Shown piece by piece: positions 1-51,934 of a stretch of 51,934 nucleotides of DNA (its first letter is position 1; every line of letters begins with the position of its first letter). The notes under the pieces are model-generated. The model made no database searches. It was given only the letters and a program-made list of their open reading frames with translations, and was not told the origin of the DNA. This stretch comes from a virus, in the IMG/VR virus record IMGVR_UViG_3300037340_000128, positions 1 through 51,934 of that record; one strand, 5' to 3'. Made by a program: the position numbers and the translations under genes.

Positions 1-4
1 AGAA

Positions 5-120
5 CGGAAACTAGGTCGTAGGGAGAACCGCCCAATCATGAGGGCGGTTTTTCTATGCCAAAAGAAAAGCCGCTTGCCCGATGAATCGAGTGCGGCTGAT
101 CTGCTTCGACCTAGTTTTCG
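5..120. repeat. 14-bp inverted repeat flanking a terminator
   Basis: Bases 5-18 (CGGAAACTAGGTCG) and the complement of 107-120 (CGAAAACTAGGTCG) match at 13 of 14 positions. A terminator lies between the arms. The AGGTCG core also recurs in leaders of several minus-strand genes further right. Role unknown; no gene was recognised in bases 1-213 apart from these elements. Confidence 0.5.
28..53 (+). terminator. Rho-independent terminator
   Basis: Stem CCGCCC (28-33) pairs with GGGCGG (42-47) around an 8-base loop and is followed by five T. It would end plus-strand transcription arriving from left of the window. Confidence 0.8.
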
Positions 121-197
121 TAGGTTTCCCTCTCCATAAGCGGGCGTTCGACCCAGAGGGTGCATGTATTACTACACCGGCGCGGCGAGAAGTTATC

Positions 198-209
198 GCG
201 GATTTCCGC
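198..209. repeat. Palindrome GCGGATTTCCGC, copy 1
   Basis: Exact copy followed by AATCC, lying 5 bases beyond the stop codon of the GH26-like gene. One of ten GCGGANNTCCGC sites in the window. Confidence 0.85.
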
Positions 210-213
210 AATC

Positions 214-1029
214 CTAGAGCAGAGCTTTGAGGGTCGAAAGCGCGGCCGATCCAAGAGTGAATGGACTTTGCGAAAAGTAGATGATCCCCTGCGCGCCGGA
301 AGCGAAGGCGGCTTGCAAGAAGGCAGACTGGTTGTCGGTATTTACCGCTCCGATGGAGGTGAGCCAGAGGGGTTTACCAAACGCTTGCATCGTTGGAATA
401 GATTGTGAAAATACTTGCGAGTATGTTTGCCCCCCGAAATCAAAACCATCAAGACCAACAATGTCCACCACGCTATTGCCAGGATAGTAAGCCGTAAGAG
501 CACTACAAGGCATGCCACCACCGCATTGATTAGGGTCATACGCAAACTTTACATTGCTTACGCCGGAAAACAAGGCGTGGATGTGAACCCAGGCGGCTTT
601 GAAAGCGGACGGGTTGCCGTAGTACGGACTCCAATTACCGTTCATCTCGTCGAGCGGCGCGAAGATGACGGGATAGGGATACGCTTTCATTTCGTTCGCC
701 CACGTCGTGAGGAATGAATCCGCCGCGCCGTTCTCGATCTGCGTTGCGGTGTAGCTCGATTCCCAATATGCGAAGACCGGGCCGGTTACTTTCTGCGAAG
801 CAAGGTCCTCGGTGAAGTCATCGCCGTCGCCGAAGAAGAATCCCGTATACGTTCCGTACTGGGTTTCTTTCTGGTTGTTGTACATCCCGAACTGGATGCC
901 GGCGGGAGCTGGTGTTACGACGGGAGGCGGTGGAGGCGGCGGAACTGGCTGATGATGATGGCCGCGCGCGAACGCGGGTGAAGCTGCGAGAAACAGGACT
1001 GCGCTGATGATGAGAGTGAGTTTTTTCAT
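214..1029 (-). CDS. Secreted GH26-like glycoside hydrolase
   Basis: A 271-residue protein with a clear signal peptide (residues 1-21, ending SPAFA), a His/Pro-rich linker (24-40) and a domain resembling glycoside hydrolase family 26 (beta-mannanase type). The acid/base region APLDEMNGNW is present, with Glu128 as the likely proton donor. Where family members carry the nucleophile Glu (typically in a TE-G context), this protein reads WLTSIGAV, with Ser225 at or near that position. It may therefore be a binder rather than an active enzyme. It ends the lysis and envelope gene block and could act on exopolysaccharide or cell wall outside the cell. The ATG start has no Shine-Dalgarno; its leader contains ACACTAACTTACC, typical of this element. 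Confidence 0.75.
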   Translation of the reverse strand: MKKLTLIISAVLFLAASPAFARGHHHQPVPPPPPPPVVTPAPAGIQFGMYNNQKETQYGTYTGFFFGDGDDFTEDLASQKVTGPVFAYWESSYTATQIENGAADSFLTTWANEMKAYPYPVIFAPLDEMNGNWSPYYGNPSAFKAAWVHIHALFSGVSNVKFAYDPNQCGGGMPCSALTAYYPGNSVVDIVGLDGFDFGGQTYSQVFSQSIPTMQAFGKPLWLTSIGAVNTDNQSAFLQAAFASGAQGIIYFSQSPFTLGSAALSTLKALL

Positions 1030-1089
1030 ATTGGTAAGTTAGTGTTTCCCCGAATGTCGGCTGACCAGGCCATCGGTGGTCGGCTTGGT

Positions 1090-1686
1090 TTACTGCCAGC
1101 AATTTTTGCTCGCGATCCATGGTTGCAAACCCGACTGCTTGTAGAGAATCAGAGCGTAGGTAACGTTATCTGCCTCGGAGCCGCATACATTCAATCCAAG
1201 CGAGTGGAGCTCGGCAGCATGTGCCCACGTATTGATCTGGAACAGCCCGCAGTCACGCTGGACGATGATCGTCCCGGTCGGAGTATGCTCCTCGCCCCAG
1301 AGGATACTGCCGTCGGCGTTAAATTGGCGCGGAACGGCATTGGGGCTTCCGTTGGACTCACAGGCGGCAATCCTATAAAGCGTGGTGGTCGGCAGGTTCA
1401 GAAGGCCTAGGCTTTCTTTACCTGCTTCGCTGGCTATAGAGATAGCGGTGGGGGGTGCGGTATTGGCACTTTTGGACGGCTGCGCCGCTCCTAGGGCGTT
1501 TAAATGGAAAGTAGCCGCTTCTGCTTTTGGCGCGGTTCCTTGGATTACATACACGGCTGGCTGGGCTAGGACTGAAAGAAGGCTGAAAAGACCGATGAGA
1601 GCATGAAGTGATTTGATGGGTTGTGCTCGGTGGGAGCCGCCCGTGGTTACCATACGGTAACCCGTAATTTCGGGCATCGGCTGCAT
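1090..1686 (-). CDS. Lytic transglycosylase-like endolysin
   Basis: A 198-residue protein with a hydrophobic segment near residues 28-48 (signal anchor) and a C-terminal lysozyme-like SLT domain (about 100-198). The motif AACESNGSPNA places the catalytic Glu at 110, and RDCGLFQIN matches the conserved GLFQIN-type motif of the fold. It should cleave peptidoglycan glycan strands during lysis or entry. The N-terminus is uncertain: ATG codons at residues 1, 4 and 12 are all possible and none has a Shine-Dalgarno. It lies upstream of the GH26-like gene in the same direction. Confidence 0.8.
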   Translation of the reverse strand: MQPMPEITGYRMVTTGGSHRAQPIKSLHALIGLFSLLSVLAQPAVYVIQGTAPKAEAATFHLNALGAAQPSKSANTAPPTAISIASEAGKESLGLLNLPTTTLYRIAACESNGSPNAVPRQFNADGSILWGEEHTPTGTIIVQRDCGLFQINTWAHAAELHSLGLNVCGSEADNVTYALILYKQSGLQPWIASKNCWQ

Positions 1687-1842
1687 TTAAGAGCCGAGAT
1701 TAGATTTACGCGACTGGGTTGAGCAGGAAGGGGCTTCCTGGAGGTTCCTGCGTTGCTAGAAAGGGAATTTTCTCGATGATCTTCGTCGTTGCGAAGGTAT
1801 TAAATTGTGGAACTTGGAAGCCCCAATAACGATACCGTTTTG

Positions 1843-1854
1843 GCGGAAATCCGC
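1843..1854. repeat. Palindrome GCGGAAATCCGC, copy 2
   Basis: Exact copy with an AA centre, followed by AATCC. It lies 20-31 bases beyond the stop of the small membrane protein gene at 1874. The stretch 1687-1873 holds nothing else recognised. Confidence 0.85.
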
Positions 1855-1873
1855 AATCCGGTGCTGTGGATAG

Positions 1874-2305
1874 TCATGGCACGTCATTCGTATAGAAAAG
1901 TAGCGTCCCGTGTCCTTCGAAGCGGGCTTGGTTATACGTATAGTCCATCTGTCCATTCGGGCCAAATGGGCCATGTGGCCGCCCTTCTCCCACGATCCAA
2001 ATTGCCTGCCAGAAACCCGTCTGGTCGCCCGAAGGTTGGGTACGCCAGGTATGCCAAGCTCGGGGGGTGTGGACGATGCCGCCGAAGCAAGATTCTGTCA
2101 TTGGCACGATGAAGTGATTTTTCTTAAGGTTCGAGAAGTCAAAATTCTGGTCGAATGCTTTGGGGCAGATCGTGGGGTTGACCAGGTTCTCGATACGTCG
2201 CCGCGCCGCGGCGGTCTTCTCATCCTGCCGGGAAGCGAGCATCCCGAAAGCCCAGATCGCCAAAATGATGCCGACTCCGATAAGGATACTGCCCGCCCGT
2301 TTCAC
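1874..2305 (-). CDS. Membrane-anchored protein of unknown function
   Basis: A protein of about 143 residues with one N-terminal transmembrane segment (SILIGVGIILAIWAFGML) followed by a soluble domain rich in Trp and Gly. The family was not recognised. A longer frame opens at an ATG at 2335, but that ATG and its next codons form the T-tract and stem of a minus-strand terminator (2321-2354). The GTG at 2305 is therefore preferred. Its place between lysis genes suggests an envelope role, without other evidence. Confidence 0.55.
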   Translation of the reverse strand: MKRAGSILIGVGIILAIWAFGMLASRQDEKTAAARRRIENLVNPTICPKAFDQNFDFSNLKKNHFIVPMTESCFGGIVHTPRAWHTWRTQPSGDQTGFWQAIWIVGEGRPHGPFGPNGQMDYTYNQARFEGHGTLLFYTNDVP

Positions 2306-2320
2306 GGAAACAAAGATAGC

Positions 2321-2354
2321 AAAAAATAGAGCCATCCTGTTTCAAAGATGGCTC
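2321..2354 (-). terminator. Rho-independent terminator (minus strand)
   Basis: Perfect 8-bp stem GAGCCATC/GATGGCTC (2329-2336 with 2347-2354), loop of 10, then TATTTTTT on the minus strand. It would end the long late transcript arriving from the tail and lysis genes, so the three genes to its left may have their own promoter or rely on readthrough. Confidence 0.75.
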
Positions 2355-2428
2355 AATGCCGGATTCTCTCGCACTAGTGGCGGGAATCCTATGGCTACGG
2401 GAAGAAATTGGATCACCTCTTTTCTCTC

Positions 2429-2509
2429 CTAAGTAGGAGCGTTGAATGTGTAAGCGAGTGCGGCGCAAACGGCCGCGAGGATGAACGAATAGCTCAGCCA
2501 GAATTTCAT
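2429..2509 (-). CDS. 26-residue membrane peptide
   Basis: A short frame, MKFWLSYSFILAAVCAALAY followed by TFNAPT, forms a single transmembrane helix. Its ATG overlaps the TGA that ends the preceding reading frame (ATGA), the coupling style used throughout this element, and it stops about 75 bases before a strong terminator. It sits in the lysis region, so a small holin-like or regulatory peptide is possible. Too short to assign by homology. Confidence 0.45.
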   Translation of the reverse strand: MKFWLSYSFILAAVCAALAYTFNAPT

Positions 2510-2643
2510 GCAGTCGCCGCCTTCACCGAGTTGTGCAGTTGCCGATAAAGCTCAAAGAGCCATTAGCGATAGCAGGGTTCGTGGAATGAATCCACGATGT
2601 CATCGTACGGCTCAATGCGCCGAAGGCATTTGGGGCAAGTCAT
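2506..2643 (-). pseudogene. Small Cys-containing frame split by an in-frame TAA
   Basis: From the ATG at 2643 the frame encodes 26 residues (starting MTCPKCLRRIEPYDDIVDSF) with a CPKC pair and a later Cys, then a TAA at 2563-2565. The same frame continues for 18 sensible codons (WLFELYRQLHNSVKAATA) to a TGA that overlaps the next start codon. The ATG itself overlaps the TGA of the gene before it. Both ends therefore look like a functional 45-residue gene with one internal ochre codon. It may be a nonsense mutation, a sequence error, or two products: a 26-residue peptide plus an untranslated spacer. Confidence 0.5.
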
Positions 2644-2831
2644 TGCGCCTCCCTCGGGTTGTTCGCTAGGAACAAATGGTATTGCCGGAGATCGTCTTCC
2701 GTGAGTCGCACATGCGCGAAAGTTTGTACGGGATCACTTTCCCGTCTTCCGCAACTGGTGCATTTCCCAAGAGAGTCGAAGGGTACGGTTACGCCACAAT
2801 GGATGCAGCGCTGTGCGTTCTTGTTTGGCAC
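2640..2831 (-). CDS. Small zinc-ribbon protein
   Basis: A 63-residue protein with two Cys pairs (RCIHCG at 8-13 and CTSCGR at 24-29), a typical zinc ribbon, followed by a helical tail. The GTG start is preceded by AAAAAGGAGAAACC, one of the few good Shine-Dalgarno sites on this strand. It overlaps the next small frame by ATGA. Probably binds nucleic acid or a protein partner; function unknown. Confidence 0.65.
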   Translation of the reverse strand: MPNKNAQRCIHCGVTVPFDSLGKCTSCGRRESDPVQTFAHVRLTEDDLRQYHLFLANNPREAQ

Positions 2832-2864
2832 AAGGTTTCTCCTTTTTCTGGAATTTGCTGAACT

Positions 2865-3581
2865 TCATGCGCGGGCTTCCAAGAATCCGGCGAGCTTGGC
2901 CGTGGCCTTGAATTGCGGGATCGGGTCGAGAGTTTTGAACGCAGATGTAAAGGCGTTCGACAAACTCCAAAGGGAGCGCGATTGGAATTCTTCAACCTGC
3001 GGGTTGAAGTACAGATCGTGGACCGGCCGGGCCAGGTGCTTCGGAACTTCGAGGTCCGATTCGATGAACGCCTGGTAGATCAGGAGCTTGGCCGAAACGT
3101 CGGTCAGCTGCGAGTCGCGCCAACGGTCGACGGCTTTTACCATCGGATCGAAGTTGCGCTGCATCTGATCGACGCCAACTGACAATGCATTTTGAAGCGA
3201 GAAGTGTTTCGAATGCTTGGCGAGTACGGGTTCGAAGTCGCCCTTGAACGCCATGTTCTGGCAGACGAAGACACGGTAGCCGACGGTCATCGCGAGGCGC
3301 ATGGATTTGTCATGCGAGTTGCGGATACCGATTGCGAACCGGCAGCCGTTGAATGTTGTTTCGAGCTCCATGAGCCCGAACATCTTCATGCCGTCTTTGG
3401 ATACGGCATACTCCTCGGCGTGGATGCCGATGTGGCGGAAGCCGAGAGTTTCGACAAGGGCGTTCACCACTTCGTGATGAGGCACGGGTTTGTGCGTTGC
3501 GGTGCCGAGCGGCGTGGGTACAAGCGCGAGCTGTTGGCGATCGAGCTTCCCCTCGTACGAGATGAGCGTAGAAGTTTCCAT
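2865..3581 (-). CDS. DUF932 family phage/plasmid protein
   Basis: A 238-residue protein resembling the DUF932 family of phages and plasmids, recognised from the HKPVPHHEVVNALVETLGF, ELETTFNGCRFAIGIRNSHD and GYRVFVCQNMAF segments and the typical length. Members are widespread on mobile elements, but a biochemical role is not established. An AGGGAG Shine-Dalgarno lies 5-10 bases before the ATG. Between this gene and the next one upstream are competing hairpin stems (3638-3665). Confidence 0.7.
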   Translation of the reverse strand: METSTLISYEGKLDRQQLALVPTPLGTATHKPVPHHEVVNALVETLGFRHIGIHAEEYAVSKDGMKMFGLMELETTFNGCRFAIGIRNSHDKSMRLAMTVGYRVFVCQNMAFKGDFEPVLAKHSKHFSLQNALSVGVDQMQRNFDPMVKAVDRWRDSQLTDVSAKLLIYQAFIESDLEVPKHLARPVHDLYFNPQVEEFQSRSLWSLSNAFTSAFKTLDPIPQFKATAKLAGFLEARA

Positions 3582-3637
3582 AGTTCTCCCTATTCAGTTG
3601 TGAAGTTGCGGATTCGAGCAGTGTGCTCGGGACCACC

Positions 3638-3665
3638 TAGCGGGTCGAAAGCGCTAGATGGACCC
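3638..3665. promoter_or_regulatory. Two competing hairpin stems
   Basis: TAGCG (3638-3642) can pair with CGCTA (3652-3656), while GGGTC (3642-3646) can pair with GACCC (3661-3665). The two stems share base 3642 and interleave, so they exclude each other, as in an attenuator. The site precedes the DUF932 gene on the minus strand. Short stems, so the case is weak. Confidence 0.25.
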
Positions 3666-3673
3666 GAAAACGC

Positions 3674-3880
3674 TTAGGACTGCGTAACGGGGAAAACTAC
3701 TGTCGCGCCGGACTGATGTGTCTCTGTGAACGAGACGACTGGATCTGCCGCGGGTGCCGGTGCTGCTGCGATGAGCGCCTGCAAGTCGGTGATGATCTGC
3801 GCGACTGCCGCCGGAACTCCTTCGAGTTGGGTCGTATCAATCGCTTGCGCTTCGGCTAAAACGCTTTGTAATGTGGGCAT
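3674..3880 (-). CDS. Small Ala/Pro-rich protein
   Basis: A 68-residue protein beginning MPTLQSVLAEAQAIDTTQLE, with an amphipathic N-terminal half, an Ala/Pro-rich linker and a beta-rich tail. Not recognised. The leader carries AAAGGTCGCAAAC about 27 bases before the ATG, a shared element of several genes here, and no Shine-Dalgarno. Confidence 0.5.
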   Translation of the reverse strand: MPTLQSVLAEAQAIDTTQLEGVPAAVAQIITDLQALIAAAPAPAADPVVSFTETHQSGATVVFPVTQS

Positions 3881-3933
3881 GGAATGATGATGTTTATGTT
3901 TGCGACCTTTTCAATGGGAGTGGGGCTTCAATG

Positions 3934-4068
3934 TTATGCACCACACGCGAGTGCAATGCCGGTGACGAGAGCGTCAAGTCCGAGGATCACATCGGCGTAA
4001 GCGAAATGAACGAAGGTGGAGATGCCGAAAACGAGAAAGAAGATGACCAAGCCTACTTTGCTGATCAT
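3934..4068 (-). CDS. 44-residue membrane protein, possible holin component
   Basis: A short frame starting MISKVGLVIFFLVFGISTF with two hydrophobic stretches (about 3-22 and 26-43). It sits directly after the 71-residue membrane protein gene in the lysis cassette, with 8 bases between stop and start. Size and two-segment layout would suit a small holin, but this rests on position only. Confidence 0.5.
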   Translation of the reverse strand: MISKVGLVIFFLVFGISTFVHFAYADVILGLDALVTGIALACGA

Positions 4069-4076
4069 GTTTTGTT

Positions 4077-4292
4077 TTATTGACCGCTTACCGGCTGTGA
4101 AACGGCTGCGGACGATACAGCCGCGTTTTGGACACCTGCGACGTGGAAGTATGTCGTTAGGAATCCGAAGATGACATCAAGGACTGCTGAAACGGATGGT
4201 GCAACCGACGGTTCAAGGAGTTGCCAGATGTTATAGGCAAATCCGACAACAAGAGTCCAGAACGTGCGGCTCTTGAAAATGTTGTAGTTCAT
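4077..4292 (-). CDS. Holin-like membrane protein
   Basis: A 71-residue protein with two hydrophobic segments (FWTLVVGFAYNIWQLLEP and VSAVLDVIFGFLTTYFHV) and a polar C-terminus. This layout, and the FKSRTFWTLV start, resemble small phage membrane proteins often annotated as holins. Its ATG overlaps the stop of the peptidase gene before it (ATGA), so peptidase and putative holin are translated together. Confidence 0.55.
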   Translation of the reverse strand: MNYNIFKSRTFWTLVVGFAYNIWQLLEPSVAPSVSAVLDVIFGFLTTYFHVAGVQNAAVSSAAVSQPVSGQ

Positions 4293-5173
4293 AAGATTTC
4301 TTCTACTGCTTCAATCGCCTGTTCGACCTCGTCCAATAAGGTTTCCTTCTGGGCGACAGGTTCGGATGACTGCGATACTGCTTGGACGGTCGCCGCGGCT
4401 GACTGTACGATCTGCTGTAGCTGCGCGACCGGCATATCGAGGGCGGTGCCGCTTTCGAGGAAAAACTGGGGAGTCACGTATTGTTTGTGGATCGCCTTGA
4501 ACGCGAACGCCGAATTTGGATCTGCGGAATCGACGATGTAAATGTTCTCCGCATCATAGCCGTACGCGACGATGAAATGAGTGTAAGGCGTCGTGTTAAA
4601 CGTCGGCGTTGATGTCCCCCAGAACCCGCTATCGCAATGGATGAGTAGGATGACGGCCTTGTTTTGGTAGATCGCCTGTTGCAATGCCGGGAAAGTAAGG
4701 GCATCGAATCCATACGAAATTATTTTGTGGTTCGCGGCATCGGCATCCTCGGCCGGAGTAACGGCGCTCGGGTTGCAATAAGTTTCGGCAGGAAGCAGCA
4801 CGTCATTCTCCAAAGGTTCGAATGTGGCGGCTCCCATTTTTTGGAGCCATTTGAAAATGGCGGTCATCGAGGTTCCCGCGCTAATCGGGAAGCCGTCGTA
4901 GACGGGAGAGGAAGGAGTCTTAATTTTTATCACTCCGTAGCGGGGCGAATAGCGCTGGTTGAGCTCGGGATTCTGATAGTGGTCGAGAATTGCTTGGAAG
5001 TGCGCGCCCGCGTGCTCACCACAGAAAAACGTCTGCCCCTGATAGTTGCGTGTGAACCACCCCATGTCAGGGATGAACGTGGCGGGTATTTGAACAGGTG
5101 CTTGAACCGCGCCAAGGAGAATGTCACGGTTATCTTTTGGCCTTGGTTGCGCGCGGAGAAAGCTGAAGTCCAT
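4289..5173 (-). CDS. Papain-like cysteine peptidase
   Basis: A 294-residue protein resembling C1A/C39-type cysteine peptidases. The nucleophile is likely Cys51 in TFFCGEHAGAHFQ, the His is His199 in YTHFIVAYGYD, and Asp215 in YIVDSADP is the probable third residue. A predicted helical Gln/Glu-rich tail follows residue 240. No signal peptide is seen. It lies in the lysis block, coupled to a holin-like gene, so a peptide-bond cutter of the cell wall or of a virion protein is plausible; the substrate is unknown. The start has no Shine-Dalgarno. Confidence 0.65.
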   Translation of the reverse strand: MDFSFLRAQPRPKDNRDILLGAVQAPVQIPATFIPDMGWFTRNYQGQTFFCGEHAGAHFQAILDHYQNPELNQRYSPRYGVIKIKTPSSPVYDGFPISAGTSMTAIFKWLQKMGAATFEPLENDVLLPAETYCNPSAVTPAEDADAANHKIISYGFDALTFPALQQAIYQNKAVILLIHCDSGFWGTSTPTFNTTPYTHFIVAYGYDAENIYIVDSADPNSAFAFKAIHKQYVTPQFFLESGTALDMPVAQLQQIVQSAAATVQAVSQSSEPVAQKETLLDEVEQAIEAVEEIL

Positions 5174-5220
5174 TTGCTGTTAATTGTGAGCGATGGGCTG
5201 GATTTGTCCAGTGCATAAGC

Positions 5221-5316
5221 CAATCCCCTCCCCCGCTGGGATGTCCCGATTTTATTGGCTTTTTGGCGATAGGGGAGTGGTAGGAGAGGGGAGGGGAGTG
5301 CTGGAAGGTGCGGAAA
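5221..5316. repeat. G-run/C-run intergenic stretch
   Basis: The gap 5174-5335 has CCCCTCCCCC near 5226 and, about 60 bases later, GGGGAGTGG...GAGGGGAGGGG. The two could pair with each other, and the three GGGG runs could form a G-quadruplex. AGCCAAT and ATTGGCT (ending at a short T run) also flank the C run. No gene is seen here. Confidence 0.4.
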
Positions 5317-5335
5317 AACGCGCTTATTGTGAGTT

Positions 5336-5707
5336 TTAGTGGAAGTGCATGAGGAGGTACCAGCCGATGAGAAGCTGGATCACCCAGAGAGCACCCAACC
5401 CATAGCGCAGAAGGGTCTCATTGCTGCGGAGCCGCGCTTCGTGGTCTTTTTGGATGGAATTGACATCGTCCTTATATATTTTCATCTCGGAGTGCGTCAC
5501 GTAGAGCGCCTTGATTTCTTTCACGTCCGATTTGATCTCCTGCACGGATGCGCCGATGTTCTTGATCTCGGTATCGTTTTTCGCTTGGGCGACTTTAATG
5601 TCGCTCAGCTCTTTCATGATGCCGGAGGTAGCCGTAACAGCCGCCGCCGCTGCCGCCACGCTTGCCGCCGCCGCTATTTGGTTAACGTTCTCTTGTTGGG
5701 CTTCCAT
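5336..5707 (-). CDS. XhlA-like coiled-coil lysis protein
   Basis: A 123-residue protein with an Ala-rich hydrophobic N-terminal part, a long coiled coil (about 33-95, heptads such as DIKVAQAKNDTEIKNIGASV) and a C-terminal transmembrane helix (GALWVIQLLIGWYLLMHF). This matches the layout of XhlA-type haemolysin/holin partners of phage lysis cassettes. An equally long frame on the opposite strand is a shadow. The ATG overlaps the TAA of a 21-codon frame (TAATG). Confidence 0.6.
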   Translation of the reverse strand: MEAQQENVNQIAAAASVAAAAAAVTATSGIMKELSDIKVAQAKNDTEIKNIGASVQEIKSDVKEIKALYVTHSEMKIYKDDVNSIQKDHEARLRSNETLLRYGLGALWVIQLLIGWYLLMHFH

Positions 5708-5772
5708 TAGGGGCGTTTAGTCGTCGGGCTGCCTGGCTGGGTGGGGAGTTTTGTTTCGTCGTCGTCGTTCAT
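5707..5772 (-). CDS. 21-residue acidic/Pro-rich peptide
   Basis: Frame MNDDDETKLPTQPGSPTTKR plus Pro. Its start follows the fibre gene stop by 3 bases (TGATCCATG, the same junction as at 7197-7203), and its TAA overlaps the next ATG. This exact packing suggests translation, perhaps only to couple the neighbours. No function can be proposed. Confidence 0.4.
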   Translation of the reverse strand: MNDDDETKLPTQPGSPTTKRP

Positions 5773-5775
5773 GGA

Positions 5776-7197
5776 TCAGTTGAAGATGAACACCGACAGA
5801 TAATTTAGCGTTGCCGTCGTGGTGTGCGTCGCGCCGGTGCTCGATTGCGCCTCGACGACGATGGAGAATGGCGACGATAGGTTCGCCGCCGCGGTGCCTG
5901 GCGTATTCGTAACTTGGGAAGCCGCTTGAGCGCAGGTGAAGAGCGCCATATAGGTTTGCGCTGATGCGGGCGTTGGAACGCTTACGAGCACATCGAAATA
6001 CATGCCAGGATTGGTGTTCAACGTGCCGGTAGATTGCGAGAAGATGAGCGTGCCGTTCATGGTAACGCCTAATGTAAAATTGGCCGACGCTGAGCCATTG
6101 CTGAACGAAACTTGACCTCTCAGCCAGATTGTCTGGTTTGCCGAGATTGCGGGAATACTCGAATAGGTCGAGATGGTGTTATACGTGCTGTTGTTGGTGA
6201 TCGTTGCGGCCGGGGCCGAAAGGTCGAGAACGGTGTGGGTCGTATTTCCGAGTACCCATTGCGGATTCGCGCTTGCGCCCTGGGTCTGGAGGACATAGCC
6301 GGAGGTCCCGGCGGGAAGCCGCGCCCAAGCGGCGCCGTTGTAATAGAGAACATCGCCCTGCGCTTCGCTGCCCGGATCAAGGACAAAGAGGCCGTAGGGA
6401 TTAACAAGCCCCGGCCGGACATCGTTGTAAATATACCCCTGCCCGGACTGCTGGTTCTCGTTGTCGTAGAGCCCAGTCTCGCCAACGACGTTGTAAAGCT
6501 CGCAGATAGGAATCTTGTTCGCCGGATACGCTGGTGCCGTAGGTGAGGCATTTTCAGTTCCTGTCGTCCATGCAAGCGTTCCCGTGGCATCAATCGTCAG
6601 AACGTCAATGCGGGGATGGGATGAGGGGGCCGTCACGGTTGGAGTGGAGCCGCCGGTGAAAAGGTAACGGGTGCCTTCAAGGAAGTACGTGCCATCCTGA
6701 ACATAGAGCTGCATGAGATGGGTAGTCCATGACCCTGATGTCACGGTACTCGTGATGTTGAAGCTCGTCAGGATGTCCGTGTTCCCGTTCACGTTCTTGT
6801 TGAGCGAAAACGGAACGATATTCGTCGATGATCCGGGCCACGCCCAGCCGACATACTGCAAGAGCGTTTGGTTGGCGGAAGATGCGGCAACTTGCGTTGA
6901 AGTGGTGAGGTCAGGGCGCCGGAGCCAGGTAAGCAAATTCGTTACGCTCGCCGCCGCGCTCGCGCCGATGAGGATGTTGTTCGCCGTCGAGCCGATGGAA
7001 CTCACGAATGTGGCAACGATGCTCGTTCCGTTCACTACAAAGGTTACGGTCTGTCCGTTCGTCGCATTGGTTCCGAGCGCAAGCGTGCCGAGCTGCTGGT
7101 GGGTCAGCAGGAATCCGGCTCCGCGCGCATCGTCGCGGCGGTCGTTATTCTGTGATGCGAGGATTGATTGCCCCGCGCCGATTGGTCTGCTTTTCAT
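5776..7197 (-). CDS. Tail fibre / receptor-binding protein
   Basis: A 473-residue Thr/Ser/Asn-rich beta protein. The segment DVLYYNGAAWARLPAGTSGY resembles the short repeat found near the shaft of many phage fibres, and the C-terminal third is a beta-rich domain suitable for receptor contact. It follows baseplate genes and precedes lysis genes, the usual place for fibres. The start is directly after the preceding stop (TGATCCATG) with no Shine-Dalgarno, pointing to coupled translation. Confidence 0.65.
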   Translation of the reverse strand: MKSRPIGAGQSILASQNNDRRDDARGAGFLLTHQQLGTLALGTNATNGQTVTFVVNGTSIVATFVSSIGSTANNILIGASAAASVTNLLTWLRRPDLTTSTQVAASSANQTLLQYVGWAWPGSSTNIVPFSLNKNVNGNTDILTSFNITSTVTSGSWTTHLMQLYVQDGTYFLEGTRYLFTGGSTPTVTAPSSHPRIDVLTIDATGTLAWTTGTENASPTAPAYPANKIPICELYNVVGETGLYDNENQQSGQGYIYNDVRPGLVNPYGLFVLDPGSEAQGDVLYYNGAAWARLPAGTSGYVLQTQGASANPQWVLGNTTHTVLDLSAPAATITNNSTYNTISTYSSIPAISANQTIWLRGQVSFSNGSASANFTLGVTMNGTLIFSQSTGTLNTNPGMYFDVLVSVPTPASAQTYMALFTCAQAASQVTNTPGTAAANLSSPFSIVVEAQSSTGATHTTTATLNYLSVFIFN

Positions 7198-7200
7198 GGA

Positions 7201-7761
7201 TCAAGAATTTGCAAATTGAATATCAACTTCGAGGGTTACGTCCGTGCCGGCCGACTTTGAAAATGAGGTGCCGAACAGGGCGTGGTTGAACATATTTCCG
7301 GTACCGATCGTGGAATTCCCGCCGATGAATGAACCGCACTCGTAATAGGTTGTGTTCGCGAGCGCGCCATCGGGGAAGAAGAATTGCACCGAGGCGGTGG
7401 TAAAGCCGTTATCGAACGCGTAGCTCACCGCCGCGCGGTTCGTGGGGGTGGTAAGCGCCGTATCGGTGTTCGTGGGGGTGGTATTCCCGGTGCCGATCTC
7501 GCCCCACGCGATGCCGAGGGGGAAATTCAGGGAACCGACGTAAGCGCTGATGAGATACTGCACCAAAATGTCGATGCCGTAATTCGATGAATCGACAATG
7601 AGGTTCTTCTGCTCAACTTCGATCTTGCCCTCCTTAAGGATTTCCTGTGCCTGCTCGATCTTGCCCATCTCCATGAGCGTTTGCATCAAGTGGGTGGTTC
7701 CGGCGGGATGAGAACGGAGACGGACGGTGCCTGATACTTTTAATGTTTCATTTTGTTGCAT
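7201..7761 (-). CDS. Tail-tip/fibre-associated protein
   Basis: A 186-residue protein: a helical N-terminal part (MEMGKIEQAQEILKEGKIEV) then a beta-rich domain with GIAWGEIGTGNTTPTNTDTA and a closing LEVDIQF strand. Similar proteins occur beside fibre genes in siphoviruses. Likely structural. It precedes the fibre gene by 3 bases. Confidence 0.5.
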   Translation of the reverse strand: MQQNETLKVSGTVRLRSHPAGTTHLMQTLMEMGKIEQAQEILKEGKIEVEQKNLIVDSSNYGIDILVQYLISAYVGSLNFPLGIAWGEIGTGNTTPTNTDTALTTPTNRAAVSYAFDNGFTTASVQFFFPDGALANTTYYECGSFIGGNSTIGTGNMFNHALFGTSFSKSAGTDVTLEVDIQFANS

Positions 7762-7785
7762 GGGCGGGGGTTACTGGAAGTATAG

Positions 7786-9282
7786 TTACGAATACGCAGC
7801 GAAGCCATAGCGCGGCTGTGGAGAAGTCGCGCCGTACTTATAGGGTTTGCTTCCGGAGGTGAGGATAACGGTTTCCGTGAGGGTAAGGCCTTCGCTCGCA
7901 ACCTGGAGATCCTCGGTAACGGTCGAATCATCCACCGTCGTCTGGTTCGCCTCCTGCTGGAGGACGCTTTGCATGAGGTCGGTGAACGTAATCACATCCG
8001 AGCCGATGCACTCGATTTGGTACTCGAGCTTCCCGTTCGGGCCGGGGGCGTACCCTACCGCCTCGATGCGCTTGATGATGAGGCTTTCATCAATGCCGAA
8101 TGCGGGAAGGTTGACCGTGATCGCCTGGCCGATGGCAAGTCCGGGGACGAGGGTGTTGAATTTTACGTCGTACACGGGATGCCCGAACTGCAATATCTGG
8201 GCTGTCGCGCGCGCTTGGGCTTCGGGGACGCTAAGAATCTTGGTGTCCGTAATCACGCCCTGATATTCTCCGTATGTCGCAATGCTCGCAGCGTCCGAGG
8301 CGTGGGCGATGATGGGCACTTTCGCGGTTCCGTAAACCTTAACGGTCTGCCCGCTTGAAGGGGCACCGGCGGTGAACTGAATCCAGCGCTGCGCGGAGTT
8401 ATACATGACCTGGAAGCTCGCGGGGTCATCTTGGTTGGCGATGCCGACGGTCTGTGGAGTGCCGTTGAGCGTCACAGTTATCGGTACGGCTTCGTAGGAC
8501 ACAGCCGTGGGCGAATAGTAGGGATACGAAACGCTGAAGAACTGCCGTATCCCGTCGGTCATGAAGGTGTCGGCGGTCGTTATGGCGGTGAAGGTCTTAG
8601 GATACGTCCCGCCGATGACGAAGACGCTGTTCTGCATGTTCGTCAGGTTCTGGTCTACGTCGAGCGAATTCCATTCGATGTTGCCGGACGTGCCGTCAAC
8701 GGTGATGGGCGCGACGCCGCCCTCTCCCACGCCGTCGTCAACGTCACCCAAGAAAAAGTGGATGTCTTGGTTCGGGTCGATGTACCAGTCCCAACCGATC
8801 AAATTGGCGAGCGACTGGAGCGCTTTCGAGGGCTGCTGGTAGTTGAATTTGACCGTAGGGATGAGGAAGTTCCCATACTGGACGTGGTTGGTGGTGAACC
8901 CTTTTCCCGCCGCGAAGTTGGCGACGATATCGAGCACAATGTCATGTGGGTCGATCTGGGAGTAATTCTTCTTGACAAGGGTTCCATTGAATAAATAGCC
9001 CCAGTCGGTGCAAGTGATCTGCCACGTAAGCATCAGCCCTTCGATGGTCGCCTCGGTCTCGGTTACCGTTCCAGCCCAAATCAGGCCGGTGGAATCGTAG
9101 AGGTTGACGGTGTCGCCGACGACGGGAACTGTCTTCGCGGGATACGTCTGGCCGGAACCGATGCGGACGTTAAATTTCAGCGTGCCCACGTCCTTCGTCA
9201 GTTGGCTCACGGCGTCGATTGATTTCCAGTCAACCGATGAACTGATATCAGAACCACCGCATGTTATATAAACGGGATTCAT
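7786..9282 (-). CDS. Baseplate hub / tail-tip protein
   Basis: A 498-residue protein whose first 240 residues resemble phage hub proteins (gp27/late-control-D type): VGDTVNLYDSTGLIWAGTVT and ADIV-like repeats such as DPHDIVLDIVANFAAGKGF, then QSLANLIGWDWYIDP. The C-terminal part has a helical stretch (DLMQSVLQQEANQTTVDDST) as in tail proteins that contact the tape measure. It follows the tape measure gene by one base. No peptidase motif was recognised. Confidence 0.65.
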   Translation of the reverse strand: MNPVYITCGGSDISSSVDWKSIDAVSQLTKDVGTLKFNVRIGSGQTYPAKTVPVVGDTVNLYDSTGLIWAGTVTETEATIEGLMLTWQITCTDWGYLFNGTLVKKNYSQIDPHDIVLDIVANFAAGKGFTTNHVQYGNFLIPTVKFNYQQPSKALQSLANLIGWDWYIDPNQDIHFFLGDVDDGVGEGGVAPITVDGTSGNIEWNSLDVDQNLTNMQNSVFVIGGTYPKTFTAITTADTFMTDGIRQFFSVSYPYYSPTAVSYEAVPITVTLNGTPQTVGIANQDDPASFQVMYNSAQRWIQFTAGAPSSGQTVKVYGTAKVPIIAHASDAASIATYGEYQGVITDTKILSVPEAQARATAQILQFGHPVYDVKFNTLVPGLAIGQAITVNLPAFGIDESLIIKRIEAVGYAPGPNGKLEYQIECIGSDVITFTDLMQSVLQQEANQTTVDDSTVTEDLQVASEGLTLTETVILTSGSKPYKYGATSPQPRYGFAAYS

Positions 9283-9283
9283 G

Positions 9284-10999
9284 TCATAGCGCGTAGCCGG
9301 TTACCTTAAGCCCCCGGAGTACCTGTTTCGCAAGCTGCTGCGCGATCATGTTCGCGCCCTGCGAATCAAGATAGTTCCCGCCATTGATGTTCACAACGAT
9401 CTGCTGGCTGCCCGACGCGCCTCCGCCGAATCTCGAAGATGAAAGCGGCACGATGGCTTCAGGCCCGCTTTCGCCGATGAGCGCGACCGTCGGCACGGAC
9501 ACGATGCCGCCCTGGGCAAGATGCGGGATCTGTGGGATATCAAAACCGATATTCACTGCAGGAGTGCCGATGCTCGTGCCGGGAATCTTGATCGCGGGAA
9601 TGCTGATGTGCAATCCGTCGATAGCCGTAATGAGCCCGTTAATCAAGTCAATGACGTTATTAATGTCGGTCTTCAGCCCACTGATGATGGTCTGCCAGAT
9701 GTTGGAAAAGAAATTGGCGATGTCCGTCCAGATAGCTTCGGTGTCGGCCTTCAGGTTGTTCCAGTTGAGGACGATGAGGGCAACGAGCGCGACAACCGAG
9801 ACTGCCAATAAGCCGATGGGCGAAGCAAGAGCCCCGATCACGACGCCGATGACTGCAATGACGGGCGTCACGGTAATGATCGCCACGCCGATGAGGCCGA
9901 TGAGCAAGAGAAGCGCAGCGAGCGCAGCCGAACCGATGACGATGGCGTCGGTCAGTTTAGGATGCTCGGTTGCCCATGCGCTAACGTCCGCGATGATGGG
10001 TCCGAGGTCTTTTGCGAGCGCGTCAAATAAAGGTAGGAGGTCGTTCCCGATCACGATCCCGAGGGATGTGAGCTGGTTTTCCATCTGGGTGAGCGCCCCG
10101 CCCTGCGCGTTCGCGGCTGCGGTCGCCAATCCCCCGATGGAACCCGAAAGGGTTTGTAAAATGATCTGATCCGCGCCCGCTGTGTTCCCCACTTTCGCCA
10201 TGTTCTCGATGATGGTGACGGTCGCCGCCGGGAAATCAATATTCCCTTGCCGGATGAGCTGGTTCAATCCCGCAACAGGGTCGGTCAAGGCGTTCGTGAG
10301 CATCCTCGTCGCGTTCGGGAGGTCGGTTCCCATCTTGGTCGCCAAGTCCGCCGCCATGACGGTCGTTTCTTGGTACGAACCCTGCAACTGCTTGTGACTC
10401 AAAATGAGCGCTGCGGATGAGAGGACGTCCTGTTGTGTGAAAAGGGTTGTGGACTGAACCTGCTCGGCGTAGGCCTGGATCGCGGAAAGGGGGATTGCCG
10501 AGCCGGTATCTTTTAATATCTGTATGATCTGCGCGGAGGTTTCGTCCCAGTTGCTTGCCGCTCCGATGGCATCTCCGATGCCGCTCTTGATGGCGAGGAA
10601 CGCAATGCCCGCGATGGCAGCCATGCCCGCATAAGCGCCGGCGGAACTCGTAGTGGCTTCTTCGCTCGATGAAGCAATCTCGGCGTTCGCCTCCGCTATG
10701 ACGGCGGCAGCTTCTTGCGCGCTCACGCCTTCTTCCACCATGACTTGGGTCATCTCGTCTGATGTGGAGTTCACGATATCGGCAGCGACAGCAAAAGACT
10801 GCTGTTGCGTCAGCAGTGCGTTTTCTATCTCGCCCGTCGTCTCGTTAACCTGCAAGCCAAATTCTTCGAAGCTCGCGCTCGCCGCTTCGGTCGTCGCTGC
10901 GGCTTCCTCGGACATTGCGCTCAAGGATTGGCCGATCTCGTCGAGCGTTGCGGAAGCTCCATCGACGGCTGAGATCAAGATTTGGAGAACCGTGTCCAT
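9284..10999 (-). CDS. Tail tape measure protein
   Basis: A 571-residue protein with a coiled N-terminal part rich in Ala/Glu/Ser (residues 1-110), a conserved TMP-type core (GTDLPNATRMLTNALTDPVA at about 230), and a cluster of hydrophobic segments (about 350-420). The C-terminus has the GESGPEAIVPL motif common in tape measure proteins. At the usual 1.5 angstrom per residue it predicts a tail of roughly 85 nm, short for a siphovirus. It sits between the chaperones and the hub as expected. Confidence 0.85.
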   Translation of the reverse strand: MDTVLQILISAVDGASATLDEIGQSLSAMSEEAAATTEAASASFEEFGLQVNETTGEIENALLTQQQSFAVAADIVNSTSDEMTQVMVEEGVSAQEAAAVIAEANAEIASSSEEATTSSAGAYAGMAAIAGIAFLAIKSGIGDAIGAASNWDETSAQIIQILKDTGSAIPLSAIQAYAEQVQSTTLFTQQDVLSSAALILSHKQLQGSYQETTVMAADLATKMGTDLPNATRMLTNALTDPVAGLNQLIRQGNIDFPAATVTIIENMAKVGNTAGADQIILQTLSGSIGGLATAAANAQGGALTQMENQLTSLGIVIGNDLLPLFDALAKDLGPIIADVSAWATEHPKLTDAIVIGSAALAALLLLIGLIGVAIITVTPVIAVIGVVIGALASPIGLLAVSVVALVALIVLNWNNLKADTEAIWTDIANFFSNIWQTIISGLKTDINNVIDLINGLITAIDGLHISIPAIKIPGTSIGTPAVNIGFDIPQIPHLAQGGIVSVPTVALIGESGPEAIVPLSSSRFGGGASGSQQIVVNINGGNYLDSQGANMIAQQLAKQVLRGLKVTGYAL

Positions 11000-11005
11000 C
11001 GCGGG

Positions 11006-11143
11006 TTAGGTTTTGAGATATTTTGCTGCCGCGTCGTAAACCTTCTTGTGCTGCTTCGCACGATACATAGCTCCGCCGATGATGAACGCAAAGAGGGTAA
11101 GAGGGATTCCGCCGAATATGAGCAGGATGATGAATGTTTCCAT
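11006..11143 (-). CDS. 45-residue membrane protein
   Basis: Frame starting METFIILLIFGGIPLTLFAF with one transmembrane helix and a basic C-terminus (YRAKQHKKVYDAAAKYLK). It lies between the tail chaperones and the tape measure gene. The leader has AAGGTCGAAACCAAC about 25 bases before the ATG, the element shared with other genes here, and no Shine-Dalgarno. Function unknown. Confidence 0.6.
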   Translation of the reverse strand: METFIILLIFGGIPLTLFAFIIGGAMYRAKQHKKVYDAAAKYLKT

Positions 11144-11203
11144 GAAATTGAAATAGTTGGTTTCGACCTTGCTCAAGAACTATGCCTGACGATGGTTAAT
11201 GCG

Positions 11204-11679
11204 TCAAGACTTGGTGCGGCGCTTCATTTCATCGCTTTCTTCTTGGAGCATCAGCAAAATGCTGCGGATCATGCGGTACGGAGCTTCGAGGTATTGTTCA
11301 TATCCCCAACCCAGCTCACGGCAAACGAGTATGCAAATCTGCTCCTGGCTCAGCTCGGCCCTGCCTTTGACGAAGAATTCGTGCCAGGCTAATTCTTCGT
11401 CTTCTGAAAATTTACGAGCTTCGTAACTTCCTGCACGATGAAGAGGTAGTCTTCCATCGGCAGATCCTGCGCAAGCTCGGATACTTTCTCGCTGTTGCCG
11501 TCGATGGAAATGACCGCAACGTCGATGAGGTTCAAGCCCTTCTCGACGTTATCCGCGGCGGTGGGTGTCGTGGGGACTGCTTTCATGATCGGGAGGAACT
11601 CGCGGGCAGTGATGTACTCCTTCAGGACGACCTTGTGGCCGCCGGGAGTTTCTAACTGTTTCGTTTGTCTGTCTGACAT
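11204..11679 (-). CDS. Tail assembly chaperone, -1 frameshift product
   Basis: The shorter chaperone frame contains A AAT TTT (minus strand, bases 11413-11407), a perfect X XXY YYZ slippery heptamer, in the correct phase four codons before its last sense codon. A -1 shift there joins it to an open frame of 67 codons starting SEDEELAWHEFFVKGRAELS and ending at 11204, giving a protein of about 158 residues. Tailed phages commonly make two chaperones this way (lambda G and GT type), and the tape measure gene is next but one. The extension has no start codon of its own at the right place, which supports the frameshift. Confidence 0.85.
11389..11679 (-). CDS. Tail assembly chaperone (G-like)
   Basis: A 96-residue protein beginning MSDRQTKQLETPGGHKVVLK and ending VNFQKTKN. 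Position between the tail tube gene and the tape measure gene, small acidic helical nature and the slippery site near its 3' end identify it as the shorter tail assembly chaperone, which coats the tape measure during tail assembly. The leader (TTCAAACCAAATCCTCACCA) has no Shine-Dalgarno. Confidence 0.75.
   Translation of the reverse strand: MSDRQTKQLETPGGHKVVLKEYITAREFLPIMKAVPTTPTAADNVEKGLNLIDVAVISIDGNSEKVSELAQDLPMEDYLFIVQEVTKLVNFQKTKN
11407..11413 (-). promoter_or_regulatory. Programmed -1 ribosomal slippery site A AAT TTT
   Basis: Read on the minus strand in frame as GTA AAT TTT CAG. After slipping, the ribosome reads on into 67 further sense codons. The heptamer follows the X XXY YYZ rule used by tailed-phage chaperone genes. 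Confidence 0.8.
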
Positions 11680-11726
11680 TTGGTGAGGATTTGGTTTGAA
11701 GGGGCAGCCGACATGCCGCCCCGTGA

Positions 11727-13118
11727 CTAAACTGCGGTAGCCGTCGAATTTGTGGTGACGATATTTGCCATCTCTGAATTCGCCGTGCTATAGGAGCACG
11801 AAAACTTTATCGTCTGGTAGACAAGATCTTTGATCTTGATGGGACGCGAGAATTCCGTGAAGTAAACCTGGTCAAGCGTTATGGCGATTGCCGGATTAGC
11901 TGCGCTTCCAATGGTCACATCCGTATTCACGATGCTCACGAGCAATGCCTGCGCGGCATTCGGGGTGGCGAGTGCCTGCGTCTTGAAGTCGGATTCGTTC
12001 TGCCAAATGGCTTCGAGCGTGCCGGACATCTTGAATTCTTTATTCAAGAAGTCGATGGGAGCCGTGGCGCCGAGGACATCATCATCTTCAAGGCTCGCAT
12101 CGGCAATGAGCTTGAAAGATTTGAGCTGAACGACTGCTGGCCCAAAGGTTATCGCGGCCATTGCTCCCGTGGTCGCCGCGGAGAGAGTGAACGAGCTCGC
12201 GGAAACGATAGCTGCCACGGTTGCGCCGGCAGGAACATACTTGCCGGTTACCGTCATTCCCACTTTGATCAGGTTCGTGTTGATGCTCAATGCCGTCACG
12301 GCGGTCGTGCTCGATGCGGTGCCTGATGCGGCAAGCGAACCGAACGTGAGGTCTGAAGCGTTACCGGTGCTTGCACTGGAGAGATCAAACGCAGTTGCGG
12401 AAACTATCGTTGCCACCGTCACCCCGCTCGGGATATTTGTGCCCACCACGGTCATGCCAACTTTGATTTTGTCCGTAGGGATGCTCAATGCCGTCACATG
12501 GACCGTGCTGGCCGCCGTGCCGGTCGCGGCGAAGACACTCACCAGTCCCGCCGTCGTCGGTGCGCTGGCGAACGTCATGTACTGCGGGAGGAAGCGGTTC
12601 TCGGTAGCGATGGAAGGGCTGAACGTGCTCTGCGAAACGCCTTTCAATGCTTTGACGGACAGCGAGAGCTCGACGAACTTCTTGAGCTCCACATCCAAAT
12701 CCATCTTGTGGATGACGCCTAACGCGTGGGAGTAGTCAACGCCTGAAAGCGGATCATGCAGGAAGAACGTGAGCGACTGGTGCTGTGCCGACTCGCCTAC
12801 GGTCGTCGTGTGGTCGTAGATGGTCGTTTCGCCCGAATGCGTCGCGTCGGCATCAACCCCGAACATCGCAAGGAGCATCGTGGGAAGCGATTCCGAAGTC
12901 GCGGGGACTTTGATCGTCCCTTCGACCCAGTTCTTTATGCGGAATTCCGCAACATGGTCTTCAATGATGCCGTACGCCTCATCCTGCTTCACGTTCTCGA
13001 ATTTCTCGTCAAGCACGGCGTCCGCGAATGGGAGCCAATGGCTCGCCGATGTCTTGGCTGTGCCGCGCGTGGTTTCTTTGGCGATACCCAGACTAAAGAG
13101 TCTTCCTATTCCTTTCAT
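11727..13118 (-). CDS. Major tail (tube) protein with two inserted beta domains
   Basis: A 463-residue protein. The N-terminal part (about 1-185) and C-terminal part (about 325-463) resemble siphovirus tail tube proteins (start MKGIGRLFSLGIAKETTRGT). Between them are two tandem related domains, each with the pattern KVGMTV.G..(I/V)P.G.TVA.IVSA..F.LS.A.TG. The same pattern occurs in two head genes nearby, so these are probably surface-exposed add-on domains. The gene precedes the chaperones as expected. The leader AACGAATAACCA has no Shine-Dalgarno. Confidence 0.75.
   Translation of the reverse strand: MKGIGRLFSLGIAKETTRGTAKTSASHWLPFADAVLDEKFENVKQDEAYGIIEDHVAEFRIKNWVEGTIKVPATSESLPTMLLAMFGVDADATHSGETTIYDHTTTVGESAQHQSLTFFLHDPLSGVDYSHALGVIHKMDLDVELKKFVELSLSVKALKGVSQSTFSPSIATENRFLPQYMTFASAPTTAGLVSVFAATGTAASTVHVTALSIPTDKIKVGMTVVGTNIPSGVTVATIVSATAFDLSSASTGNASDLTFGSLAASGTASSTTAVTALSINTNLIKVGMTVTGKYVPAGATVAAIVSASSFTLSAATTGAMAAITFGPAVVQLKSFKLIADASLEDDDVLGATAPIDFLNKEFKMSGTLEAIWQNESDFKTQALATPNAAQALLVSIVNTDVTIGSAANPAIAITLDQVYFTEFSRPIKIKDLVYQTIKFSCSYSTANSEMANIVTTNSTATAV
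12939..12950. repeat. Palindrome GCGGAATTCCGC, copy 3 (variant centre)
   Basis: Same arms as the other copies with AT in the centre, inside the tail tube gene. This could be chance; it is listed because the 3' AA flank is also present. Confidence 0.5.
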
Positions 13119-13121
13119 TGG

Positions 13122-13361
13122 TTATTCGTTATTGGTTTCTGATTCACCGACCTTTTCTGCCGCTACCGGCTTCCGTCTTGCGAGGTAGATCGCGTCCGCG
13201 TCTTGCTTCGTGGCTGCGCGGACGGATATGGACTGATAGCCGTTCGACTGGGGATAGAAATACTCGTTCTCAAGCACCGACACGGCTTTGATGCTTGTCG
13301 GCTGGACTTCTTTGTTGGCGGAGCCTTCCACCATCTTGTTTTGTGCTTCTGGTATATCCAC
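13122..13361 (-). CDS. Small head-tail region protein
   Basis: A 79-residue protein from a GTG start (DIPEAQNKMVEGSANKEVQ after the start), ending GESETNNE. Highly charged; the VSVLENEYFYPQSNGYQSI segment is probably beta. It lies between the tail terminator and tail tube genes. The family was not recognised. The leader AAACCTAATTACCAACAAC is A/C-rich with no Shine-Dalgarno. Confidence 0.5.
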   Translation of the reverse strand: MDIPEAQNKMVEGSANKEVQPTSIKAVSVLENEYFYPQSNGYQSISVRAATKQDADAIYLARRKPVAAEKVGESETNNE

Positions 13362-13378
13362 GTTGTTGGTAATTAGGT

Positions 13379-13849
13379 TTATTGATGAACGGAACTGGGT
13401 ACAAGTGCTTTTGCCTTAAGACTAACCGCGAACACGACATATGTCACGCTCGCGCTACTCACAGGCCCCGGAGGGTCAAGAATGGCCGGTTGGACGCCGC
13501 CCACGGCCATCCCCTGTAAGGTGAGGTCGTTGTCGAACACCTGGAGCACGGCATCCATCAGGCCTTCAAGGTAGGTCGGGTCGGTTTTGGGAAGATTCTC
13601 CGGTGTCGTTACCACTCCCACGTACCAAGTGTATTCGCGGAGGTTCGTGGCGGTGTCGGCGGGTTCTGAAGCGCTCACGGTTGGAGGAATGATGATGGCC
13701 GAAGGGAACGCGCCCCACGTCCGGTCGAGCGGATTCAGCTTCGTGAAGTCGTCAACGGAGTAGGAACCCAAGGTACCGGCCGTAACGAGCGACTGAAGGT
13801 CGTTCACGATCGCGTTCTTCATGTTCTGAGCAAAGGTAGGACTAGGCAT
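13379..13849 (-). CDS. Tail terminator protein
   Basis: A 156-residue protein placed directly after the HK97 gp10-like gene and before the tail tube gene, where tail terminators (lambda gpU type) lie. It has the expected alpha/beta layout: N-terminal helix, then AFPSAIIIPPTVSASEPADT, YTWYVGVVTT and a C-terminal VTYVVFAVSLKAKALV strand. Assigned mostly by position and size. It overlaps the upstream gene by 8 bases. Confidence 0.6.
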   Translation of the reverse strand: MPSPTFAQNMKNAIVNDLQSLVTAGTLGSYSVDDFTKLNPLDRTWGAFPSAIIIPPTVSASEPADTATNLREYTWYVGVVTTPENLPKTDPTYLEGLMDAVLQVFDNDLTLQGMAVGGVQPAILDPPGPVSSASVTYVVFAVSLKAKALVPSSVHQ

Positions 13850-14306
13850 TAGATTGTGAAACGATTTCTGCGTTTATCTTTTCGAGCGCTTGAACGAAAA
13901 GCGTCTCAATGTCGGGCTGAGATGCGGCTACTATCCGCTCCATGAAAGGATTTGCTTTAGTACCCGGATGATGGACGAGCGTGCCGAAGAACTGGCCGGT
14001 CTCGACGTTCGCAAGCGCGCGTGCCTTCACGGGCCTGATAAGGTGCGGAGCCGTGCCGAACTCAACGAACGGAGCGTAGTTGGCTTTCGGAAACCAGCGG
14101 GCGAACATATTGCCGATTTCGAATCCCCAATTTTGGACAAGATACCCCGTGCGGATCGGAACCGTCGCGCCGGTGGTGAACTTCGCTAAGATGGCCTGCG
14201 CCGCGACGATTGCGTTCTGAATGATGGGCTGGGAGATGGCGGGATACTCTGCGAGAGCATCTTGTAGCGCGGGAAGATTTGGAATTGAAACGGAGAATGT
14301 TGCCAT
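13842..14306 (-). CDS. HK97 gp10-like head-tail connector
   Basis: A 154-residue protein with the family hallmarks PIRTGYLVQNWGF, YAPFVEFGTAPHLIRP and HHPGTKANPFMERI. Family members sit at the portal-tail interface and help join head and tail. Its ATG overlaps the stop of the preceding connector gene by one base. Confidence 0.8.
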   Translation of the reverse strand: MATFSVSIPNLPALQDALAEYPAISQPIIQNAIVAAQAILAKFTTGATVPIRTGYLVQNWGFEIGNMFARWFPKANYAPFVEFGTAPHLIRPVKARALANVETGQFFGTLVHHPGTKANPFMERIVAASQPDIETLFVQALEKINAEIVSQSNA

Positions 14307-15166
14307 TAGAAAGTTGTGAATCGCGTGTAGCGGTTGATAGTGTCCTTATCCATCTGGTCAAGGTCGTTTCTCCAGGAGGTCGTTGCACCAGACATGGATT
14401 CGCTTGCTTTGCCGTCGAGCGGAAGGCGTTTGAAAATTCGCACCGCCACGTTCTCGCAGGTGTTCGAAAGGTCGCTCGGTAACTGATGGGTGGAACCGTC
14501 GCCTGCGTTCTCCCATTTCACCGGGAAGCCAGCAACATACGTCGCCCGCAGCATGTTCGAATAGATCCGCGGCATCGGCCCGTACACCCGTACGATGCCT
14601 GAATAGCCCTGTTGCTCCAATTCAAATTGGTCGGTAATGAAGGCAGTCCAGCTCGGGTTGCTCGGTGTCCCCGCCCGCCATTGGAAGGAAATAAGGCCGC
14701 TGATTTCAAACACGGCTCCAGTCTGAGTAACGCTCGCGGGCTGGCTCATCGTCACGCTGGAGCCAGATACTGAGAGGACTGTCGTTCCCTGCGGAAAGAG
14801 GCCCTGAATGGCGTAGAGAGGCATACCGGCGACGATGCCGCCAGAAGGGGTAACGTTCGCGACGACAGGGGAATTGGTCGTGAGATCGCCAGTAACGATG
14901 AGATAGGTAACTGGCGCGTTGCGGAGTAAAAGGGTTTCCTGCCGGGAGCCGCGCACGCTGTACACTTCGTTCGTGTATTTCTTCTGGACGAAATGCCCGT
15001 CGTTCGGGTATCGCTCTATTCCGCTTTTGCCGCACGCCCGCTCAATGAGGTCGGTCGATGCGTTAATCACGCGCGTAAGAACGGCGTCGTTTTGAATGTT
15101 GTTAAGATTCAGCCGATCTTTGACGCGCTGTAAGGAAGTTAAAGCGTAGGGGGATAGTTGCTCCAT
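14306..15166 (-). CDS. Head-tail connector (gp6-like) with inserted beta domain
   Basis: A 286-residue protein. The start (SLQRVKDRLNLNNIQNDAVL ... RVINASTDLIERACGK) matches phage gp6/connector helical proteins, normally about 100-200 residues. The extra length comes from a central segment with IVAGMPLYAIQGLFPQGTTV followed by VSGSSVTMSQPASV. This is the same G...G..P.GT.V..I.G..VTMS pattern seen in the tail tube and decoration proteins. The rest continues as a beta-rich domain with a helical C-terminus. Confidence 0.7.
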   Translation of the reverse strand: MEQLSPYALTSLQRVKDRLNLNNIQNDAVLTRVINASTDLIERACGKSGIERYPNDGHFVQKKYTNEVYSVRGSRQETLLLRNAPVTYLIVTGDLTTNSPVVANVTPSGGIVAGMPLYAIQGLFPQGTTVLSVSGSSVTMSQPASVTQTGAVFEISGLISFQWRAGTPSNPSWTAFITDQFELEQQGYSGIVRVYGPMPRIYSNMLRATYVAGFPVKWENAGDGSTHQLPSDLSNTCENVAVRIFKRLPLDGKASESMSGATTSWRNDLDQMDKDTINRYTRFTTF

Positions 15167-15191
15167 GAAGTGAGGGAAGTACCCTCGCGAC

Positions 15192-15215
15192 AGGCCTTCT
15201 CAATGGAGAAGACCT
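15192..15215 (-). promoter_or_regulatory. Intergenic stem-loop after the decoration gene
   Basis: AGG-C-CTTCTC (15192-15201) pairs with GAGAAG-A-CCT (15206-15215) around a four-base loop. There is no U run, so it is more likely an mRNA-processing, stability or attenuation hairpin than a full terminator. Confidence 0.5.
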
Positions 15216-15234
15216 GGTTGCGAAGGTTCAAATA

Positions 15235-15882
15235 CTAGGTATTTGAAACCGCGGTGTTCACCGACAGCTCCTGAGCATTGCCGAGAAGAAGATTGGCGAC
15301 GAGTGCAACCACTCCGCCTGCCCCCGTCTGGGTCGGCGTGACAACCGCACGAAGGAACCGCTTCCGGTTAAGGTTGAGGCCTTCGATGCGGGCCAAACCT
15401 TCCTGGCTAAACAAGATTGCCTCCGAGCCCGGGCTTCCCGTTGCCGCGTTGCTCATAGTGATCACGAGTCCGTTGATCGCCGTGATGACGGTATTCGCCG
15501 GAATGTCCACTCCACTAACTGCCTGGCCGACATAGAGTCCGGTCACGCTGTTCATGGTCATGACGTACTTTCCGCTCACGGGTGTCCCCGTAATCGTGAA
15601 AGGTGAAGTCAAAGTGAACCCGATGGCAGTGCTCGTGTTATCGAGCGCGTTGCTCCACGACGTTACTCCGTCGGCGCTCTCCTGGAGAACGACCGCGAGC
15701 GAGAATGCCGTGGTGGACGCGTTCGGAACCGCGATGCAGGCGTAGAGGGCTCCGTTGTCGGACCCCTTGGTATCGACTGGGTTTCCATCCACTGCTACTC
15801 CGGTATTGGCCGTAATAGAGTCCTGCGGCTGAATCGATGCGAATCCGACAACTCCGAGGTGATCGTATACGTTAAAACGCAT
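15235..15882 (-). CDS. Probable head decoration protein
   Basis: A 215-residue protein starting MRFNVYDHLGVVGFASIQPQ, placed directly after the major capsid gene. It is beta-rich and carries the shared add-on pattern LYVGQAVSGVDIPANTVITA with VITMSNAATG. Position and composition suit a capsid-surface protein. The frame is open further upstream, but that part runs through an intergenic hairpin, so the ATG at 15882 is chosen. Confidence 0.6.
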   Translation of the reverse strand: MRFNVYDHLGVVGFASIQPQDSITANTGVAVDGNPVDTKGSDNGALYACIAVPNASTTAFSLAVVLQESADGVTSWSNALDNTSTAIGFTLTSPFTITGTPVSGKYVMTMNSVTGLYVGQAVSGVDIPANTVITAINGLVITMSNAATGSPGSEAILFSQEGLARIEGLNLNRKRFLRAVVTPTQTGAGGVVALVANLLLGNAQELSVNTAVSNT

Positions 15883-15930
15883 TTCAGTGTTTGTTGGCCC
15901 CTGCCTTCCCTCGACTTTAATCGGAAGGGA

Positions 15931-15959
15931 CGAACTTCGCGGATTTCCGCAATAGTTCG
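15931..15959. promoter_or_regulatory. Extended hairpin around palindrome copy 4
   Basis: CGAACT (15931-15936) and AGTTCG (15954-15959) flank the palindrome GCGGATTTCCGC (15939-15950), making one long, almost continuous stem. It sits between the capsid and decoration genes, where a partial stop or RNA processing would set their ratio. Confidence 0.6.
15939..15950. repeat. Palindrome GCGGATTTCCGC, copy 4
   Basis: Exact copy followed by AA, in the gap between the capsid and decoration genes. Confidence 0.85.
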
Positions 15960-16026
15960 ACGGGCGGTTTATGAATCCGTTACCGGCCTGCAATCAGGAA
16001 TAACTACAAGCCGGAACTGGAGTAGC

Positions 16027-17247
16027 TTACGAAGCTGCCGTATACACTACGGTGAAAGCCTTGGGAAGCACGACCACGAACCCGTGGCGATGCTTGTAGA
16101 CGATGCCGGACTGGTCGGTCAGGGCAATTTCCTTGCCGCCGAACGAACCAGACTGGAAGTTGCCGACGCGGATGTCGCCCTTGTCGCCGAACGCGCACGC
16201 CTTCATATTTCCGAAGATCATGAATGCGGTGTTCGTCTGCGTTACAACGGTCGTCGCCGGAAGCCATCGGTTCGTGAAGACCGGGAAACCGGCCATCTCG
16301 CCTGCTGGCTTGATCGGACCGCCGAGCGCATCATGCGCCAATTCATCGCGGGCGCCGCTCAAGAACAAGAACGGCAAGCCGGAGGTCGACGCGAGCGCGG
16401 TGCGGATTCCTGCCCAGACGGTGCGGTGCATGTACCAACCCGCGCCATCCAAGATTGATTCCTCAAGCGTCGCAACGACGTTGCCAGCATCCGTTACCGG
16501 ATTGAACTTCGTATATGTCGTCATCGTTGACGGCATCGTGTAGGTGTTGACGTTCGCGGCGTTCAAGATGCCAACGAAAGGTCCAGGAGCGGTCGTTACC
16601 GTGCCGCCGATGAATCCCTGCTGGTCAATCATGTTCGCGAGCGCCTCGCCTGCCATCGCCAAGAGCCAATCGCCCAACTGAACCGAAGCATCGGCCAAAA
16701 GGTCGTTGCCAACGGTAAAGGCGAGCTGCCACTTGCGAGCGATGAGGACGGCCTGGCCGAACGTAAGTCCGGTTACCACGCCGGGGAGATCAACGCCGAT
16801 GTAAGAACCGGTGAGGAAGGTGCCGGTGAAATTGGGGATGCCCAATTCATCGGTCTTCATCTGCCACTTCTGACACTGCTTCATGATCGTTCCGACCGAA
16901 GCGGCGATACGAAGGATCGCTGCCGCAACTTCCGGTTGGACCAAGTAGCCGCCGCGGTTGTCCTGTTCCTCGATCAACGCTTCGTTCGCTTTTACGCGAA
17001 CTGCCTTCGATTCATGGCCCTTGAACGCGGAGATCACCTGTGCGGCGAAATCCTTTTTAGCCTCTGCGGAGAGGCCGGTGCGGTCATAGCCAAAGAGGTA
17101 CTTATCGAGCGTCATCTGCTCGACAACCTTGCGGGCGTTTTTGATGGATACTTCCTCCATCGTCGGGATGAGCTTTTGCTCCATGAAGTCGTTGAAACCC
17201 TTGCTGACGGTTTCCTCAACCGACTTCAATATTTCTTTTGTGTCCAC
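16027..17247 (-). CDS. Major capsid protein, HK97 family
   Basis: A 406-residue protein. Residues 1-100 are helical and charged (delta/scaffold-like). The core shows the HK97 pattern: GGYLVQPEVAAAILRIAASV, VLIARKWQLAFTVGNDLLAD (E-loop/spine helix region), MIDQQGFIGG, and a P-domain with GPIKPAGEMAGFPVFTNRWL. The end, KHRHGFVVVLPKAFTVV, matches the C-terminal strand of the fold. It follows the protease gene. The start is GTG with an A-rich leader and no Shine-Dalgarno. Confidence 0.9.
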   Translation of the reverse strand: MDTKEILKSVEETVSKGFNDFMEQKLIPTMEEVSIKNARKVVEQMTLDKYLFGYDRTGLSAEAKKDFAAQVISAFKGHESKAVRVKANEALIEEQDNRGGYLVQPEVAAAILRIAASVGTIMKQCQKWQMKTDELGIPNFTGTFLTGSYIGVDLPGVVTGLTFGQAVLIARKWQLAFTVGNDLLADASVQLGDWLLAMAGEALANMIDQQGFIGGTVTTAPGPFVGILNAANVNTYTMPSTMTTYTKFNPVTDAGNVVATLEESILDGAGWYMHRTVWAGIRTALASTSGLPFLFLSGARDELAHDALGGPIKPAGEMAGFPVFTNRWLPATTVVTQTNTAFMIFGNMKACAFGDKGDIRVGNFQSGSFGGKEIALTDQSGIVYKHRHGFVVVLPKAFTVVYTAAS

Positions 17248-17274
17248 TGATTTATTTGTTGTGGGAGATCAGAA

Positions 17275-19224
17275 CTATTTCCGGGGATACAGCTTTTCGA
17301 GCTTCTCATTGAGCTGCCGTAAGCCGGTCTCGGAGACAGTTTTGATCTGTCTCACGAGCCGTTGGCCAAGCAGATAGGCCTCAAGCTCTTCCGAGCTGGA
17401 CTTCTTGCCGCCATTCGCTCCTGAGATTCTCGACCTTGAGTTCGGGGTCGCGGACTTTTCGTCCTGCGTTTCCTTCCCCTCGTCGCCCTCTGGCTGAGCT
17501 GAAAGCTCCTTAAGGGCCGCGATTGCTTTGTTGGTGAACTCCTCATGGTCGGCGGTATGCTTTGCGTGGAACTCTTCGACGGACTTTACGATGGCGTCAA
17601 TCTTCTCCTGGGTCTTGGCAGAAATGACCCGGCCGGCCTTCACGATGGTTTTCTCGCCCTTACCGTCGTCCTCGCCTTCACCCATCTCCGCCTTGCACAT
17701 TTCCATGTGCGCGGCTTTGTGGCGCTCCAACTCCGTGCCGATGGCCTTCGTGTATTCCTCAATGGCTTTTTCCTTGTCCTTGTCTTCGCCGTCATCCTTG
17801 AAGGCAGACTTGAACTCATCTATGGCCTTATCGCATGCCTTGACGTGGTTCAAATGCTCCGCCTTCATTTCGGATTTGAACTCGTCGATGCCCTTCTGGT
17901 CTTGCAGCTCGTAGCCCTCGTCAATCGCCTTCATGCACTTCTCAAGATGGGATTCCTGCTCGGTATCCATCTCGCCCTTGTATTCCTCGATGGCCTTTTC
18001 CGCGCCGCCCATGCACTTCTCGGAAAACTCGTCGATTGCTTTGCCCACCGCCTCGCCGTGCCTCGTATGTTCCGCTGTGATGTTTTTGATAAGTTCTTTA
18101 TTCATGCCTTCGGATTTGCTTTTGTCGCCGCCCGCTGGAACGCACACCATCTCGCCGGGATTGTCGCTGTCCTCCGCGAGCACTCCTGGCGTTCCGTCGT
18201 CCAGCTCGCAGTGGTCGCCGATTTGTGGGCTTTTGGATACGGTATCCAGCAGTTCGGGACTTTTTTTTAGAATTTGAAAAAGCTCCACTGCCTTCTCATA
18301 GTCCGGCGCTTCTTTGCCGAACTCTTTGTAATGCTTTGCAAGATGGTTGTAAACGGCTTTCCTGTCCCCTTCTGGGATCTCAACGCCTCCGCGCGAACCC
18401 ATCAGCGCACCCATGGCTGCCGCCACGCCTTTCCAAACTGCCTTCATGTCTTCGGCGCGGTGATGCGGGAGCTTGTAAGCTGACTTTTTATCTGCGGTCT
18501 CTGAATCGAACCAACCGCAGATTGATTTCAACTTGTCCAAATCATCGCCACACGCTTTCACCTGAGCTGGGCCGTCCCACGTCGCATCAATGTCATCCAC
18601 GATGCCGTGGCTCTTGTACGGGACGGGGCCTTTGGTGGCGAAGGACAAACCTTTCATCACCAGGCTCGCCATGTCGAGATTCAACTTCTTGGATTCGCGG
18701 AGCGAGAGAGCATAGGGATTGGCCGGAACGGGGACGAAGCTGAACTCCAGGAGTTCCAAATCGCCGTCCTCGTGCTGCATGTACCCGACTGATGTCGTAT
18801 TGATATAGCCCGCTTCGTAGAGGCCCGCGATCTGGCTCGCGAAGGGGTTTAATTCAGCCGGAGCGAACTTGCCTTCTGCGACCAGCTTGCCGCCTTCTAC
18901 CTTGATCCCCGTGCAAATGGCGATTGGGGGATTGTAATAATCATGCGCCCAGAGAACGACGGGATTCTGCTTGTAGTTTTCTAATTTCCACTTGGACTGG
19001 TCGAGCGCATCGCCCTGCCGGTCTTCGTCCGACGTGCTGATGACGACTTTGAATGTGCCGCCATCCGATGCTTTGATTTTCGCTACGTCTTTTTGATTCT
19101 TAACGAGGGCTGCTTGGAAGTCCTTGAGGAGATCGGCTGAAAATTGTTTTAGTGCCTCATTCACTCCGTTAGTAAGGAAGTTCGTCGAAGGTGATGCTGA
19201 CGCGGGTGGTACTCGTTTCAGCAA
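17275..19224 (-). CDS. Prohead protease fused to a long scaffold-like region
   Basis: A 649-residue protein. Residues about 55-180 are an HK97-type prohead protease (VLWAHDYYNPP gives His94; TTSVGYMQ gives Ser145; LLEFSFVPVPANPYALS follows). Residues about 198-310 form a further domain with SAYKLPHHRAEDMKAVWKGV and GGVEIPEGDRKAVYNHLAKH. The rest is charged and helical with repeats of the type H..KC.KAIDEF, probably an internal scaffold. Protease-scaffold fusion would let the enzyme remove the scaffold. The open frame overlaps the preceding gene by 56 bases; a GTG at 19164, just after that gene's stop, is an alternative start. Confidence 0.8.
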   Translation of the reverse strand: MLKRVPPASASPSTNFLTNGVNEALKQFSADLLKDFQAALVKNQKDVAKIKASDGGTFKVVISTSDEDRQGDALDQSKWKLENYKQNPVVLWAHDYYNPPIAICTGIKVEGGKLVAEGKFAPAELNPFASQIAGLYEAGYINTTSVGYMQHEDGDLELLEFSFVPVPANPYALSLRESKKLNLDMASLVMKGLSFATKGPVPYKSHGIVDDIDATWDGPAQVKACGDDLDKLKSICGWFDSETADKKSAYKLPHHRAEDMKAVWKGVAAAMGALMGSRGGVEIPEGDRKAVYNHLAKHYKEFGKEAPDYEKAVELFQILKKSPELLDTVSKSPQIGDHCELDDGTPGVLAEDSDNPGEMVCVPAGGDKSKSEGMNKELIKNITAEHTRHGEAVGKAIDEFSEKCMGGAEKAIEEYKGEMDTEQESHLEKCMKAIDEGYELQDQKGIDEFKSEMKAEHLNHVKACDKAIDEFKSAFKDDGEDKDKEKAIEEYTKAIGTELERHKAAHMEMCKAEMGEGEDDGKGEKTIVKAGRVISAKTQEKIDAIVKSVEEFHAKHTADHEEFTNKAIAALKELSAQPEGDEGKETQDEKSATPNSRSRISGANGGKKSSSEELEAYLLGQRLVRQIKTVSETGLRQLNEKLEKLYPRK

Positions 19225-19717
19225 CCGCCGCGCCCGTGATATTTCCGACTGCTACCGTGGCCGTGCCGGTTGCTCCATCCGTTGAGGTGAGCAAGCATCC
19301 TGCGATGTAAGCCGTGGTCGTGGCCGTGCTGCCGCTACAAATTGCTCCAATGCTCAAGCCCTGGGTTTCCGAAACCGTTACCGTGGTCGTAGCCGTCGAA
19401 GTCGTAGTCCCGAACGCGCCAAGGGTCAAACCGGCTGACGGAAGTGTTCCCGAAGCCGTTACGTAGGACGTAAAGCCGTGATACTGGTCAGTGCCGCCGA
19501 TACCGAGTCCGTTCGGAGCGGCGAGCTCCAAACTGCCTACCGGCTGGGCATACCCATTTCCCGTGGCACCGCCCGACGCGCTGCCGGTCATGAGATTCGT
19601 GGGTGCGTTGCCGCCCGCGAAATCGCCGCCGAGAAGCGGCTTCGCAACCGCACCGCCGACCGCACCGCCAACCAACGAGCACACAACTATCAGCCCGATA
19701 AGAAGTTTGTTATTCAT
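19169..19717 (-). CDS. Secreted or membrane-anchored Thr-rich protein
   Basis: A 182-residue protein with an N-terminal signal/anchor (MNNKLLIGLIVVCSLVGGAV) then a Gly/Ala/Thr-rich region and a beta segment with TTTVTVSETQGLSIGAICSG. The family was not recognised. A signal sequence is unexpected for a gene lodged among head genes and suggests a protein displayed by the lysogen or during infection. It overlaps the annotated start of the protease gene. Confidence 0.55.
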   Translation of the reverse strand: MNNKLLIGLIVVCSLVGGAVGGAVAKPLLGGDFAGGNAPTNLMTGSASGGATGNGYAQPVGSLELAAPNGLGIGGTDQYHGFTSYVTASGTLPSAGLTLGAFGTTTSTATTTVTVSETQGLSIGAICSGSTATTTAYIAGCLLTSTDGATGTATVAVGNITGAAVAETSTTRVSITFDELPY

Positions 19718-19773
19718 GGCTTAACCTTACCAGTCCCTTGTTTTCTGACAAGACATATAAAGTTGTGCATAAC

Positions 19774-20214
19774 TTATTCGGGCAGGCGAGGCGCGACGAT
19801 GATCTTCGTGCCGTTCCAGGTGAGGACTTCGTTCGGCGACCAGGTGGCGACGATCTGAGCGAGGAAGGTGCCGGTGTTTGGGAAATTGCCCTCTGCGATG
19901 CGGTAATGGCAGGTACCGTCCGAACCGTCGTCCACTGCCATCACGCCACTAAATAAGACCGTTCCCGTGTCATCCTGGGCATCCTGGACGTTGATCGTGA
20001 GCGAGGCGGAGCTGATGTCCACGGGGTTCCCGCTGCCGTCCAAAAGGGTGAACGGAAGTCCGTAGCCAAAATCATCCTGCGTAACGACGTAGGGCTGAAC
20101 GATGTTGAATCCGAGGCTTAGTGTACGCATGGCAAGTTCAACGAGCGGGGCGATGACGCCCGCAATGCGACTCGATGCGTAGGTGTTGGTTGCGTAGCCG
20201 GAATATCCATACAT
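19774..20214 (-). CDS. BppU-like baseplate/fibre N-terminal domain protein
   Basis: A protein of about 146 residues starting MYGYSGYATNTYASSRIAGV. The stretch FGYGLPFTLLDGSGNPVDIS, then LTINVQDAQDDTG and GTFLAQIVATWSPNEVLTWN, resembles the N-terminal domain of phage baseplate upper proteins (BppU). Such domains attach receptor-binding parts to the baseplate. The frame is open upstream, but the ATG at 20214 is the first one clear of the neighbouring gene. Confidence 0.55.
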   Translation of the reverse strand: MYGYSGYATNTYASSRIAGVIAPLVELAMRTLSLGFNIVQPYVVTQDDFGYGLPFTLLDGSGNPVDISSASLTINVQDAQDDTGTVLFSGVMAVDDGSDGTCHYRIAEGNFPNTGTFLAQIVATWSPNEVLTWNGTKIIVAPRLPE

Positions 20215-20264
20215 TGGGGATGGATTAACTATAAGGAACGTGCGGGTTTTCGCAAGGGAGCGGT

Positions 20265-21074
20265 CTAGACCGCGAACTTCGGGTTCTTGAAGAGGATCTC
20301 GTTGATGTCCGAAAAGAATGATGCGAGGTTGTACTCCGTGACCGGGGCGTCCCCAGGATGACCGCACTGGCATCGGAGGTCGTAGCAGCTTCTCAACCGA
20401 GTATTCTGGTTGTTGTCGATCAGCCCCATCCCTTCCAATATCCAGAGGATGTTGCCATCGAACACCTCGCGGAGTTCGCTCATCGTGGCGACATTGTTCG
20501 CCGAACTGAATTTCTTGAACCTTCCGGATGTCGCCGCCGCCATGGTTTTAGAGGTGGCGTTGAACTTCGCGAAGCCGATCGTCTCGATCACGCGGTGGAT
20601 GCGATCGATCGCCGCGCACCATCCCAGGACTGCCGACGCGCGATAGTATTGGTGCGACGCACAGGCTATTGCTTCTTTCATATACGCGTCTTCGGCTGGA
20701 CCTAAATCGGTAAACAGTTTTTCTAATAGGGAAACTTCTTTGGCGATCTTTGGCTCCATTTGGATCGGCAGAATGATGTCATCATGAAAGCTCTTGGATG
20801 GAGCGGTAAGAACTTCAAGATAGCTTGTCCTTCTGTTGGTGGCGCTACTGAGCTTCAACAAACGTGCAAAAGCGTTGGAGTACACTTCAATGGTCTGTGC
20901 AGAAAGCACGGGATGCTTGGCAAGCTCTGACGCTATTTCTGGGAACCAAGACGTCGCTAGTGCCTCAGCACGATCACGAAGCTGTTTCTTTCCTACCATC
21001 ACAGCCGTTTCCTTGCTGATATCGGCCTTCAGGGATTTGAGGCTCTGATTGAACGTGCGAAGCTTTTCGATCAT
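20265..21074 (-). CDS. HEPN-like protein, partner of the adjacent gene
   Basis: A 269-residue helical protein with no phage structural features. Residues 135-165 (AIACASHQYYRASAVLGWCA) resemble the first helix of HEPN domains, and RCQCGH (234-239) fits the R-X4-H motif of HEPN ribonucleases. Many HEPN proteins are RNases in defence or toxin-antitoxin systems. It starts one base after the stop of the gene at 21076, so the two form an operon. The pair lies among fibre-like genes between portal and protease, a typical cargo position. The HEPN call is by eye and needs a profile search. Confidence 0.5.
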   Translation of the reverse strand: MIEKLRTFNQSLKSLKADISKETAVMVGKKQLRDRAEALATSWFPEIASELAKHPVLSAQTIEVYSNAFARLLKLSSATNRRTSYLEVLTAPSKSFHDDIILPIQMEPKIAKEVSLLEKLFTDLGPAEDAYMKEAIACASHQYYRASAVLGWCAAIDRIHRVIETIGFAKFNATSKTMAAATSGRFKKFSSANNVATMSELREVFDGNILWILEGMGLIDNNQNTRLRSCYDLRCQCGHPGDAPVTEYNLASFFSDINEILFKNPKFAV

Positions 21075-21075
21075 T

Positions 21076-21723
21076 TCACTTCAGCTCTGCAATGAGATCG
21101 GCGAGCCGCTTTTTACCAACCTCAGAAAGACGTATGGTGGGCAACGCCTTTTCATATTTTTCGAAGCCCTCAAAAAGCGAGGAATTATTTTTGAAGTTCG
21201 CGGAGAAATTGGTCTGGTCGTAGGCTTTACGAAGTTGGCACTCTTCGCGAACATCTTCCCCCGAGAAGCTGAATTCGCCATCGTGTATCGCCGAGCGAAG
21301 CGCTGATAGCAAGCCGATCCGGATCTGGGTCTCAGAAGCCTTCGTGGTCTTGAGATCGTCGTAAAGAGAACCGATCGTATCGCCATCTTTGAAGAAAATC
21401 TGATTGAGATCATCGACGGTGCGGCCATACTTATCAAGGAACTTTCTAACTTTGAGATGAAGGTCTGCCATTACGAGGTCCCGCTGCGATTTCTCGTCGC
21501 CGCCCCCACTGTTGCCGGTCTGGTCGTCGTCCTCAGATTCCTTTTCCGCAGGTGGTGGTGTTTGAACCGTTTCAGACGCCTTTGGCTTTTTGGGCGAAGC
21601 TGGAGCACTCCGTAAATAGTGTTCCAGCAACATCCCAAAACACTTTTCTTGAAGAGCGTCGGGGCATTGTTTCGTAATCGCAATGATTTCGAGGAGATCC
21701 TCTTTAAAGTTGTCGGGCAACAT
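21076..21723 (-). CDS. Partner protein of the HEPN-like gene
   Basis: A 215-residue protein with three parts: an N-terminal helical segment, a disordered acidic linker (about 45-78, PPPAEKESEDDDQTGNSGGG), and a C-terminal domain with KFLDKYGRTVDDLNQIFFKD and ANFKNNSSLFEGFEKYEKAL, then RLSEVGKKRLADLIAEL. The last part looks like a winged-helix/adaptor fold. It is translated just before the HEPN-like protein. A role as antitoxin, sensor or adaptor is possible; none is shown by sequence alone. Confidence 0.5.
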   Translation of the reverse strand: MLPDNFKEDLLEIIAITKQCPDALQEKCFGMLLEHYLRSAPASPKKPKASETVQTPPPAEKESEDDDQTGNSGGGDEKSQRDLVMADLHLKVRKFLDKYGRTVDDLNQIFFKDGDTIGSLYDDLKTTKASETQIRIGLLSALRSAIHDGEFSFSGEDVREECQLRKAYDQTNFSANFKNNSSLFEGFEKYEKALPTIRLSEVGKKRLADLIAELK

Positions 21724-21807
21724 TGACCAATAGGATACCGCGAATCGAATGAAAGTGTACGCAACTCGAATCGGCTGAGACCTACTGGCAGAAGCTCGGC
21801 TTGGTCG

Positions 21808-24800
21808 TTATTGTTTGCTTATCTCTTCCCAAACCCCTCCACTGTTTGCACCGCCGCACAATGCACCACTATCCACTATTTCAATAGTGCTTGAACCAGC
21901 CGCAGGCGTGAGGTTTATCGGTCCGGTGCTTGTCGCAGATGCGTCCGTGAGCCGGAAGCAATCCGTCGAGGTGGCCGTAACCGCGAGCGTGCCATTGATA
22001 CTTTTGACGATGATGTCGCGATTCGGCGTGGAAGTGGCAACGGGCAGGAAGAGCGTAGTCGCTGCGCTCCCGATATAGACACCTGCCTGTTGCGTGTTCA
22101 CCTGCAAGATGGTTGTGGTCGCGCTAAATGAGATCACCTTGCGTCCGAATGAACCGCCGACATCCACGGTTGAACTCGGCAATGATGTCCCACCGAAATA
22201 AGTGAAGATAGAATCGGTGTTATCACCTACATTGCTGACGTGGGCTACGGTAGAGTACACGCCGCCGCCGTACCAGAATGAGACAACATTGGTCTTTGAA
22301 ATCGTCGTTGCGTATAGGTAGCCATTCCATTCCTGATAGACGCAACCGATGGAAGTTGAACTTGTTTGGGCAAGACCAGCGGTATTCGGTCCGTACGCCG
22401 TAAACGCCGTATTGTTGTTATTATTTTGTGTTCCGCAGATCGTGATGTCCGCCGTTCCTGACCCAGCGGCATTGGTAAAGAGCAAGGGTACTGACGAGGC
22501 GTTCGTGCCTATTTGCACGATCGTTCCATTAATGTTGGCAGTGCCGCCAAGGTTATAGACCGCAGAGAAACTGGTCGATGTGGTCGTGCCATCGTTGAAT
22601 ATCTTTTCGCCGAAAACATTCAATGTGCTCGCCGTGCTGCTGTCTTGGAGGAAGGGAGCATAGCTCACCCCTACGCCGGAATTCTCCGCCTTGTTCATGG
22701 AAAAGTTGGCCGTGTTCCCGTCCATCTCATGCACTTGGCAAGCGTCAAAAACGTTCTCGGAAAATTCGCCGCTGTCGAGTGCTCCCTGATTTATCAATAC
22801 ACAGTCAAAAGGACTGGTCTGGTATTGATTCACCACCCAGTTGTTCTCCACACGGATCGACTCGCCAGAGTTATTAGCGTGGTTGAAAACGAGGCTGTTG
22901 CCGTTGCCGACAAAAGCATTCTCATTGATGTACGCATCATACGTTCCCGAACCGACAACCAATCCCTTCGAGAATCCGATGAAGGTGTTGTACTGAACGA
23001 TACTGTGCGCTCCACCCGCCTGTGAACTGCTTGCCATGAGAAGACCTATGGTTCCCGTCGTGGAGGTTGCCGCATTACTCCCGATATTGTTGAACGTAAT
23101 ACCTTCAAAACCGCCGCCCGTGACGTGAGGGGTGGGAGAGAACGCCATCTGCGCCATCACCGTTCCGGTCGCTCCGTTCCAGTTCCAAATCGTACCATTG
23201 CCGCCAATGCCCTTATCGGTGCATCGGGTATTCTCCACGATGCCCGTGCTGAACGTAACGTTTTCTCCAGGGACGTAGATGAGCGCTGAACTGGCCACTT
23301 GCGTGGCATTACTGCAGAGCGTATTCATATAAGCACCATAATCGCCCGATGAGGTTGAATTCGCGAAGACGGTTGAACCACCGAAATTACCAACGATGGC
23401 AAACAGGTCTATTTCTCCGTTCACCGTCGTCGTTGCATTGAACGTATTAGAACCAGTTAAGGTGTTGCTGGCAGCCGTGCCTGCCGCGCCGATGTTCATA
23501 AGGGCAGAAGATGAGCTTTGAACGTCCGAAAGGTTATTGGTGGGCTGGAGGTACGATGAGGAGGCAAGCGTTATCGTCGTCACATTCGGAGAGGTTGTCG
23601 CGACAGAAAGCCCGACGCCCGAAGCGGTGATGGTCTGTGTGGCGTTCGTAAACCCGTTGAGGGTGGTTAAGGCTGTCGTAAGGTAGTTCGAAATGAGCGA
23701 AAGCTGGATGTTCGATCCCGTGGGGGCTGATACGCTGATTTGAGTTGAGGACTGGACTGAAAGCACGCCGGTGTTCGTTACGGTCGTGGTGCTGTTTGAA
23801 ACGCCTGGGGTAGTGGAAACAGAAACGCCGTTTCCTGCGACAACGGTCTGCTGCGATGACGTCGCGCCATTGAGTGATGTGAGAGCGTTAGTTAGGAAGG
23901 AGGAAAGTTGCAAAAGGAAATTAACGAAGCCGTTCGTTGAGGTCGTTATTGAAAGCGCATTGCCCGTCGAAGACGCGGTGAAGGTAAAAGCGTTTCCGGC
24001 GGTGCCGTTAATCGTGGTCGTCGCCGTCGTACCCGTGAGATAGCCTTTGTCGTTCACGAATTGGGAAATCGAGGTTGTAGCCAGCGAAAAGGTGGTCGTT
24101 GCGCCTGAAATCGTAGAAGTAATCCCGCCCGTTGCCGTGAGGAAAAATGAAGCGGCTTGTGTTCCGTTGATGGTCGTCGTTGCCGGAGCGTGGATGATGT
24201 ACCCATTCGGGTTGCTCGCCAAATAGAAAGTGCTTGAGTTTACGTTTTGCCACGTTCCCGCCCAGTTGCCCGTGTTGATGATGGAAAAGGTCGTGGTCGA
24301 ACCTGAGAGAGTGGTGGTTACCGTCGTGCCGTCGCCAATGAGACGGAACAAAGCGGATTGGACTCCGTTAATGGTGGTCGTTGCGGGGATGCCGAGCGTA
24401 ACCGCTCCCGACTGCCCGTTCACAGACGCAACATACACAGTGCTTGAAGCAAGGAAGTCTGTTGAAGGATGCGACGCGGCTGTGCCGAGGTTGAGTGAAG
24501 ACGAGGAGACGGTGAAGACACCAGTGGAAGAGCTATAGGTCGCCAGGCCGACCGCCGATAGCGCATGCAGGACGGATGAAATGGTTGTCGTCGTAAACCC
24601 GTTGCCGTTGAAAAGCGAAAGCGTGTTCGTCGCTACGCCGAGGGTAGTTGAGGTGATCGTTATCGCCCCGCTCTGTCCGTTGACCGTTGCGACATACACG
24701 GTGCTTGAAGGTAGAAATTCAGTGCTATCAACCGCGAGCGTAACGCTTCCCGATGCATTCGTTATGACGATGTCGGTGCCGGGCGCAAGAAGCGCTGGCG

Positions 24801-24966
24801 TATAGCTCCCCGAACCGTTGCCGATCAGGGTTTGCCCTGAACTCGGAGTGATGACTGTTCCCGTTCCGCCCAACCCCGTAGGATACGGAGCCGCAAACGA
24901 AACGCCGGCGAGCTGCGCTGCGATTGCAATTCCGAAAAGGATGGCGATGGTTCGAAAGAATTTCAT
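21808..24966 (-). CDS. Secreted tailspike-like beta-helix protein
   Basis: A 1052-residue protein with a signal peptide (MKFFRTIAILFGIAIAAQLA ... SFAAP). Residues about 30-520 are repeats with TTTINGTQ, STVYVATVNGQSGAITI and TTFSI blocks, forming a long shaft. About 530-850 resembles a right-handed parallel beta-helix (pectate-lyase-like) with Asn ladders such as VENNWVVNQY and NENAFVGNG. A C-terminal Thr/Ser domain follows. It looks like a tailspike, yet a signal peptide implies export by the host cell. The ATG overlaps the preceding stop, so it is co-translated with the gene at 24963. Confidence 0.65.
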   Translation of the reverse strand: MKFFRTIAILFGIAIAAQLAGVSFAAPYPTGLGGTGTVITPSSGQTLIGNGSGSYTPALLAPGTDIVITNASGSVTLAVDSTEFLPSSTVYVATVNGQSGAITITSTTLGVATNTLSLFNGNGFTTTTISSVLHALSAVGLATYSSSTGVFTVSSSSLNLGTAASHPSTDFLASSTVYVASVNGQSGAVTLGIPATTTINGVQSALFRLIGDGTTVTTTLSGSTTTFSIINTGNWAGTWQNVNSSTFYLASNPNGYIIHAPATTTINGTQAASFFLTATGGITSTISGATTTFSLATTSISQFVNDKGYLTGTTATTTINGTAGNAFTFTASSTGNALSITTSTNGFVNFLLQLSSFLTNALTSLNGATSSQQTVVAGNGVSVSTTPGVSNSTTTVTNTGVLSVQSSTQISVSAPTGSNIQLSLISNYLTTALTTLNGFTNATQTITASGVGLSVATTSPNVTTITLASSSYLQPTNNLSDVQSSSSALMNIGAAGTAASNTLTGSNTFNATTTVNGEIDLFAIVGNFGGSTVFANSTSSGDYGAYMNTLCSNATQVASSALIYVPGENVTFSTGIVENTRCTDKGIGGNGTIWNWNGATGTVMAQMAFSPTPHVTGGGFEGITFNNIGSNAATSTTGTIGLLMASSSQAGGAHSIVQYNTFIGFSKGLVVGSGTYDAYINENAFVGNGNSLVFNHANNSGESIRVENNWVVNQYQTSPFDCVLINQGALDSGEFSENVFDACQVHEMDGNTANFSMNKAENSGVGVSYAPFLQDSSTASTLNVFGEKIFNDGTTTSTSFSAVYNLGGTANINGTIVQIGTNASSVPLLFTNAAGSGTADITICGTQNNNNNTAFTAYGPNTAGLAQTSSTSIGCVYQEWNGYLYATTISKTNVVSFWYGGGVYSTVAHVSNVGDNTDSIFTYFGGTSLPSSTVDVGGSFGRKVISFSATTTILQVNTQQAGVYIGSAATTLFLPVATSTPNRDIIVKSINGTLAVTATSTDCFRLTDASATSTGPINLTPAAGSSTIEIVDSGALCGGANSGGVWEEISKQ

Positions 24967-25541
24967 TGGTACTGGGCGATATGGAGATTTCCGGCGAGTT
25001 CTGCAACGGGCGGGGTTACATAGGTAATGGTAGTGCCTGAGAACGTGTAGTCAATACCCTGAAGCTGTGGCTGGCGGGCAAGCGATAGCTGAAGCGAGTT
25101 CTGGTCGAAGGGCGCAATCGAACCGTTGAGCGTGAAGGTTACGTTGTTGCCGTCGATCGTGCCGTTCACCGTAACCAAGCGCCACGGCTTCTGAAGATTA
25201 TTGCTGATATCCGCAATCATCTTCGCCGTGATGCCGAGCATGAGAGAGTAGGTCTTGCTCGGCGTGTTTTTGGCCGACGCCGTCGTGCCTTCTTGCGCAG
25301 TGCGCTGCGTGCCGTTGTTCGCCAAGGTAATGACGTTCCCCACAACCGAGATAACGCGGTCAATCTCTACATCCGGGTCCTTGTCGGGGCTTGAGTAGTC
25401 GGTCGAGTTCCACCAGATGACATTGAACGGAGCCGCGGGCAGCAATGCGCCGCCAGACTCGACACCGATCACGTACGCGTTCTCATCGTAGCCCTCGCTT
25501 ACCGTCAGATTTATGAAGTTGGCCACGCCATCAAGTGTCAT
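24963..25541 (-). CDS. Virion-associated protein of unknown role
   Basis: A protein of about 192 residues starting MTLDGVANFINLTVSEGYDE, with NVIWWNSTDYSSPDKDPDVE, VVGNVITLANNGTQRTAQEG (a fibre-type turn region) and a C-terminal beta domain. Similar proteins accompany fibre genes in uncultured phages. The upstream part of the open frame overlaps the portal gene, so the ATG at 25541 is preferred. The leader AATTAACCAATCATCC lacks a Shine-Dalgarno. Confidence 0.5.
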   Translation of the reverse strand: MTLDGVANFINLTVSEGYDENAYVIGVESGGALLPAAPFNVIWWNSTDYSSPDKDPDVEIDRVISVVGNVITLANNGTQRTAQEGTTASAKNTPSKTYSLMLGITAKMIADISNNLQKPWRLVTVNGTIDGNNVTFTLNGSIAPFDQNSLQLSLARQPQLQGIDYTFSGTTITYVTPPVAELAGNLHIAQYQ

Positions 25542-25588
25542 TTGCTTTAACAGTAAGGATGATTGGTTAATTGCGCCATGTTGATAAC

Positions 25589-27910
25589 TTAGATTGCGAT
25601 GTCTTGCGGGCGGATGAAGCACATGCAATTGACGTGTAAAGGAGGAAAGCCAACATCCCCGTAATCCAAAGACATCGTCTTTGCGTTCTCGCCATCTCCC
25701 GCCGTTATCGAATCGCCGTTTTTGAAGAACACGTCATCAATCGGAATGGTCTTGCCTTCCATCGTTTGGCAAAACGGGCATGGATCGGTTGCGGTATACC
25801 AACGGACCGTCTTCACCACGCCGGACTGCTTCCATGCTTCCTTCAAGGCACTGTTGGCGGTGCGGAAGGTTTCCGTCTTTGCCACGCTCGCCGCGCGGGA
25901 GGTGTCGCTCCATTCGTAAATCTGCTCGACACGTTTTGTAATGTCCGCAAGAGATTCCCCAGCCTGGATGCCTTCGTTGATGTGGGTCTCAAGAGCTTCT
26001 AGGGTGGTTTGGTTGTAGCTCTCCGACATCATCTGGACGGACTGCTTCACCGCCGCGCGAGTGGTTTCGTTAAACGGATTGAGATCTGGCTTGCCTATCT
26101 CCGCTGCCGCTGCGAGGGCTTGATGCTCGAACAAAGTTTCCATCGTGGGCGTGAGCGCGCTCGTGGTAATTGAAATCCAGTTGTCGAGGTTGAAGAGCTT
26201 GGAAGGATCGATACCTTTCGTCACGTTCGGCAGATTGGCAAGGACTTCTTTCTTCTGCTCGGCGTTGAGCTTCTGGATGGTTTCAGTAATCTCCTTTTCC
26301 GCCGCGTGGGTATACTCGCTGAACTCCTTCCAAACGGCTTCATCCTTTTCTTTCGTGGATTCGAAAGCCTTGGTCGCGAGCTTTTCCTTTAACGCGTCGG
26401 CGATTTTCTTTGCCAGGTTGCCGCCCAACTCCTGCCGTTGTTTGGCGCGGGTGCGCAGCTTGGTCCTGATGGGCCGGAAGGCAACGCGCATTCCGTTCGC
26501 GGCTTTCATAGTTTTATTCGAATCGTTCTGGGCAGGTCCGTCCGCTTCGGGGTCAACGTCGCCTCCCTCTGCCGGTTCACCTACCGGCTGCATTGTGGTG
26601 GGAGCCATCAGTTTGTCTCCGCCCTCCACCGGACCCAAGCCCATGAAGTTTTCGCGAGCTTCGTTGATCGTAAGCACCGGCTGGCTGCCGACGGATAGTT
26701 GCATCTCGGTCGTGCGTGCGGCGCGGTCCTCTGCCACGGGGTCGATGAACGTGATGTATAAATCATCCCCGTAGCGCGGAATCAATTTCTCGTTCAAATA
26801 TCCACAGATGAGCTGCATGTGCGGCTTGACAACACGCTTTGAAAATACGTAGTCTGCTGTCTCCGCGGTTGCCCTGTTGGTGTCTGATTCGGCGGTGCCT
26901 AAAATAGTTTTCGAAATACCGAATAGCATAAGAATTCGGTCGCGCATGACGAGCGACAGATTCTTGAAGTCCATATCCTTCGGCGTTGCTCCAGCTCCGA
27001 CCCACTTCACTCCCTTGGGCAAGACGGCGATGCGGTTCATATTCTCGATGCCGCCGTGCATATCCATGAAGCTGATCTTCAGAGATTCAATCTGGGTTTC
27101 AGCAACTGCTTCGCTCTCAAGGAAGCCGGCCGGCCGCGCTCCGTTCATGAAGAACTTACGATTGAACTCCATCGCGTAGTTGTCGTTGTCGATGTACTCC
27201 GCGCCGGATTGGACGATGCCCTTGCCTTCGTAGGGATTGGCAGGATCGGGCAAGCGGAAGTGAATGATGCACGCAGGGCTAAAAATGATCGTCCGCGTTT
27301 CCAAGCGCAGCTTGTAGCCGGTGATCTTGTGCGGGAACTGAGTACGGTCAACCACGACGTTCGTTCGGGTGGGGTCGAGCATGTAAATAGCGTCCGGTTT
27401 TGTGAGCTCGTCCTTAACCGGATTGCCCGCCTTGTCCGTCAGAAGCCAGTAGCAATTGCCGACCAGGTTCAGGTGAGCCGACGTTAGGTATTTCAGCTCC
27501 GAACCGATCATGTCCGAGTTCACGCTGTCCAAAAGATCGAGCGCTTCATGCTCGGTCTGTTCCTCCCGGTCTTTGCCGGTCTCTTGAAACAAACGGAAAT
27601 CGGTGTTCTGCACCTCGCGGCCAATGGCATTCACCGCTGCGTAGACATACCCTTTGTTGTTCGCCATCGCCCGTTCCGGGTCGATGTGGTTCGCTCCCGG
27701 CCGTTCGATGACGAACTGATTGCTTGTCTCGATTTCACTGAACTTTCCGCCAACGCCCTTCACCACTCCGTAGCGGGTCATTTTCACGCCGCCCTGCTCC
27801 TGGGAATACAACTCCGGCTCAATGCGGGATGCGAACGGATTCAGACGCTTGAAGGCGCTGCGGATTGACCAGCTTGGCTTTTGCTTTGCGTTGAGGGTGG
27901 GCGATGCCAT
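25589..27910 (-). CDS. Portal protein fused to a MuF-type head protein
   Basis: A 773-residue protein. The first about 430 residues are an HK97-type portal (YVYAAVNAIGREVQNTDFRL, FGISKTILGTAESDTNRATA, then the wing/crown region). After a Pro/Asp-rich linker comes a long helical region. The last about 140 residues form a Mu F-like domain: SVAKTETFRTANSALKEAW, TATDPCPFCQTMEGKTI and FPPLHVNCMCF, with the usual Cys/His pattern. Portal and MuF are normally separate genes, and MuF proteins often enter the cell with DNA. The ATG overlaps the preceding TAA (TAATG). Confidence 0.85.
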   Translation of the reverse strand: MASPTLNAKQKPSWSIRSAFKRLNPFASRIEPELYSQEQGGVKMTRYGVVKGVGGKFSEIETSNQFVIERPGANHIDPERAMANNKGYVYAAVNAIGREVQNTDFRLFQETGKDREEQTEHEALDLLDSVNSDMIGSELKYLTSAHLNLVGNCYWLLTDKAGNPVKDELTKPDAIYMLDPTRTNVVVDRTQFPHKITGYKLRLETRTIIFSPACIIHFRLPDPANPYEGKGIVQSGAEYIDNDNYAMEFNRKFFMNGARPAGFLESEAVAETQIESLKISFMDMHGGIENMNRIAVLPKGVKWVGAGATPKDMDFKNLSLVMRDRILMLFGISKTILGTAESDTNRATAETADYVFSKRVVKPHMQLICGYLNEKLIPRYGDDLYITFIDPVAEDRAARTTEMQLSVGSQPVLTINEARENFMGLGPVEGGDKLMAPTTMQPVGEPAEGGDVDPEADGPAQNDSNKTMKAANGMRVAFRPIRTKLRTRAKQRQELGGNLAKKIADALKEKLATKAFESTKEKDEAVWKEFSEYTHAAEKEITETIQKLNAEQKKEVLANLPNVTKGIDPSKLFNLDNWISITTSALTPTMETLFEHQALAAAAEIGKPDLNPFNETTRAAVKQSVQMMSESYNQTTLEALETHINEGIQAGESLADITKRVEQIYEWSDTSRAASVAKTETFRTANSALKEAWKQSGVVKTVRWYTATDPCPFCQTMEGKTIPIDDVFFKNGDSITAGDGENAKTMSLDYGDVGFPPLHVNCMCFIRPQDIAI

Positions 27911-28317
27911 TACGCGGGCATGATGTTTCCGTCCTTTATTTCGAAAGCGACTGTCGGGGTATCGTACCGGCCAACCCCGCGCGAGTAGGCGCACGCCAGA
28001 GGTTTTTCAATCGTGAGCGGCTCGATGCTTAGAATCTTGTGGTCCTTCGTTGTCGCTATCGGCTGGCTGCAATGCGGGCAGTTCATCACGATCGCATCGT
28101 AGTCGGGCCAAACAATTTCAATGGTTTCCTTGGTGTCTGTTTTCTTGCCGAACATGCCCCATAAGAGGAGGCGAAAGAATCCCTGCGGCGGCTCCAGGCG
28201 CTGCGTGTCGAACGTGCGGATCGGCTCACGCTTGGCGATGAAGCAGTAATCCCCCGGCTGAAGGAGGTCGGCGGAAAAGGGGACGCGGTGGACTTGGAGA
28301 GTTGCGGTGGCTTCCAT
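27910..28317 (-). CDS. Small zinc-binding protein upstream of portal
   Basis: A 135-residue protein with CPHCSQPIATTKDHKILSIE near residues 80-99, a half zinc-ribbon; a later Cys (ACAYSRG) may add a ligand. It lies directly upstream of the portal gene and is coupled to it. The family could not be named; a packaging or head role is suggested only by position. Confidence 0.55.
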   Translation of the reverse strand: MEATATLQVHRVPFSADLLQPGDYCFIAKREPIRTFDTQRLEPPQGFFRLLLWGMFGKKTDTKETIEIVWPDYDAIVMNCPHCSQPIATTKDHKILSIEPLTIEKPLACAYSRGVGRYDTPTVAFEIKDGNIMPA

Positions 28318-28385
28318 GTGCTTTGAATTCTAAAGGTTTGGCCGGTTTTGGCAATCCAGACCTATACACAGGGAAAGAAATCCGG

Positions 28386-28391
28386 TAGAAT
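28386..28391 (+). promoter_or_regulatory. -10 element TAGAAT of the lipoprotein gene
   Basis: TAGAAT lies 27 bases before the ATG, leaving room for a short leader with the AAGGAAGGAA ribosome site. No good -35 is seen. The same hexamer precedes several other plus-strand genes. Confidence 0.45.
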
Positions 28392-28418
28392 GTTGCGATC
28401 CAAGGAAGGAACCAAGCT

Positions 28419-28832
28419 ATGGGACGATACATCGGTTTAATCGGAGCGTGTTTGTGTTTTTTGCTCGACGGATGTTCTGCGGGCGGGAACTCTGTAAGCA
28501 ATGCGTTTGACTTCTCCAGCCCGTCTAGCGTCGTTAAAAAGCTCTTCGAAACGTGTAATGCTGGTGAGTACTCTAAAGCTAAGGATCTGTATACGACAAG
28601 CCTCCAAAAAACCATAGATGGGGAACTCGGTGCTATGGCTGGCGGTATGAAGGGTCTCTGCGACAGTTCCACGAGAAACGGAACTATGACGAGCATTGAA
28701 ATCAAGAGCGAAGAAAAGAGGGGAGAAGGGGCAATAGTTGTTGCGAACATTCATTTTAAGGACAACAGCACAAACGAAGGAGATCAAACTGAGTTGATTA
28801 AAGAGAATGGCGTTTGGAGGGTGGCCAAGTAA
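28419..28832 (+). CDS. Lipoprotein, cargo gene
   Basis: A 137-residue protein with a lipoprotein signal (CFLLDGCS, Cys19 the likely lipidated residue) and a domain of about 100 residues resembling the DUF4878/NTF2-like group (SSVVKKLFETCNAGEYSKAK, then ENGVWRVAK at the end). It should sit on a membrane surface facing out. It is on the plus strand between the terminase and head genes with its own promoter and a strong Shine-Dalgarno, which is the pattern of a moron. It ends one base before the terminase stop. Confidence 0.7.
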   Translation: MGRYIGLIGACLCFLLDGCSAGGNSVSNAFDFSSPSSVVKKLFETCNAGEYSKAKDLYTTSLQKTIDGELGAMAGGMKGLCDSSTRNGTMTSIEIKSEEKRGEGAIVVANIHFKDNSTNEGDQTELIKENGVWRVAK

Positions 28833-28833
28833 C

Positions 28834-30276
28834 TCACGCATCAATCCAATGGATCTTCGGCAGCTCCAAGCCCTGATTGACAAAGCCTTGAATGAGATGC
28901 ACGCATCCGTCTACTTCATCGTCGTGCGACTCAACCCCAAGGTTGAATATCTGACCCAAAAGTTGCTCGCATCCTGTTCGTGGAAATAGCACGGTGCCGT
29001 TCCTGATGTACGGCGCGACAACCTGCAATCGGCTCCGCTTGTCGGTCGTAACTTTCATGGGAACCACGGGAAGCATCATGCGCTCCATCTCTTGTATCGC
29101 CGCTTTCTGATACGCAACGTCTTCAACAAAGAAAATATTCGCCCCGCCCATCTCGCCTGGGATTGCCCTCACGCGCTTCAGGAAATCATGGAAGGTTACG
29201 TGCTCGTTGTACGGATTTGGCCGGATGAAGATTTTGGGCGCGTCGTCCACGTAAAACACTTCGCCTGAAACGATGGCGGTGTAGTCCGCGCCTTCCTTCT
29301 GGCTGATGGCAAGGTCTATGCCGTGGCCTTTCATCGCTGCGATGCCCGTTGGCCGTTCGTCGTAGTAGTGGATGTCCTCCGGCTTGATGATGGCTTCATC
29401 GTCCGCCACGATCTTCAAAAGCATTTCCCGCTGCCACGCGATGGCGCCCATGTCCCGCTCTTTATCGAGTAGCGATTGCTTCGTCGGGTACATCGCGGGC
29501 CAGGTGCAAACGCCCTTAGCGTCGATGAGAGGAAATTCCAAGACTTTGAACCCGGTTCCCGGCGCTTTTAACCGGGAAAGCAGCGCGTCCATGTGCAAGA
29601 GGTTGCCGATGACAACCAGCTTTCCCTTGCGCGCATCCATGCCCGGCATGATTTCCGAATGGAGCCAACGGTCGGTTTTATCTCTGTTCTCTTTTGTGCG
29701 AATCCATTCCCCGTCTTCCGGGTCGTCGATCACAACCAGCTTGGGCCGGTGTTGGAGATGACGGAGCCCGCGGACCTTCTGGCCCCGGCTCCGGGCCAAG
29801 ATGCGGACGCCATTCGAAAGGACGATGTTCTGCTTCTGCCATTCTTCTCCTTCGCCCTTCAAAGCAAAGTCTTCGATGACATTGCCTTTGATCTCTCCGT
29901 AGTCCTGCTTTATAAGCGCGTTGGTTTCGAGCTCGTGCTTGATGGCGGAGATGTTTAACGTCGCCTGGCGGCTGGAATCAGCTACCAAGATGATGAAGGG
30001 ATACTGCTCCGGATGTTCAAGCGCGGCCCAAAGAGGCAAAGCAAGAGAACCGAGCGTGCTTTTGCCCGAGCCGCGAAAGCCGATGATGAGTAACCGGCGG
30101 TCGTCGTCGCTTTCTAACGCATGGATGAGTTCGGAGTGGAACGAAGCAGGCGGATCGGTGAAATACCCGGTGAGGTAAACCAGCGAAAAGCCCAAGAGCG
30201 TTTTGGCACTCTCGCGGCGGCCGTCGTACGAATCGAACGGGGAATCAAGAAGCTGGAGTGGTGCTTGGCTGGACAT
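28834..30276 (-). CDS. terL: Terminase large subunit
   Basis: A 480-residue DNA-packaging motor. The ATPase half has Walker A GFRGSGKS (66-73) and Walker B LVVIDDPE (180-187). The nuclease half has Asp321 (HGIDLAISQKEGADYTAI), Glu385/Asp386 (FFVEDVAYQKAA) and HDDEVDG (451-457), the acidic cluster of the RNase H-like nuclease. Length is normal. It overlaps the small-subunit gene by 32 bases. Confidence 0.93.
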   Translation of the reverse strand: MSSQAPLQLLDSPFDSYDGRRESAKTLLGFSLVYLTGYFTDPPASFHSELIHALESDDDRRLLIIGFRGSGKSTLGSLALPLWAALEHPEQYPFIILVADSSRQATLNISAIKHELETNALIKQDYGEIKGNVIEDFALKGEGEEWQKQNIVLSNGVRILARSRGQKVRGLRHLQHRPKLVVIDDPEDGEWIRTKENRDKTDRWLHSEIMPGMDARKGKLVVIGNLLHMDALLSRLKAPGTGFKVLEFPLIDAKGVCTWPAMYPTKQSLLDKERDMGAIAWQREMLLKIVADDEAIIKPEDIHYYDERPTGIAAMKGHGIDLAISQKEGADYTAIVSGEVFYVDDAPKIFIRPNPYNEHVTFHDFLKRVRAIPGEMGGANIFFVEDVAYQKAAIQEMERMMLPVVPMKVTTDKRSRLQVVAPYIRNGTVLFPRTGCEQLLGQIFNLGVESHDDEVDGCVHLIQGFVNQGLELPKIHWIDA

Positions 30277-30763
30277 CCTCCTTCGGGGCTTCTAACAGTC
30301 CCCAGTTTTGGAAAACGGAACGGATGGCCTGCTTGCGTTCCTCGGGTAGCGGGGTGTTGCGGATCACCGCATCGAGCGTTCCGAGCTTGCGTTCAAAAAC
30401 GCCGGCGTCAAAGAGTTTTTCAAACATGTCCTTGTGCGCCTCGCGGATCTCGCGCAACGCTGCTACCCGGTCCTGCTTGCGGGCAAACTCGTCGTTAGCA
30501 ATGGACCATGCGACGGCCGAGATTTCCATCATCACGTCCTGGAAGGCGGAAAGCGCTTGATTCAGCATCCAGGTGTTGGCACGCTTCGAACGCTCGACAT
30601 AGATGTCATTCAAAAGGGAGCCGAGGTACTTGCGGTCGAGCTTCAACCCGTCAGACTCCAGCCGTGCGGCGAGGGCTACCTGGCTGATCTGCGGATGCTG
30701 GGCAATGACGCTGCGGATGCGGGACTTGTAGTACTGGCGCTGTTCGGTGGAAATCTTGGGCAT
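30245..30763 (-). CDS. terS: Terminase small subunit (probable)
   Basis: A 172-residue helical protein directly upstream of, and overlapping, the large terminase gene. The N-terminal half (SRIRSVIAQHPQISQVALAA ... YLGSLLNDIY) is a helix-turn-helix-like DNA-recognition region; the C-terminal half is coiled and would oligomerise. Identified by position, size and HTH. Confidence 0.7.
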   Translation of the reverse strand: MPKISTEQRQYYKSRIRSVIAQHPQISQVALAARLESDGLKLDRKYLGSLLNDIYVERSKRANTWMLNQALSAFQDVMMEISAVAWSIANDEFARKQDRVAALREIREAHKDMFEKLFDAGVFERKLGTLDAVIRNTPLPEERKQAIRSVFQNWGLLEAPKEDVQPSTTPAS

Positions 30764-30804
30764 TGAGGCGAATAGGGGGGTTTGCTTTTACTCTATATCG
30801 TTGG

Positions 30805-30812
30805 TATAGAAT
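30805..30812 (+). promoter_or_regulatory. Extended -10 promoter TGGTATAGAAT
   Basis: TGG-TATAGA/TAGAAT with a TTGCTT-like -35 about 17 bases upstream (near 30782). It would start a leader of about 25 bases before the ATG at 30842. Confidence 0.5.
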
Positions 30813-30841
30813 TGAAAAGCCCATCGGGAAGGAGTGGCGTA

Positions 30842-31267
30842 ATGGACTATAGAACAAAGCGGTACAAAGAAGGCCTGGAAGGAAAGAAACCAGGCATGTT
30901 CTACGTGGATGAAAAGGCTCACAAGGCACAAGCAGCGGGGTATCGCGATCACCTTAAAAACGAAGACCTCGCCTATAAACTTCAACGATCCAGCGCGACA
31001 CATGAAAAAGATGATTTCGACTATAGCGTTTTGGAGAGACACTACGACCCGCTAGGCGCAGGCTGGCTGTTGCTCTGGGCGGTCGTGTTGCTGGTCCCAG
31101 GAATAGGCCTGGCGGCGACTGTGGTCAATGATTTGACCGGGCCTCACCCCATGCGCCTGCAAAGTCAGGCTCCGGGAATTATCTTCAGTGTGATGTTTTG
31201 TTGGCCCGGACTGTACCTCTTCGTGAAAAGCATTCATCGGGCCTTTTCCCAGCCGATCAAAAGGTAG
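30842..31267 (+). CDS. Membrane protein of unknown function
   Basis: A 141-residue protein from the ATG at 30842, chosen because GGAAGGAG lies at the right distance; a longer frame from 30782 would cover the promoter. The first 70 residues are charged and soluble (starting MDYRTKRYKEGLEGKKPGMF). Two transmembrane helices follow (GWLLLWAVVLLVPGIGLAAT and IIFSVMFCWPGLYLFV). A plus-strand cargo gene beside terminase. Confidence 0.6.
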   Translation: MDYRTKRYKEGLEGKKPGMFYVDEKAHKAQAAGYRDHLKNEDLAYKLQRSSATHEKDDFDYSVLERHYDPLGAGWLLLWAVVLLVPGIGLAATVVNDLTGPHPMRLQSQAPGIIFSVMFCWPGLYLFVKSIHRAFSQPIKR

Positions 31268-31273
31268 ATCGGG

Positions 31274-31462
31274 TCATGCGCTCGGGTTCTTGAGTTCTTT
31301 CAAAAGCTCCGCGACCTTCTTGATATCCTCCGCCTCGCCGATCAGCTCGATCCTCGCCTTGAGGTGGTGAGCTTTCGAAAGGTCGCCGTCCTCATGCAAC
31401 GCCTTCTCCAGCTCCTTCTGGCTCACTGCCGGACCGAATTTTATGGTGTAGTGTTCGATCAT
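31274..31462 (-). CDS. Small helical protein
   Basis: A 62-residue protein starting MIEHYTIKFGPAVSQKELEK. It has a short beta strand and then two charged helices. Its ATG overlaps the stop of the metallopeptidase gene (ATGA), which supports this start over a longer one inside that gene. Not recognised. Confidence 0.55.
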   Translation of the reverse strand: MIEHYTIKFGPAVSQKELEKALHEDGDLSKAHHLKARIELIGEAEDIKKVAELLKELKNPSA

Positions 31463-32079
31463 TTCAAAACTTTGCTCAGATACGCCTTGAGGCCTTTCAC
31501 TTTGAGCGGATGCTTTGCCTTGTGCGGCCAAAACTCGTGCTGATACGGCGAGAACATAATGCGGAACGTGTTCGCGAACATCTCGCGCGGACTCTCATGA
31601 TGACGCACGTGACTGTCGTTCCTGCTTTTTTCGACTATGCCCATCATCTTGAGCCACGTTTTCCATGCTTTGTCTTTGCCGTCTTTCCCCCAATCAGGCA
31701 TATAGCGGTACTGGTAGCAATGTCCCATTTCGTGCGGCAAGACGAATTCTGTCATTGCGAGGGGAATTGAAGTACACCGGCCGAGGAGAATGAAACCCGT
31801 CGGACCCTGCATCTTGTCGTTAAGCTGGCTGCTTGCGATGCCGTTATAGAACTCAGACATGTTGTACGGCAGATTGTAGATATGCAAATTGATCCTGCCC
31901 CTGTCGGGGTACTCGATGTTTTTGAGCACACGACGAATCGCACCCTCATCGTGGGTGTGGAGATCGAGCGTCGGTGCAAGCTCTTGACCGTAGAACCCTG
32001 GTGCCCTGAAACTCGGCCGCATTGGATCGTAACTTTGAACGTACCGCTTAGATTGTCTTGCTGTGTGAAAATGGATCAT
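31459..32079 (-). CDS. HExxH zinc metallopeptidase-like protein
   Basis: A protein of about 206 residues starting MIHFHTARQSKRYVQSYDPM. HEMGH (116-120) is a zincin motif, and Glu166 in HESPREMFANTFR is well placed as the third zinc ligand of a gluzincin-type site. Tyr-rich loops surround the site. No signal peptide. Its partner is the coupled 62-residue gene. Substrate unknown: maturation of a virion protein, toxin or regulator are options. A divergent plus-strand gene starts two bases upstream, so the true start may be a later ATG. Confidence 0.6.
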   Translation of the reverse strand: MIHFHTARQSKRYVQSYDPMRPSFRAPGFYGQELAPTLDLHTHDEGAIRRVLKNIEYPDRGRINLHIYNLPYNMSEFYNGIASSQLNDKMQGPTGFILLGRCTSIPLAMTEFVLPHEMGHCYQYRYMPDWGKDGKDKAWKTWLKMMGIVEKSRNDSHVRHHESPREMFANTFRIMFSPYQHEFWPHKAKHPLKVKGLKAYLSKVLK

Positions 32080-32080
32080 C

Positions 32081-32308
32081 GTGAAATATAAAGCGCTCGT
32101 TGAGAAGTATGAACTCGTGATTACTGATTGTGGTAACGGACTCTGGACGTATACCGTGAGGGGGAACGATGGCTTGATTGGCGGGGCTTTCCATGAAACA
32201 AACAGTTTGCAAAGCGCCAAAGCAGAGGCGGAGGCTCTTGCCCTAAAGACGGAATACGGGGTTATACCGAACGAACCACGCATTGTGAATTGGCAAGAAA
32301 CAAAGTAA
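32081..32308 (+). CDS. Small protein of unknown function
   Basis: A 75-residue protein from a GTG start (KYKALVEKYELVITDCGNGL after the start), predicted beta-beta-beta-alpha with SLQSAKAEAEALALKTEYG. The start is two bases from the oppositely directed peptidase start. A weak extended -10 (TGTGAAAAT) lies 8 bases before the GTG. It may be transcribed as a leaderless mRNA, but the case is weaker than for the genes at 44-45 kb. Confidence 0.5.
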   Translation: MKYKALVEKYELVITDCGNGLWTYTVRGNDGLIGGAFHETNSLQSAKAEAEALALKTEYGVIPNEPRIVNWQETK

Positions 32309-32357
32309 TTCCGGGAAGCCCCTTTGCCCGACGTATTGAGCGGTCGCGGCTTCAAAA

Positions 32358-32717
32358 CTACGCTGCTGGCTGGTTGGTTTCGGTTCCGCTTCCACCATCG
32401 CCAACTCCGGCGTTTGCCTTGAGTTCGGCTGCGATAGTTTCTGCTTCGACGGCGTTCTGCTCGGCGGTGTTCGTTGCCGCGACTTCTTCGTCTGTCGATG
32501 CGTCGGTAAGGGCGGCCTTAAGCTGATCGGCGGTCTTACGCGCTTCCGTTGCGACGTTGGCTGCGGCATCTGCATCGGCTTGCGCCTGCACTGCCAGTTT
32601 CAACCGCTCGGCGGCCGCTTGGTCTGCGGGCGATACCGTTTCCGGCTTGGCTACGTCGGCCTGCCCCTTGAAGGCTATGCCGCCGTTCGGATGAGCTACA
32701 AAATGGTTATCTTCCAT
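32358..32717 (-). CDS. Ala/Glu-rich helical protein
   Basis: A 119-residue low-complexity protein: a short N-terminal part with HFVAHPNGGIAFKGQADV, then a long Ala-rich coiled region (about 25-104) and a Gly/Thr tail. The composition suggests a single long helix. The leader has AAAGGTCGTCAAATTACTAA ending 8 bases before the ATG, the element shared with other genes here. Function unknown. Confidence 0.5.
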   Translation of the reverse strand: MEDNHFVAHPNGGIAFKGQADVAKPETVSPADQAAAERLKLAVQAQADADAAANVATEARKTADQLKAALTDASTDEEVAATNTAEQNAVEAETIAAELKANAGVGDGGSGTETNQPAA

Positions 32718-32741
32718 GTGATTTAGTAATTTGACGACCTT

Positions 32742-33230
32742 TTAGAGTGAACGGATTTTCTCGGCTGTGCTGCGGGCTTTTGCCGCCTGATCTCGGAAGA
32801 ACTTCGCGGTTTGATCGCTTCCCTCGGCGTTCTCCGTCTCGCCCTTCGCTTGCTCGCGCTTCGATGCCACTATCTTTTCGGCCTCGCCGCGCTCTTTGTC
32901 GGATTCGTACTTCTCCTGGCCGGACATGAGGTCGCGGCGGACTAGCTTCATCGGCTTATGGCAGGTTGAGCAATCCCTAGAAATCTCCAGCTCGATGCCT
33001 GCGAAAGCGGTGCTTATGGGTTCCTCATGGTCGTTCTCGCAGAGCCAAAAGCCCTTCTCTTCCATCGCGGCCACTTCTTTGATGCGGGCATCTATCGTGT
33101 CAGCTTCTTTGTTCAACCGCTCTACGAGAGTCCGCTTTTCGCTGGCAGTGCGGTCCGCAAGGCGGCCGTTCAAATCGTTCAGCGCCGCTTCGCGCTCATG
33201 CCGCCACCGATACGCGATTTTCGAATACAC
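32742..33230 (-). CDS. DksA/TraR-like coiled-coil zinc protein
   Basis: A 162-residue protein with an N-terminal coiled hairpin (about 5-58, HEREAALNDLNGRLADRTAS ... TIDARIKEVAAMEEKG) and a Cys pair CSTC (about 87-90) plus an earlier Cys at about 64. This recalls DksA/TraR proteins, which enter the RNA polymerase secondary channel. A charged helical tail follows. The four-Cys finger is incomplete as far as can be seen, so the assignment is tentative. Confidence 0.45.
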   Translation of the reverse strand: MYSKIAYRWRHEREAALNDLNGRLADRTASEKRTLVERLNKEADTIDARIKEVAAMEEKGFWLCENDHEEPISTAFAGIELEISRDCSTCHKPMKLVRRDLMSGQEKYESDKERGEAEKIVASKREQAKGETENAEGSDQTAKFFRDQAAKARSTAEKIRSL

Positions 33231-33312
33231 TTTGGCTAGGAATCTGAAACATTGGGGGATGGTTTAATGATAATATTCGGGCAACATTTGTCAATTCACA
33301 GGAGCGTATACG

Positions 33313-33702
33313 ATGACCTTCGAGGAGTTTCAGAATGCGGCGGCAGAAACACTGCTTGCTGAGGCGAAGACTTGCTTTGATACATCGAAGAACTTTCCCG
33401 CACCCTGGGCAGGAAGAGCGCCGTTAGTCCTTGAAGCACAGTTTTACATGGCGGAACTGGATCGGAGGGAAGCCGCCCTCGAACGCGCTGAGAGCCGGAG
33501 GATCGCAACGAGGGACTTCCGCATGGAACTTATCGTTATCTTTCTCATCGGGCTGGAACTGGTCATGGGAATCTGGGGGATCGTTGCCGCCACGAAGGAA
33601 AGCAAGGAGCAGGCGAAGATAATGGATCGGGTGGTGCAAGGGTTGGACCGCGTAGAGAAGGCGGCAAACCGCGCCGGAAATATGAACCTGCTCCGCCATT
33701 AG
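33313..33702 (+). CDS. Single-span membrane protein
   Basis: A 129-residue protein: soluble helical N-terminus (starting MTFEEFQNAAAETLLAEAKT), one transmembrane helix (LIVIFLIGLELVMGIWGIV) and a charged helical tail. AGGAG stands 8 bases before the ATG, and TGATAATAT near 33267 may be its -10. The first of a run of plus-strand genes up to 34945. Function unknown. Confidence 0.6.
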   Translation: MTFEEFQNAAAETLLAEAKTCFDTSKNFPAPWAGRAPLVLEAQFYMAELDRREAALERAESRRIATRDFRMELIVIFLIGLELVMGIWGIVAATKESKEQAKIMDRVVQGLDRVEKAANRAGNMNLLRH

Positions 33703-33752
33703 GTTCTGCCAAAAATGTCTTCCTCTTTCGTCAAGCAGGTACTATGAAATGG

Positions 33753-33758
33753 TAGAAT
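33753..33758 (+). promoter_or_regulatory. Extended -10 promoter TGGTAGAAT
   Basis: TGG directly before TAGAAT makes an extended -10 without a clear -35. It lies 28 bases before the ATG at 33787. Confidence 0.5.
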
Positions 33759-33786
33759 CTTAATTCTGTCAAATTGAAACCTCAGC

Positions 33787-34185
33787 ATGAGGCATACTCA
33801 GCGAGTGGAAACGCGCGACAAAATTATCAGCAGTATCGTTTCGCCGCTGTCGTTCTATGCGCTGGCGCTTTTGATTGTTGAGGGTTTTCTGATCTCAGCC
33901 GGACGTCTATTTAACCTGCCGGATCTCGCCCGCATCATTTTGGTCGGAGTCGGGATCGCCCTGTTCGTGGGTGTTATTTGGGTCGTCACGTACCTCGTCA
34001 TCAAGAAGCCGAGGAGTTTGGTGTTTTCCGATCTGTCCCACCTTGCATATGCGGAAATGGTCTATGGAACGGATAAGACTGCGAGCGATCCTTCGGTTGA
34101 GATCGTTCAAGCACCTGCGATTTCAAAGCAGCCAGAACGCCTTCAAATCCCCCAAATGACCGGGGTGGAAGGACAAAAAGAATAG
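33787..34185 (+). CDS. Two-span membrane protein
   Basis: A 132-residue protein with two transmembrane helices (SFYALALLIVEGFLISAG and IILVGVGIALFVGVIWVVTY) and a Pro/Gln-rich cytoplasmic tail. No Shine-Dalgarno; own promoter upstream. Probably co-transcribed with the Cas2-like gene 9 bases later. Function unknown. Confidence 0.55.
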   Translation: MRHTQRVETRDKIISSIVSPLSFYALALLIVEGFLISAGRLFNLPDLARIILVGVGIALFVGVIWVVTYLVIKKPRSLVFSDLSHLAYAEMVYGTDKTASDPSVEIVQAPAISKQPERLQIPQMTGVEGQKE

Positions 34186-34194
34186 GGCACGCAA

Positions 34195-34521
34195 ATGTCA
34201 TTGATGACCCCGGTCCCTCCCCAGGTAGCTCGGCTCTCCGAACCGTTTCCGTATATCGTTTGCGTTCAACTGAAAAACGATCTGAAACAGTACTCGTTGT
34301 TTTTTGATGAATTGAGGCGGTCGATTCACTGGATGAACGAACTACCGAATGTATGGATTATCACGCGATATGAAACCATGATTGAACTGAGTCACATCTT
34401 AACTACGAAGATCTATAACGGTGATCGTCTTTTGATTTTGCCAGTCGTTGGCCCAGCAACTGGCGTAATGCCTGAGACAGCTTGGAAATGGATCAACTCT
34501 GTGGTTCCTAGGCTGTGGTGA
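34195..34521 (+). CDS. Small Cas2-like ferredoxin-fold protein
   Basis: A 108-residue protein whose order fits a Cas2/SinR-like fold: strand PYIVCVQLKN, helix YSLFFDELRRSIHWMNELPN, strand VWIITRYET, helix, then NGDRLLILPVVGP and a Trp-rich end (AWKWINSVVP). Such lone Cas2-like proteins occur outside CRISPR loci, and no cas gene or array is present here. The catalytic Asp common after strand 1 in Cas2 is replaced by polar residues (KND). Recognition is by eye. Confidence 0.4.
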   Translation: MSLMTPVPPQVARLSEPFPYIVCVQLKNDLKQYSLFFDELRRSIHWMNELPNVWIITRYETMIELSHILTTKIYNGDRLLILPVVGPATGVMPETAWKWINSVVPRLW

Positions 34522-34530
34522 ACTTCATAG

Positions 34531-34644
34531 ATGGCTCAAGAGAAAAACGAAGACCCGTGGTGGCTGGGATGCATCGCGATTCCCATCGTACTCGTGGGAT
34601 TATACGCGCTCGTGAGGTTCGTGAAGTGGGCGTGGAGCAGGTAA
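34531..34644 (+). CDS. 37-residue membrane peptide
   Basis: Frame MAQEKNEDPWWLGCIAIPIV continues through LVGLYALVRFVKWAWSR, one transmembrane helix with a basic end. It lies 9 bases after the Cas2-like gene and 19 before the next. No Shine-Dalgarno, so probably coupled to the preceding gene. Confidence 0.5.
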   Translation: MAQEKNEDPWWLGCIAIPIVLVGLYALVRFVKWAWSR

Positions 34645-34663
34645 TTTTCAGGAAGGGAAGAAA

Positions 34664-34945
34664 ATGGATAACGAGGAAGATGTAATAACGTTATTGGTTG
34701 GGGCCGGAACCGCAGACGACCCCTATGGCAAGCCAATCGACAATGTCGCACAATTGGTCAAACGCAGCCGTGAGGAAGTCATTGCATACGTGAAGAAGCT
34801 GGAGGCAAGCGGAAAGGTAAAGCCCAAACCAACGCAGTTTCAGGTTGAGCAAGCTGGCGACCCGAGCCAGCACCTCACGTACAACTGGATTCGAGTTGAA
34901 GATGATTGGGAAGAATCGCTAGGAGACGTTATCGCTCGTTCGTGA
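34664..34945 (+). CDS. Small winged-helix-like protein
   Basis: A 93-residue protein starting MDNEEDVITLLVGAGTADDP, with KPIDNVAQLVKRSREEVIAY and VKKLEASGKVKPKPTQFQVE. This has the look of a winged helix with a recognition helix and a wing. A strong AGGAAGGGAAG ribosome site precedes it. It converges on the NinG gene with 2 bases between stops. It may be a regulator; not proven. Confidence 0.55.
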   Translation: MDNEEDVITLLVGAGTADDPYGKPIDNVAQLVKRSREEVIAYVKKLEASGKVKPKPTQFQVEQAGDPSQHLTYNWIRVEDDWEESLGDVIARS

Positions 34946-34947
34946 TT

Positions 34948-35376
34948 TCACGCTGCTTTCGTGGCGGATTTCCGCAATTGAAAATGCTGCGGGAACCGTT
35001 CTCGATATGCCTGAAGGTAGACTGGCCAGCCGTGGCGGGCGGCGTCGGTCAGATAGAGAATGTCATCCAGGGTGAAGTTCGCCGTTTTTGGAAGGGCTTT
35101 GAGCCATTCTGAGGTCCCGGCACCATACTTCAGGTCGAGTCCTCTGCCGTATTCCCAAGTCCTGCCGCCCTTGTAGCCATTTTCTGAGCGGCACTGTCCG
35201 TTGATATTGAATGGATGGAAACGGAGGCCTGGCGCTTCACCTACGCTCACAAAATGGCCTGCGTCGAGTGGTACAAAGCGTCCGCATGAGATACAGGGCA
35301 ATGCGGCGTCATGTTCGCGGATCATCTTGTTCACGGCCTTCTGGCAGTTGGCGCGTGCTTTTTGGATCTCGATCAT
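34948..35376 (-). CDS. NinG-like recombination protein
   Basis: A 142-residue protein resembling lambda NinG (Rap). CISCGRFVPLDAGHFVS (about 28-44) supplies Cys and His ligands; GLRFHPFNINGQCRSENGY and LKYGAGTSEWLKAL follow. NinG proteins are zinc-binding Holliday-junction/branched-DNA nucleases that assist phage recombination. The last of four ATGA-coupled genes. A palindrome copy lies inside its 3' end and encodes LRKSA. Confidence 0.75.
   Translation of the reverse strand: MIEIQKARANCQKAVNKMIREHDAALPCISCGRFVPLDAGHFVSVGEAPGLRFHPFNINGQCRSENGYKGGRTWEYGRGLDLKYGAGTSEWLKALPKTANFTLDDILYLTDAARHGWPVYLQAYRERFPQHFQLRKSATKAA
34964..34975. repeat. Palindrome GCGGATTTCCGC, copy 5
   Basis: Exact copy followed by AA, inside the last codons of the NinG-like gene. 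Confidence 0.85.
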
Positions 35377-35507
35377 GTTTCAAGGTCGTCCTCCTTCGGC
35401 TTATGACATTTGCAGGCACACGGAACATCGTGCTCAAGCCATTCCTTCTTCGGCGCGACGCCGTCGCAGTCCATGTGATCGTCGTCTTGGCAAGCGAGCG
35501 ATTTCAT
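35373..35507 (-). CDS. 44-residue Cys/His-rich protein
   Basis: Frame starting MKSLACQDDDHMDCDGVAPK, ending with CACKCHKPKEDDLET. Six Cys and several His suggest metal binding. Its stop overlaps the NinG start (ATGA), and its own start follows the preceding stop by one base. Found by reading the gap between larger genes; coupling on both sides supports it. Confidence 0.6.
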   Translation of the reverse strand: MKSLACQDDDHMDCDGVAPKKEWLEHDVPCACKCHKPKEDDLET

Positions 35508-35508
35508 A

Positions 35509-35631
35509 TCAATCAACTCTGGCATTGCACGCCGTGCAGTAATGTTTGCTGTACGACCAGCTCCAAATCTTAGCCCCGTGGCACTTTGAACGGAGACCGA
35601 GCCGTATGAGGATGCGAGTGAAGATGGTCAT
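35509..35631 (-). CDS. 40-residue Cys-containing peptide
   Basis: Frame starting MTIFTRILIRLGLRSKCHGA and ending with HYCTACNARVD. A basic N-terminal helix is followed by a CTAC pair, a small zinc-ribbon look. The ATG overlaps the stop of the gene at 35628 (ATGA). Function unknown. Confidence 0.55.
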   Translation of the reverse strand: MTIFTRILIRLGLRSKCHGAKIWSWSYSKHYCTACNARVD

Positions 35632-35909
35632 GCTTTTGGTTTGCGGCGCGGCTTTGCGGATTTCCGCGAAGGAAGGATACGGATTTCAACGGGAAGAATC
35701 TTGTAATACTTTTGGTCTGGCTTATTTATCCACGCTTTTCGTTTCCGCGCTTCTTCTTCTCGCCAATACAACTCGAAGTGATATGCCGTTTCGATTTCCT
35801 CGCCAACTTTCATGTGGGCGAAAGTTGAAGTCGGCGCAAAAGATGGGTCGTCTAACGGATTGCAATCGTTTACCACCGCCCACGCTTTGATGACTTTTGG
35901 TTTCTTCAT
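35628..35909 (-). CDS. Small protein with basic tail
   Basis: A 93-residue protein starting MKKPKVIKAWAVVNDCNPLD. A compact alpha/beta domain is followed by a Lys/Arg-rich tail, part of which (RKSAKP) is encoded by a palindrome copy. First gene of the four-gene NinG operon. The leader AACTAACCAATCTCTACTTAC has no Shine-Dalgarno. The family was not recognised. Confidence 0.55.
   Translation of the reverse strand: MKKPKVIKAWAVVNDCNPLDDPSFAPTSTFAHMKVGEEIETAYHFELYWREEEARKRKAWINKPDQKYYKILPVEIRILPSRKSAKPRRKPKA
35656..35667. repeat. Palindrome GCGGATTTCCGC, copy 6
   Basis: Exact copy followed by GAA instead of AA, inside the 3' end of the gene at 35628. Confidence 0.85.
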
Positions 35910-35932
35910 GTAAGTAGAGATTGGTTAGTTGC

Positions 35933-35938
35933 TACACT
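35933..35938 (+). promoter_or_regulatory. Extended -10 TGCTACACT, probably leaderless start
   Basis: TGC-TACACT ends 6 bases before the ATG at 35945, so transcription would begin at or next to the start codon. Confidence 0.5.
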
Positions 35939-35944
35939 GTGCAA

Positions 35945-36136
35945 ATGGATATTTTGAAGATGCTTGAAGAACTTCGTACGGAGCGCGCTGGCATTGATGA
36001 AGCGATCGCGGTGCTAGCACGGCTGAGCTTAGGACAGGGGAAACGGCGGGGACGTCCACCGCTCTGGATGAAGGGGATCTCGGTGAAGCGCCGGGGCCGT
36101 CCGCCGGGAAGCAAGAACAAGCCGAAAGAGGAATAG
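35945..36136 (+). CDS. AT-hook DNA-binding protein
   Basis: A 63-residue protein. The first 28 residues form a helix with Glu/Arg heptads (MDILKMLEELRTERAGIDEA). Two AT-hook motifs follow, RRGRPPLW and KRRGRPPGSKNK, which bind the minor groove of AT-rich DNA. Very similar small proteins are, to my recollection, frequent in Acidobacteriota genomes. The ATG is 6 bases after a -10-like box, pointing to a leaderless message. It could be a nucleoid-type modulator. Confidence 0.7.
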   Translation: MDILKMLEELRTERAGIDEAIAVLARLSLGQGKRRGRPPLWMKGISVKRRGRPPGSKNKPKEE

Positions 36137-36137
36137 A

Positions 36138-36536
36138 TCAGAACAGGGTTTGCGTGGCTTCGACCTTTGCCTCGGAATTGAAGAACCTGTCTTTCATCGG
36201 GATATCGAGCTGCTGCTCTAGTTCGAATAGTTCTTCCTCTCGCCGCGCCGAGATTGCGGAAATCCGCAACGGGAATGACATCTGATACCAATAGAGTGCT
36301 TGGTTCTTTGGGTCGTGCCAGCCGCGAATCAGGCACTCGGTCTTGCCACGCCACTTGCCGTCTTTGAGATCCGCCACTCTTGCTCCGACGCGAGCGAGAC
36401 TCTTCATATCCCCGCGCCCGCAATGGGAGCAGTAGTTCGACGATGGATAGACTACGCGGACTATCTCATCCGTGCGGTGTGGGGAGTTGTCGCTCAATAG
36501 GTTGTAGAGGCGTTCGGTTTGTGATGGGGATTTCAT
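36138..36536 (-). CDS. Winged-helix-like protein of unknown role
   Basis: A 132-residue protein starting MKSPSQTERLYNLLSDNSPH. The N-terminus (LLSDNSPHRTDEIVRVVYP, then ARVGARVADLKDGKW) looks like a winged helix of the type in phage HTH proteins; CSHCG adds a Cys pair. The start at 36536 overlaps the preceding stop (ATGA) and is preferred to a longer frame. A palindrome copy inside it encodes LRISA. Confidence 0.55.
   Translation of the reverse strand: MKSPSQTERLYNLLSDNSPHRTDEIVRVVYPSSNYCSHCGRGDMKSLARVGARVADLKDGKWRGKTECLIRGWHDPKNQALYWYQMSFPLRISAISARREEELFELEQQLDIPMKDRFFNSEAKVEATQTLF
36256..36267. repeat. Palindrome GCGGAAATCCGC, copy 7
   Basis: Exact copy, AA centre, followed by AA, inside the gene at 36138. 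Confidence 0.85.
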
Positions 36537-36946
36537 GGATGTATTGAACAGTGATGTTGACATGACGGCGGTTCGACTTCCGCCGTTTCTTTCTTACCTG
36601 GCAGCGCTTTACTCCAGCTACCTGTTTCTTGGAAGATTCGCTCGCAGGTTTCCTTTAGGGAATCGGAGGGTTTGGAAAAGCGTTTATAAATTTCAATTGC
36701 CTCATAAGCCCGCCGCTCCGTCATGCCGCGCTCGCCGTACTCGTTACAAACCGCTTGGATGAACTTGCGCCGGTCGGGTTTCTTGATGTCCCGTAACGCG
36801 TTCTCCAGCGATTTCACCCGCCCGACGTACCAGACGATGGTTCGCATGCTTCTATCATGAAAAAACATCTCATCTTGACCTTTCCAGTCGTCAATCAATT
36901 CCTGAACGCGGTCGGTGAAGTTTGATTTGGTTAGTCTTTGTTCCAT
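36533..36946 (-). CDS. Helical protein, intact paralogue of the fragment at 37377
   Basis: A 137-residue helical protein starting MEQRLTKSNFTDRVQELIDD. Its first third (FTDRVQELIDDWKGQDEMFF, then HDR) is repeated with changes in a 33-residue frame on the other side of the HNH gene. The rest includes RRKFIQAVCNEYGERGMTER and a Trp-containing end. Family unknown; it belongs to the early DNA-metabolism block. It overlaps the HNH gene by 16 bases. Confidence 0.6.
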   Translation of the reverse strand: MEQRLTKSNFTDRVQELIDDWKGQDEMFFHDRSMRTIVWYVGRVKSLENALRDIKKPDRRKFIQAVCNEYGERGMTERRAYEAIEIYKRFSKPSDSLKETCERIFQETGSWSKALPGKKETAEVEPPSCQHHCSIHP

Positions 36947-37386
36947 GTGATTGTGTAACTGGACGTACCGTACTTAAGCTGAAAGAAATATGCCCAATTG
37001 CATAGCGCGCAAAGAATGTTCAAGTCATCTATTGCACGCCTGCCGCGAACAATCTCTGTAGTTATTCGTCTACCGCGCCTCGCTCGGTACTCTGCACTAC
37101 CGCCGCCGTTTACATGATTGATCTGAAGGAACTCGAATACGTCGCAACCACAACTTTCACAGACGATGGGCTTGCCTCTCGCTAGGAGATTTAGAGCCGC
37201 GGTTCGCATACGCTTTTGGTATGCCTGCTTTCTGACTCGGCCTGTTTTTGCATGAGCGTAGCAGTATGTGGAATGTGGTCGGATGACTTTTCCGCATACC
37301 TTACAGTTCTTGGCGTTGTTGGCCTGCCATCGCTTCCAGTAATGCCTGTCATATTCCTTCTTTTTGAGGGGGTCTTTCAACGGCAT
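36931..37386 (-). CDS. HNH endonuclease, probable mobile insertion
   Basis: A 151-residue protein with two Cys pairs (CKVCG at 28-32 and CESCGCD near 76) and an HNH core: LQINHVNGGGSAEYRARRGR, then LNILCALCNWAYFFQLKYG. The N-terminus (KKKEYDRHYWKRWQ) is the basic lead typical of phage HNH proteins. Free-standing HNH enzymes of this kind are often homing endonucleases. Here it lies between a truncated and an intact copy of the same gene start, which fits insertion by homing or recombination. Confidence 0.75.
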   Translation of the reverse strand: MPLKDPLKKKEYDRHYWKRWQANNAKNCKVCGKVIRPHSTYCYAHAKTGRVRKQAYQKRMRTAALNLLARGKPIVCESCGCDVFEFLQINHVNGGGSAEYRARRGRRITTEIVRGRRAIDDLNILCALCNWAYFFQLKYGTSSYTITWNKD

Positions 37387-37478
37387 CGATCGTGGAAGAA
37401 CATTTCATCCTGCCCGCGCCAGTCGTCGAGCAAACTCTGAACTTGGTCTTGGAAGCGGTTGGCGGGCAGGGTGGTCAT
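37377..37478 (-). pseudogene. Truncated N-terminal copy of the gene at 36533
   Basis: Frame starting MTTLPANRFQDQVQSLLDDW and continuing RGQDEMFFHDRCR to a stop. FQDQVQSLLDDWRGQDEMFF matches FTDRVQELIDDWKGQDEMFF of the downstream intact gene. Similarity ends after HDR, precisely where the HNH gene starts; the TGA overlaps its second and third codons. The start follows the previous stop by 3 bases (TAAAGCATG), so the fragment may still be translated. Confidence 0.7.
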
Positions 37479-37481
37479 GCT

Positions 37482-38033
37482 TTACCAATTCTCATTAACC
37501 GTTTTCAGCGAAATCTTTAGCTTCTGCGCGATTCGAACCGAATCAAGGCCGTCTTCTTTGAGGCCCTGGATCGCCGCATGAAGCTCGTCGTCGGTAAGCG
37601 TTAGCGACGGTGGAGCGTCGGCCTTTGGTTCCTCGGCGCGCTGCGCGCCCTTCTTGATGTGCTTGGCGTAAGTGGCCTTGGCCTGATACCACGACGACAT
37701 TGGTACGCCGAGTTTCGCTGCGGCTTCGGTTGTCGTCATTTTCCCGTCCGCGATCTTCTGCGCGAGCTTCACAACTTCGTCCGGATCGTACTTGGCTTGC
37801 TTGCTGGACCTGCTTCCAGATTTCGCGGCTTTGGTTTTATGGACCTTCGCCGGTTTCTTATAGCGCCGGACCGGGACGCCATCTGGTTCGGTATCTGCCC
37901 GTACAACCGTTTCAGGATCAGCTGAACGGGCGGTTTCGACTTTGACATCGCCGTGTTGGGGCGTCGTTTCTTCCCTACGTTCGAACGCAAGCGCATCCGT
38001 GACTGATTCGAAAATAAATAGTTTGACTTTCAT
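37482..38033 (-). CDS. Putative DNA-binding regulator with two HTH segments
   Basis: A 183-residue protein: N-terminal beta part, a basic linker (RRYKKPAKVHKTKAAKSGSR), one HTH-like segment (about 85-130, KMTTTEAAAKLGVPMSSWYQ) and a second at the C-terminus (DGLDSVRIAQKLKISLKTVN). The second resembles the LuxR/resolvase type of helix-turn-helix. It probably binds DNA as a regulator of the early genes. The leader (CCGCCACACTAACC) lacks a Shine-Dalgarno. Confidence 0.6.
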   Translation of the reverse strand: MKVKLFIFESVTDALAFERREETTPQHGDVKVETARSADPETVVRADTEPDGVPVRRYKKPAKVHKTKAAKSGSRSSKQAKYDPDEVVKLAQKIADGKMTTTEAAAKLGVPMSSWYQAKATYAKHIKKGAQRAEEPKADAPPSLTLTDDELHAAIQGLKEDGLDSVRIAQKLKISLKTVNENW

Positions 38034-38075
38034 GGTTAGTGTGGCGGACTTAGTAACTCCGTCCGCCGCGAATGA

Positions 38076-38237
38076 TTATGTTGATGATTTGTACCACGGC
38101 TTACCGACTAACTCATCGTGATGAACCACCGAGGCCTGATTGAATCCGCCGATCTCATTCCACAACTCCTGAACGTGGCGGCACGTCCGGGAGAAGGTGA
38201 ACTTGGGGCAGGTGCAATCCCAGTTCGGCCGATCCAT
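38076..38237 (-). CDS. SWIM-type zinc finger protein
   Basis: At least 53 residues, starting MDRPNWDCTCPKFTFSRTCR, with the SWIM pattern C-x-C-x(n)-C-x-H (CTCPKF...CRH). SWIM fingers bind DNA or proteins. The frame is open upstream into the SSB-like gene, and the upstream residues FPSKSNPDLTYRAAILYGGT also look like this family. The true start may therefore be an ATG near 38357 or 38363 inside that gene; no other start codon exists between. Confidence 0.55.
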   Translation of the reverse strand: MDRPNWDCTCPKFTFSRTCRHVQELWNEIGGFNQASVVHHDELVGKPWYKSST

Positions 38238-38286
38238 CGTGCCGCCGTAAAGGATGGCGGCACGATAGGTGAGGTCGGGATTGGAC

Positions 38287-38793
38287 TTAGAAGGGAATGT
38301 CTTCGACCGAAATGTCTTCTGCGCCCGATATGTCTGGCATATCTTCTTCGCTAGCATCGTCATCGAGTTGGATGGTTGGCACATGGTTGCCCGCGACCTT
38401 TGAGATTTTCGTGCCGTACTTCCCTGTCTTCATCTTGAAGGCCTCTGCGATGAACTCCTCACCCACGGCGATGTTTTCCAACGCTTCGACGATATAATTC
38501 ACTTTGCCCGTCTGCTGGTTCTTGATGGCGACGTTCCAAAACTTCTTCTCGCCATTGTCGGAAACAACCATCTGCAATTCCTCCTGCTCCTTGCCGTCAT
38601 AGCCCTTGCCGCGCCCGATCTTCTCCGAGATGATTTTGACGCGGTGCTGGCCGTTCGGCACGCGGATCTCCTCCGTCTGTCCGCCGCCCACATCGACAAC
38701 CCTTTTGTCCGTCACTGAAAAGAACCCTGACTGCTCCCGCACCGCGCCTTTCTCTCGCGCTGAATCCATCAACCGCTTTGTTAAATCGCTCAT
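38287..38793 (-). CDS. SSB-like DNA-binding protein
   Basis: A 168-residue protein with a beta-rich core (RVPNGQHRVKIISEKIGRGK, KKFWNVAIKNQQTGKVNYIV) and an acidic C-terminal tail ending SVEDIPF. That end matches the tip by which single-strand binding proteins recruit partners (E. coli SSB ends DDDIPF). The gene follows the exonuclease gene by 15 bases, so the two probably act in phage recombination. The core is not clearly a standard SSB. Confidence 0.6.
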   Translation of the reverse strand: MSDLTKRLMDSAREKGAVREQSGFFSVTDKRVVDVGGGQTEEIRVPNGQHRVKIISEKIGRGKGYDGKEQEELQMVVSDNGEKKFWNVAIKNQQTGKVNYIVEALENIAVGEEFIAEAFKMKTGKYGTKISKVAGNHVPTIQLDDDASEEDMPDISGAEDISVEDIPF

Positions 38794-38808
38794 AGTTAGT
38801 GTTATTGG

Positions 38809-39687
38809 TTATGCGGCTTTCGACGTCGCCGCGTTTGTTACTGACTTTGGTTTGACTGCCTTGATTGGCTGAACGATGGGCTTAGCATCGACCTTCATCT
38901 TGCGGCTACCCATATCCTTGAACTTGGATTCCATATAGGAATAGAACTTGTGGGCGACACGCTGGTGTAAAAACGTCTCACGGAAGAACTGCATGTCGGT
39001 CTGGTTCGTGATCGTGAGGGTCTCCGCCTCCTTGCCATCCTTCGGGATACGGATGATGAGGTAGCCCATCACCTGCAAGCCCATTTCGCGGAGCATCAGA
39101 TCGTACCCGGCGCATTGGAGCAAGTAGCTTGCTGAAAGCTGGCCGCTCGTCTTGAAGTCCACAAGATACGTAATGCCGTCGATGACTGCAATGCCATCCA
39201 ACTTGCCGGCGACCCGATGTTCGTCCGACGCGACTACTTCTTCGGATGCGAGCCATGTGATGTCTTTGTCCTTCATCCAACCAACGAAAGCGGTTACGGC
39301 GTTATCGGCCTCCTTGCTTTGAGGAGTAGGAGGCAGGGGCTTGTCCGAACCCATCTTTGACTGAACGACTGCGCTGATCCAGTCATGAGCCGCCGTGCCA
39401 TCCGACTTCGCCTGCTCTGACTTGCGCTTCGCCGCGCCCTTAGCCGCCATGACCGCGAGCTCGAACATCTTGGGGTTTTCCGTCATCACCTCGAACGGCT
39501 TAGAGAGCAGGTCTGACGCCATCTCTTTCGCGTACCACGGACCGAGGAAGAAACTTTTGTCCCACGCATCGCTGATCGTGGTGCATCCGGTGTAGAGCGT
39601 TCCATCTGGCTTGGTGTAGGTATGCGCCACTTCCTGAAAGATGATGTCGGTAGTATGCAAGATGCCTTCTAAAGAGTTTGATTTCAT
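38809..39687 (-). CDS. PD-(D/E)XK exonuclease (RecB/Cas4-like)
   Basis: A 292-residue protein with the nuclease core VAGKLDGIAVIDGITYLVDF followed by KTSG, then LLQCAGYDLML. This is the GxxD...DFKT...QxxxY layout of RecB/lambda-exonuclease-like enzymes. The N-terminus (TKPDGTLYTGCTTISDAWDK) is typical of phage members. With the SSB-like protein it forms a probable homologous-recombination pair. No separate annealing protein was recognised. Confidence 0.75.
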   Translation of the reverse strand: MKSNSLEGILHTTDIIFQEVAHTYTKPDGTLYTGCTTISDAWDKSFFLGPWYAKEMASDLLSKPFEVMTENPKMFELAVMAAKGAAKRKSEQAKSDGTAAHDWISAVVQSKMGSDKPLPPTPQSKEADNAVTAFVGWMKDKDITWLASEEVVASDEHRVAGKLDGIAVIDGITYLVDFKTSGQLSASYLLQCAGYDLMLREMGLQVMGYLIIRIPKDGKEAETLTITNQTDMQFFRETFLHQRVAHKFYSYMESKFKDMGSRKMKVDAKPIVQPIKAVKPKSVTNAATSKAA

Positions 39688-39695
39688 GTTTTTGG

Positions 39696-39791
39696 ATTCG
39701 GGAGGGTGCGAGCGAACCGGAACGGAATGCTCACACCGGCCTGGTGGGGGTCAATGAGTGCCTAGAATCCTCTGCGGCCTCCCTCCCGAAT
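39696..39791. repeat. 10-bp inverted repeat enclosing a structured gap
   Basis: ATTCGGGAGG (39696-39705) and CCTCCCGAAT (39782-39791) are perfect complements 76 bases apart. The gap also has CCGG pairs and CACCGG...GGTG. The region 39688-39849 has no gene. It could be a small RNA, an origin element or a leader structure. Confidence 0.45.
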
Positions 39792-39849
39792 GTTCCCGTT
39801 ACTTTAATGTTCTGGTTTGCGCTACTGACGCGAGCGCGGGATGACGGAC

Positions 39850-40068
39850 TTAGAAGTCTAGGACTGCGAAACCGCTCACAAAGAGGATAAGGAAACTGAC
39901 GATGAGCGATGGGGTGTCGTGCGCTCCGACGGCCCAGACGAACTCCGATCCTGCGAGGAAGAAGGTCAGGTAGGTCAATTTCTCCGCGCGCCGACTTGTC
40001 CTGCGCCGCCAGTCCTCATGTTCAATCTGAGAGACGAGCGGCAATTCTGATTTGGATTTCGGTTTCAT
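39850..40068 (-). CDS. Small two-span membrane protein
   Basis: A 72-residue protein starting MKPKSKSELPLVSQIEHEDW, with a basic soluble lead and two hydrophobic segments (LTYLTFFLAGSEFVWAVG and LIVSFLILFVSGFAVLDF). Its start overlaps the preceding stop (ATGA). Function unknown. Confidence 0.5.
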   Translation of the reverse strand: MKPKSKSELPLVSQIEHEDWRRRTSRRAEKLTYLTFFLAGSEFVWAVGAHDTPSLIVSFLILFVSGFAVLDF

Positions 40069-40265
40069 GGTAGTTCCTCTTTACCCTCCGCTTCTATCTT
40101 CTTAGCCATTTCCGCATACTGGGCAAAGTATTCACGGAACGCATCTTCCAACTTTGCGAAGTTGTTGCTATCAGCTACCTGAAGCAAATTCGCTAACTGG
40201 ACGACGAAAGAGCCACCGTACCGCTTCATAGCAATAATCATGTAATATGCGTCTTCTTGTTTCAT
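40065..40265 (-). CDS. Small helical protein
   Basis: A 66-residue helical protein starting MKQEDAYYMIIAMKRYGGSF and ending EAEGKEELP. The open frame runs further upstream, but the ATG at 40265 is chosen because the upstream part crosses a palindrome copy and a low-coding stretch. Not recognised. Confidence 0.5.
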   Translation of the reverse strand: MKQEDAYYMIIAMKRYGGSFVVQLANLLQVADSNNFAKLEDAFREYFAQYAEMAKKIEAEGKEELP

Positions 40266-40277
40266 TGGCTTGGTTTT

Positions 40278-40289
40278 GCGGATTTCCGC
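40278..40289. repeat. Palindrome GCGGATTTCCGC, copy 8
   Basis: Exact copy followed by AATAA, 12 bases upstream of the start of the small helical gene, so it lies in that gene's leader. Confidence 0.85.
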
Positions 40290-40374
40290 AATAATTAATT
40301 TGTGTAGCTCGACCTGACTACCCTCTAATAATACGCTTCCGGCAGGTAAATGCAATAACCTAGTTATGCACAGG

Positions 40375-40890
40375 CTATAAAAGAGCTCGGAGTGCGGTGA
40401 AAGTCTCTCCAGTCGTGAGCTTATCGCTTTTCTCGTTATTACATGAGCTACAAAGTGGCTGGATATTATCAATGTCGTTGCACTGAAATGGGAGCCATCC
40501 GTTTACGATCCAAGGCCCCCAAAACTTGACCCAAATCGAGATGGGGATAATGTGATCGCGTACCAGTTGAACCTCAGGTTGTTTCCGTCCGCACCGCGCA
40601 CATGCGAACTCGAACTGTTTTAATAAGTCCTGCCACTGCTGGGGCGTATGGGAACCGCCTAAGCCCCGTTGCTTAATGCGGCGGCCACGAACAGCAAATA
40701 GGTGCTTCATCCGCCGTGTTTTAGCGACTTCGACGGACTCCCCGCTCTTCGGCGTTCCGGAGCGATAAGCTTTCCAATATTCCCGCTGCCGGTTTCGATG
40801 CGTCATGCGGTAAGCCAGGTGGTAGGCGTTATACCGCTTGCGGCCCTGCCGCTTGCCGAACTTGTTTTGATACCACGCGAGGGATGCCAT
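40375..40890 (-). CDS. HNH endonuclease
   Basis: A 171-residue protein starting MASLAWYQNKFGKRQGRKRY, with a basic N-terminal half and an HNH core: CARCGRKQPEVQLVRDHIIP, IDNIQPLCSSCNNEKSDK. The two Cys pairs bind zinc and His of DHI is catalytic. It is distinct from the HNH at 36931. It could be a packaging helper or a homing enzyme; its distance from terminase favours the latter. The longer frame from 40980 has no support. Confidence 0.75.
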   Translation of the reverse strand: MASLAWYQNKFGKRQGRKRYNAYHLAYRMTHRNRQREYWKAYRSGTPKSGESVEVAKTRRMKHLFAVRGRRIKQRGLGGSHTPQQWQDLLKQFEFACARCGRKQPEVQLVRDHIIPISIWVKFWGPWIVNGWLPFQCNDIDNIQPLCSSCNNEKSDKLTTGETFTALRALL

Positions 40891-41025
40891 TACCGAAATA
40901 ATAACCCGAATAGATAATTGTGCAAATCGGGATAAGTCTGAGTAAGTAGCCAATTCGTTTCGCCTTGATTTAATTCCCACTTACTTTACGCTTGTAGGTA
41001 GCTCACTGAAAAGGAGGGAGCTTAT

Positions 41026-41211
41026 ATGGCAAAGAATCAGAAGCCGGACTTCGCGGTGAAGTTTCCGGTTGATGGCATTTGGCACAAACTCGGAGCCGCC
41101 TGGAAAAATGAAGGGGGCACGATCAACGTCGTGCTCGATGTCGGGGTGGCTATGACGCTTCAACCCGGCGCGAAGTTAGTGCTCGTTCCCCCGAAGGAGG
41201 AGGCGGAGTAA
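41026..41211 (+). CDS. Small protein upstream of primase
   Basis: A 61-residue beta-rich protein starting MAKNQKPDFAVKFPVDGIWH, with a strong AAGGAGGGAG ribosome site. Its TAA sits in the loop of a GGCGGA/TCCGCC hairpin. It precedes the primase gene by 14 bases on the same strand. Similar short proteins are plentiful in bacterial genomes, but I cannot name the family. Confidence 0.6.
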   Translation: MAKNQKPDFAVKFPVDGIWHKLGAAWKNEGGTINVVLDVGVAMTLQPGAKLVLVPPKEEAE

Positions 41212-41217
41212 TCCGCC
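41202..41217. promoter_or_regulatory. Hairpin over the stop codon
   Basis: GGCGGA (41202-41207) and TCCGCC (41212-41217) with the TAA in the loop. The arms are close to those of the dispersed palindrome. It may protect or attenuate the transcript ahead of primase. Confidence 0.4.
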
Positions 41218-41225
41218 TTTCAACT

Positions 41226-42122
41226 ATGGCGCATGTGAACTTCGCCGAACTGCGGAACATTCCCATCGCTTCGGTTTTGACCCATTACGGGGTCGAAGTC
41301 CGCAAGCGCAACCAGACGGAACTCGTGGCATCCTGCCCCTTCCCTTCGCATAAGGATTCGGCGCACCAGAAAGACACCTTGGCGATCTCACTCGAAAAGA
41401 ACCGATGGTACTGCCATTCGGATTCTTGCCGGGCGGCATCGAACAAACCCAAAGGCGGGGACTGCATTGATGTCGTCGCCATGATGGAGAATCTGACCCC
41501 CTTGGATGCGGCGAAGAAGTTGGCGGAGCTGTTTGGCGGAAATCCGCAACCGGCAAAACTAAACAACGTGAACGGGGACACCCCCCACCCCCCTTCAAAG
41601 GGAAATCCTCCCCTCGCCTTCCAACTGAAGGGATTAGACCCCGATCATCCGTTCATCCGTGAACGGGGGATCTCACTTGAGACTGCAATGGCCTTCGGAG
41701 TGGGATTTTTCCCCGGCAAAGGGAGCATGGCGAACCGCGTCTGCTTCCCCATCCATGAAGACGGCAAGCTCATCGGCTATGCCGGACGGACTATTTTGCC
41801 CGTTTCGGAAGCGAACCCGAAATGGATGCTCCCGAAAGGCCTTGTCCGTTCGTTCCTCTACGGGATTGATCGGTGCGAACCCGCAAAGCCGCTCACGCTC
41901 GTTGAAAGCCCGTGGGCCGTTCTCTGGCTCTCCCAATACCAGATCCAAGCCGCGGCCCTCATCGCCTGCGTGATGACTGAAGCGCAGGAAAAGAGGTTGG
42001 AGCCGTTCCATGCCATTACCGTGGCGATGGACAACGATTCCGCCGGAAGGGAGGCGGCCGAAAAGATAGTTGCCCGACTGAAACCCAAGCACCAGGTCAG
42101 GAAAGCGTTCCTGAACGAATAG
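41226..42122 (+). CDS. DNA primase (CHC2 zinc finger and TOPRIM)
   Basis: A 298-residue protein. The CHC2 finger has Cys37, His42, Cys63 and Cys68 (CPFPSHKDS ... WYCHSDSC). The TOPRIM part has the acidic motif LTLVESPWAVLWL and AMDNDSAGREAAEKIVARL, where Asp-x-Asp binds metal. Between them is HPFIRERGISLETAMAFGVG, typical of DnaG-type primases. It is half the length of bacterial DnaG and has no helicase-interaction domain. It lacks a strong ribosome site and may be coupled to the preceding gene. A terminator follows. Confidence 0.85.
   Translation: MAHVNFAELRNIPIASVLTHYGVEVRKRNQTELVASCPFPSHKDSAHQKDTLAISLEKNRWYCHSDSCRAASNKPKGGDCIDVVAMMENLTPLDAAKKLAELFGGNPQPAKLNNVNGDTPHPPSKGNPPLAFQLKGLDPDHPFIRERGISLETAMAFGVGFFPGKGSMANRVCFPIHEDGKLIGYAGRTILPVSEANPKWMLPKGLVRSFLYGIDRCEPAKPLTLVESPWAVLWLSQYQIQAAALIACVMTEAQEKRLEPFHAITVAMDNDSAGREAAEKIVARLKPKHQVRKAFLNE
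41536..41547. repeat. Palindrome GCGGAAATCCGC, copy 9
   Basis: Exact copy, AA centre, followed by AA, inside the primase gene where it encodes GGNPQ. Confidence 0.85.
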
Positions 42123-42126
42123 ATTT

Positions 42127-42159
42127 AACCCCCGCACACTCGCGGGGGTTCGTTTTTTT
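42127..42159 (+). terminator. Rho-independent terminator after primase
   Basis: AACCCCCGC (42127-42135) pairs with GCGGGGGTT (42142-42150), followed by CG and seven T. Ends the primase transcript. Confidence 0.9.
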
Positions 42160-42170
42160 GAAAGGAAAAG

Positions 42171-42371
42171 ATGGACACGAAGGAACTCTTGAAGATGGAG
42201 GCCGCTGTCAAAGACGCGCGGCAAAAAGTGAAGGATGAGCTGGTGGCGAAAGCCGAAGCCACGCTCGCGGAGTTGCGGGTGATCGGATTCGACTACCACT
42301 TGGCAGAGAACGGCAAGACGAAGATCGGACGGCCGAGAAAGGAGAAGGCGGATGGGATACCGAAAGCGTAG
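42171..42371 (+). CDS. Small helical protein with AT-hook-like end
   Basis: A 66-residue protein starting MDTKELLKMEAAVKDARQKV, one long charged helix followed by a beta part and GRPRKEK, an AT-hook-like sequence. GAAAGGAAAAG precedes the ATG. It follows a terminator, so it needs its own promoter or readthrough. It may bind DNA. Confidence 0.6.
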   Translation: MDTKELLKMEAAVKDARQKVKDELVAKAEATLAELRVIGFDYHLAENGKTKIGRPRKEKADGIPKA

Positions 42372-42513
42372 GTGGGGCAGTCGACCGAGGGCGCATCCGG
42401 CGCGGTGGAACCTTCAGCACGGGGAGCGGCCGGAAAAAGACAAACCCAAGCCAACGTGGGATGCCAAAAACCCGCGTCCGGCGGACAAAAGGCCGAGAGG
42501 ATGGTTCTTCTGA
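42352..42513 (+). CDS. 53-residue very basic protein
   Basis: Frame starting MGYRKRRWGSRPRAHPARWN and ending RPRGWFF, with about 30 percent Lys/Arg and many Pro. AAGGAG lies at a normal distance, and it overlaps the preceding gene by 20 bases. It ends just before a terminator, whereas the other long frame here runs through that terminator. Probably nucleic-acid binding; not recognised. Confidence 0.5.
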   Translation: MGYRKRRWGSRPRAHPARWNLQHGERPEKDKPKPTWDAKNPRPADKRPRGWFF

Positions 42514-42521
42514 AGATTCAA

Positions 42522-42552
42522 GCCCCCGATTGCGGAAAACCGCGACGGGGGC
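42522..42552 (+). terminator. Terminator-like GC-rich hairpin
   Basis: GCCCCCG (42522-42528) pairs with CGGGGGC (42546-42552) around an inner TGCGG/CCGCG stem, followed by TTTGTT. The inner stem is a degenerate relative of the dispersed palindrome. Confidence 0.65.
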
Positions 42553-42556
42553 TTTG

Positions 42557-42742
42557 TTACGGTAACTTTCCGAAGTCCTGATGCTTCAGTTTTGCATCTA
42601 TGCGCTCGTCGATGTACCTGTCAATTAAGTCCCTCAATTCGCGGCGCTGTTCCAATGTATCGGTTACAAGTTCATTGGATTTTTGAACCCGCCGAATGTG
42701 GTTATCCAACGCAGAGATAAAAGCATCTAGTGTGGCACTCAT
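42557..42742 (-). CDS. Small helical protein
   Basis: A 61-residue protein starting MSATLDAFISALDNHIRRVQ, all helical with a charged coiled region (TLEQRRELRDLIDRYIDERI). Not recognised. Weak ribosome site. Confidence 0.5.
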   Translation of the reverse strand: MSATLDAFISALDNHIRRVQKSNELVTDTLEQRRELRDLIDRYIDERIDAKLKHQDFGKLP

Positions 42743-42783
42743 ACAGCCATTGTACCGCGCGCCCTTCGTGTTTCCACGAAAAG

Positions 42784-42981
42784 TTACTTCTTCTCAGTGC
42801 TTTTGTCGTCGTCTTCCTTCTTGTCTGCGTCAAGCTGCTCGCCTTCCCGGCCCTTATAGTACGGAGCGGTGTCAGGATGATTGACGGGAATGTCGACCAA
42901 AGCAGCAGTCTCGACGACACCCTTCTTAGCGTCATCTTGCCCCTGCTTGTAGTCCTTGCGATCGTTGTCGGTAATGCTCAT
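42784..42981 (-). CDS. Small acidic protein
   Basis: A 65-residue protein starting MSITDNDRKDYKQGQDDAKK and ending in a Lys/Asp/Glu run. The start at 42981 is preferred over a longer frame because the preceding residues look non-coding. The DYKQGQDDAKKG pattern is common in short bacterial proteins of unknown function. Confidence 0.5.
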   Translation of the reverse strand: MSITDNDRKDYKQGQDDAKKGVVETAALVDIPVNHPDTAPYYKGREGEQLDADKKEDDDKSTEKK

Positions 42982-43035
42982 TGGAACCCCCAACAGATAG
43001 ACGCCCACTGTACAGCCTTTGTTGCAGAATGATTT

Positions 43036-43068
43036 ATCCCCGCTCCAGTCACAAGGTGAAGCGGGGAT
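43036..43068 (-). terminator. GC-rich stem-loop after the methylase gene
   Basis: ATCCCCGC (43036-43043) pairs perfectly with GCGGGGAT (43061-43068). The U run on the minus side is poor (AAATCATTC). It lies just beyond the methylase stop. Confidence 0.5.
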
Positions 43069-43076
43069 TCGTTATT

Positions 43077-43856
43077 TCACGTCTTCACCGGCTTAATCCA
43101 GAGGACTTCGGTTCGCTTTCGCGCGCCATCTGCTAGACTTGAACGCTCGATACGCTTCCATCCCTTGTATAGAGAGTTATAGAGTGAGGACGGGTAGCCG
43201 CTAAGGAGAACGTTGCCCTGAACCCCGCGCAATTCCTTGGAGAGTTGGACGTGCTGACGGTCGGTCATTTCGAAGCGATACGCCTTGTTCTTGATGCCGA
43301 CGCGAGTCGAATGAACATACGGCGGATCGACGTAATGCAATGTCTTGGCGGTATCGTGCGCCTTGATAACCTGGATGGCTGGACGATTTTCAATCACTAC
43401 GCCACGCAGGCGTTCGACCAGTTCGGGCAGCACGTCGGCATAATTCTTCCAATCGTGTGCCGGCGTGGTCCCGCTTCGGTTGCTGTTGGCCCGAAAGCCG
43501 CTCTTGCGTCGAATCGAATCTGAACCGAACCCAATGTAGCTTTTGATGATGGTCCTTCGTGCACGTTCGAGTGGATTCGATGACTCATCATATGCTCCAA
43601 GAAACTCCTCTCTGGCGAAGGGCGTCAGCGTTAGAGCGTCTCTAAGAGATTCGCCGTCATCACGCATGACCCTAAATACATTTACGACTTCGCCGTCCAA
43701 ATCGTTGTAGATCTCGGCGTAGCTTTTTGGCTTTCGCAAAAGCACGCTCGCCGCACCGCCAAATGATTCCGTGTAGATTCGATGCTCTGGAAAGTGGAAG
43801 ATAATCCACGGGGCAAGTATCCATTTGCCGCCATGGTAACGAAGTGCTGGTCTCAT
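43077..43856 (-). CDS. dam: DNA adenine methylase (D12 class)
   Basis: A 259-residue protein with RYHGGKWILAPWI at the N-terminus, the AdoMet motif ESFGGAAS (30-37) and the catalytic DPPY (177-180). YIGFGSD and LLSGYPSSLYNSLY are further family features. It should methylate adenine N6; the target (GATC or another) cannot be read from sequence alone. No cognate nuclease is adjacent, so it is an orphan, probably protecting phage DNA or tuning expression. The leader has TAGGTCGAAAAC 23 bases before the ATG. Confidence 0.9.
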   Translation of the reverse strand: MRPALRYHGGKWILAPWIIFHFPEHRIYTESFGGAASVLLRKPKSYAEIYNDLDGEVVNVFRVMRDDGESLRDALTLTPFAREEFLGAYDESSNPLERARRTIIKSYIGFGSDSIRRKSGFRANSNRSGTTPAHDWKNYADVLPELVERLRGVVIENRPAIQVIKAHDTAKTLHYVDPPYVHSTRVGIKNKAYRFEMTDRQHVQLSKELRGVQGNVLLSGYPSSLYNSLYKGWKRIERSSLADGARKRTEVLWIKPVKT

Positions 43857-43918
43857 TGTTGTTGAATTAGTTTTCGACCTAATAGGTTAATGAAAGCACG
43901 CTGATAGAAAGAGTCAAC

Positions 43919-43943
43919 CCCCGCAGTCCAGAAGCCAGCGGGG
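43919..43943 (-). terminator. GC-rich stem-loop after the gene at 43958
   Basis: CCCCGC (43919-43924) pairs with GCGGGG (43938-43943). Same stem sequence as the hairpins at 42127, 42522 and 43036. U run weak (GGTTGACTCTTTC). Confidence 0.45.
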
Positions 43944-43957
43944 ATGGAGTGTAGATC

Positions 43958-44221
43958 TCAGTATTCTTCGGGAAGCAATACCGTGGTGGTTGCGCGGTCA
44001 GCTTCAGTGATAACCCATACTTTCCCGGCACCAACGGGATAGACTGACATAATCCGCCAACCGTTCTTCAGTGACAGCTCGTTTTCTTGAGCGTCCTCTG
44101 AGGGAACTTCGCCCCAATCCCCGCTAGCGTGCCTGCCTAACAACTCGTTGACTTGTCCCGTCGTAAGAATCTTAGCGGCACCCGCGGTGGTGAAGATAGC
44201 CCCAAGGCTAAACTTTTTCAT
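43958..44221 (-). CDS. Small plasmid/phage protein (mis-named type I RM subunit family)
   Basis: An 87-residue protein starting MKKFSLGAIFTTAGAAKILT, with RHASGDWGEVPSEDAQENEL, GWRIMSVYPV and WVITEADRATTTVLLPEEY. This family is widespread on plasmids and phages and is often labelled as a type I restriction subunit without reason; its function is unknown. The leader has AAAGGTCGAAACAAAT about 29 bases before the ATG. Confidence 0.65.
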   Translation of the reverse strand: MKKFSLGAIFTTAGAAKILTTGQVNELLGRHASGDWGEVPSEDAQENELSLKNGWRIMSVYPVGAGKVWVITEADRATTTVLLPEEY

Positions 44222-44331
44222 TGGCTTTGATTGATTAATTTGTTTCGACCTTTGGCGAGCGAGGGTTTCCGTTTTCGCTCTTACAAGTCACGCATCCGAA
44301 GCCCGGAAGCGGGTCAACCGAGTCGGCGACG

Positions 44332-44358
44332 TTGACGCGCGAGGGCGGAGGATATAAT
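44332..44358 (+). promoter_or_regulatory. Candidate sigma70-type promoter TTGACG-15-TATAAT
   Basis: TTGACG (44332-44337) and a perfect TATAAT (44353-44358) with a short 15-base spacer. It would give a leader of about 45 bases for the first secreted paralogue. An extended -10 nearer the gene is an alternative. Confidence 0.5.
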
Positions 44359-44397
44359 TGCGGGACGTGAGCGAAACGTATTAGCTACCGATTCTGA

Positions 44398-44403
44398 TAA
44401 CAT
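44398..44403 (+). promoter_or_regulatory. Extended -10 TGATAACAT, leaderless start
   Basis: TGA-TAACAT ends 7 bases before the ATG at 44411, matching the arrangement of the two paralogues downstream. Confidence 0.5.
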
Positions 44404-44410
44404 CTCAAGC

Positions 44411-44788
44411 ATGCGGATCAGATTCCTCACTTTGTGTTTTCTGCTGCTTTCTGGATTTCAACTGAGCGCTGAATTATTGGTGAAACAATACCGAGAACAG
44501 ATCAAATCCACCGACGCCGCCGTGCTTACATTTGTAAAGCTATATGTGCAAGGCCTTGGCGACGGAATTATTTGGGCTAACTCAGAAGTCGAAACGCAGA
44601 TGTCGAAACATCTCTTCTGTCAACCAACCAAGCTCGCCTTGACGCAGTCCAATTATCTGAACATCCTTGATCGCCAGATAGAATATTCGAAAACTCTTTT
44701 CACCGAGGCCGAACTTGAAAAAGCCCCAATAGGTTTTTTCCTGTTGAAAGGACTAGTGGACACGTTCCCCTGCCCGAAGGGAAAGTAG
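44411..44788 (+). CDS. Secreted Rap1a/Tai-like protein, paralogue 1
   Basis: A 125-residue protein with a signal peptide (MRIRFLTLCFLLLSGFQLSA) and a helical domain like the Rap1a/Tai immunity family: LYVQGLGDGIIWANSE, LFCQPTKLALTQSNYLNILD, and a C-terminal GLVDTFPCPKGK. The two Cys (FCQP and FPCP) probably form a disulphide. Rap1a proteins protect the periplasm from type VI amidase toxins; this role is not shown here. First of three tandem copies. No ribosome site; a -10 box lies 7 bases before the ATG. Confidence 0.65.
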   Translation: MRIRFLTLCFLLLSGFQLSAELLVKQYREQIKSTDAAVLTFVKLYVQGLGDGIIWANSEVETQMSKHLFCQPTKLALTQSNYLNILDRQIEYSKTLFTEAELEKAPIGFFLLKGLVDTFPCPKGK

Positions 44789-44845
44789 GCGGAGGCGGAG
44801 CTGCGGAGCACGAAAGTGCGGAGCGCGGAGCCGGAGCAAATCTGA

Positions 44846-44851
44846 TAGAAT
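44846..44851 (+). promoter_or_regulatory. Extended -10 TGATAGAAT, leaderless start
   Basis: TGA-TAGAAT ends 8 bases before the ATG at 44860. Part of an intergenic segment repeated before the third paralogue. Confidence 0.6.
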
Positions 44852-44859
44852 GCCCGGAC

Positions 44860-45228
44860 ATGCGGACCCGACGAGCAGTCTTATGCTTTTTGATTATCAG
44901 TGCGATTGAGGTAAAAGCTGAGATCAGCGTGAAGACGTATCGAGAGAGGATGGCTTCAGACAACAAAGCACTGGTAGAACTGACGAAACGATATATCAGG
45001 GGTCTCGGAGAAGGAATGGAATGGGCCAATGGAGAGGCCACGAATAGGAAAACGCCTCTGTTTTGTGCACCTGACATGGCTCTTGGCACGGAGAATTTCA
45101 TAGATATCCTCAACCAGGAAATCAAAAGGATGTCACCTCTAGAAACGGCAGCGGAGCTTGAGGAAACGTTTATAGGTTTACTACTGATGGACGGATTGCA
45201 GAGAGTGTTTCCTTGTAAACACAAATAG
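44860..45228 (+). CDS. Secreted Rap1a/Tai-like protein, paralogue 2
   Basis: A 122-residue protein with a signal peptide (MRTRRAVLCFLIISAIEVKA) and the same domain as its neighbours: RYIRGLGEGMEWANGE, LFCAPDMALGTENFIDILNQ and LQRVFPCKHK. Both Cys are kept. It differs strongly from paralogue 1 in sequence, so the duplication is not recent. Apparently leaderless. Confidence 0.65.
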   Translation: MRTRRAVLCFLIISAIEVKAEISVKTYRERMASDNKALVELTKRYIRGLGEGMEWANGEATNRKTPLFCAPDMALGTENFIDILNQEIKRMSPLETAAELEETFIGLLLMDGLQRVFPCKHK

Positions 45229-45268
45229 CGAAGGCGGGGCTGCGGAACGCGGAGCCGAGCACCTTTGA

Positions 45269-45274
45269 TAGAAT
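45269..45274 (+). promoter_or_regulatory. Extended -10 TGATAGAAT, leaderless start
   Basis: TGA-TAGAAT ends 7 bases before the ATG at 45282. An earlier in-frame ATG overlaps the -10 box itself and so cannot be in the mRNA. Confidence 0.6.
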
Positions 45275-45281
45275 GCCCCGC

Positions 45282-45644
45282 ATGCGGACACTCGTGGTGA
45301 TGGCGTGCTTTCTGGCTCTCGGTGCGTTCGAGGCAAGGGCCGATTACAAGGTGAAGGACTATAAGTTCATGATGGCTTCGACGGACAAAAATGTGGTCTT
45401 TGTGATGAGGACATTTGTCAACGGCCTCGGCGCTGGAATCGCATGGGCCAACACTGCGAGCGAAGAGAAACTGTATTGCCAGCCTCCGCAGCTGGCCTTG
45501 GCCGTCGAGAACTACATAGATATCATCAACCGCCAGATCGCGAAGTTCGCTAAAAAAGAGACCGAATCCAAGCTGGAAGATGAGTACGTAGGGTTAATGC
45601 TGATGATGGGCCTCACGGAAACATTCCCCTGCGGCTCGAAATAA
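45282..45644 (+). CDS. Secreted Rap1a/Tai-like protein, paralogue 3
   Basis: A 120-residue protein with a signal peptide (MRTLVVMACFLALGAFEARA) and the shared domain: TFVNGLGAGIAWANTA, LYCQPPQLALAVENYIDIIN and LTETFPCGSK. The ATG at 45282 is chosen because it aligns with the starts of the other two and lies just downstream of the -10 box. The segment before it is nearly the same as before paralogue 2. Confidence 0.65.
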   Translation: MRTLVVMACFLALGAFEARADYKVKDYKFMMASTDKNVVFVMRTFVNGLGAGIAWANTASEEKLYCQPPQLALAVENYIDIINRQIAKFAKKETESKLEDEYVGLMLMMGLTETFPCGSK

Positions 45645-45656
45645 TTGTAGATGGTG

Positions 45657-45662
45657 TAGAAT
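45657..45662 (+). promoter_or_regulatory. -10 element TAGAAT
   Basis: TG-TAGAAT, 6 bases before a TTG and 33 bases before an ATG, both in frame for the next gene. The same hexamer as for the neighbours. Confidence 0.45.
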
Positions 45663-45668
45663 CTTTCC

Positions 45669-45896
45669 TTGGACTTCCACTTTCACATCCCGCTTATGTC
45701 ATGGCAGCACCTCTTGTGGCTCATCGGAGGAGCGTTGATCGGGGCCGTGATTACGCTGGTCGTATTCCATTTCGTCAAACACCGCATGGAAAACCGCAGC
45801 ATTGAAATACAAGCGAGTCACATCAAGGACTTGGAAAATACAGTCGCGGAGCTTAGGAAAAAGAGAGATGAGCTTATGGATCGACTAGAAAAGTAG
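45669..45896 (+). CDS. Membrane-anchored coiled-coil protein
   Basis: A 66- to 75-residue protein: one transmembrane helix (LLWLIGGALIGAVITLVVF) and a coiled tail (ASHIKDLENTVAELRKKRDE). It starts either at TTG 45669, leaderless, or at ATG 45696 (MSWQHLL). It overlaps the 3' end of the oppositely directed ATPase gene by 23 bases. Function unknown. Confidence 0.5.
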   Translation: MDFHFHIPLMSWQHLLWLIGGALIGAVITLVVFHFVKHRMENRSIEIQASHIKDLENTVAELRKKRDELMDRLEK

Positions 45897-47130
45897 CCAC
45901 GCTATCCATCACCTGCTTGCGAGAGACGCTGTAGCGGGTGCGGGATTCGTGGAGAGCTTTTTCAAACGCCCGTTTCTGCGCCTTCCTGCCTTTCACGTTG
46001 ACTTTGAGCTGCGGCGGAGCTTTGAGCAGATCGACTTCGGGGCGGTCGGATTCGTTGAACGTCCGGCAGTAGAACTGATAGCGCGGAAGCTCCGTGATCT
46101 GTGAGGGGAAATATAGCTTTTCGTCGTTCCAGTTTTTTATCATCGTCTCTGCATCGTCGCCCGAACAGTTGAAAACGATCTGCGTGGCCGCGTTCGTCAG
46201 GATGTCGTGCATGAAATTCACTTGGTAGAAGCCCTGGAAGGCCGTACAGAGGGATATGCCGTACTTCCTCGCCTCGGCTAGCAGGGTTCCAAACCTGCCG
46301 CCGTGTACTGCATTCTGGGCTTCGTCAGCCACGATAAGGAAAGGCGGACGGGTTGCCTGTCCCTCGCGCTTTAAGGCAGCGATGCTGAACATGGAAATTA
46401 TGAGGGAGTAGAGAATGCCAGCCGTCTCCTCGCCCAATGCCCCTTTTGAGAGGCGACAGATGATAATCTTTCCAGAGTTCATCGCGTGCAAGAGATCAAG
46501 CGATTCGTGCCAGCCGACGATCGAAAGGATGTTGGGACGCATGAGCTTCGCCACTTTGTTGACCGCGGGCATGAAGGTATCTTGGTTTCGCATCGAGCTG
46601 ATGAGCTTTTGGAACAGTTTCACGAAGGGGTTTACGGAGGCATCGAGTAGGCCATCCCGGTAGGATTCGTCCAAGAGGAATCGGAACACATGCACGAGCG
46701 TCGGGTCTTTTACCTTCTCGCATACCGCGTCGAGGTCGTTGCGGACGTTGTAGGGCGTGGCGTTGCCCCACGCGCTATCGCTGCCAGCCAGGGCTTTTAA
46801 GATCGTGAGGCAGGTTTCCTTCGCAAGCTCCAATTCTTCTGGGTCGGTGAAGTAAAGCGGATTAAATTGCGGATTGCTGTCGGCATCGGGATCAATGAAG
46901 ATAATGTCCTCGCGGCGGTTCTTGGGGATCAGGAGGGGAAGCCGGTTGGCCGTATCGCCGTGCGGATCGCAAAACAAGCCACCGTATCCTTGGGATACGA
47001 AATCAACGAAGATGTTTTCGAGAAGCGAAGATTTGCCCGCGCCAGAACCACCGATGATATTAATATGCCGCGCGGGGTCGATGCGGTAAGATGCGCCGCC
47101 GATAGACTTTGTGCCAATGGTTATATTCAT
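45874..47130 (-). CDS. Conjugation-type ATPase (VirD4/HerA-like)
   Basis: A 418-residue P-loop ATPase. ITIGTKSIGGASYRIDPARH leads into Walker A GGSGAGKS; GLFCDPHGDTANRLPLLIP and IIFIDPDADSNPQFNPLY are typical of type IV secretion coupling proteins and HerA helicases. Walker B is FLIVADEAQN, followed by GTLLAEARKYGISLCTAFQG. The start at 47130 has GGAG before it; the frame is open for 20 more codons. No transmembrane segment, so it is a soluble form. It sits with a second ATPase and a replication-relaxation protein. Confidence 0.75.
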   Translation of the reverse strand: MNITIGTKSIGGASYRIDPARHINIIGGSGAGKSSLLENIFVDFVSQGYGGLFCDPHGDTANRLPLLIPKNRREDIIFIDPDADSNPQFNPLYFTDPEELELAKETCLTILKALAGSDSAWGNATPYNVRNDLDAVCEKVKDPTLVHVFRFLLDESYRDGLLDASVNPFVKLFQKLISSMRNQDTFMPAVNKVAKLMRPNILSIVGWHESLDLLHAMNSGKIIICRLSKGALGEETAGILYSLIISMFSIAALKREGQATRPPFLIVADEAQNAVHGGRFGTLLAEARKYGISLCTAFQGFYQVNFMHDILTNAATQIVFNCSGDDAETMIKNWNDEKLYFPSQITELPRYQFYCRTFNESDRPEVDLLKAPPQLKVNVKGRKAQKRAFEKALHESRTRYSVSRKQVMDSVATFLVDP

Positions 47131-47237
47131 CCCAGCTCCGAACCCCATAGGGAGAACGCCCAGCGGGGTTCGGGACGTGGGCATATGCAAGAACCAATGT
47201 CCTTGCCCCGCGCCTTACGGCGGCGATTATATTCAGT

Positions 47238-47912
47238 TTAACTTTCTGGTTTCAAAATGGAATACGCGCGGTCTTCGTAGTTATGCGGCGTTGCCCAAAT
47301 CTTGCCGGTGGGATTTTGCTTGAACAGGGTTTCGGTAGTGAACCAGAGCTTGGTGGTGTCGAGATTTTCGTGGACGCACTGCGCCAAGACATTTTCCACG
47401 CGTTTTTCGGTGGGCAAGATGAAATAGGAACGGGGGAACGTTGCATTGTAGTCGCGGAGTTTGTCGATCGTAAGGGGATTCTGCAGGACATACTCGAACG
47501 GCGTCCATGTGCCATCGAGGTTGAAAAAGAGGTCGGGGACTTCGCCGTGAAAGTCCTTTTGTAAATCCGCCCGCCAGCGCCGGATTTCACCCGGAAAGTT
47601 GGCGGCGAAAATCATCTGGCAGTTCGTGATCCCGATTTCGTGAGGGATTTGGTTCGTGGCCTTGCGGCCGATGTACCACTTGCGCGTGAGGTATCCCCGC
47701 TCGATGCACTTCAACGCACCTTTTTCGGTAAGGAAGTACAACCACGGGGAAAAGTCGTTCTGCCGCGCCTTGCCCAAAAGCCCGGCGTCGTAAAAACGCT
47801 CCAGCCGGACATAGACGGTTATCTGTTTCCTGCCGGTAACGAGCTGGACTTGGGTGGGCGTGAGGTAGACGTATTTGGAAAACGCTTCCCAGAACAAATC
47901 ATCCTTCGGCAT
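47238..47912 (-). CDS. Replication-relaxation family protein
   Basis: A protein of about 224 residues starting MPKDDLFWEAFSKYVYLTPT. The N-terminus is a winged helix (YLTPTQVQLVTGRKQITVYV, DAGLLGKARQ); the rest includes RKATNQIPHEIGITNCQMIF, GEVPDLFFNLDGTWTPFEYV and a PD-(D/E)xK-like middle. This matches the replication-relaxation family found on mobile elements next to coupling-type ATPases. The start is ambiguous: 47984 would give 24 more residues but overlap the next gene by 86 bases. Confidence 0.65.
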   Translation of the reverse strand: MPKDDLFWEAFSKYVYLTPTQVQLVTGRKQITVYVRLERFYDAGLLGKARQNDFSPWLYFLTEKGALKCIERGYLTRKWYIGRKATNQIPHEIGITNCQMIFAANFPGEIRRWRADLQKDFHGEVPDLFFNLDGTWTPFEYVLQNPLTIDKLRDYNATFPRSYFILPTEKRVENVLAQCVHENLDTTKLWFTTETLFKQNPTGKIWATPHNYEDRAYSILKPES

Positions 47913-49293
47913 CGAAGATACGCGGGCGAGCTCTTTGTCGGTCGCTTGCAACTTCTCCTCCTTTTGGTGGATCGCTAGGGGCATGTCGGTGTGATGCTAT
48001 GAATTTTACGTATTCAGGGGAATCAGGCAAGTACTCGTCAAGATCGGGGATTTCGAATTTCTGGGTTTTGTCCGGAAGAATGGCAAGCGCGTGCCGCTTC
48101 GGAAGTTTCAGGGTTTCGGCCAATTTGAGCCGAATCTGTTCCGGGGTGTAGTCCTCCCATCCGGTCTGCACCTCCACCGCATAGGGTCGAAGCCGGTCGG
48201 CGACAGTTTGCGACTTTCCATATTCGGATTCGGTTTCGCTGGTTCCAATATCGTCCTCGTATTCGGTGATGTGGGAGATGCGCGGCTGGCGGTGGTGGTC
48301 TTGCGCCATCTCGGCCCCGTAAGCGATATCCACGAGTTCCAAGCGGGCTTTCGGGGGCAGTCCGCCCATAATGACCTTGATCCCGCAGGCGACGGAAATC
48401 GCTTCGCGTACTTTCTCGTCGAACTGCTCTGAATGGTGGTGAGCCACGGTCATGAGGAAACCGGCCGAGGTGATCGTGGTCAACATATCCCCGATAGTCG
48501 GCGGGACAAAGAGGTGTGGTTCGTCGAGATCCACGAAATAGGTTTTGTGCTTCCCCGCGTTTTCCGTTCCGACTTGGAAAAGCTCGGCGAGGAAAAAGGA
48601 GAGTGCAGCTTTGCCGGCGGGAGCGGACAGTATCCCCGATGGGGAGGCTTTGATGAAGAGAGAAATTCCGTCGCGGTAGAGATCGGAAAGGAAAACAGGT
48701 TCGGTCGTAAGCATGCGGCGGATCGCATCGGACGTGACGAACGGGCGTAAAAACCTGCGCAAGGCTCCCGTCTTGTATTCCCAGCCTTTCGCGTCCGTCC
48801 CAGCGATCGCGCGCGCTTGGTAATCGTACTCTTCCGGCACGAGGCCGATCCAGGATTTCCGGTTCTCGTATCGAAGGAGCCGCATCGCCTCCCAAACGGG
48901 TTCTTGGGAGAGCGCAAGATGGGCGAAGAAACATTCCGCGGTTTCTTCTTCCGGGAAGCGGGATTCGAACCGCTCCCCTTCGGGAGTGACGTACGTAGCG
49001 AGCGCGGAGACGTGGGCGGAAAGGGAGCGGCCAGGTGGAACCAGAAACGGATTCCACCCAGCGCCCCAACCGTCCGAGACGTTGATAAATTTGGCAGGGT
49101 AGTCCGGGCAGGCATGGGCGATAAAAGCGACCAAGGAATCGAACGAGTCGTCCTTACCGCCCACAATTTTGATCAAGCGATTACCGGCAAGAATATTCCT
49201 CTGGTTCCAGTAAGTAAGGCACGAAGTCTTGCCTACCTGCGGCGCGCCAATCAATTCACAATGCGTAGCGTAATGAGCCCACTGCGGGTTCAT
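47899..49293 (-). CDS. Second conjugation-type ATPase
   Basis: A protein of about 464 residues starting MNPQWAHYATHCELIGAPQV. Walker A is the variant GAPQVGKTS and Walker B is TYFVDLDEPHLF. The segment PPTIGDMLTTITSAGFLMTV corresponds to the sensor region of VirD4/TraG-like proteins. A C-terminal part from about 380 is less conserved. The start at 49293 overlaps the preceding stop (ATGA). Together the two ATPases resemble a coupling/pumping pair of integrative elements rather than a phage replication helicase. Confidence 0.6.
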   Translation of the reverse strand: MNPQWAHYATHCELIGAPQVGKTSCLTYWNQRNILAGNRLIKIVGGKDDSFDSLVAFIAHACPDYPAKFINVSDGWGAGWNPFLVPPGRSLSAHVSALATYVTPEGERFESRFPEEETAECFFAHLALSQEPVWEAMRLLRYENRKSWIGLVPEEYDYQARAIAGTDAKGWEYKTGALRRFLRPFVTSDAIRRMLTTEPVFLSDLYRDGISLFIKASPSGILSAPAGKAALSFFLAELFQVGTENAGKHKTYFVDLDEPHLFVPPTIGDMLTTITSAGFLMTVAHHHSEQFDEKVREAISVACGIKVIMGGLPPKARLELVDIAYGAEMAQDHHRQPRISHITEYEDDIGTSETESEYGKSQTVADRLRPYAVEVQTGWEDYTPEQIRLKLAETLKLPKRHALAILPDKTQKFEIPDLDEYLPDSPEYVKFIASHRHAPSDPPKGGEVASDRQRARPRIFDAEG

Positions 49294-49502
49294 GAGGCAC
49301 CGCCCGTGGAAGCGATAGCGCCGCTTAGCGGTAGCGACGTAGCGAGGTATCCGACCGCTGCCAATAGGCAAATGAACGATAGAGAAATTAGGGAGGGTAC
49401 CTCGCTAGGGAAGCGGCACGGGCGAACAGGCATAACCGCCGTGATAACAAGGTTTTGGGCGGTAGTCCGGCCGATTTTTTTTCGGGACTCGATTATATAC
49501 AT
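49290..49502 (-). CDS. Small membrane protein of the ATPase operon
   Basis: A 70-residue frame starting MYIIESRKKIGRTTAQNLVI with a hydrophobic segment (SLISLSFICLLAAVGYLATS). The start follows the previous stop by 3 bases (TAAAGCATG) and the stop overlaps the ATPase start (ATGA), which argues for real translation. Composition is atypical, so confidence is moderate. It could anchor the soluble ATPase at the membrane. Confidence 0.45.
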   Translation of the reverse strand: MYIIESRKKIGRTTAQNLVITAVMPVRPCRFPSEVPSLISLSFICLLAAVGYLATSLPLSGAIASTGGAS

Positions 49503-49505
49503 GCT

Positions 49506-50042
49506 TTAAACTTCGTCGGGGTGCCGGAACAGGTTGCGGATACGCGTTTCGGCGAAGTCTTTGATGTGGGAATGGAGGGATGCCCCCTTAACGTTGGAGA
49601 CATCCACTCCGGCGATCTCAGCGATCTGGGTAGCGCACGCCGTTTTCGCCTTGAGATCAGTAATAATCTTTTCGGCGGGAGAGAGCTTTACTTCTGGTGT
49701 TGGCGGAACGGGGTCGAGCTTCAAGGCGATTACGATGACCCTCGGGTTGTAATCGCCCAGCCCGTTTTTTAGTAGCTCGGATTCGAGCTGCCGGTAGAGT
49801 TGCCGGCCTTCTTGCGGATCGTCGAGTTCGATAGCCCACTCGTTGGTGATCTTCTGGGCTTTGCCATGAATCTCACAATCACGGTCGCGGTAGTGGAACT
49901 CCGTGGTGACGTCCATTTGACCGCGCTGCATCCTGGAATGGAAGTCATGCCGATGGCTCTCCTTGGGATGCACGGAGCGAAGGATGTTGCCGAGCACGAT
50001 CAACGCTACAGCGATGACGAGGACAACCAATAGGACGCTCAT
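49506..50042 (-). CDS. Membrane-anchored protein of the ATPase operon
   Basis: A 178-residue protein: N-terminal transmembrane helix (VLLVVLVIAVALIVLGNIL), a beta domain with DVTTEFHYRDRDCEIHGKAQ, and a helical C-terminus with a winged-helix look (TACATQIAEIAGVDVSNVKG). The family was not recognised. It may link the ATPases to the membrane or to DNA. Confidence 0.55.
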   Translation of the reverse strand: MSVLLVVLVIAVALIVLGNILRSVHPKESHRHDFHSRMQRGQMDVTTEFHYRDRDCEIHGKAQKITNEWAIELDDPQEGRQLYRQLESELLKNGLGDYNPRVIVIALKLDPVPPTPEVKLSPAEKIITDLKAKTACATQIAEIAGVDVSNVKGASLHSHIKDFAETRIRNLFRHPDEV

Positions 50043-50302
50043 GCCGCCCTCCTTCTGGTTGTCCGCCGCTCGTACTCAGCGAAAGCAACTGATTCCGGGA
50101 CTTCCAAAAAGTTGTGTTTGCCGTTGCCAGAGTTCAGCACGCCCGGCTTCGGTTTGCCATCGTGGCCGATGAACCATCGTCGGACTGTGTGATATTTCGG
50201 ATGGCAAGTGGTTGGCTTGCCACTGGGGGTGAAAGGTCGTCTCGGCCCGAACCAGAGTTCGCACAGTTCGTCGAGAGAGTAATGGCGCTCGGAAGTAAGC
50301 AC
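50039..50302 (-). CDS. Excisionase-like DNA-binding protein
   Basis: An 87-residue protein starting MLTSERHYSLDELCELWFGP, with a MerR/excisionase-type layout: SLDELCELWF helix, HTVRRWFIGHDG recognition region, then GKHNFLEVPESVAFAEYERR. The basic end (RRTTRRRAA) suits DNA contact. It opens the operon that carries the ATPases and lies next to the integrase, as excisionases usually do. Direct proof is absent. Confidence 0.55.
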   Translation of the reverse strand: MLTSERHYSLDELCELWFGPRRPFTPSGKPTTCHPKYHTVRRWFIGHDGKPKPGVLNSGNGKHNFLEVPESVAFAEYERRTTRRRAA

Positions 50303-50363
50303 ACTAAGCTCCTGTTAATCAGAAGCCTATTGCACGCGCGTCCAAGCATCAGCAACAGGGCTA

Positions 50364-50381
50364 AGGACTTATTTCAGTCCT
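50364..50381. promoter_or_regulatory. Operator-like inverted repeat
   Basis: AGGACT-TATTTC-AGTCCT, a perfect 6-bp inverted repeat in the gap before the excisionase operon. It could bind a repressor or form a hairpin. The gap 50303-50542 holds this, a terminator and no gene. Confidence 0.4.
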
Positions 50382-50489
50382 GTGTAAACAACTTTATGAG
50401 CATTCGCCGATAAGCCAAGCGGCTCCGTGCGGGAGTAGCATCCCGATCAGCTACAGTGGCTCCATTTTATCCGAACAACCAACGGTATT

Positions 50490-50555
50490 ACAAGCAAAAT
50501 CAGCCAGACAAAAACGTGGTTTAGCACGTTTTGCAGGATGAGTTATTTTGCTTGT
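50490..50555. repeat. 11-bp inverted repeat around the integrase terminator
   Basis: ACAAGCAAAAT (50490-50500) and ATTTTGCTTGT (50545-50555) are perfect complements. The right arm encodes the end of the integrase (VQAK and the stop); the terminator hairpin lies between the arms. Confidence 0.5.
50511..50532 (-). terminator. Rho-independent terminator of the integrase gene
   Basis: On the minus strand AAAACGTG pairs with CACGTTTT around a 6-base loop and is followed by TG, with the T run inside the 3' arm (CACGTTTTTG). It lies 11 bases after the integrase stop. Confidence 0.7.
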
Positions 50556-51595
50556 ACCAGAGCTGGTTTCCAGGTCGTACGGATGTTTTCGGAGAGCTTC
50601 TTTTGCCGCGCACGATCCCATCCCGCGTATACGGTGGCAACCAATTGAGGGCTATTACCAAGGATCATCGCAACTTCCGTAACGGTAACTCCCTGCTCCA
50701 AAAGCGATGCCGCGAGTGTGTGGCGATAGCGATGGGGATGCGCGCCTTCCACTTCGGCGCGGGTAAAGAGCTTTGAAAGGTCATCGCGCCAATTGTTGAC
50801 GGCGGTCTGCTTCTTCCCTTCCCCGGTCGCGAAGAAAAAGTCATTGCTCTTGTTGGGACATTTTTCGAGGGCTTCAACGACGTGCTCAGGCAGCGGAAGC
50901 CAAACAGGCGCACCTGTTTTTGCAGTATATAAAAATAGGTTTCCGTCTTTCAGCTTTCGGCGCTGGAGCATGACTGCGTCGGCGATTCTCAAACCACTAT
51001 GACGGAGCAAGAGAACCATCGCATAGTGCCTCGGATGCTTGGATGCTTCGGCTTCGATGGCTAAGAGTTCCTCGGGCTCGAAAGGCGAAACCTGTTTCGG
51101 AGGGACTTTCGGCATCGCAAGATCGAGCGCCGGATTCTTTTTTACCCACTCCTGCCGCATAGCGTGCTTCCAGAAACTCCGCAGGCGTTCGATGTACTTT
51201 GCGCTCGTGAGCGCGGACCAGGTCCATTCGTTCCTAAACTTCTCGATGAGGGGCGTGTTGATTCCGTTCAGCGGGAGATCGGTGAACGCTGCGAGTTTGT
51301 CTAAGATGATTTCGAACTTTCGCACCGTGGCAGACGAGACGTTTTTCTTCTTGAGATGTTCGATGAAAAGTCTCTTGGCTTCGGCTACCGTGACTGACGG
51401 CTCGGCCGGCGCTTCACCGTCCTCGATCTGGCGCTTTAAGATTTCGCCGCGGGTCCAGCTCCGCGTTTTCAAACTGCGCCGGATGTACTGTCCCTCAACC
51501 GTTCCTTCGCAATGGACCGCGCACCGGCACTTCCTGAAGTAGCGGTCTTCCTTATGGGGACAGGTGGATTTGTGCCGTCGCCAAAGGATGAGCAT
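50543..51595 (-). CDS. int: Tyrosine recombinase (integrase)
   Basis: A 350-residue site-specific recombinase. An N-terminal Cys/His-rich patch (CPHKEDRYFRKCRCAVHCEG, residues 12-31) is followed by an arm/core-binding domain (about 68-165) and the catalytic domain. Visible catalytic residues are Arg203 (SGLRIADA), Lys226 (YTAKTG), His288-x-x-Arg291 (HPHRYRH) and Tyr323 (TVYAGWD). The usual His of the LGH box is Asn here (ILGNS). It faces the 3' end of tRNA-Sec. This integrase type resembles ones I associate with Acidobacteriota. No Shine-Dalgarno before the ATG. Confidence 0.9.
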   Translation of the reverse strand: MLILWRRHKSTCPHKEDRYFRKCRCAVHCEGTVEGQYIRRSLKTRSWTRGEILKRQIEDGEAPAEPSVTVAEAKRLFIEHLKKKNVSSATVRKFEIILDKLAAFTDLPLNGINTPLIEKFRNEWTWSALTSAKYIERLRSFWKHAMRQEWVKKNPALDLAMPKVPPKQVSPFEPEELLAIEAEASKHPRHYAMVLLLRHSGLRIADAVMLQRRKLKDGNLFLYTAKTGAPVWLPLPEHVVEALEKCPNKSNDFFFATGEGKKQTAVNNWRDDLSKLFTRAEVEGAHPHRYRHTLAASLLEQGVTVTEVAMILGNSPQLVATVYAGWDRARQKKLSENIRTTWKPALVQAK

Positions 51596-51630
51596 GCCCG
51601 ATTATCGCACACTCTCCAGCGCACCTTTTT

Positions 51631-51642
51631 GCGGATGTCCGC
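51631..51642. repeat. Palindrome GCGGATGTCCGC, copy 10 (variant centre)
   Basis: TG centre, followed by AA, midway between the integrase start and the tRNA 3' end. Possible link to the attachment region. Confidence 0.7.
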
Positions 51643-51668
51643 AATATGATGAAACTAAACAAGATACG

Positions 51669-51763
51669 TGGCGGAAGCTAGTGGGAGTCGAACCCACCTG
51701 CGACACGGAGTGCCCCACGCTGGTTTTGAAGACCAGGCCCAGCACCGGCCAAGACTAGCTTCC
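51669..51763 (-). tRNA. selC: tRNA-Sec (anticodon TCA), attachment site
   Basis: A 95-base gene including CCA. It has an 8-bp acceptor stem (GGAAGCTA/TAGCTTCC), a long D arm, anticodon loop CTTCAAA with TCA, a long variable arm and a T arm (GTGGG/CCCAC around TTCGACT). These are the features of bacterial selenocysteine tRNA. Its 3' end points at the integrase, so the phage probably integrated into the 3' part and kept the gene intact. The host should therefore make selenoproteins. Confidence 0.93.
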
Positions 51764-51790
51764 TCGGTGATTCTAGCACCTGGAACGTCT

Positions 51791-51934
51791 TCAGCCTGTC
51801 GCCGATGCTCCCGCTTGTGTTCCCGCCAGGCCCAAGTCCGCGGCGCGCTGTTTCATGGCTTCGATGCAGAATTCGATGTGCTGATCCAAATCCACATTCA
51901 ATCCGGCTGCGCCATTCACAATGTCATCGCGGCT
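51791..51934 (-). CDS. C-terminal end of a chromosomal gene (partial)
   Basis: The last 47 codons of a gene that begins outside the window, including LDQHIEFCIEAMKQRAADLG and a Gly/Ala-rich end. It lies 28 bases from the 5' end of the tRNA. Too short to identify; probably chromosomal, since it is on the far side of the tRNA from the integrase. Confidence 0.5.
   Translation of the reverse strand, partial: SRDDIVNGAAGLNVDLDQHIEFCIEAMKQRAADLGLAGTQAGASATG

Follow-up and report, generated by a model that had tools for sequence, protein, structure and literature searches.

Mobilisable elements and phages provide the closest described counterparts of the locus studied here. The domain PF13814 represents the MobC relaxase superfamily in integrative mobilisable elements (IMEs) (PMC5357655), and PD-(D/E)XK nucleases are relatives of the MOBC relaxases (PMC12857230). 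The mobilisable MOBC plasmid CloDF13 encodes a coupling protein of its own, and this protein has a further role in DNA relaxation (PMC7431656). In phages, a gene for a DNA motor is paired with a gene for a replication-relaxation protein, and the role of this pair has been guessed by different authors to be DNA injection (PMC3853050), plasmid segregation (PMC9658697), or induction (PMC9476937). Of two 96%-identical B. subtilis phages, one carries the motor/replication-relaxation cassette and the other lacks it, so the cassette is dispensable in those phages (PMC9476937).

In this study, we analyzed the IMG/VR virus record IMGVR_UViG_3300037340_000128 over its 51,934 bp (hereafter the window). 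The initial annotation had placed a six-ORF operon at 45874-50302, next to the integrase of a tailed phage, and had read its products as including two coupling-protein-type ATPases and a replication-relaxation protein. We found all six ORFs there on the minus strand, tightly packed and adjoining the integrase and tRNA-Sec (Table 1). Family matches and recurrence in 13 other contigs bear out this reading of the products.

Gene content and layout of the module

Outside the module, the window encodes a complete-looking siphovirus, with TerL, a portal protein carrying a head morphogenesis domain, a major head protein, a tape measure, and a tail tube. NinG, an exonuclease, and a primase are also encoded. 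With TerL, portal, major head protein, tail genes, and integrase, this is a temperate tailed phage (Caudoviricetes, siphovirus type).

Table 1. Coordinates of the module, neighboring features of the window, and attachment (att) repeats of three related prophages
Record	Feature	Position	Strand	Remarks
Window	ATPB, VirD4/TraG-type ATPase	45874..47190	-	best conserved gene of the module
Window	promoter-like sequence	47255-47226		11/12; ahead of ATPB
Window	RR, winged helix plus PD-(D/E)XK domain (predicted)	47238..47984	-	Replic_Relax
Window	ATPA, VirD4/HerA-type ATPase	47899..49371	-	490 aa by longest ORF
Window	p70, small single-TM protein	49290..49502	-	hydrophobic stretch 35-53
Window	p178, N-terminal TM anchor plus soluble domain	49506..50042	-	no family match
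Window	p87, small excisionase-like protein	50039..50302	-	no family match
Window	24-nt imperfect inverted repeat at integrase 3' end	50477-50568		possible terminator
Window	tyrosine integrase (int), 350 aa	50543..51595	-	Phage_integrase 6e-17
Window	tRNA-Sec	51669..51763	-	ARAGORN and Rfam RF01852
G005	att repeats	2112 and 54342		tRNA-Sec
G006	att repeats	106 and 51353		tRNA-Met
G010	att repeats	107 and 52245		tRNA-Leu

The p87 stop and the p178 start overlap by 4 nt. The name excisionase-like, given to p87 in the initial annotation, derives only from its size, position, and HTH look; a family match was not obtained. Small HTH-like ORFs occupy the place of p87 in three relatives (L007, L011, L012). 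p178 has a single strongly hydrophobic stretch (residues 3-21) and is separated from p70 by 3 nt. Judged from its relatives, ATPA probably starts at the ATG at 49293, which overlaps the p70 stop. The RR start falls inside ATPA (86 nt overlap), and the RR-to-ATPB gap is 47 nt, with the ATPB start in relatives corresponding to the ATG at 47130.

Attachment sites bounding the phage and the module

Relatives of the window were found with ATPB, and three of them are long (G005 = L007, G006 = L008, and G010 = L012). All three also carry TerL and have the gene order across head and tail genes in common with the window. Each is bounded by a perfect direct repeat (22, 22, and 21 bp, respectively) that sits at a tRNA 3' end, and head, tail, module, and integrase genes lie inside this single repeat pair. 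The G006 integrase is at the opposite end from the module, which shows that the module does not simply travel with the integrase.

The 22-mer that bounds G005 also forms the tRNA-Sec 3' end of the window (TGGCGGAAGCTAGTGGGAGTCG, starting at 51669), and we infer that it is the attachment core of the window phage. Both records share this core and the same host flank; by homology, the distal att would lie ~2.7 kb beyond the left end of the window. The integrase is the only tyrosine recombinase and the only PF00589 match in the window, where no serine recombinase was found. Taken together, these sequence data indicate that the module is an integral part of the phage and not a second element.

Two coupling-type motors and their membrane anchor

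ATPB matched TraG-D_C with 26.7 bits (Pfam cut-off 22) and phrog_5156 with an E-value of 1.7e-32, and the mean column identity of its alignment (A4) is 72%. ATPA alone gave no family match. In its alignment (A3), the Walker A sequence GAPQVGKT and the residues D283 and E284 are invariant, and the A3 profile matches TrwB (6e-8) and IcmO/DotL (3e-7). The ATPA and ATPB profiles match each other at 5e-31, and both proteins have the Walker A/B motor domain of the TraG/VirD4 family. These comparisons give good support for ATPA and ATPB as paralogous VirD4/HerA-type motors, of which ATPA is nearest to TrwB and IcmO/DotL, and ATPB to TraG/VirD4.

We found no TM stretch in ATPA and none at the ATPB N terminus. 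The genes upstream of ATPA in several relatives encode one to four TM stretches, and the ATPA of G026 (700 aa) has two TM stretches fused in. Such a pattern points to a coupling protein that often has its membrane part encoded separately, in small genes. That the small membrane proteins provide the anchor which G026 has fused to ATPA is likewise well supported.

RR as a predicted member of the MOBC relaxase superfamily

The window RR matched Replic_Relax (PF13814) with an E-value of 0.016 and 15.8 bits, below the Pfam cut-off of 25.3. Since 8 of its 10 relatives match PF13814 (best 2.1e-14), the family assignment is made through the relatives. The invariant residues in the alignment of 10 RR sequences (A2) include H115, P150, D151, E164, K175, and Y179. 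The second acidic position is E in most relatives, D in the Bacillus phages, and V166 in the window, so that catalysis is uncertain for this allele.

In the AlphaFold2 model (pLDDT 82.7), RR folds into a DNA-binding winged helix followed by another domain; this C-terminal domain modelled alone reaches a pLDDT of 84.6. The top Foldseek PDB matches of the C-terminal domain are YaeQ, Hjc, RecU, Cdn1, and EcoT38I; they are moderate (best E-value 1.7e-3), and the predicted structure has the PD-(D/E)XK, restriction-endonuclease-like fold. The winged helix, this predicted fold, and the kept D/E/K/Y residues point to RR as a member of the MOBC relaxase superfamily. This membership was missed in the initial annotation, and because of it a relaxase need not be sought elsewhere; no other relaxase (PF03432) was found in the window.

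Related gene pairs in Bacillus phages, SPO1, and plasmids

A tblastn search with the RR of a relative against phages and plasmids gave no match, and RR is linked to phage and plasmid proteins by profiles and structure only. A profile comparison (hhalign) linked RR to the Replic_Relax proteins of Bacillus phages at 94.7% (E-value 6e-8) with much the same D..E..K..Y spacing, and 7 of 7 of these proteins match PF13814 (best 3e-16). Their genes are paired with an FtsK/SpoIIIE ATPase gene in 57 Bacillus-type phage records, usually with an overlap. Overall, 16 cases of overlapping motor and RR genes were listed, with overlaps of 14-176 nt. The pair is hosted by Bacillus, Geobacillus, and Staphylococcus phages, including Pony and Novomoskovsk, which have no annotated integrase, and by Priestia plasmids, with a ParA gene near one of them.

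When the RR structure was searched against viral proteins, Bacillus phage JL and gp146 of phage G ranked first, the latter being annotated as '27.3 in SPO1'. In the virulent phage SPO1, gp27.3 overlaps gp27.4, and ATPB matches gp27.4 (profile 7e-12). The gp27.3 sequence reads PD...FVEVD...K...Y, and its profile match has an E-value of 4.5e-4 with a probability of only 33% for a single sequence. The structure search with RR and the profile search with ATPB, which are independent, thus appear to converge on neighboring SPO1 genes.

These results tie together three hitherto separate unknowns, namely the Bacillus-phage replication-relaxation and FtsK pair, SPO1 gp27.3/27.4, and the three-gene siphovirus module. 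Common to all three is a DNA motor with a wHTH/PD-(D/E)XK protein of the MOBC relaxase superfamily, a claim testable in the classic laboratory phage SPO1.

Distribution and allele exchange of the module

The initial annotation had raised the question of whether related phages carry the same operon. ATPA-RR-ATPB is present in the same order in 13 further viral contigs (L002, L005-L009, L011-L013, and, found independently via TerL, G018, G021, G026, G033). The siphovirus lineage with this three-gene module is uncultured and was seen in many metagenomes. Among the TerL-related records, RR and ATPB always co-occur (7/24, L014 not counted) and are absent from the remaining 17. Six of the RR/ATPB-less records were read over their whole length, and all stop no more than ~2.4 kb after the primase, so this absence is uninformative, and virus-calling pipelines may cut the module off.

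Between close relatives, the dN/dS of ATPB is 0.015-0.1, a sign of strong purifying selection, whereas ATPA and RR are much less constrained. The window and G005 (= L007) share 95% identity in the integrase and mostly 91-97% in the head proteins. Within the module, identity is only 40% for ATPA, 56% for RR, and 52% for ATPB, and between 42.5 kb and position 50560, at the extreme end of the integrase gene, DNA similarity is nearly nil. Given this difference from most head proteins, the module was exchanged as an allele.

Proposed function of the module

We propose, with a probability of about 0.5, that the module is a relaxosome-like 'nick and pump' machine acting on the phage's own DNA and an exchangeable part of this temperate siphovirus lineage. 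The module would be expressed together with p87 after induction. RR would bind, and possibly nick, a cognate site on excised or incoming phage DNA, and the membrane-tethered motors would then move the RR-bound DNA. The purpose would be replication, segregation, or intracellular handling of the phage's own DNA and not cell-to-cell conjugation; a use within the phage's own cycle is argued for by the related pair in virulent phages. Of the three options in the initial annotation, the most fitting is a phage replication/partition system made of coupling-protein parts.

The proposal draws support from the att-bounded module, the predicted RR fold and motif, the pairs in Bacillus phages and SPO1, the Priestia plasmids, the lack of a type IV secretion system (T4SS), the overlapping genes, and the split or fused anchor. 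On the other side, the RR nuclease activity is only predicted, with V166 at the second acidic position, and a role in replication is not obviously needed, since a primase, an exonuclease, and NinG are already encoded by the phage itself. The dispensable cassette of the B. subtilis phages (PMC9476937) also speaks against it, as does the search for an RR site, which found none between int and p87 or at 42.3-46 kb.

A doubtful alternative is mobilisation, in which RR would nick the excised phage genome at an oriT and ATPA and ATPB would pass the DNA to the conjugation channel of another element. As with mobilisable plasmids such as CloDF13 and with IME_Class_8 elements, the phage would then gain two ways of spreading. 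The order of int, small HTH gene, coupling ATPase, and relaxase does match compact IMEs with PF13814/MobC and VirD4 (PMC5357655), PF13814 is counted as a relaxase family, and CloDF13 likewise brings its own coupling protein. However, motor/RR pairs are common among phages for which no integrase is annotated, and virulent SPO1, for which conjugation would serve little purpose, has one as well. Nothing convincing as oriT-like repeats was found between int and p87 or at 42.3-46 kb downstream of the module, and functional P1-like phages otherwise lack relaxases almost entirely (PMC10879196). Moreover, VirB4 (PF03135) and TrbL/VirB6 (PF04610) were found in none of ten records, window included, and without them the module is no self-sufficient conjugation system. 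It is quite improbable that this lineage spreads both as virions and by relaxase-driven transfer without particles, with its MOBC-type relaxase and coupling ATPases sending the excised genome through the conjugation channel of a helper.

Defence or superinfection exclusion is also unlikely. Here, the lysogen would be protected by membrane-bound motors and the nuclease-fold RR, which would recognize other DNA on its entry and attack it. Pairing a motor with a PD-(D/E)XK protein is common among defence systems. ATPB matches PADLOC mad8 (8.5e-15), the module lies at the prophage end and was swapped as a block between the near-identical window phage and G005, and the cassette is optional in B. subtilis phages. 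Yet ATPB matches the non-defence phrog_5156 far better, the motor/RR pair is present in virulent phages, and the lineage contigs read have no different system in the module's place. The MADS defence system (Mad1-Mad8 set) was rejected as an identity, since only mad8-like and weak mad3 matches were seen in ATPB/ATPA and the PADLOC models gave no match with the window RR.

A second, independent ICE or IME inserted next to the prophage, an option raised by the initial annotation, is highly improbable and was rejected: the module genes are unlike usual phage genes and lie at the very end, adjoining tRNA-Sec, but three relatives enclose everything in a single att pair, the window has a single integrase, and RR and ATPB occur in seven contigs with the TerL of this lineage.

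The link between the siphovirus module, the Bacillus-phage pair, and the SPO1 genes suggests either a use of relaxosome-like machines by phages on DNA of their own or a past exchange of MOBC relaxases and coupling proteins between phages and plasmids.

Comparison with known systems

The locus is not a full integrative conjugative element (ICE), as the initial annotation had considered, given the missing VirB4 and TrbL, nor an IME devoid of virion genes, given the full head and tail set in the same att unit. Further counterparts are phrog_5156 and the VirD4/TraG-type ATPases of Patescibacteria; one of the latter (L004, Dojkabacteria, 793 aa) is 31% identical to ATPB in its C-terminal half, but has a long extra N-terminal half, is chromosomal, and has no RR beside it. 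SPO1 gp27.4-gp27.3 and phage G gp155/gp156/gp146 combine an ATPB-related VirD4-type ATPase with an RR-like protein beside it (SPO1) or near it (G). These are virulent myoviruses, in contrast, and their 906-aa ATPase has a long extra N-terminal part.

The FtsK/SpoIIIE and Replic_Relax pair (Pony, Novomoskovsk, Eoghan, vB_BhaS-171, and the Priestia plasmids) has the motor first, followed by a wHTH and D..E.D..K..Y protein, usually with an overlap. It differs in having a shorter RR and one FtsK-type motor, which profiles A3 and A7 match only weakly, instead of the two VirD4/HerA-type motors of the module.

Units with a MOBC relaxase and their own coupling protein (CloDF13 MobB-MobC, pAD1 TraX, and the streptococcal IME_Class_8) also place a PF13814/PD-(D/E)XK relaxase-type protein beside a VirD4-type ATPase. 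In the CloDF13 record, no RR-like ORF was found, and the mob genes are not annotated as such. Unlike these units, the module has two coupling-type ATPases inside a complete tailed phage, no oriT was found near int or downstream of the module, nicking is putative, and the membrane anchor lies in separate small genes. IMEs are similarly compact and carry xis and int. In its layout, the module most closely resembles MOBC mobilisation units with their own coupling protein, and does so more than it resembles an ICE.

Integration sites and neighboring genes of the ATPA-RR-ATPB module

In other relatives of the phage, tRNA-Met and tRNA-Leu serve as attachment sites, and the integrases there are different. 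The viral contig L013 has a serine recombinase upstream of its copy of the module (two VirD4/HerA-type ATPases and a replication-relaxation protein, RR), indicating that the module is found with more than one integrase type. In another related contig, L006, the HNH-endonuclease-like ORF may have arrived by homing and thereby disrupted the overlap normally seen between the ATPA and RR genes.

Features at and around the module and its relatives
Feature	Sequence	Position	Strand	Remark
tRNA-Sec	window	51669-51763		prophage attachment site, common to window and G005 (related prophage)
Serine recombinase	L013	426-2147		upstream of module
HNH-endonuclease-like ORF	L006	3408-3926		between ATPA and RR
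D12-class adenine methyltransferase	window	43077-43856	-	solitary
Three secreted-type proteins	window	44411-45644	+	tandem
DUF1778-like and GNAT-like gene pair	L016	1274-2097		G005 left flank; identified by eye
gp155 ('VirB-like'), gp156	L109	7195-11337		phage G
gp27.3/gp27.4	L110	1320-4857		SPO1

The methyltransferase gene falls within the block where the window and G005 differ. The three secreted-type proteins share 41-43% pairwise identity, and two of them showed weak similarity to Rap1a (T6SS immunity; E 0.045 and 0.16). They are perhaps lysogenic conversion genes. The DUF1778-like/GNAT-like pair, a possible toxin-antitoxin system, terminates immediately beyond G005's distal att copy, on the outer side.

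Among virulent phages, gp155/gp156 of phage G and gp27.3/gp27.4 of SPO1 look like the module's relatives.
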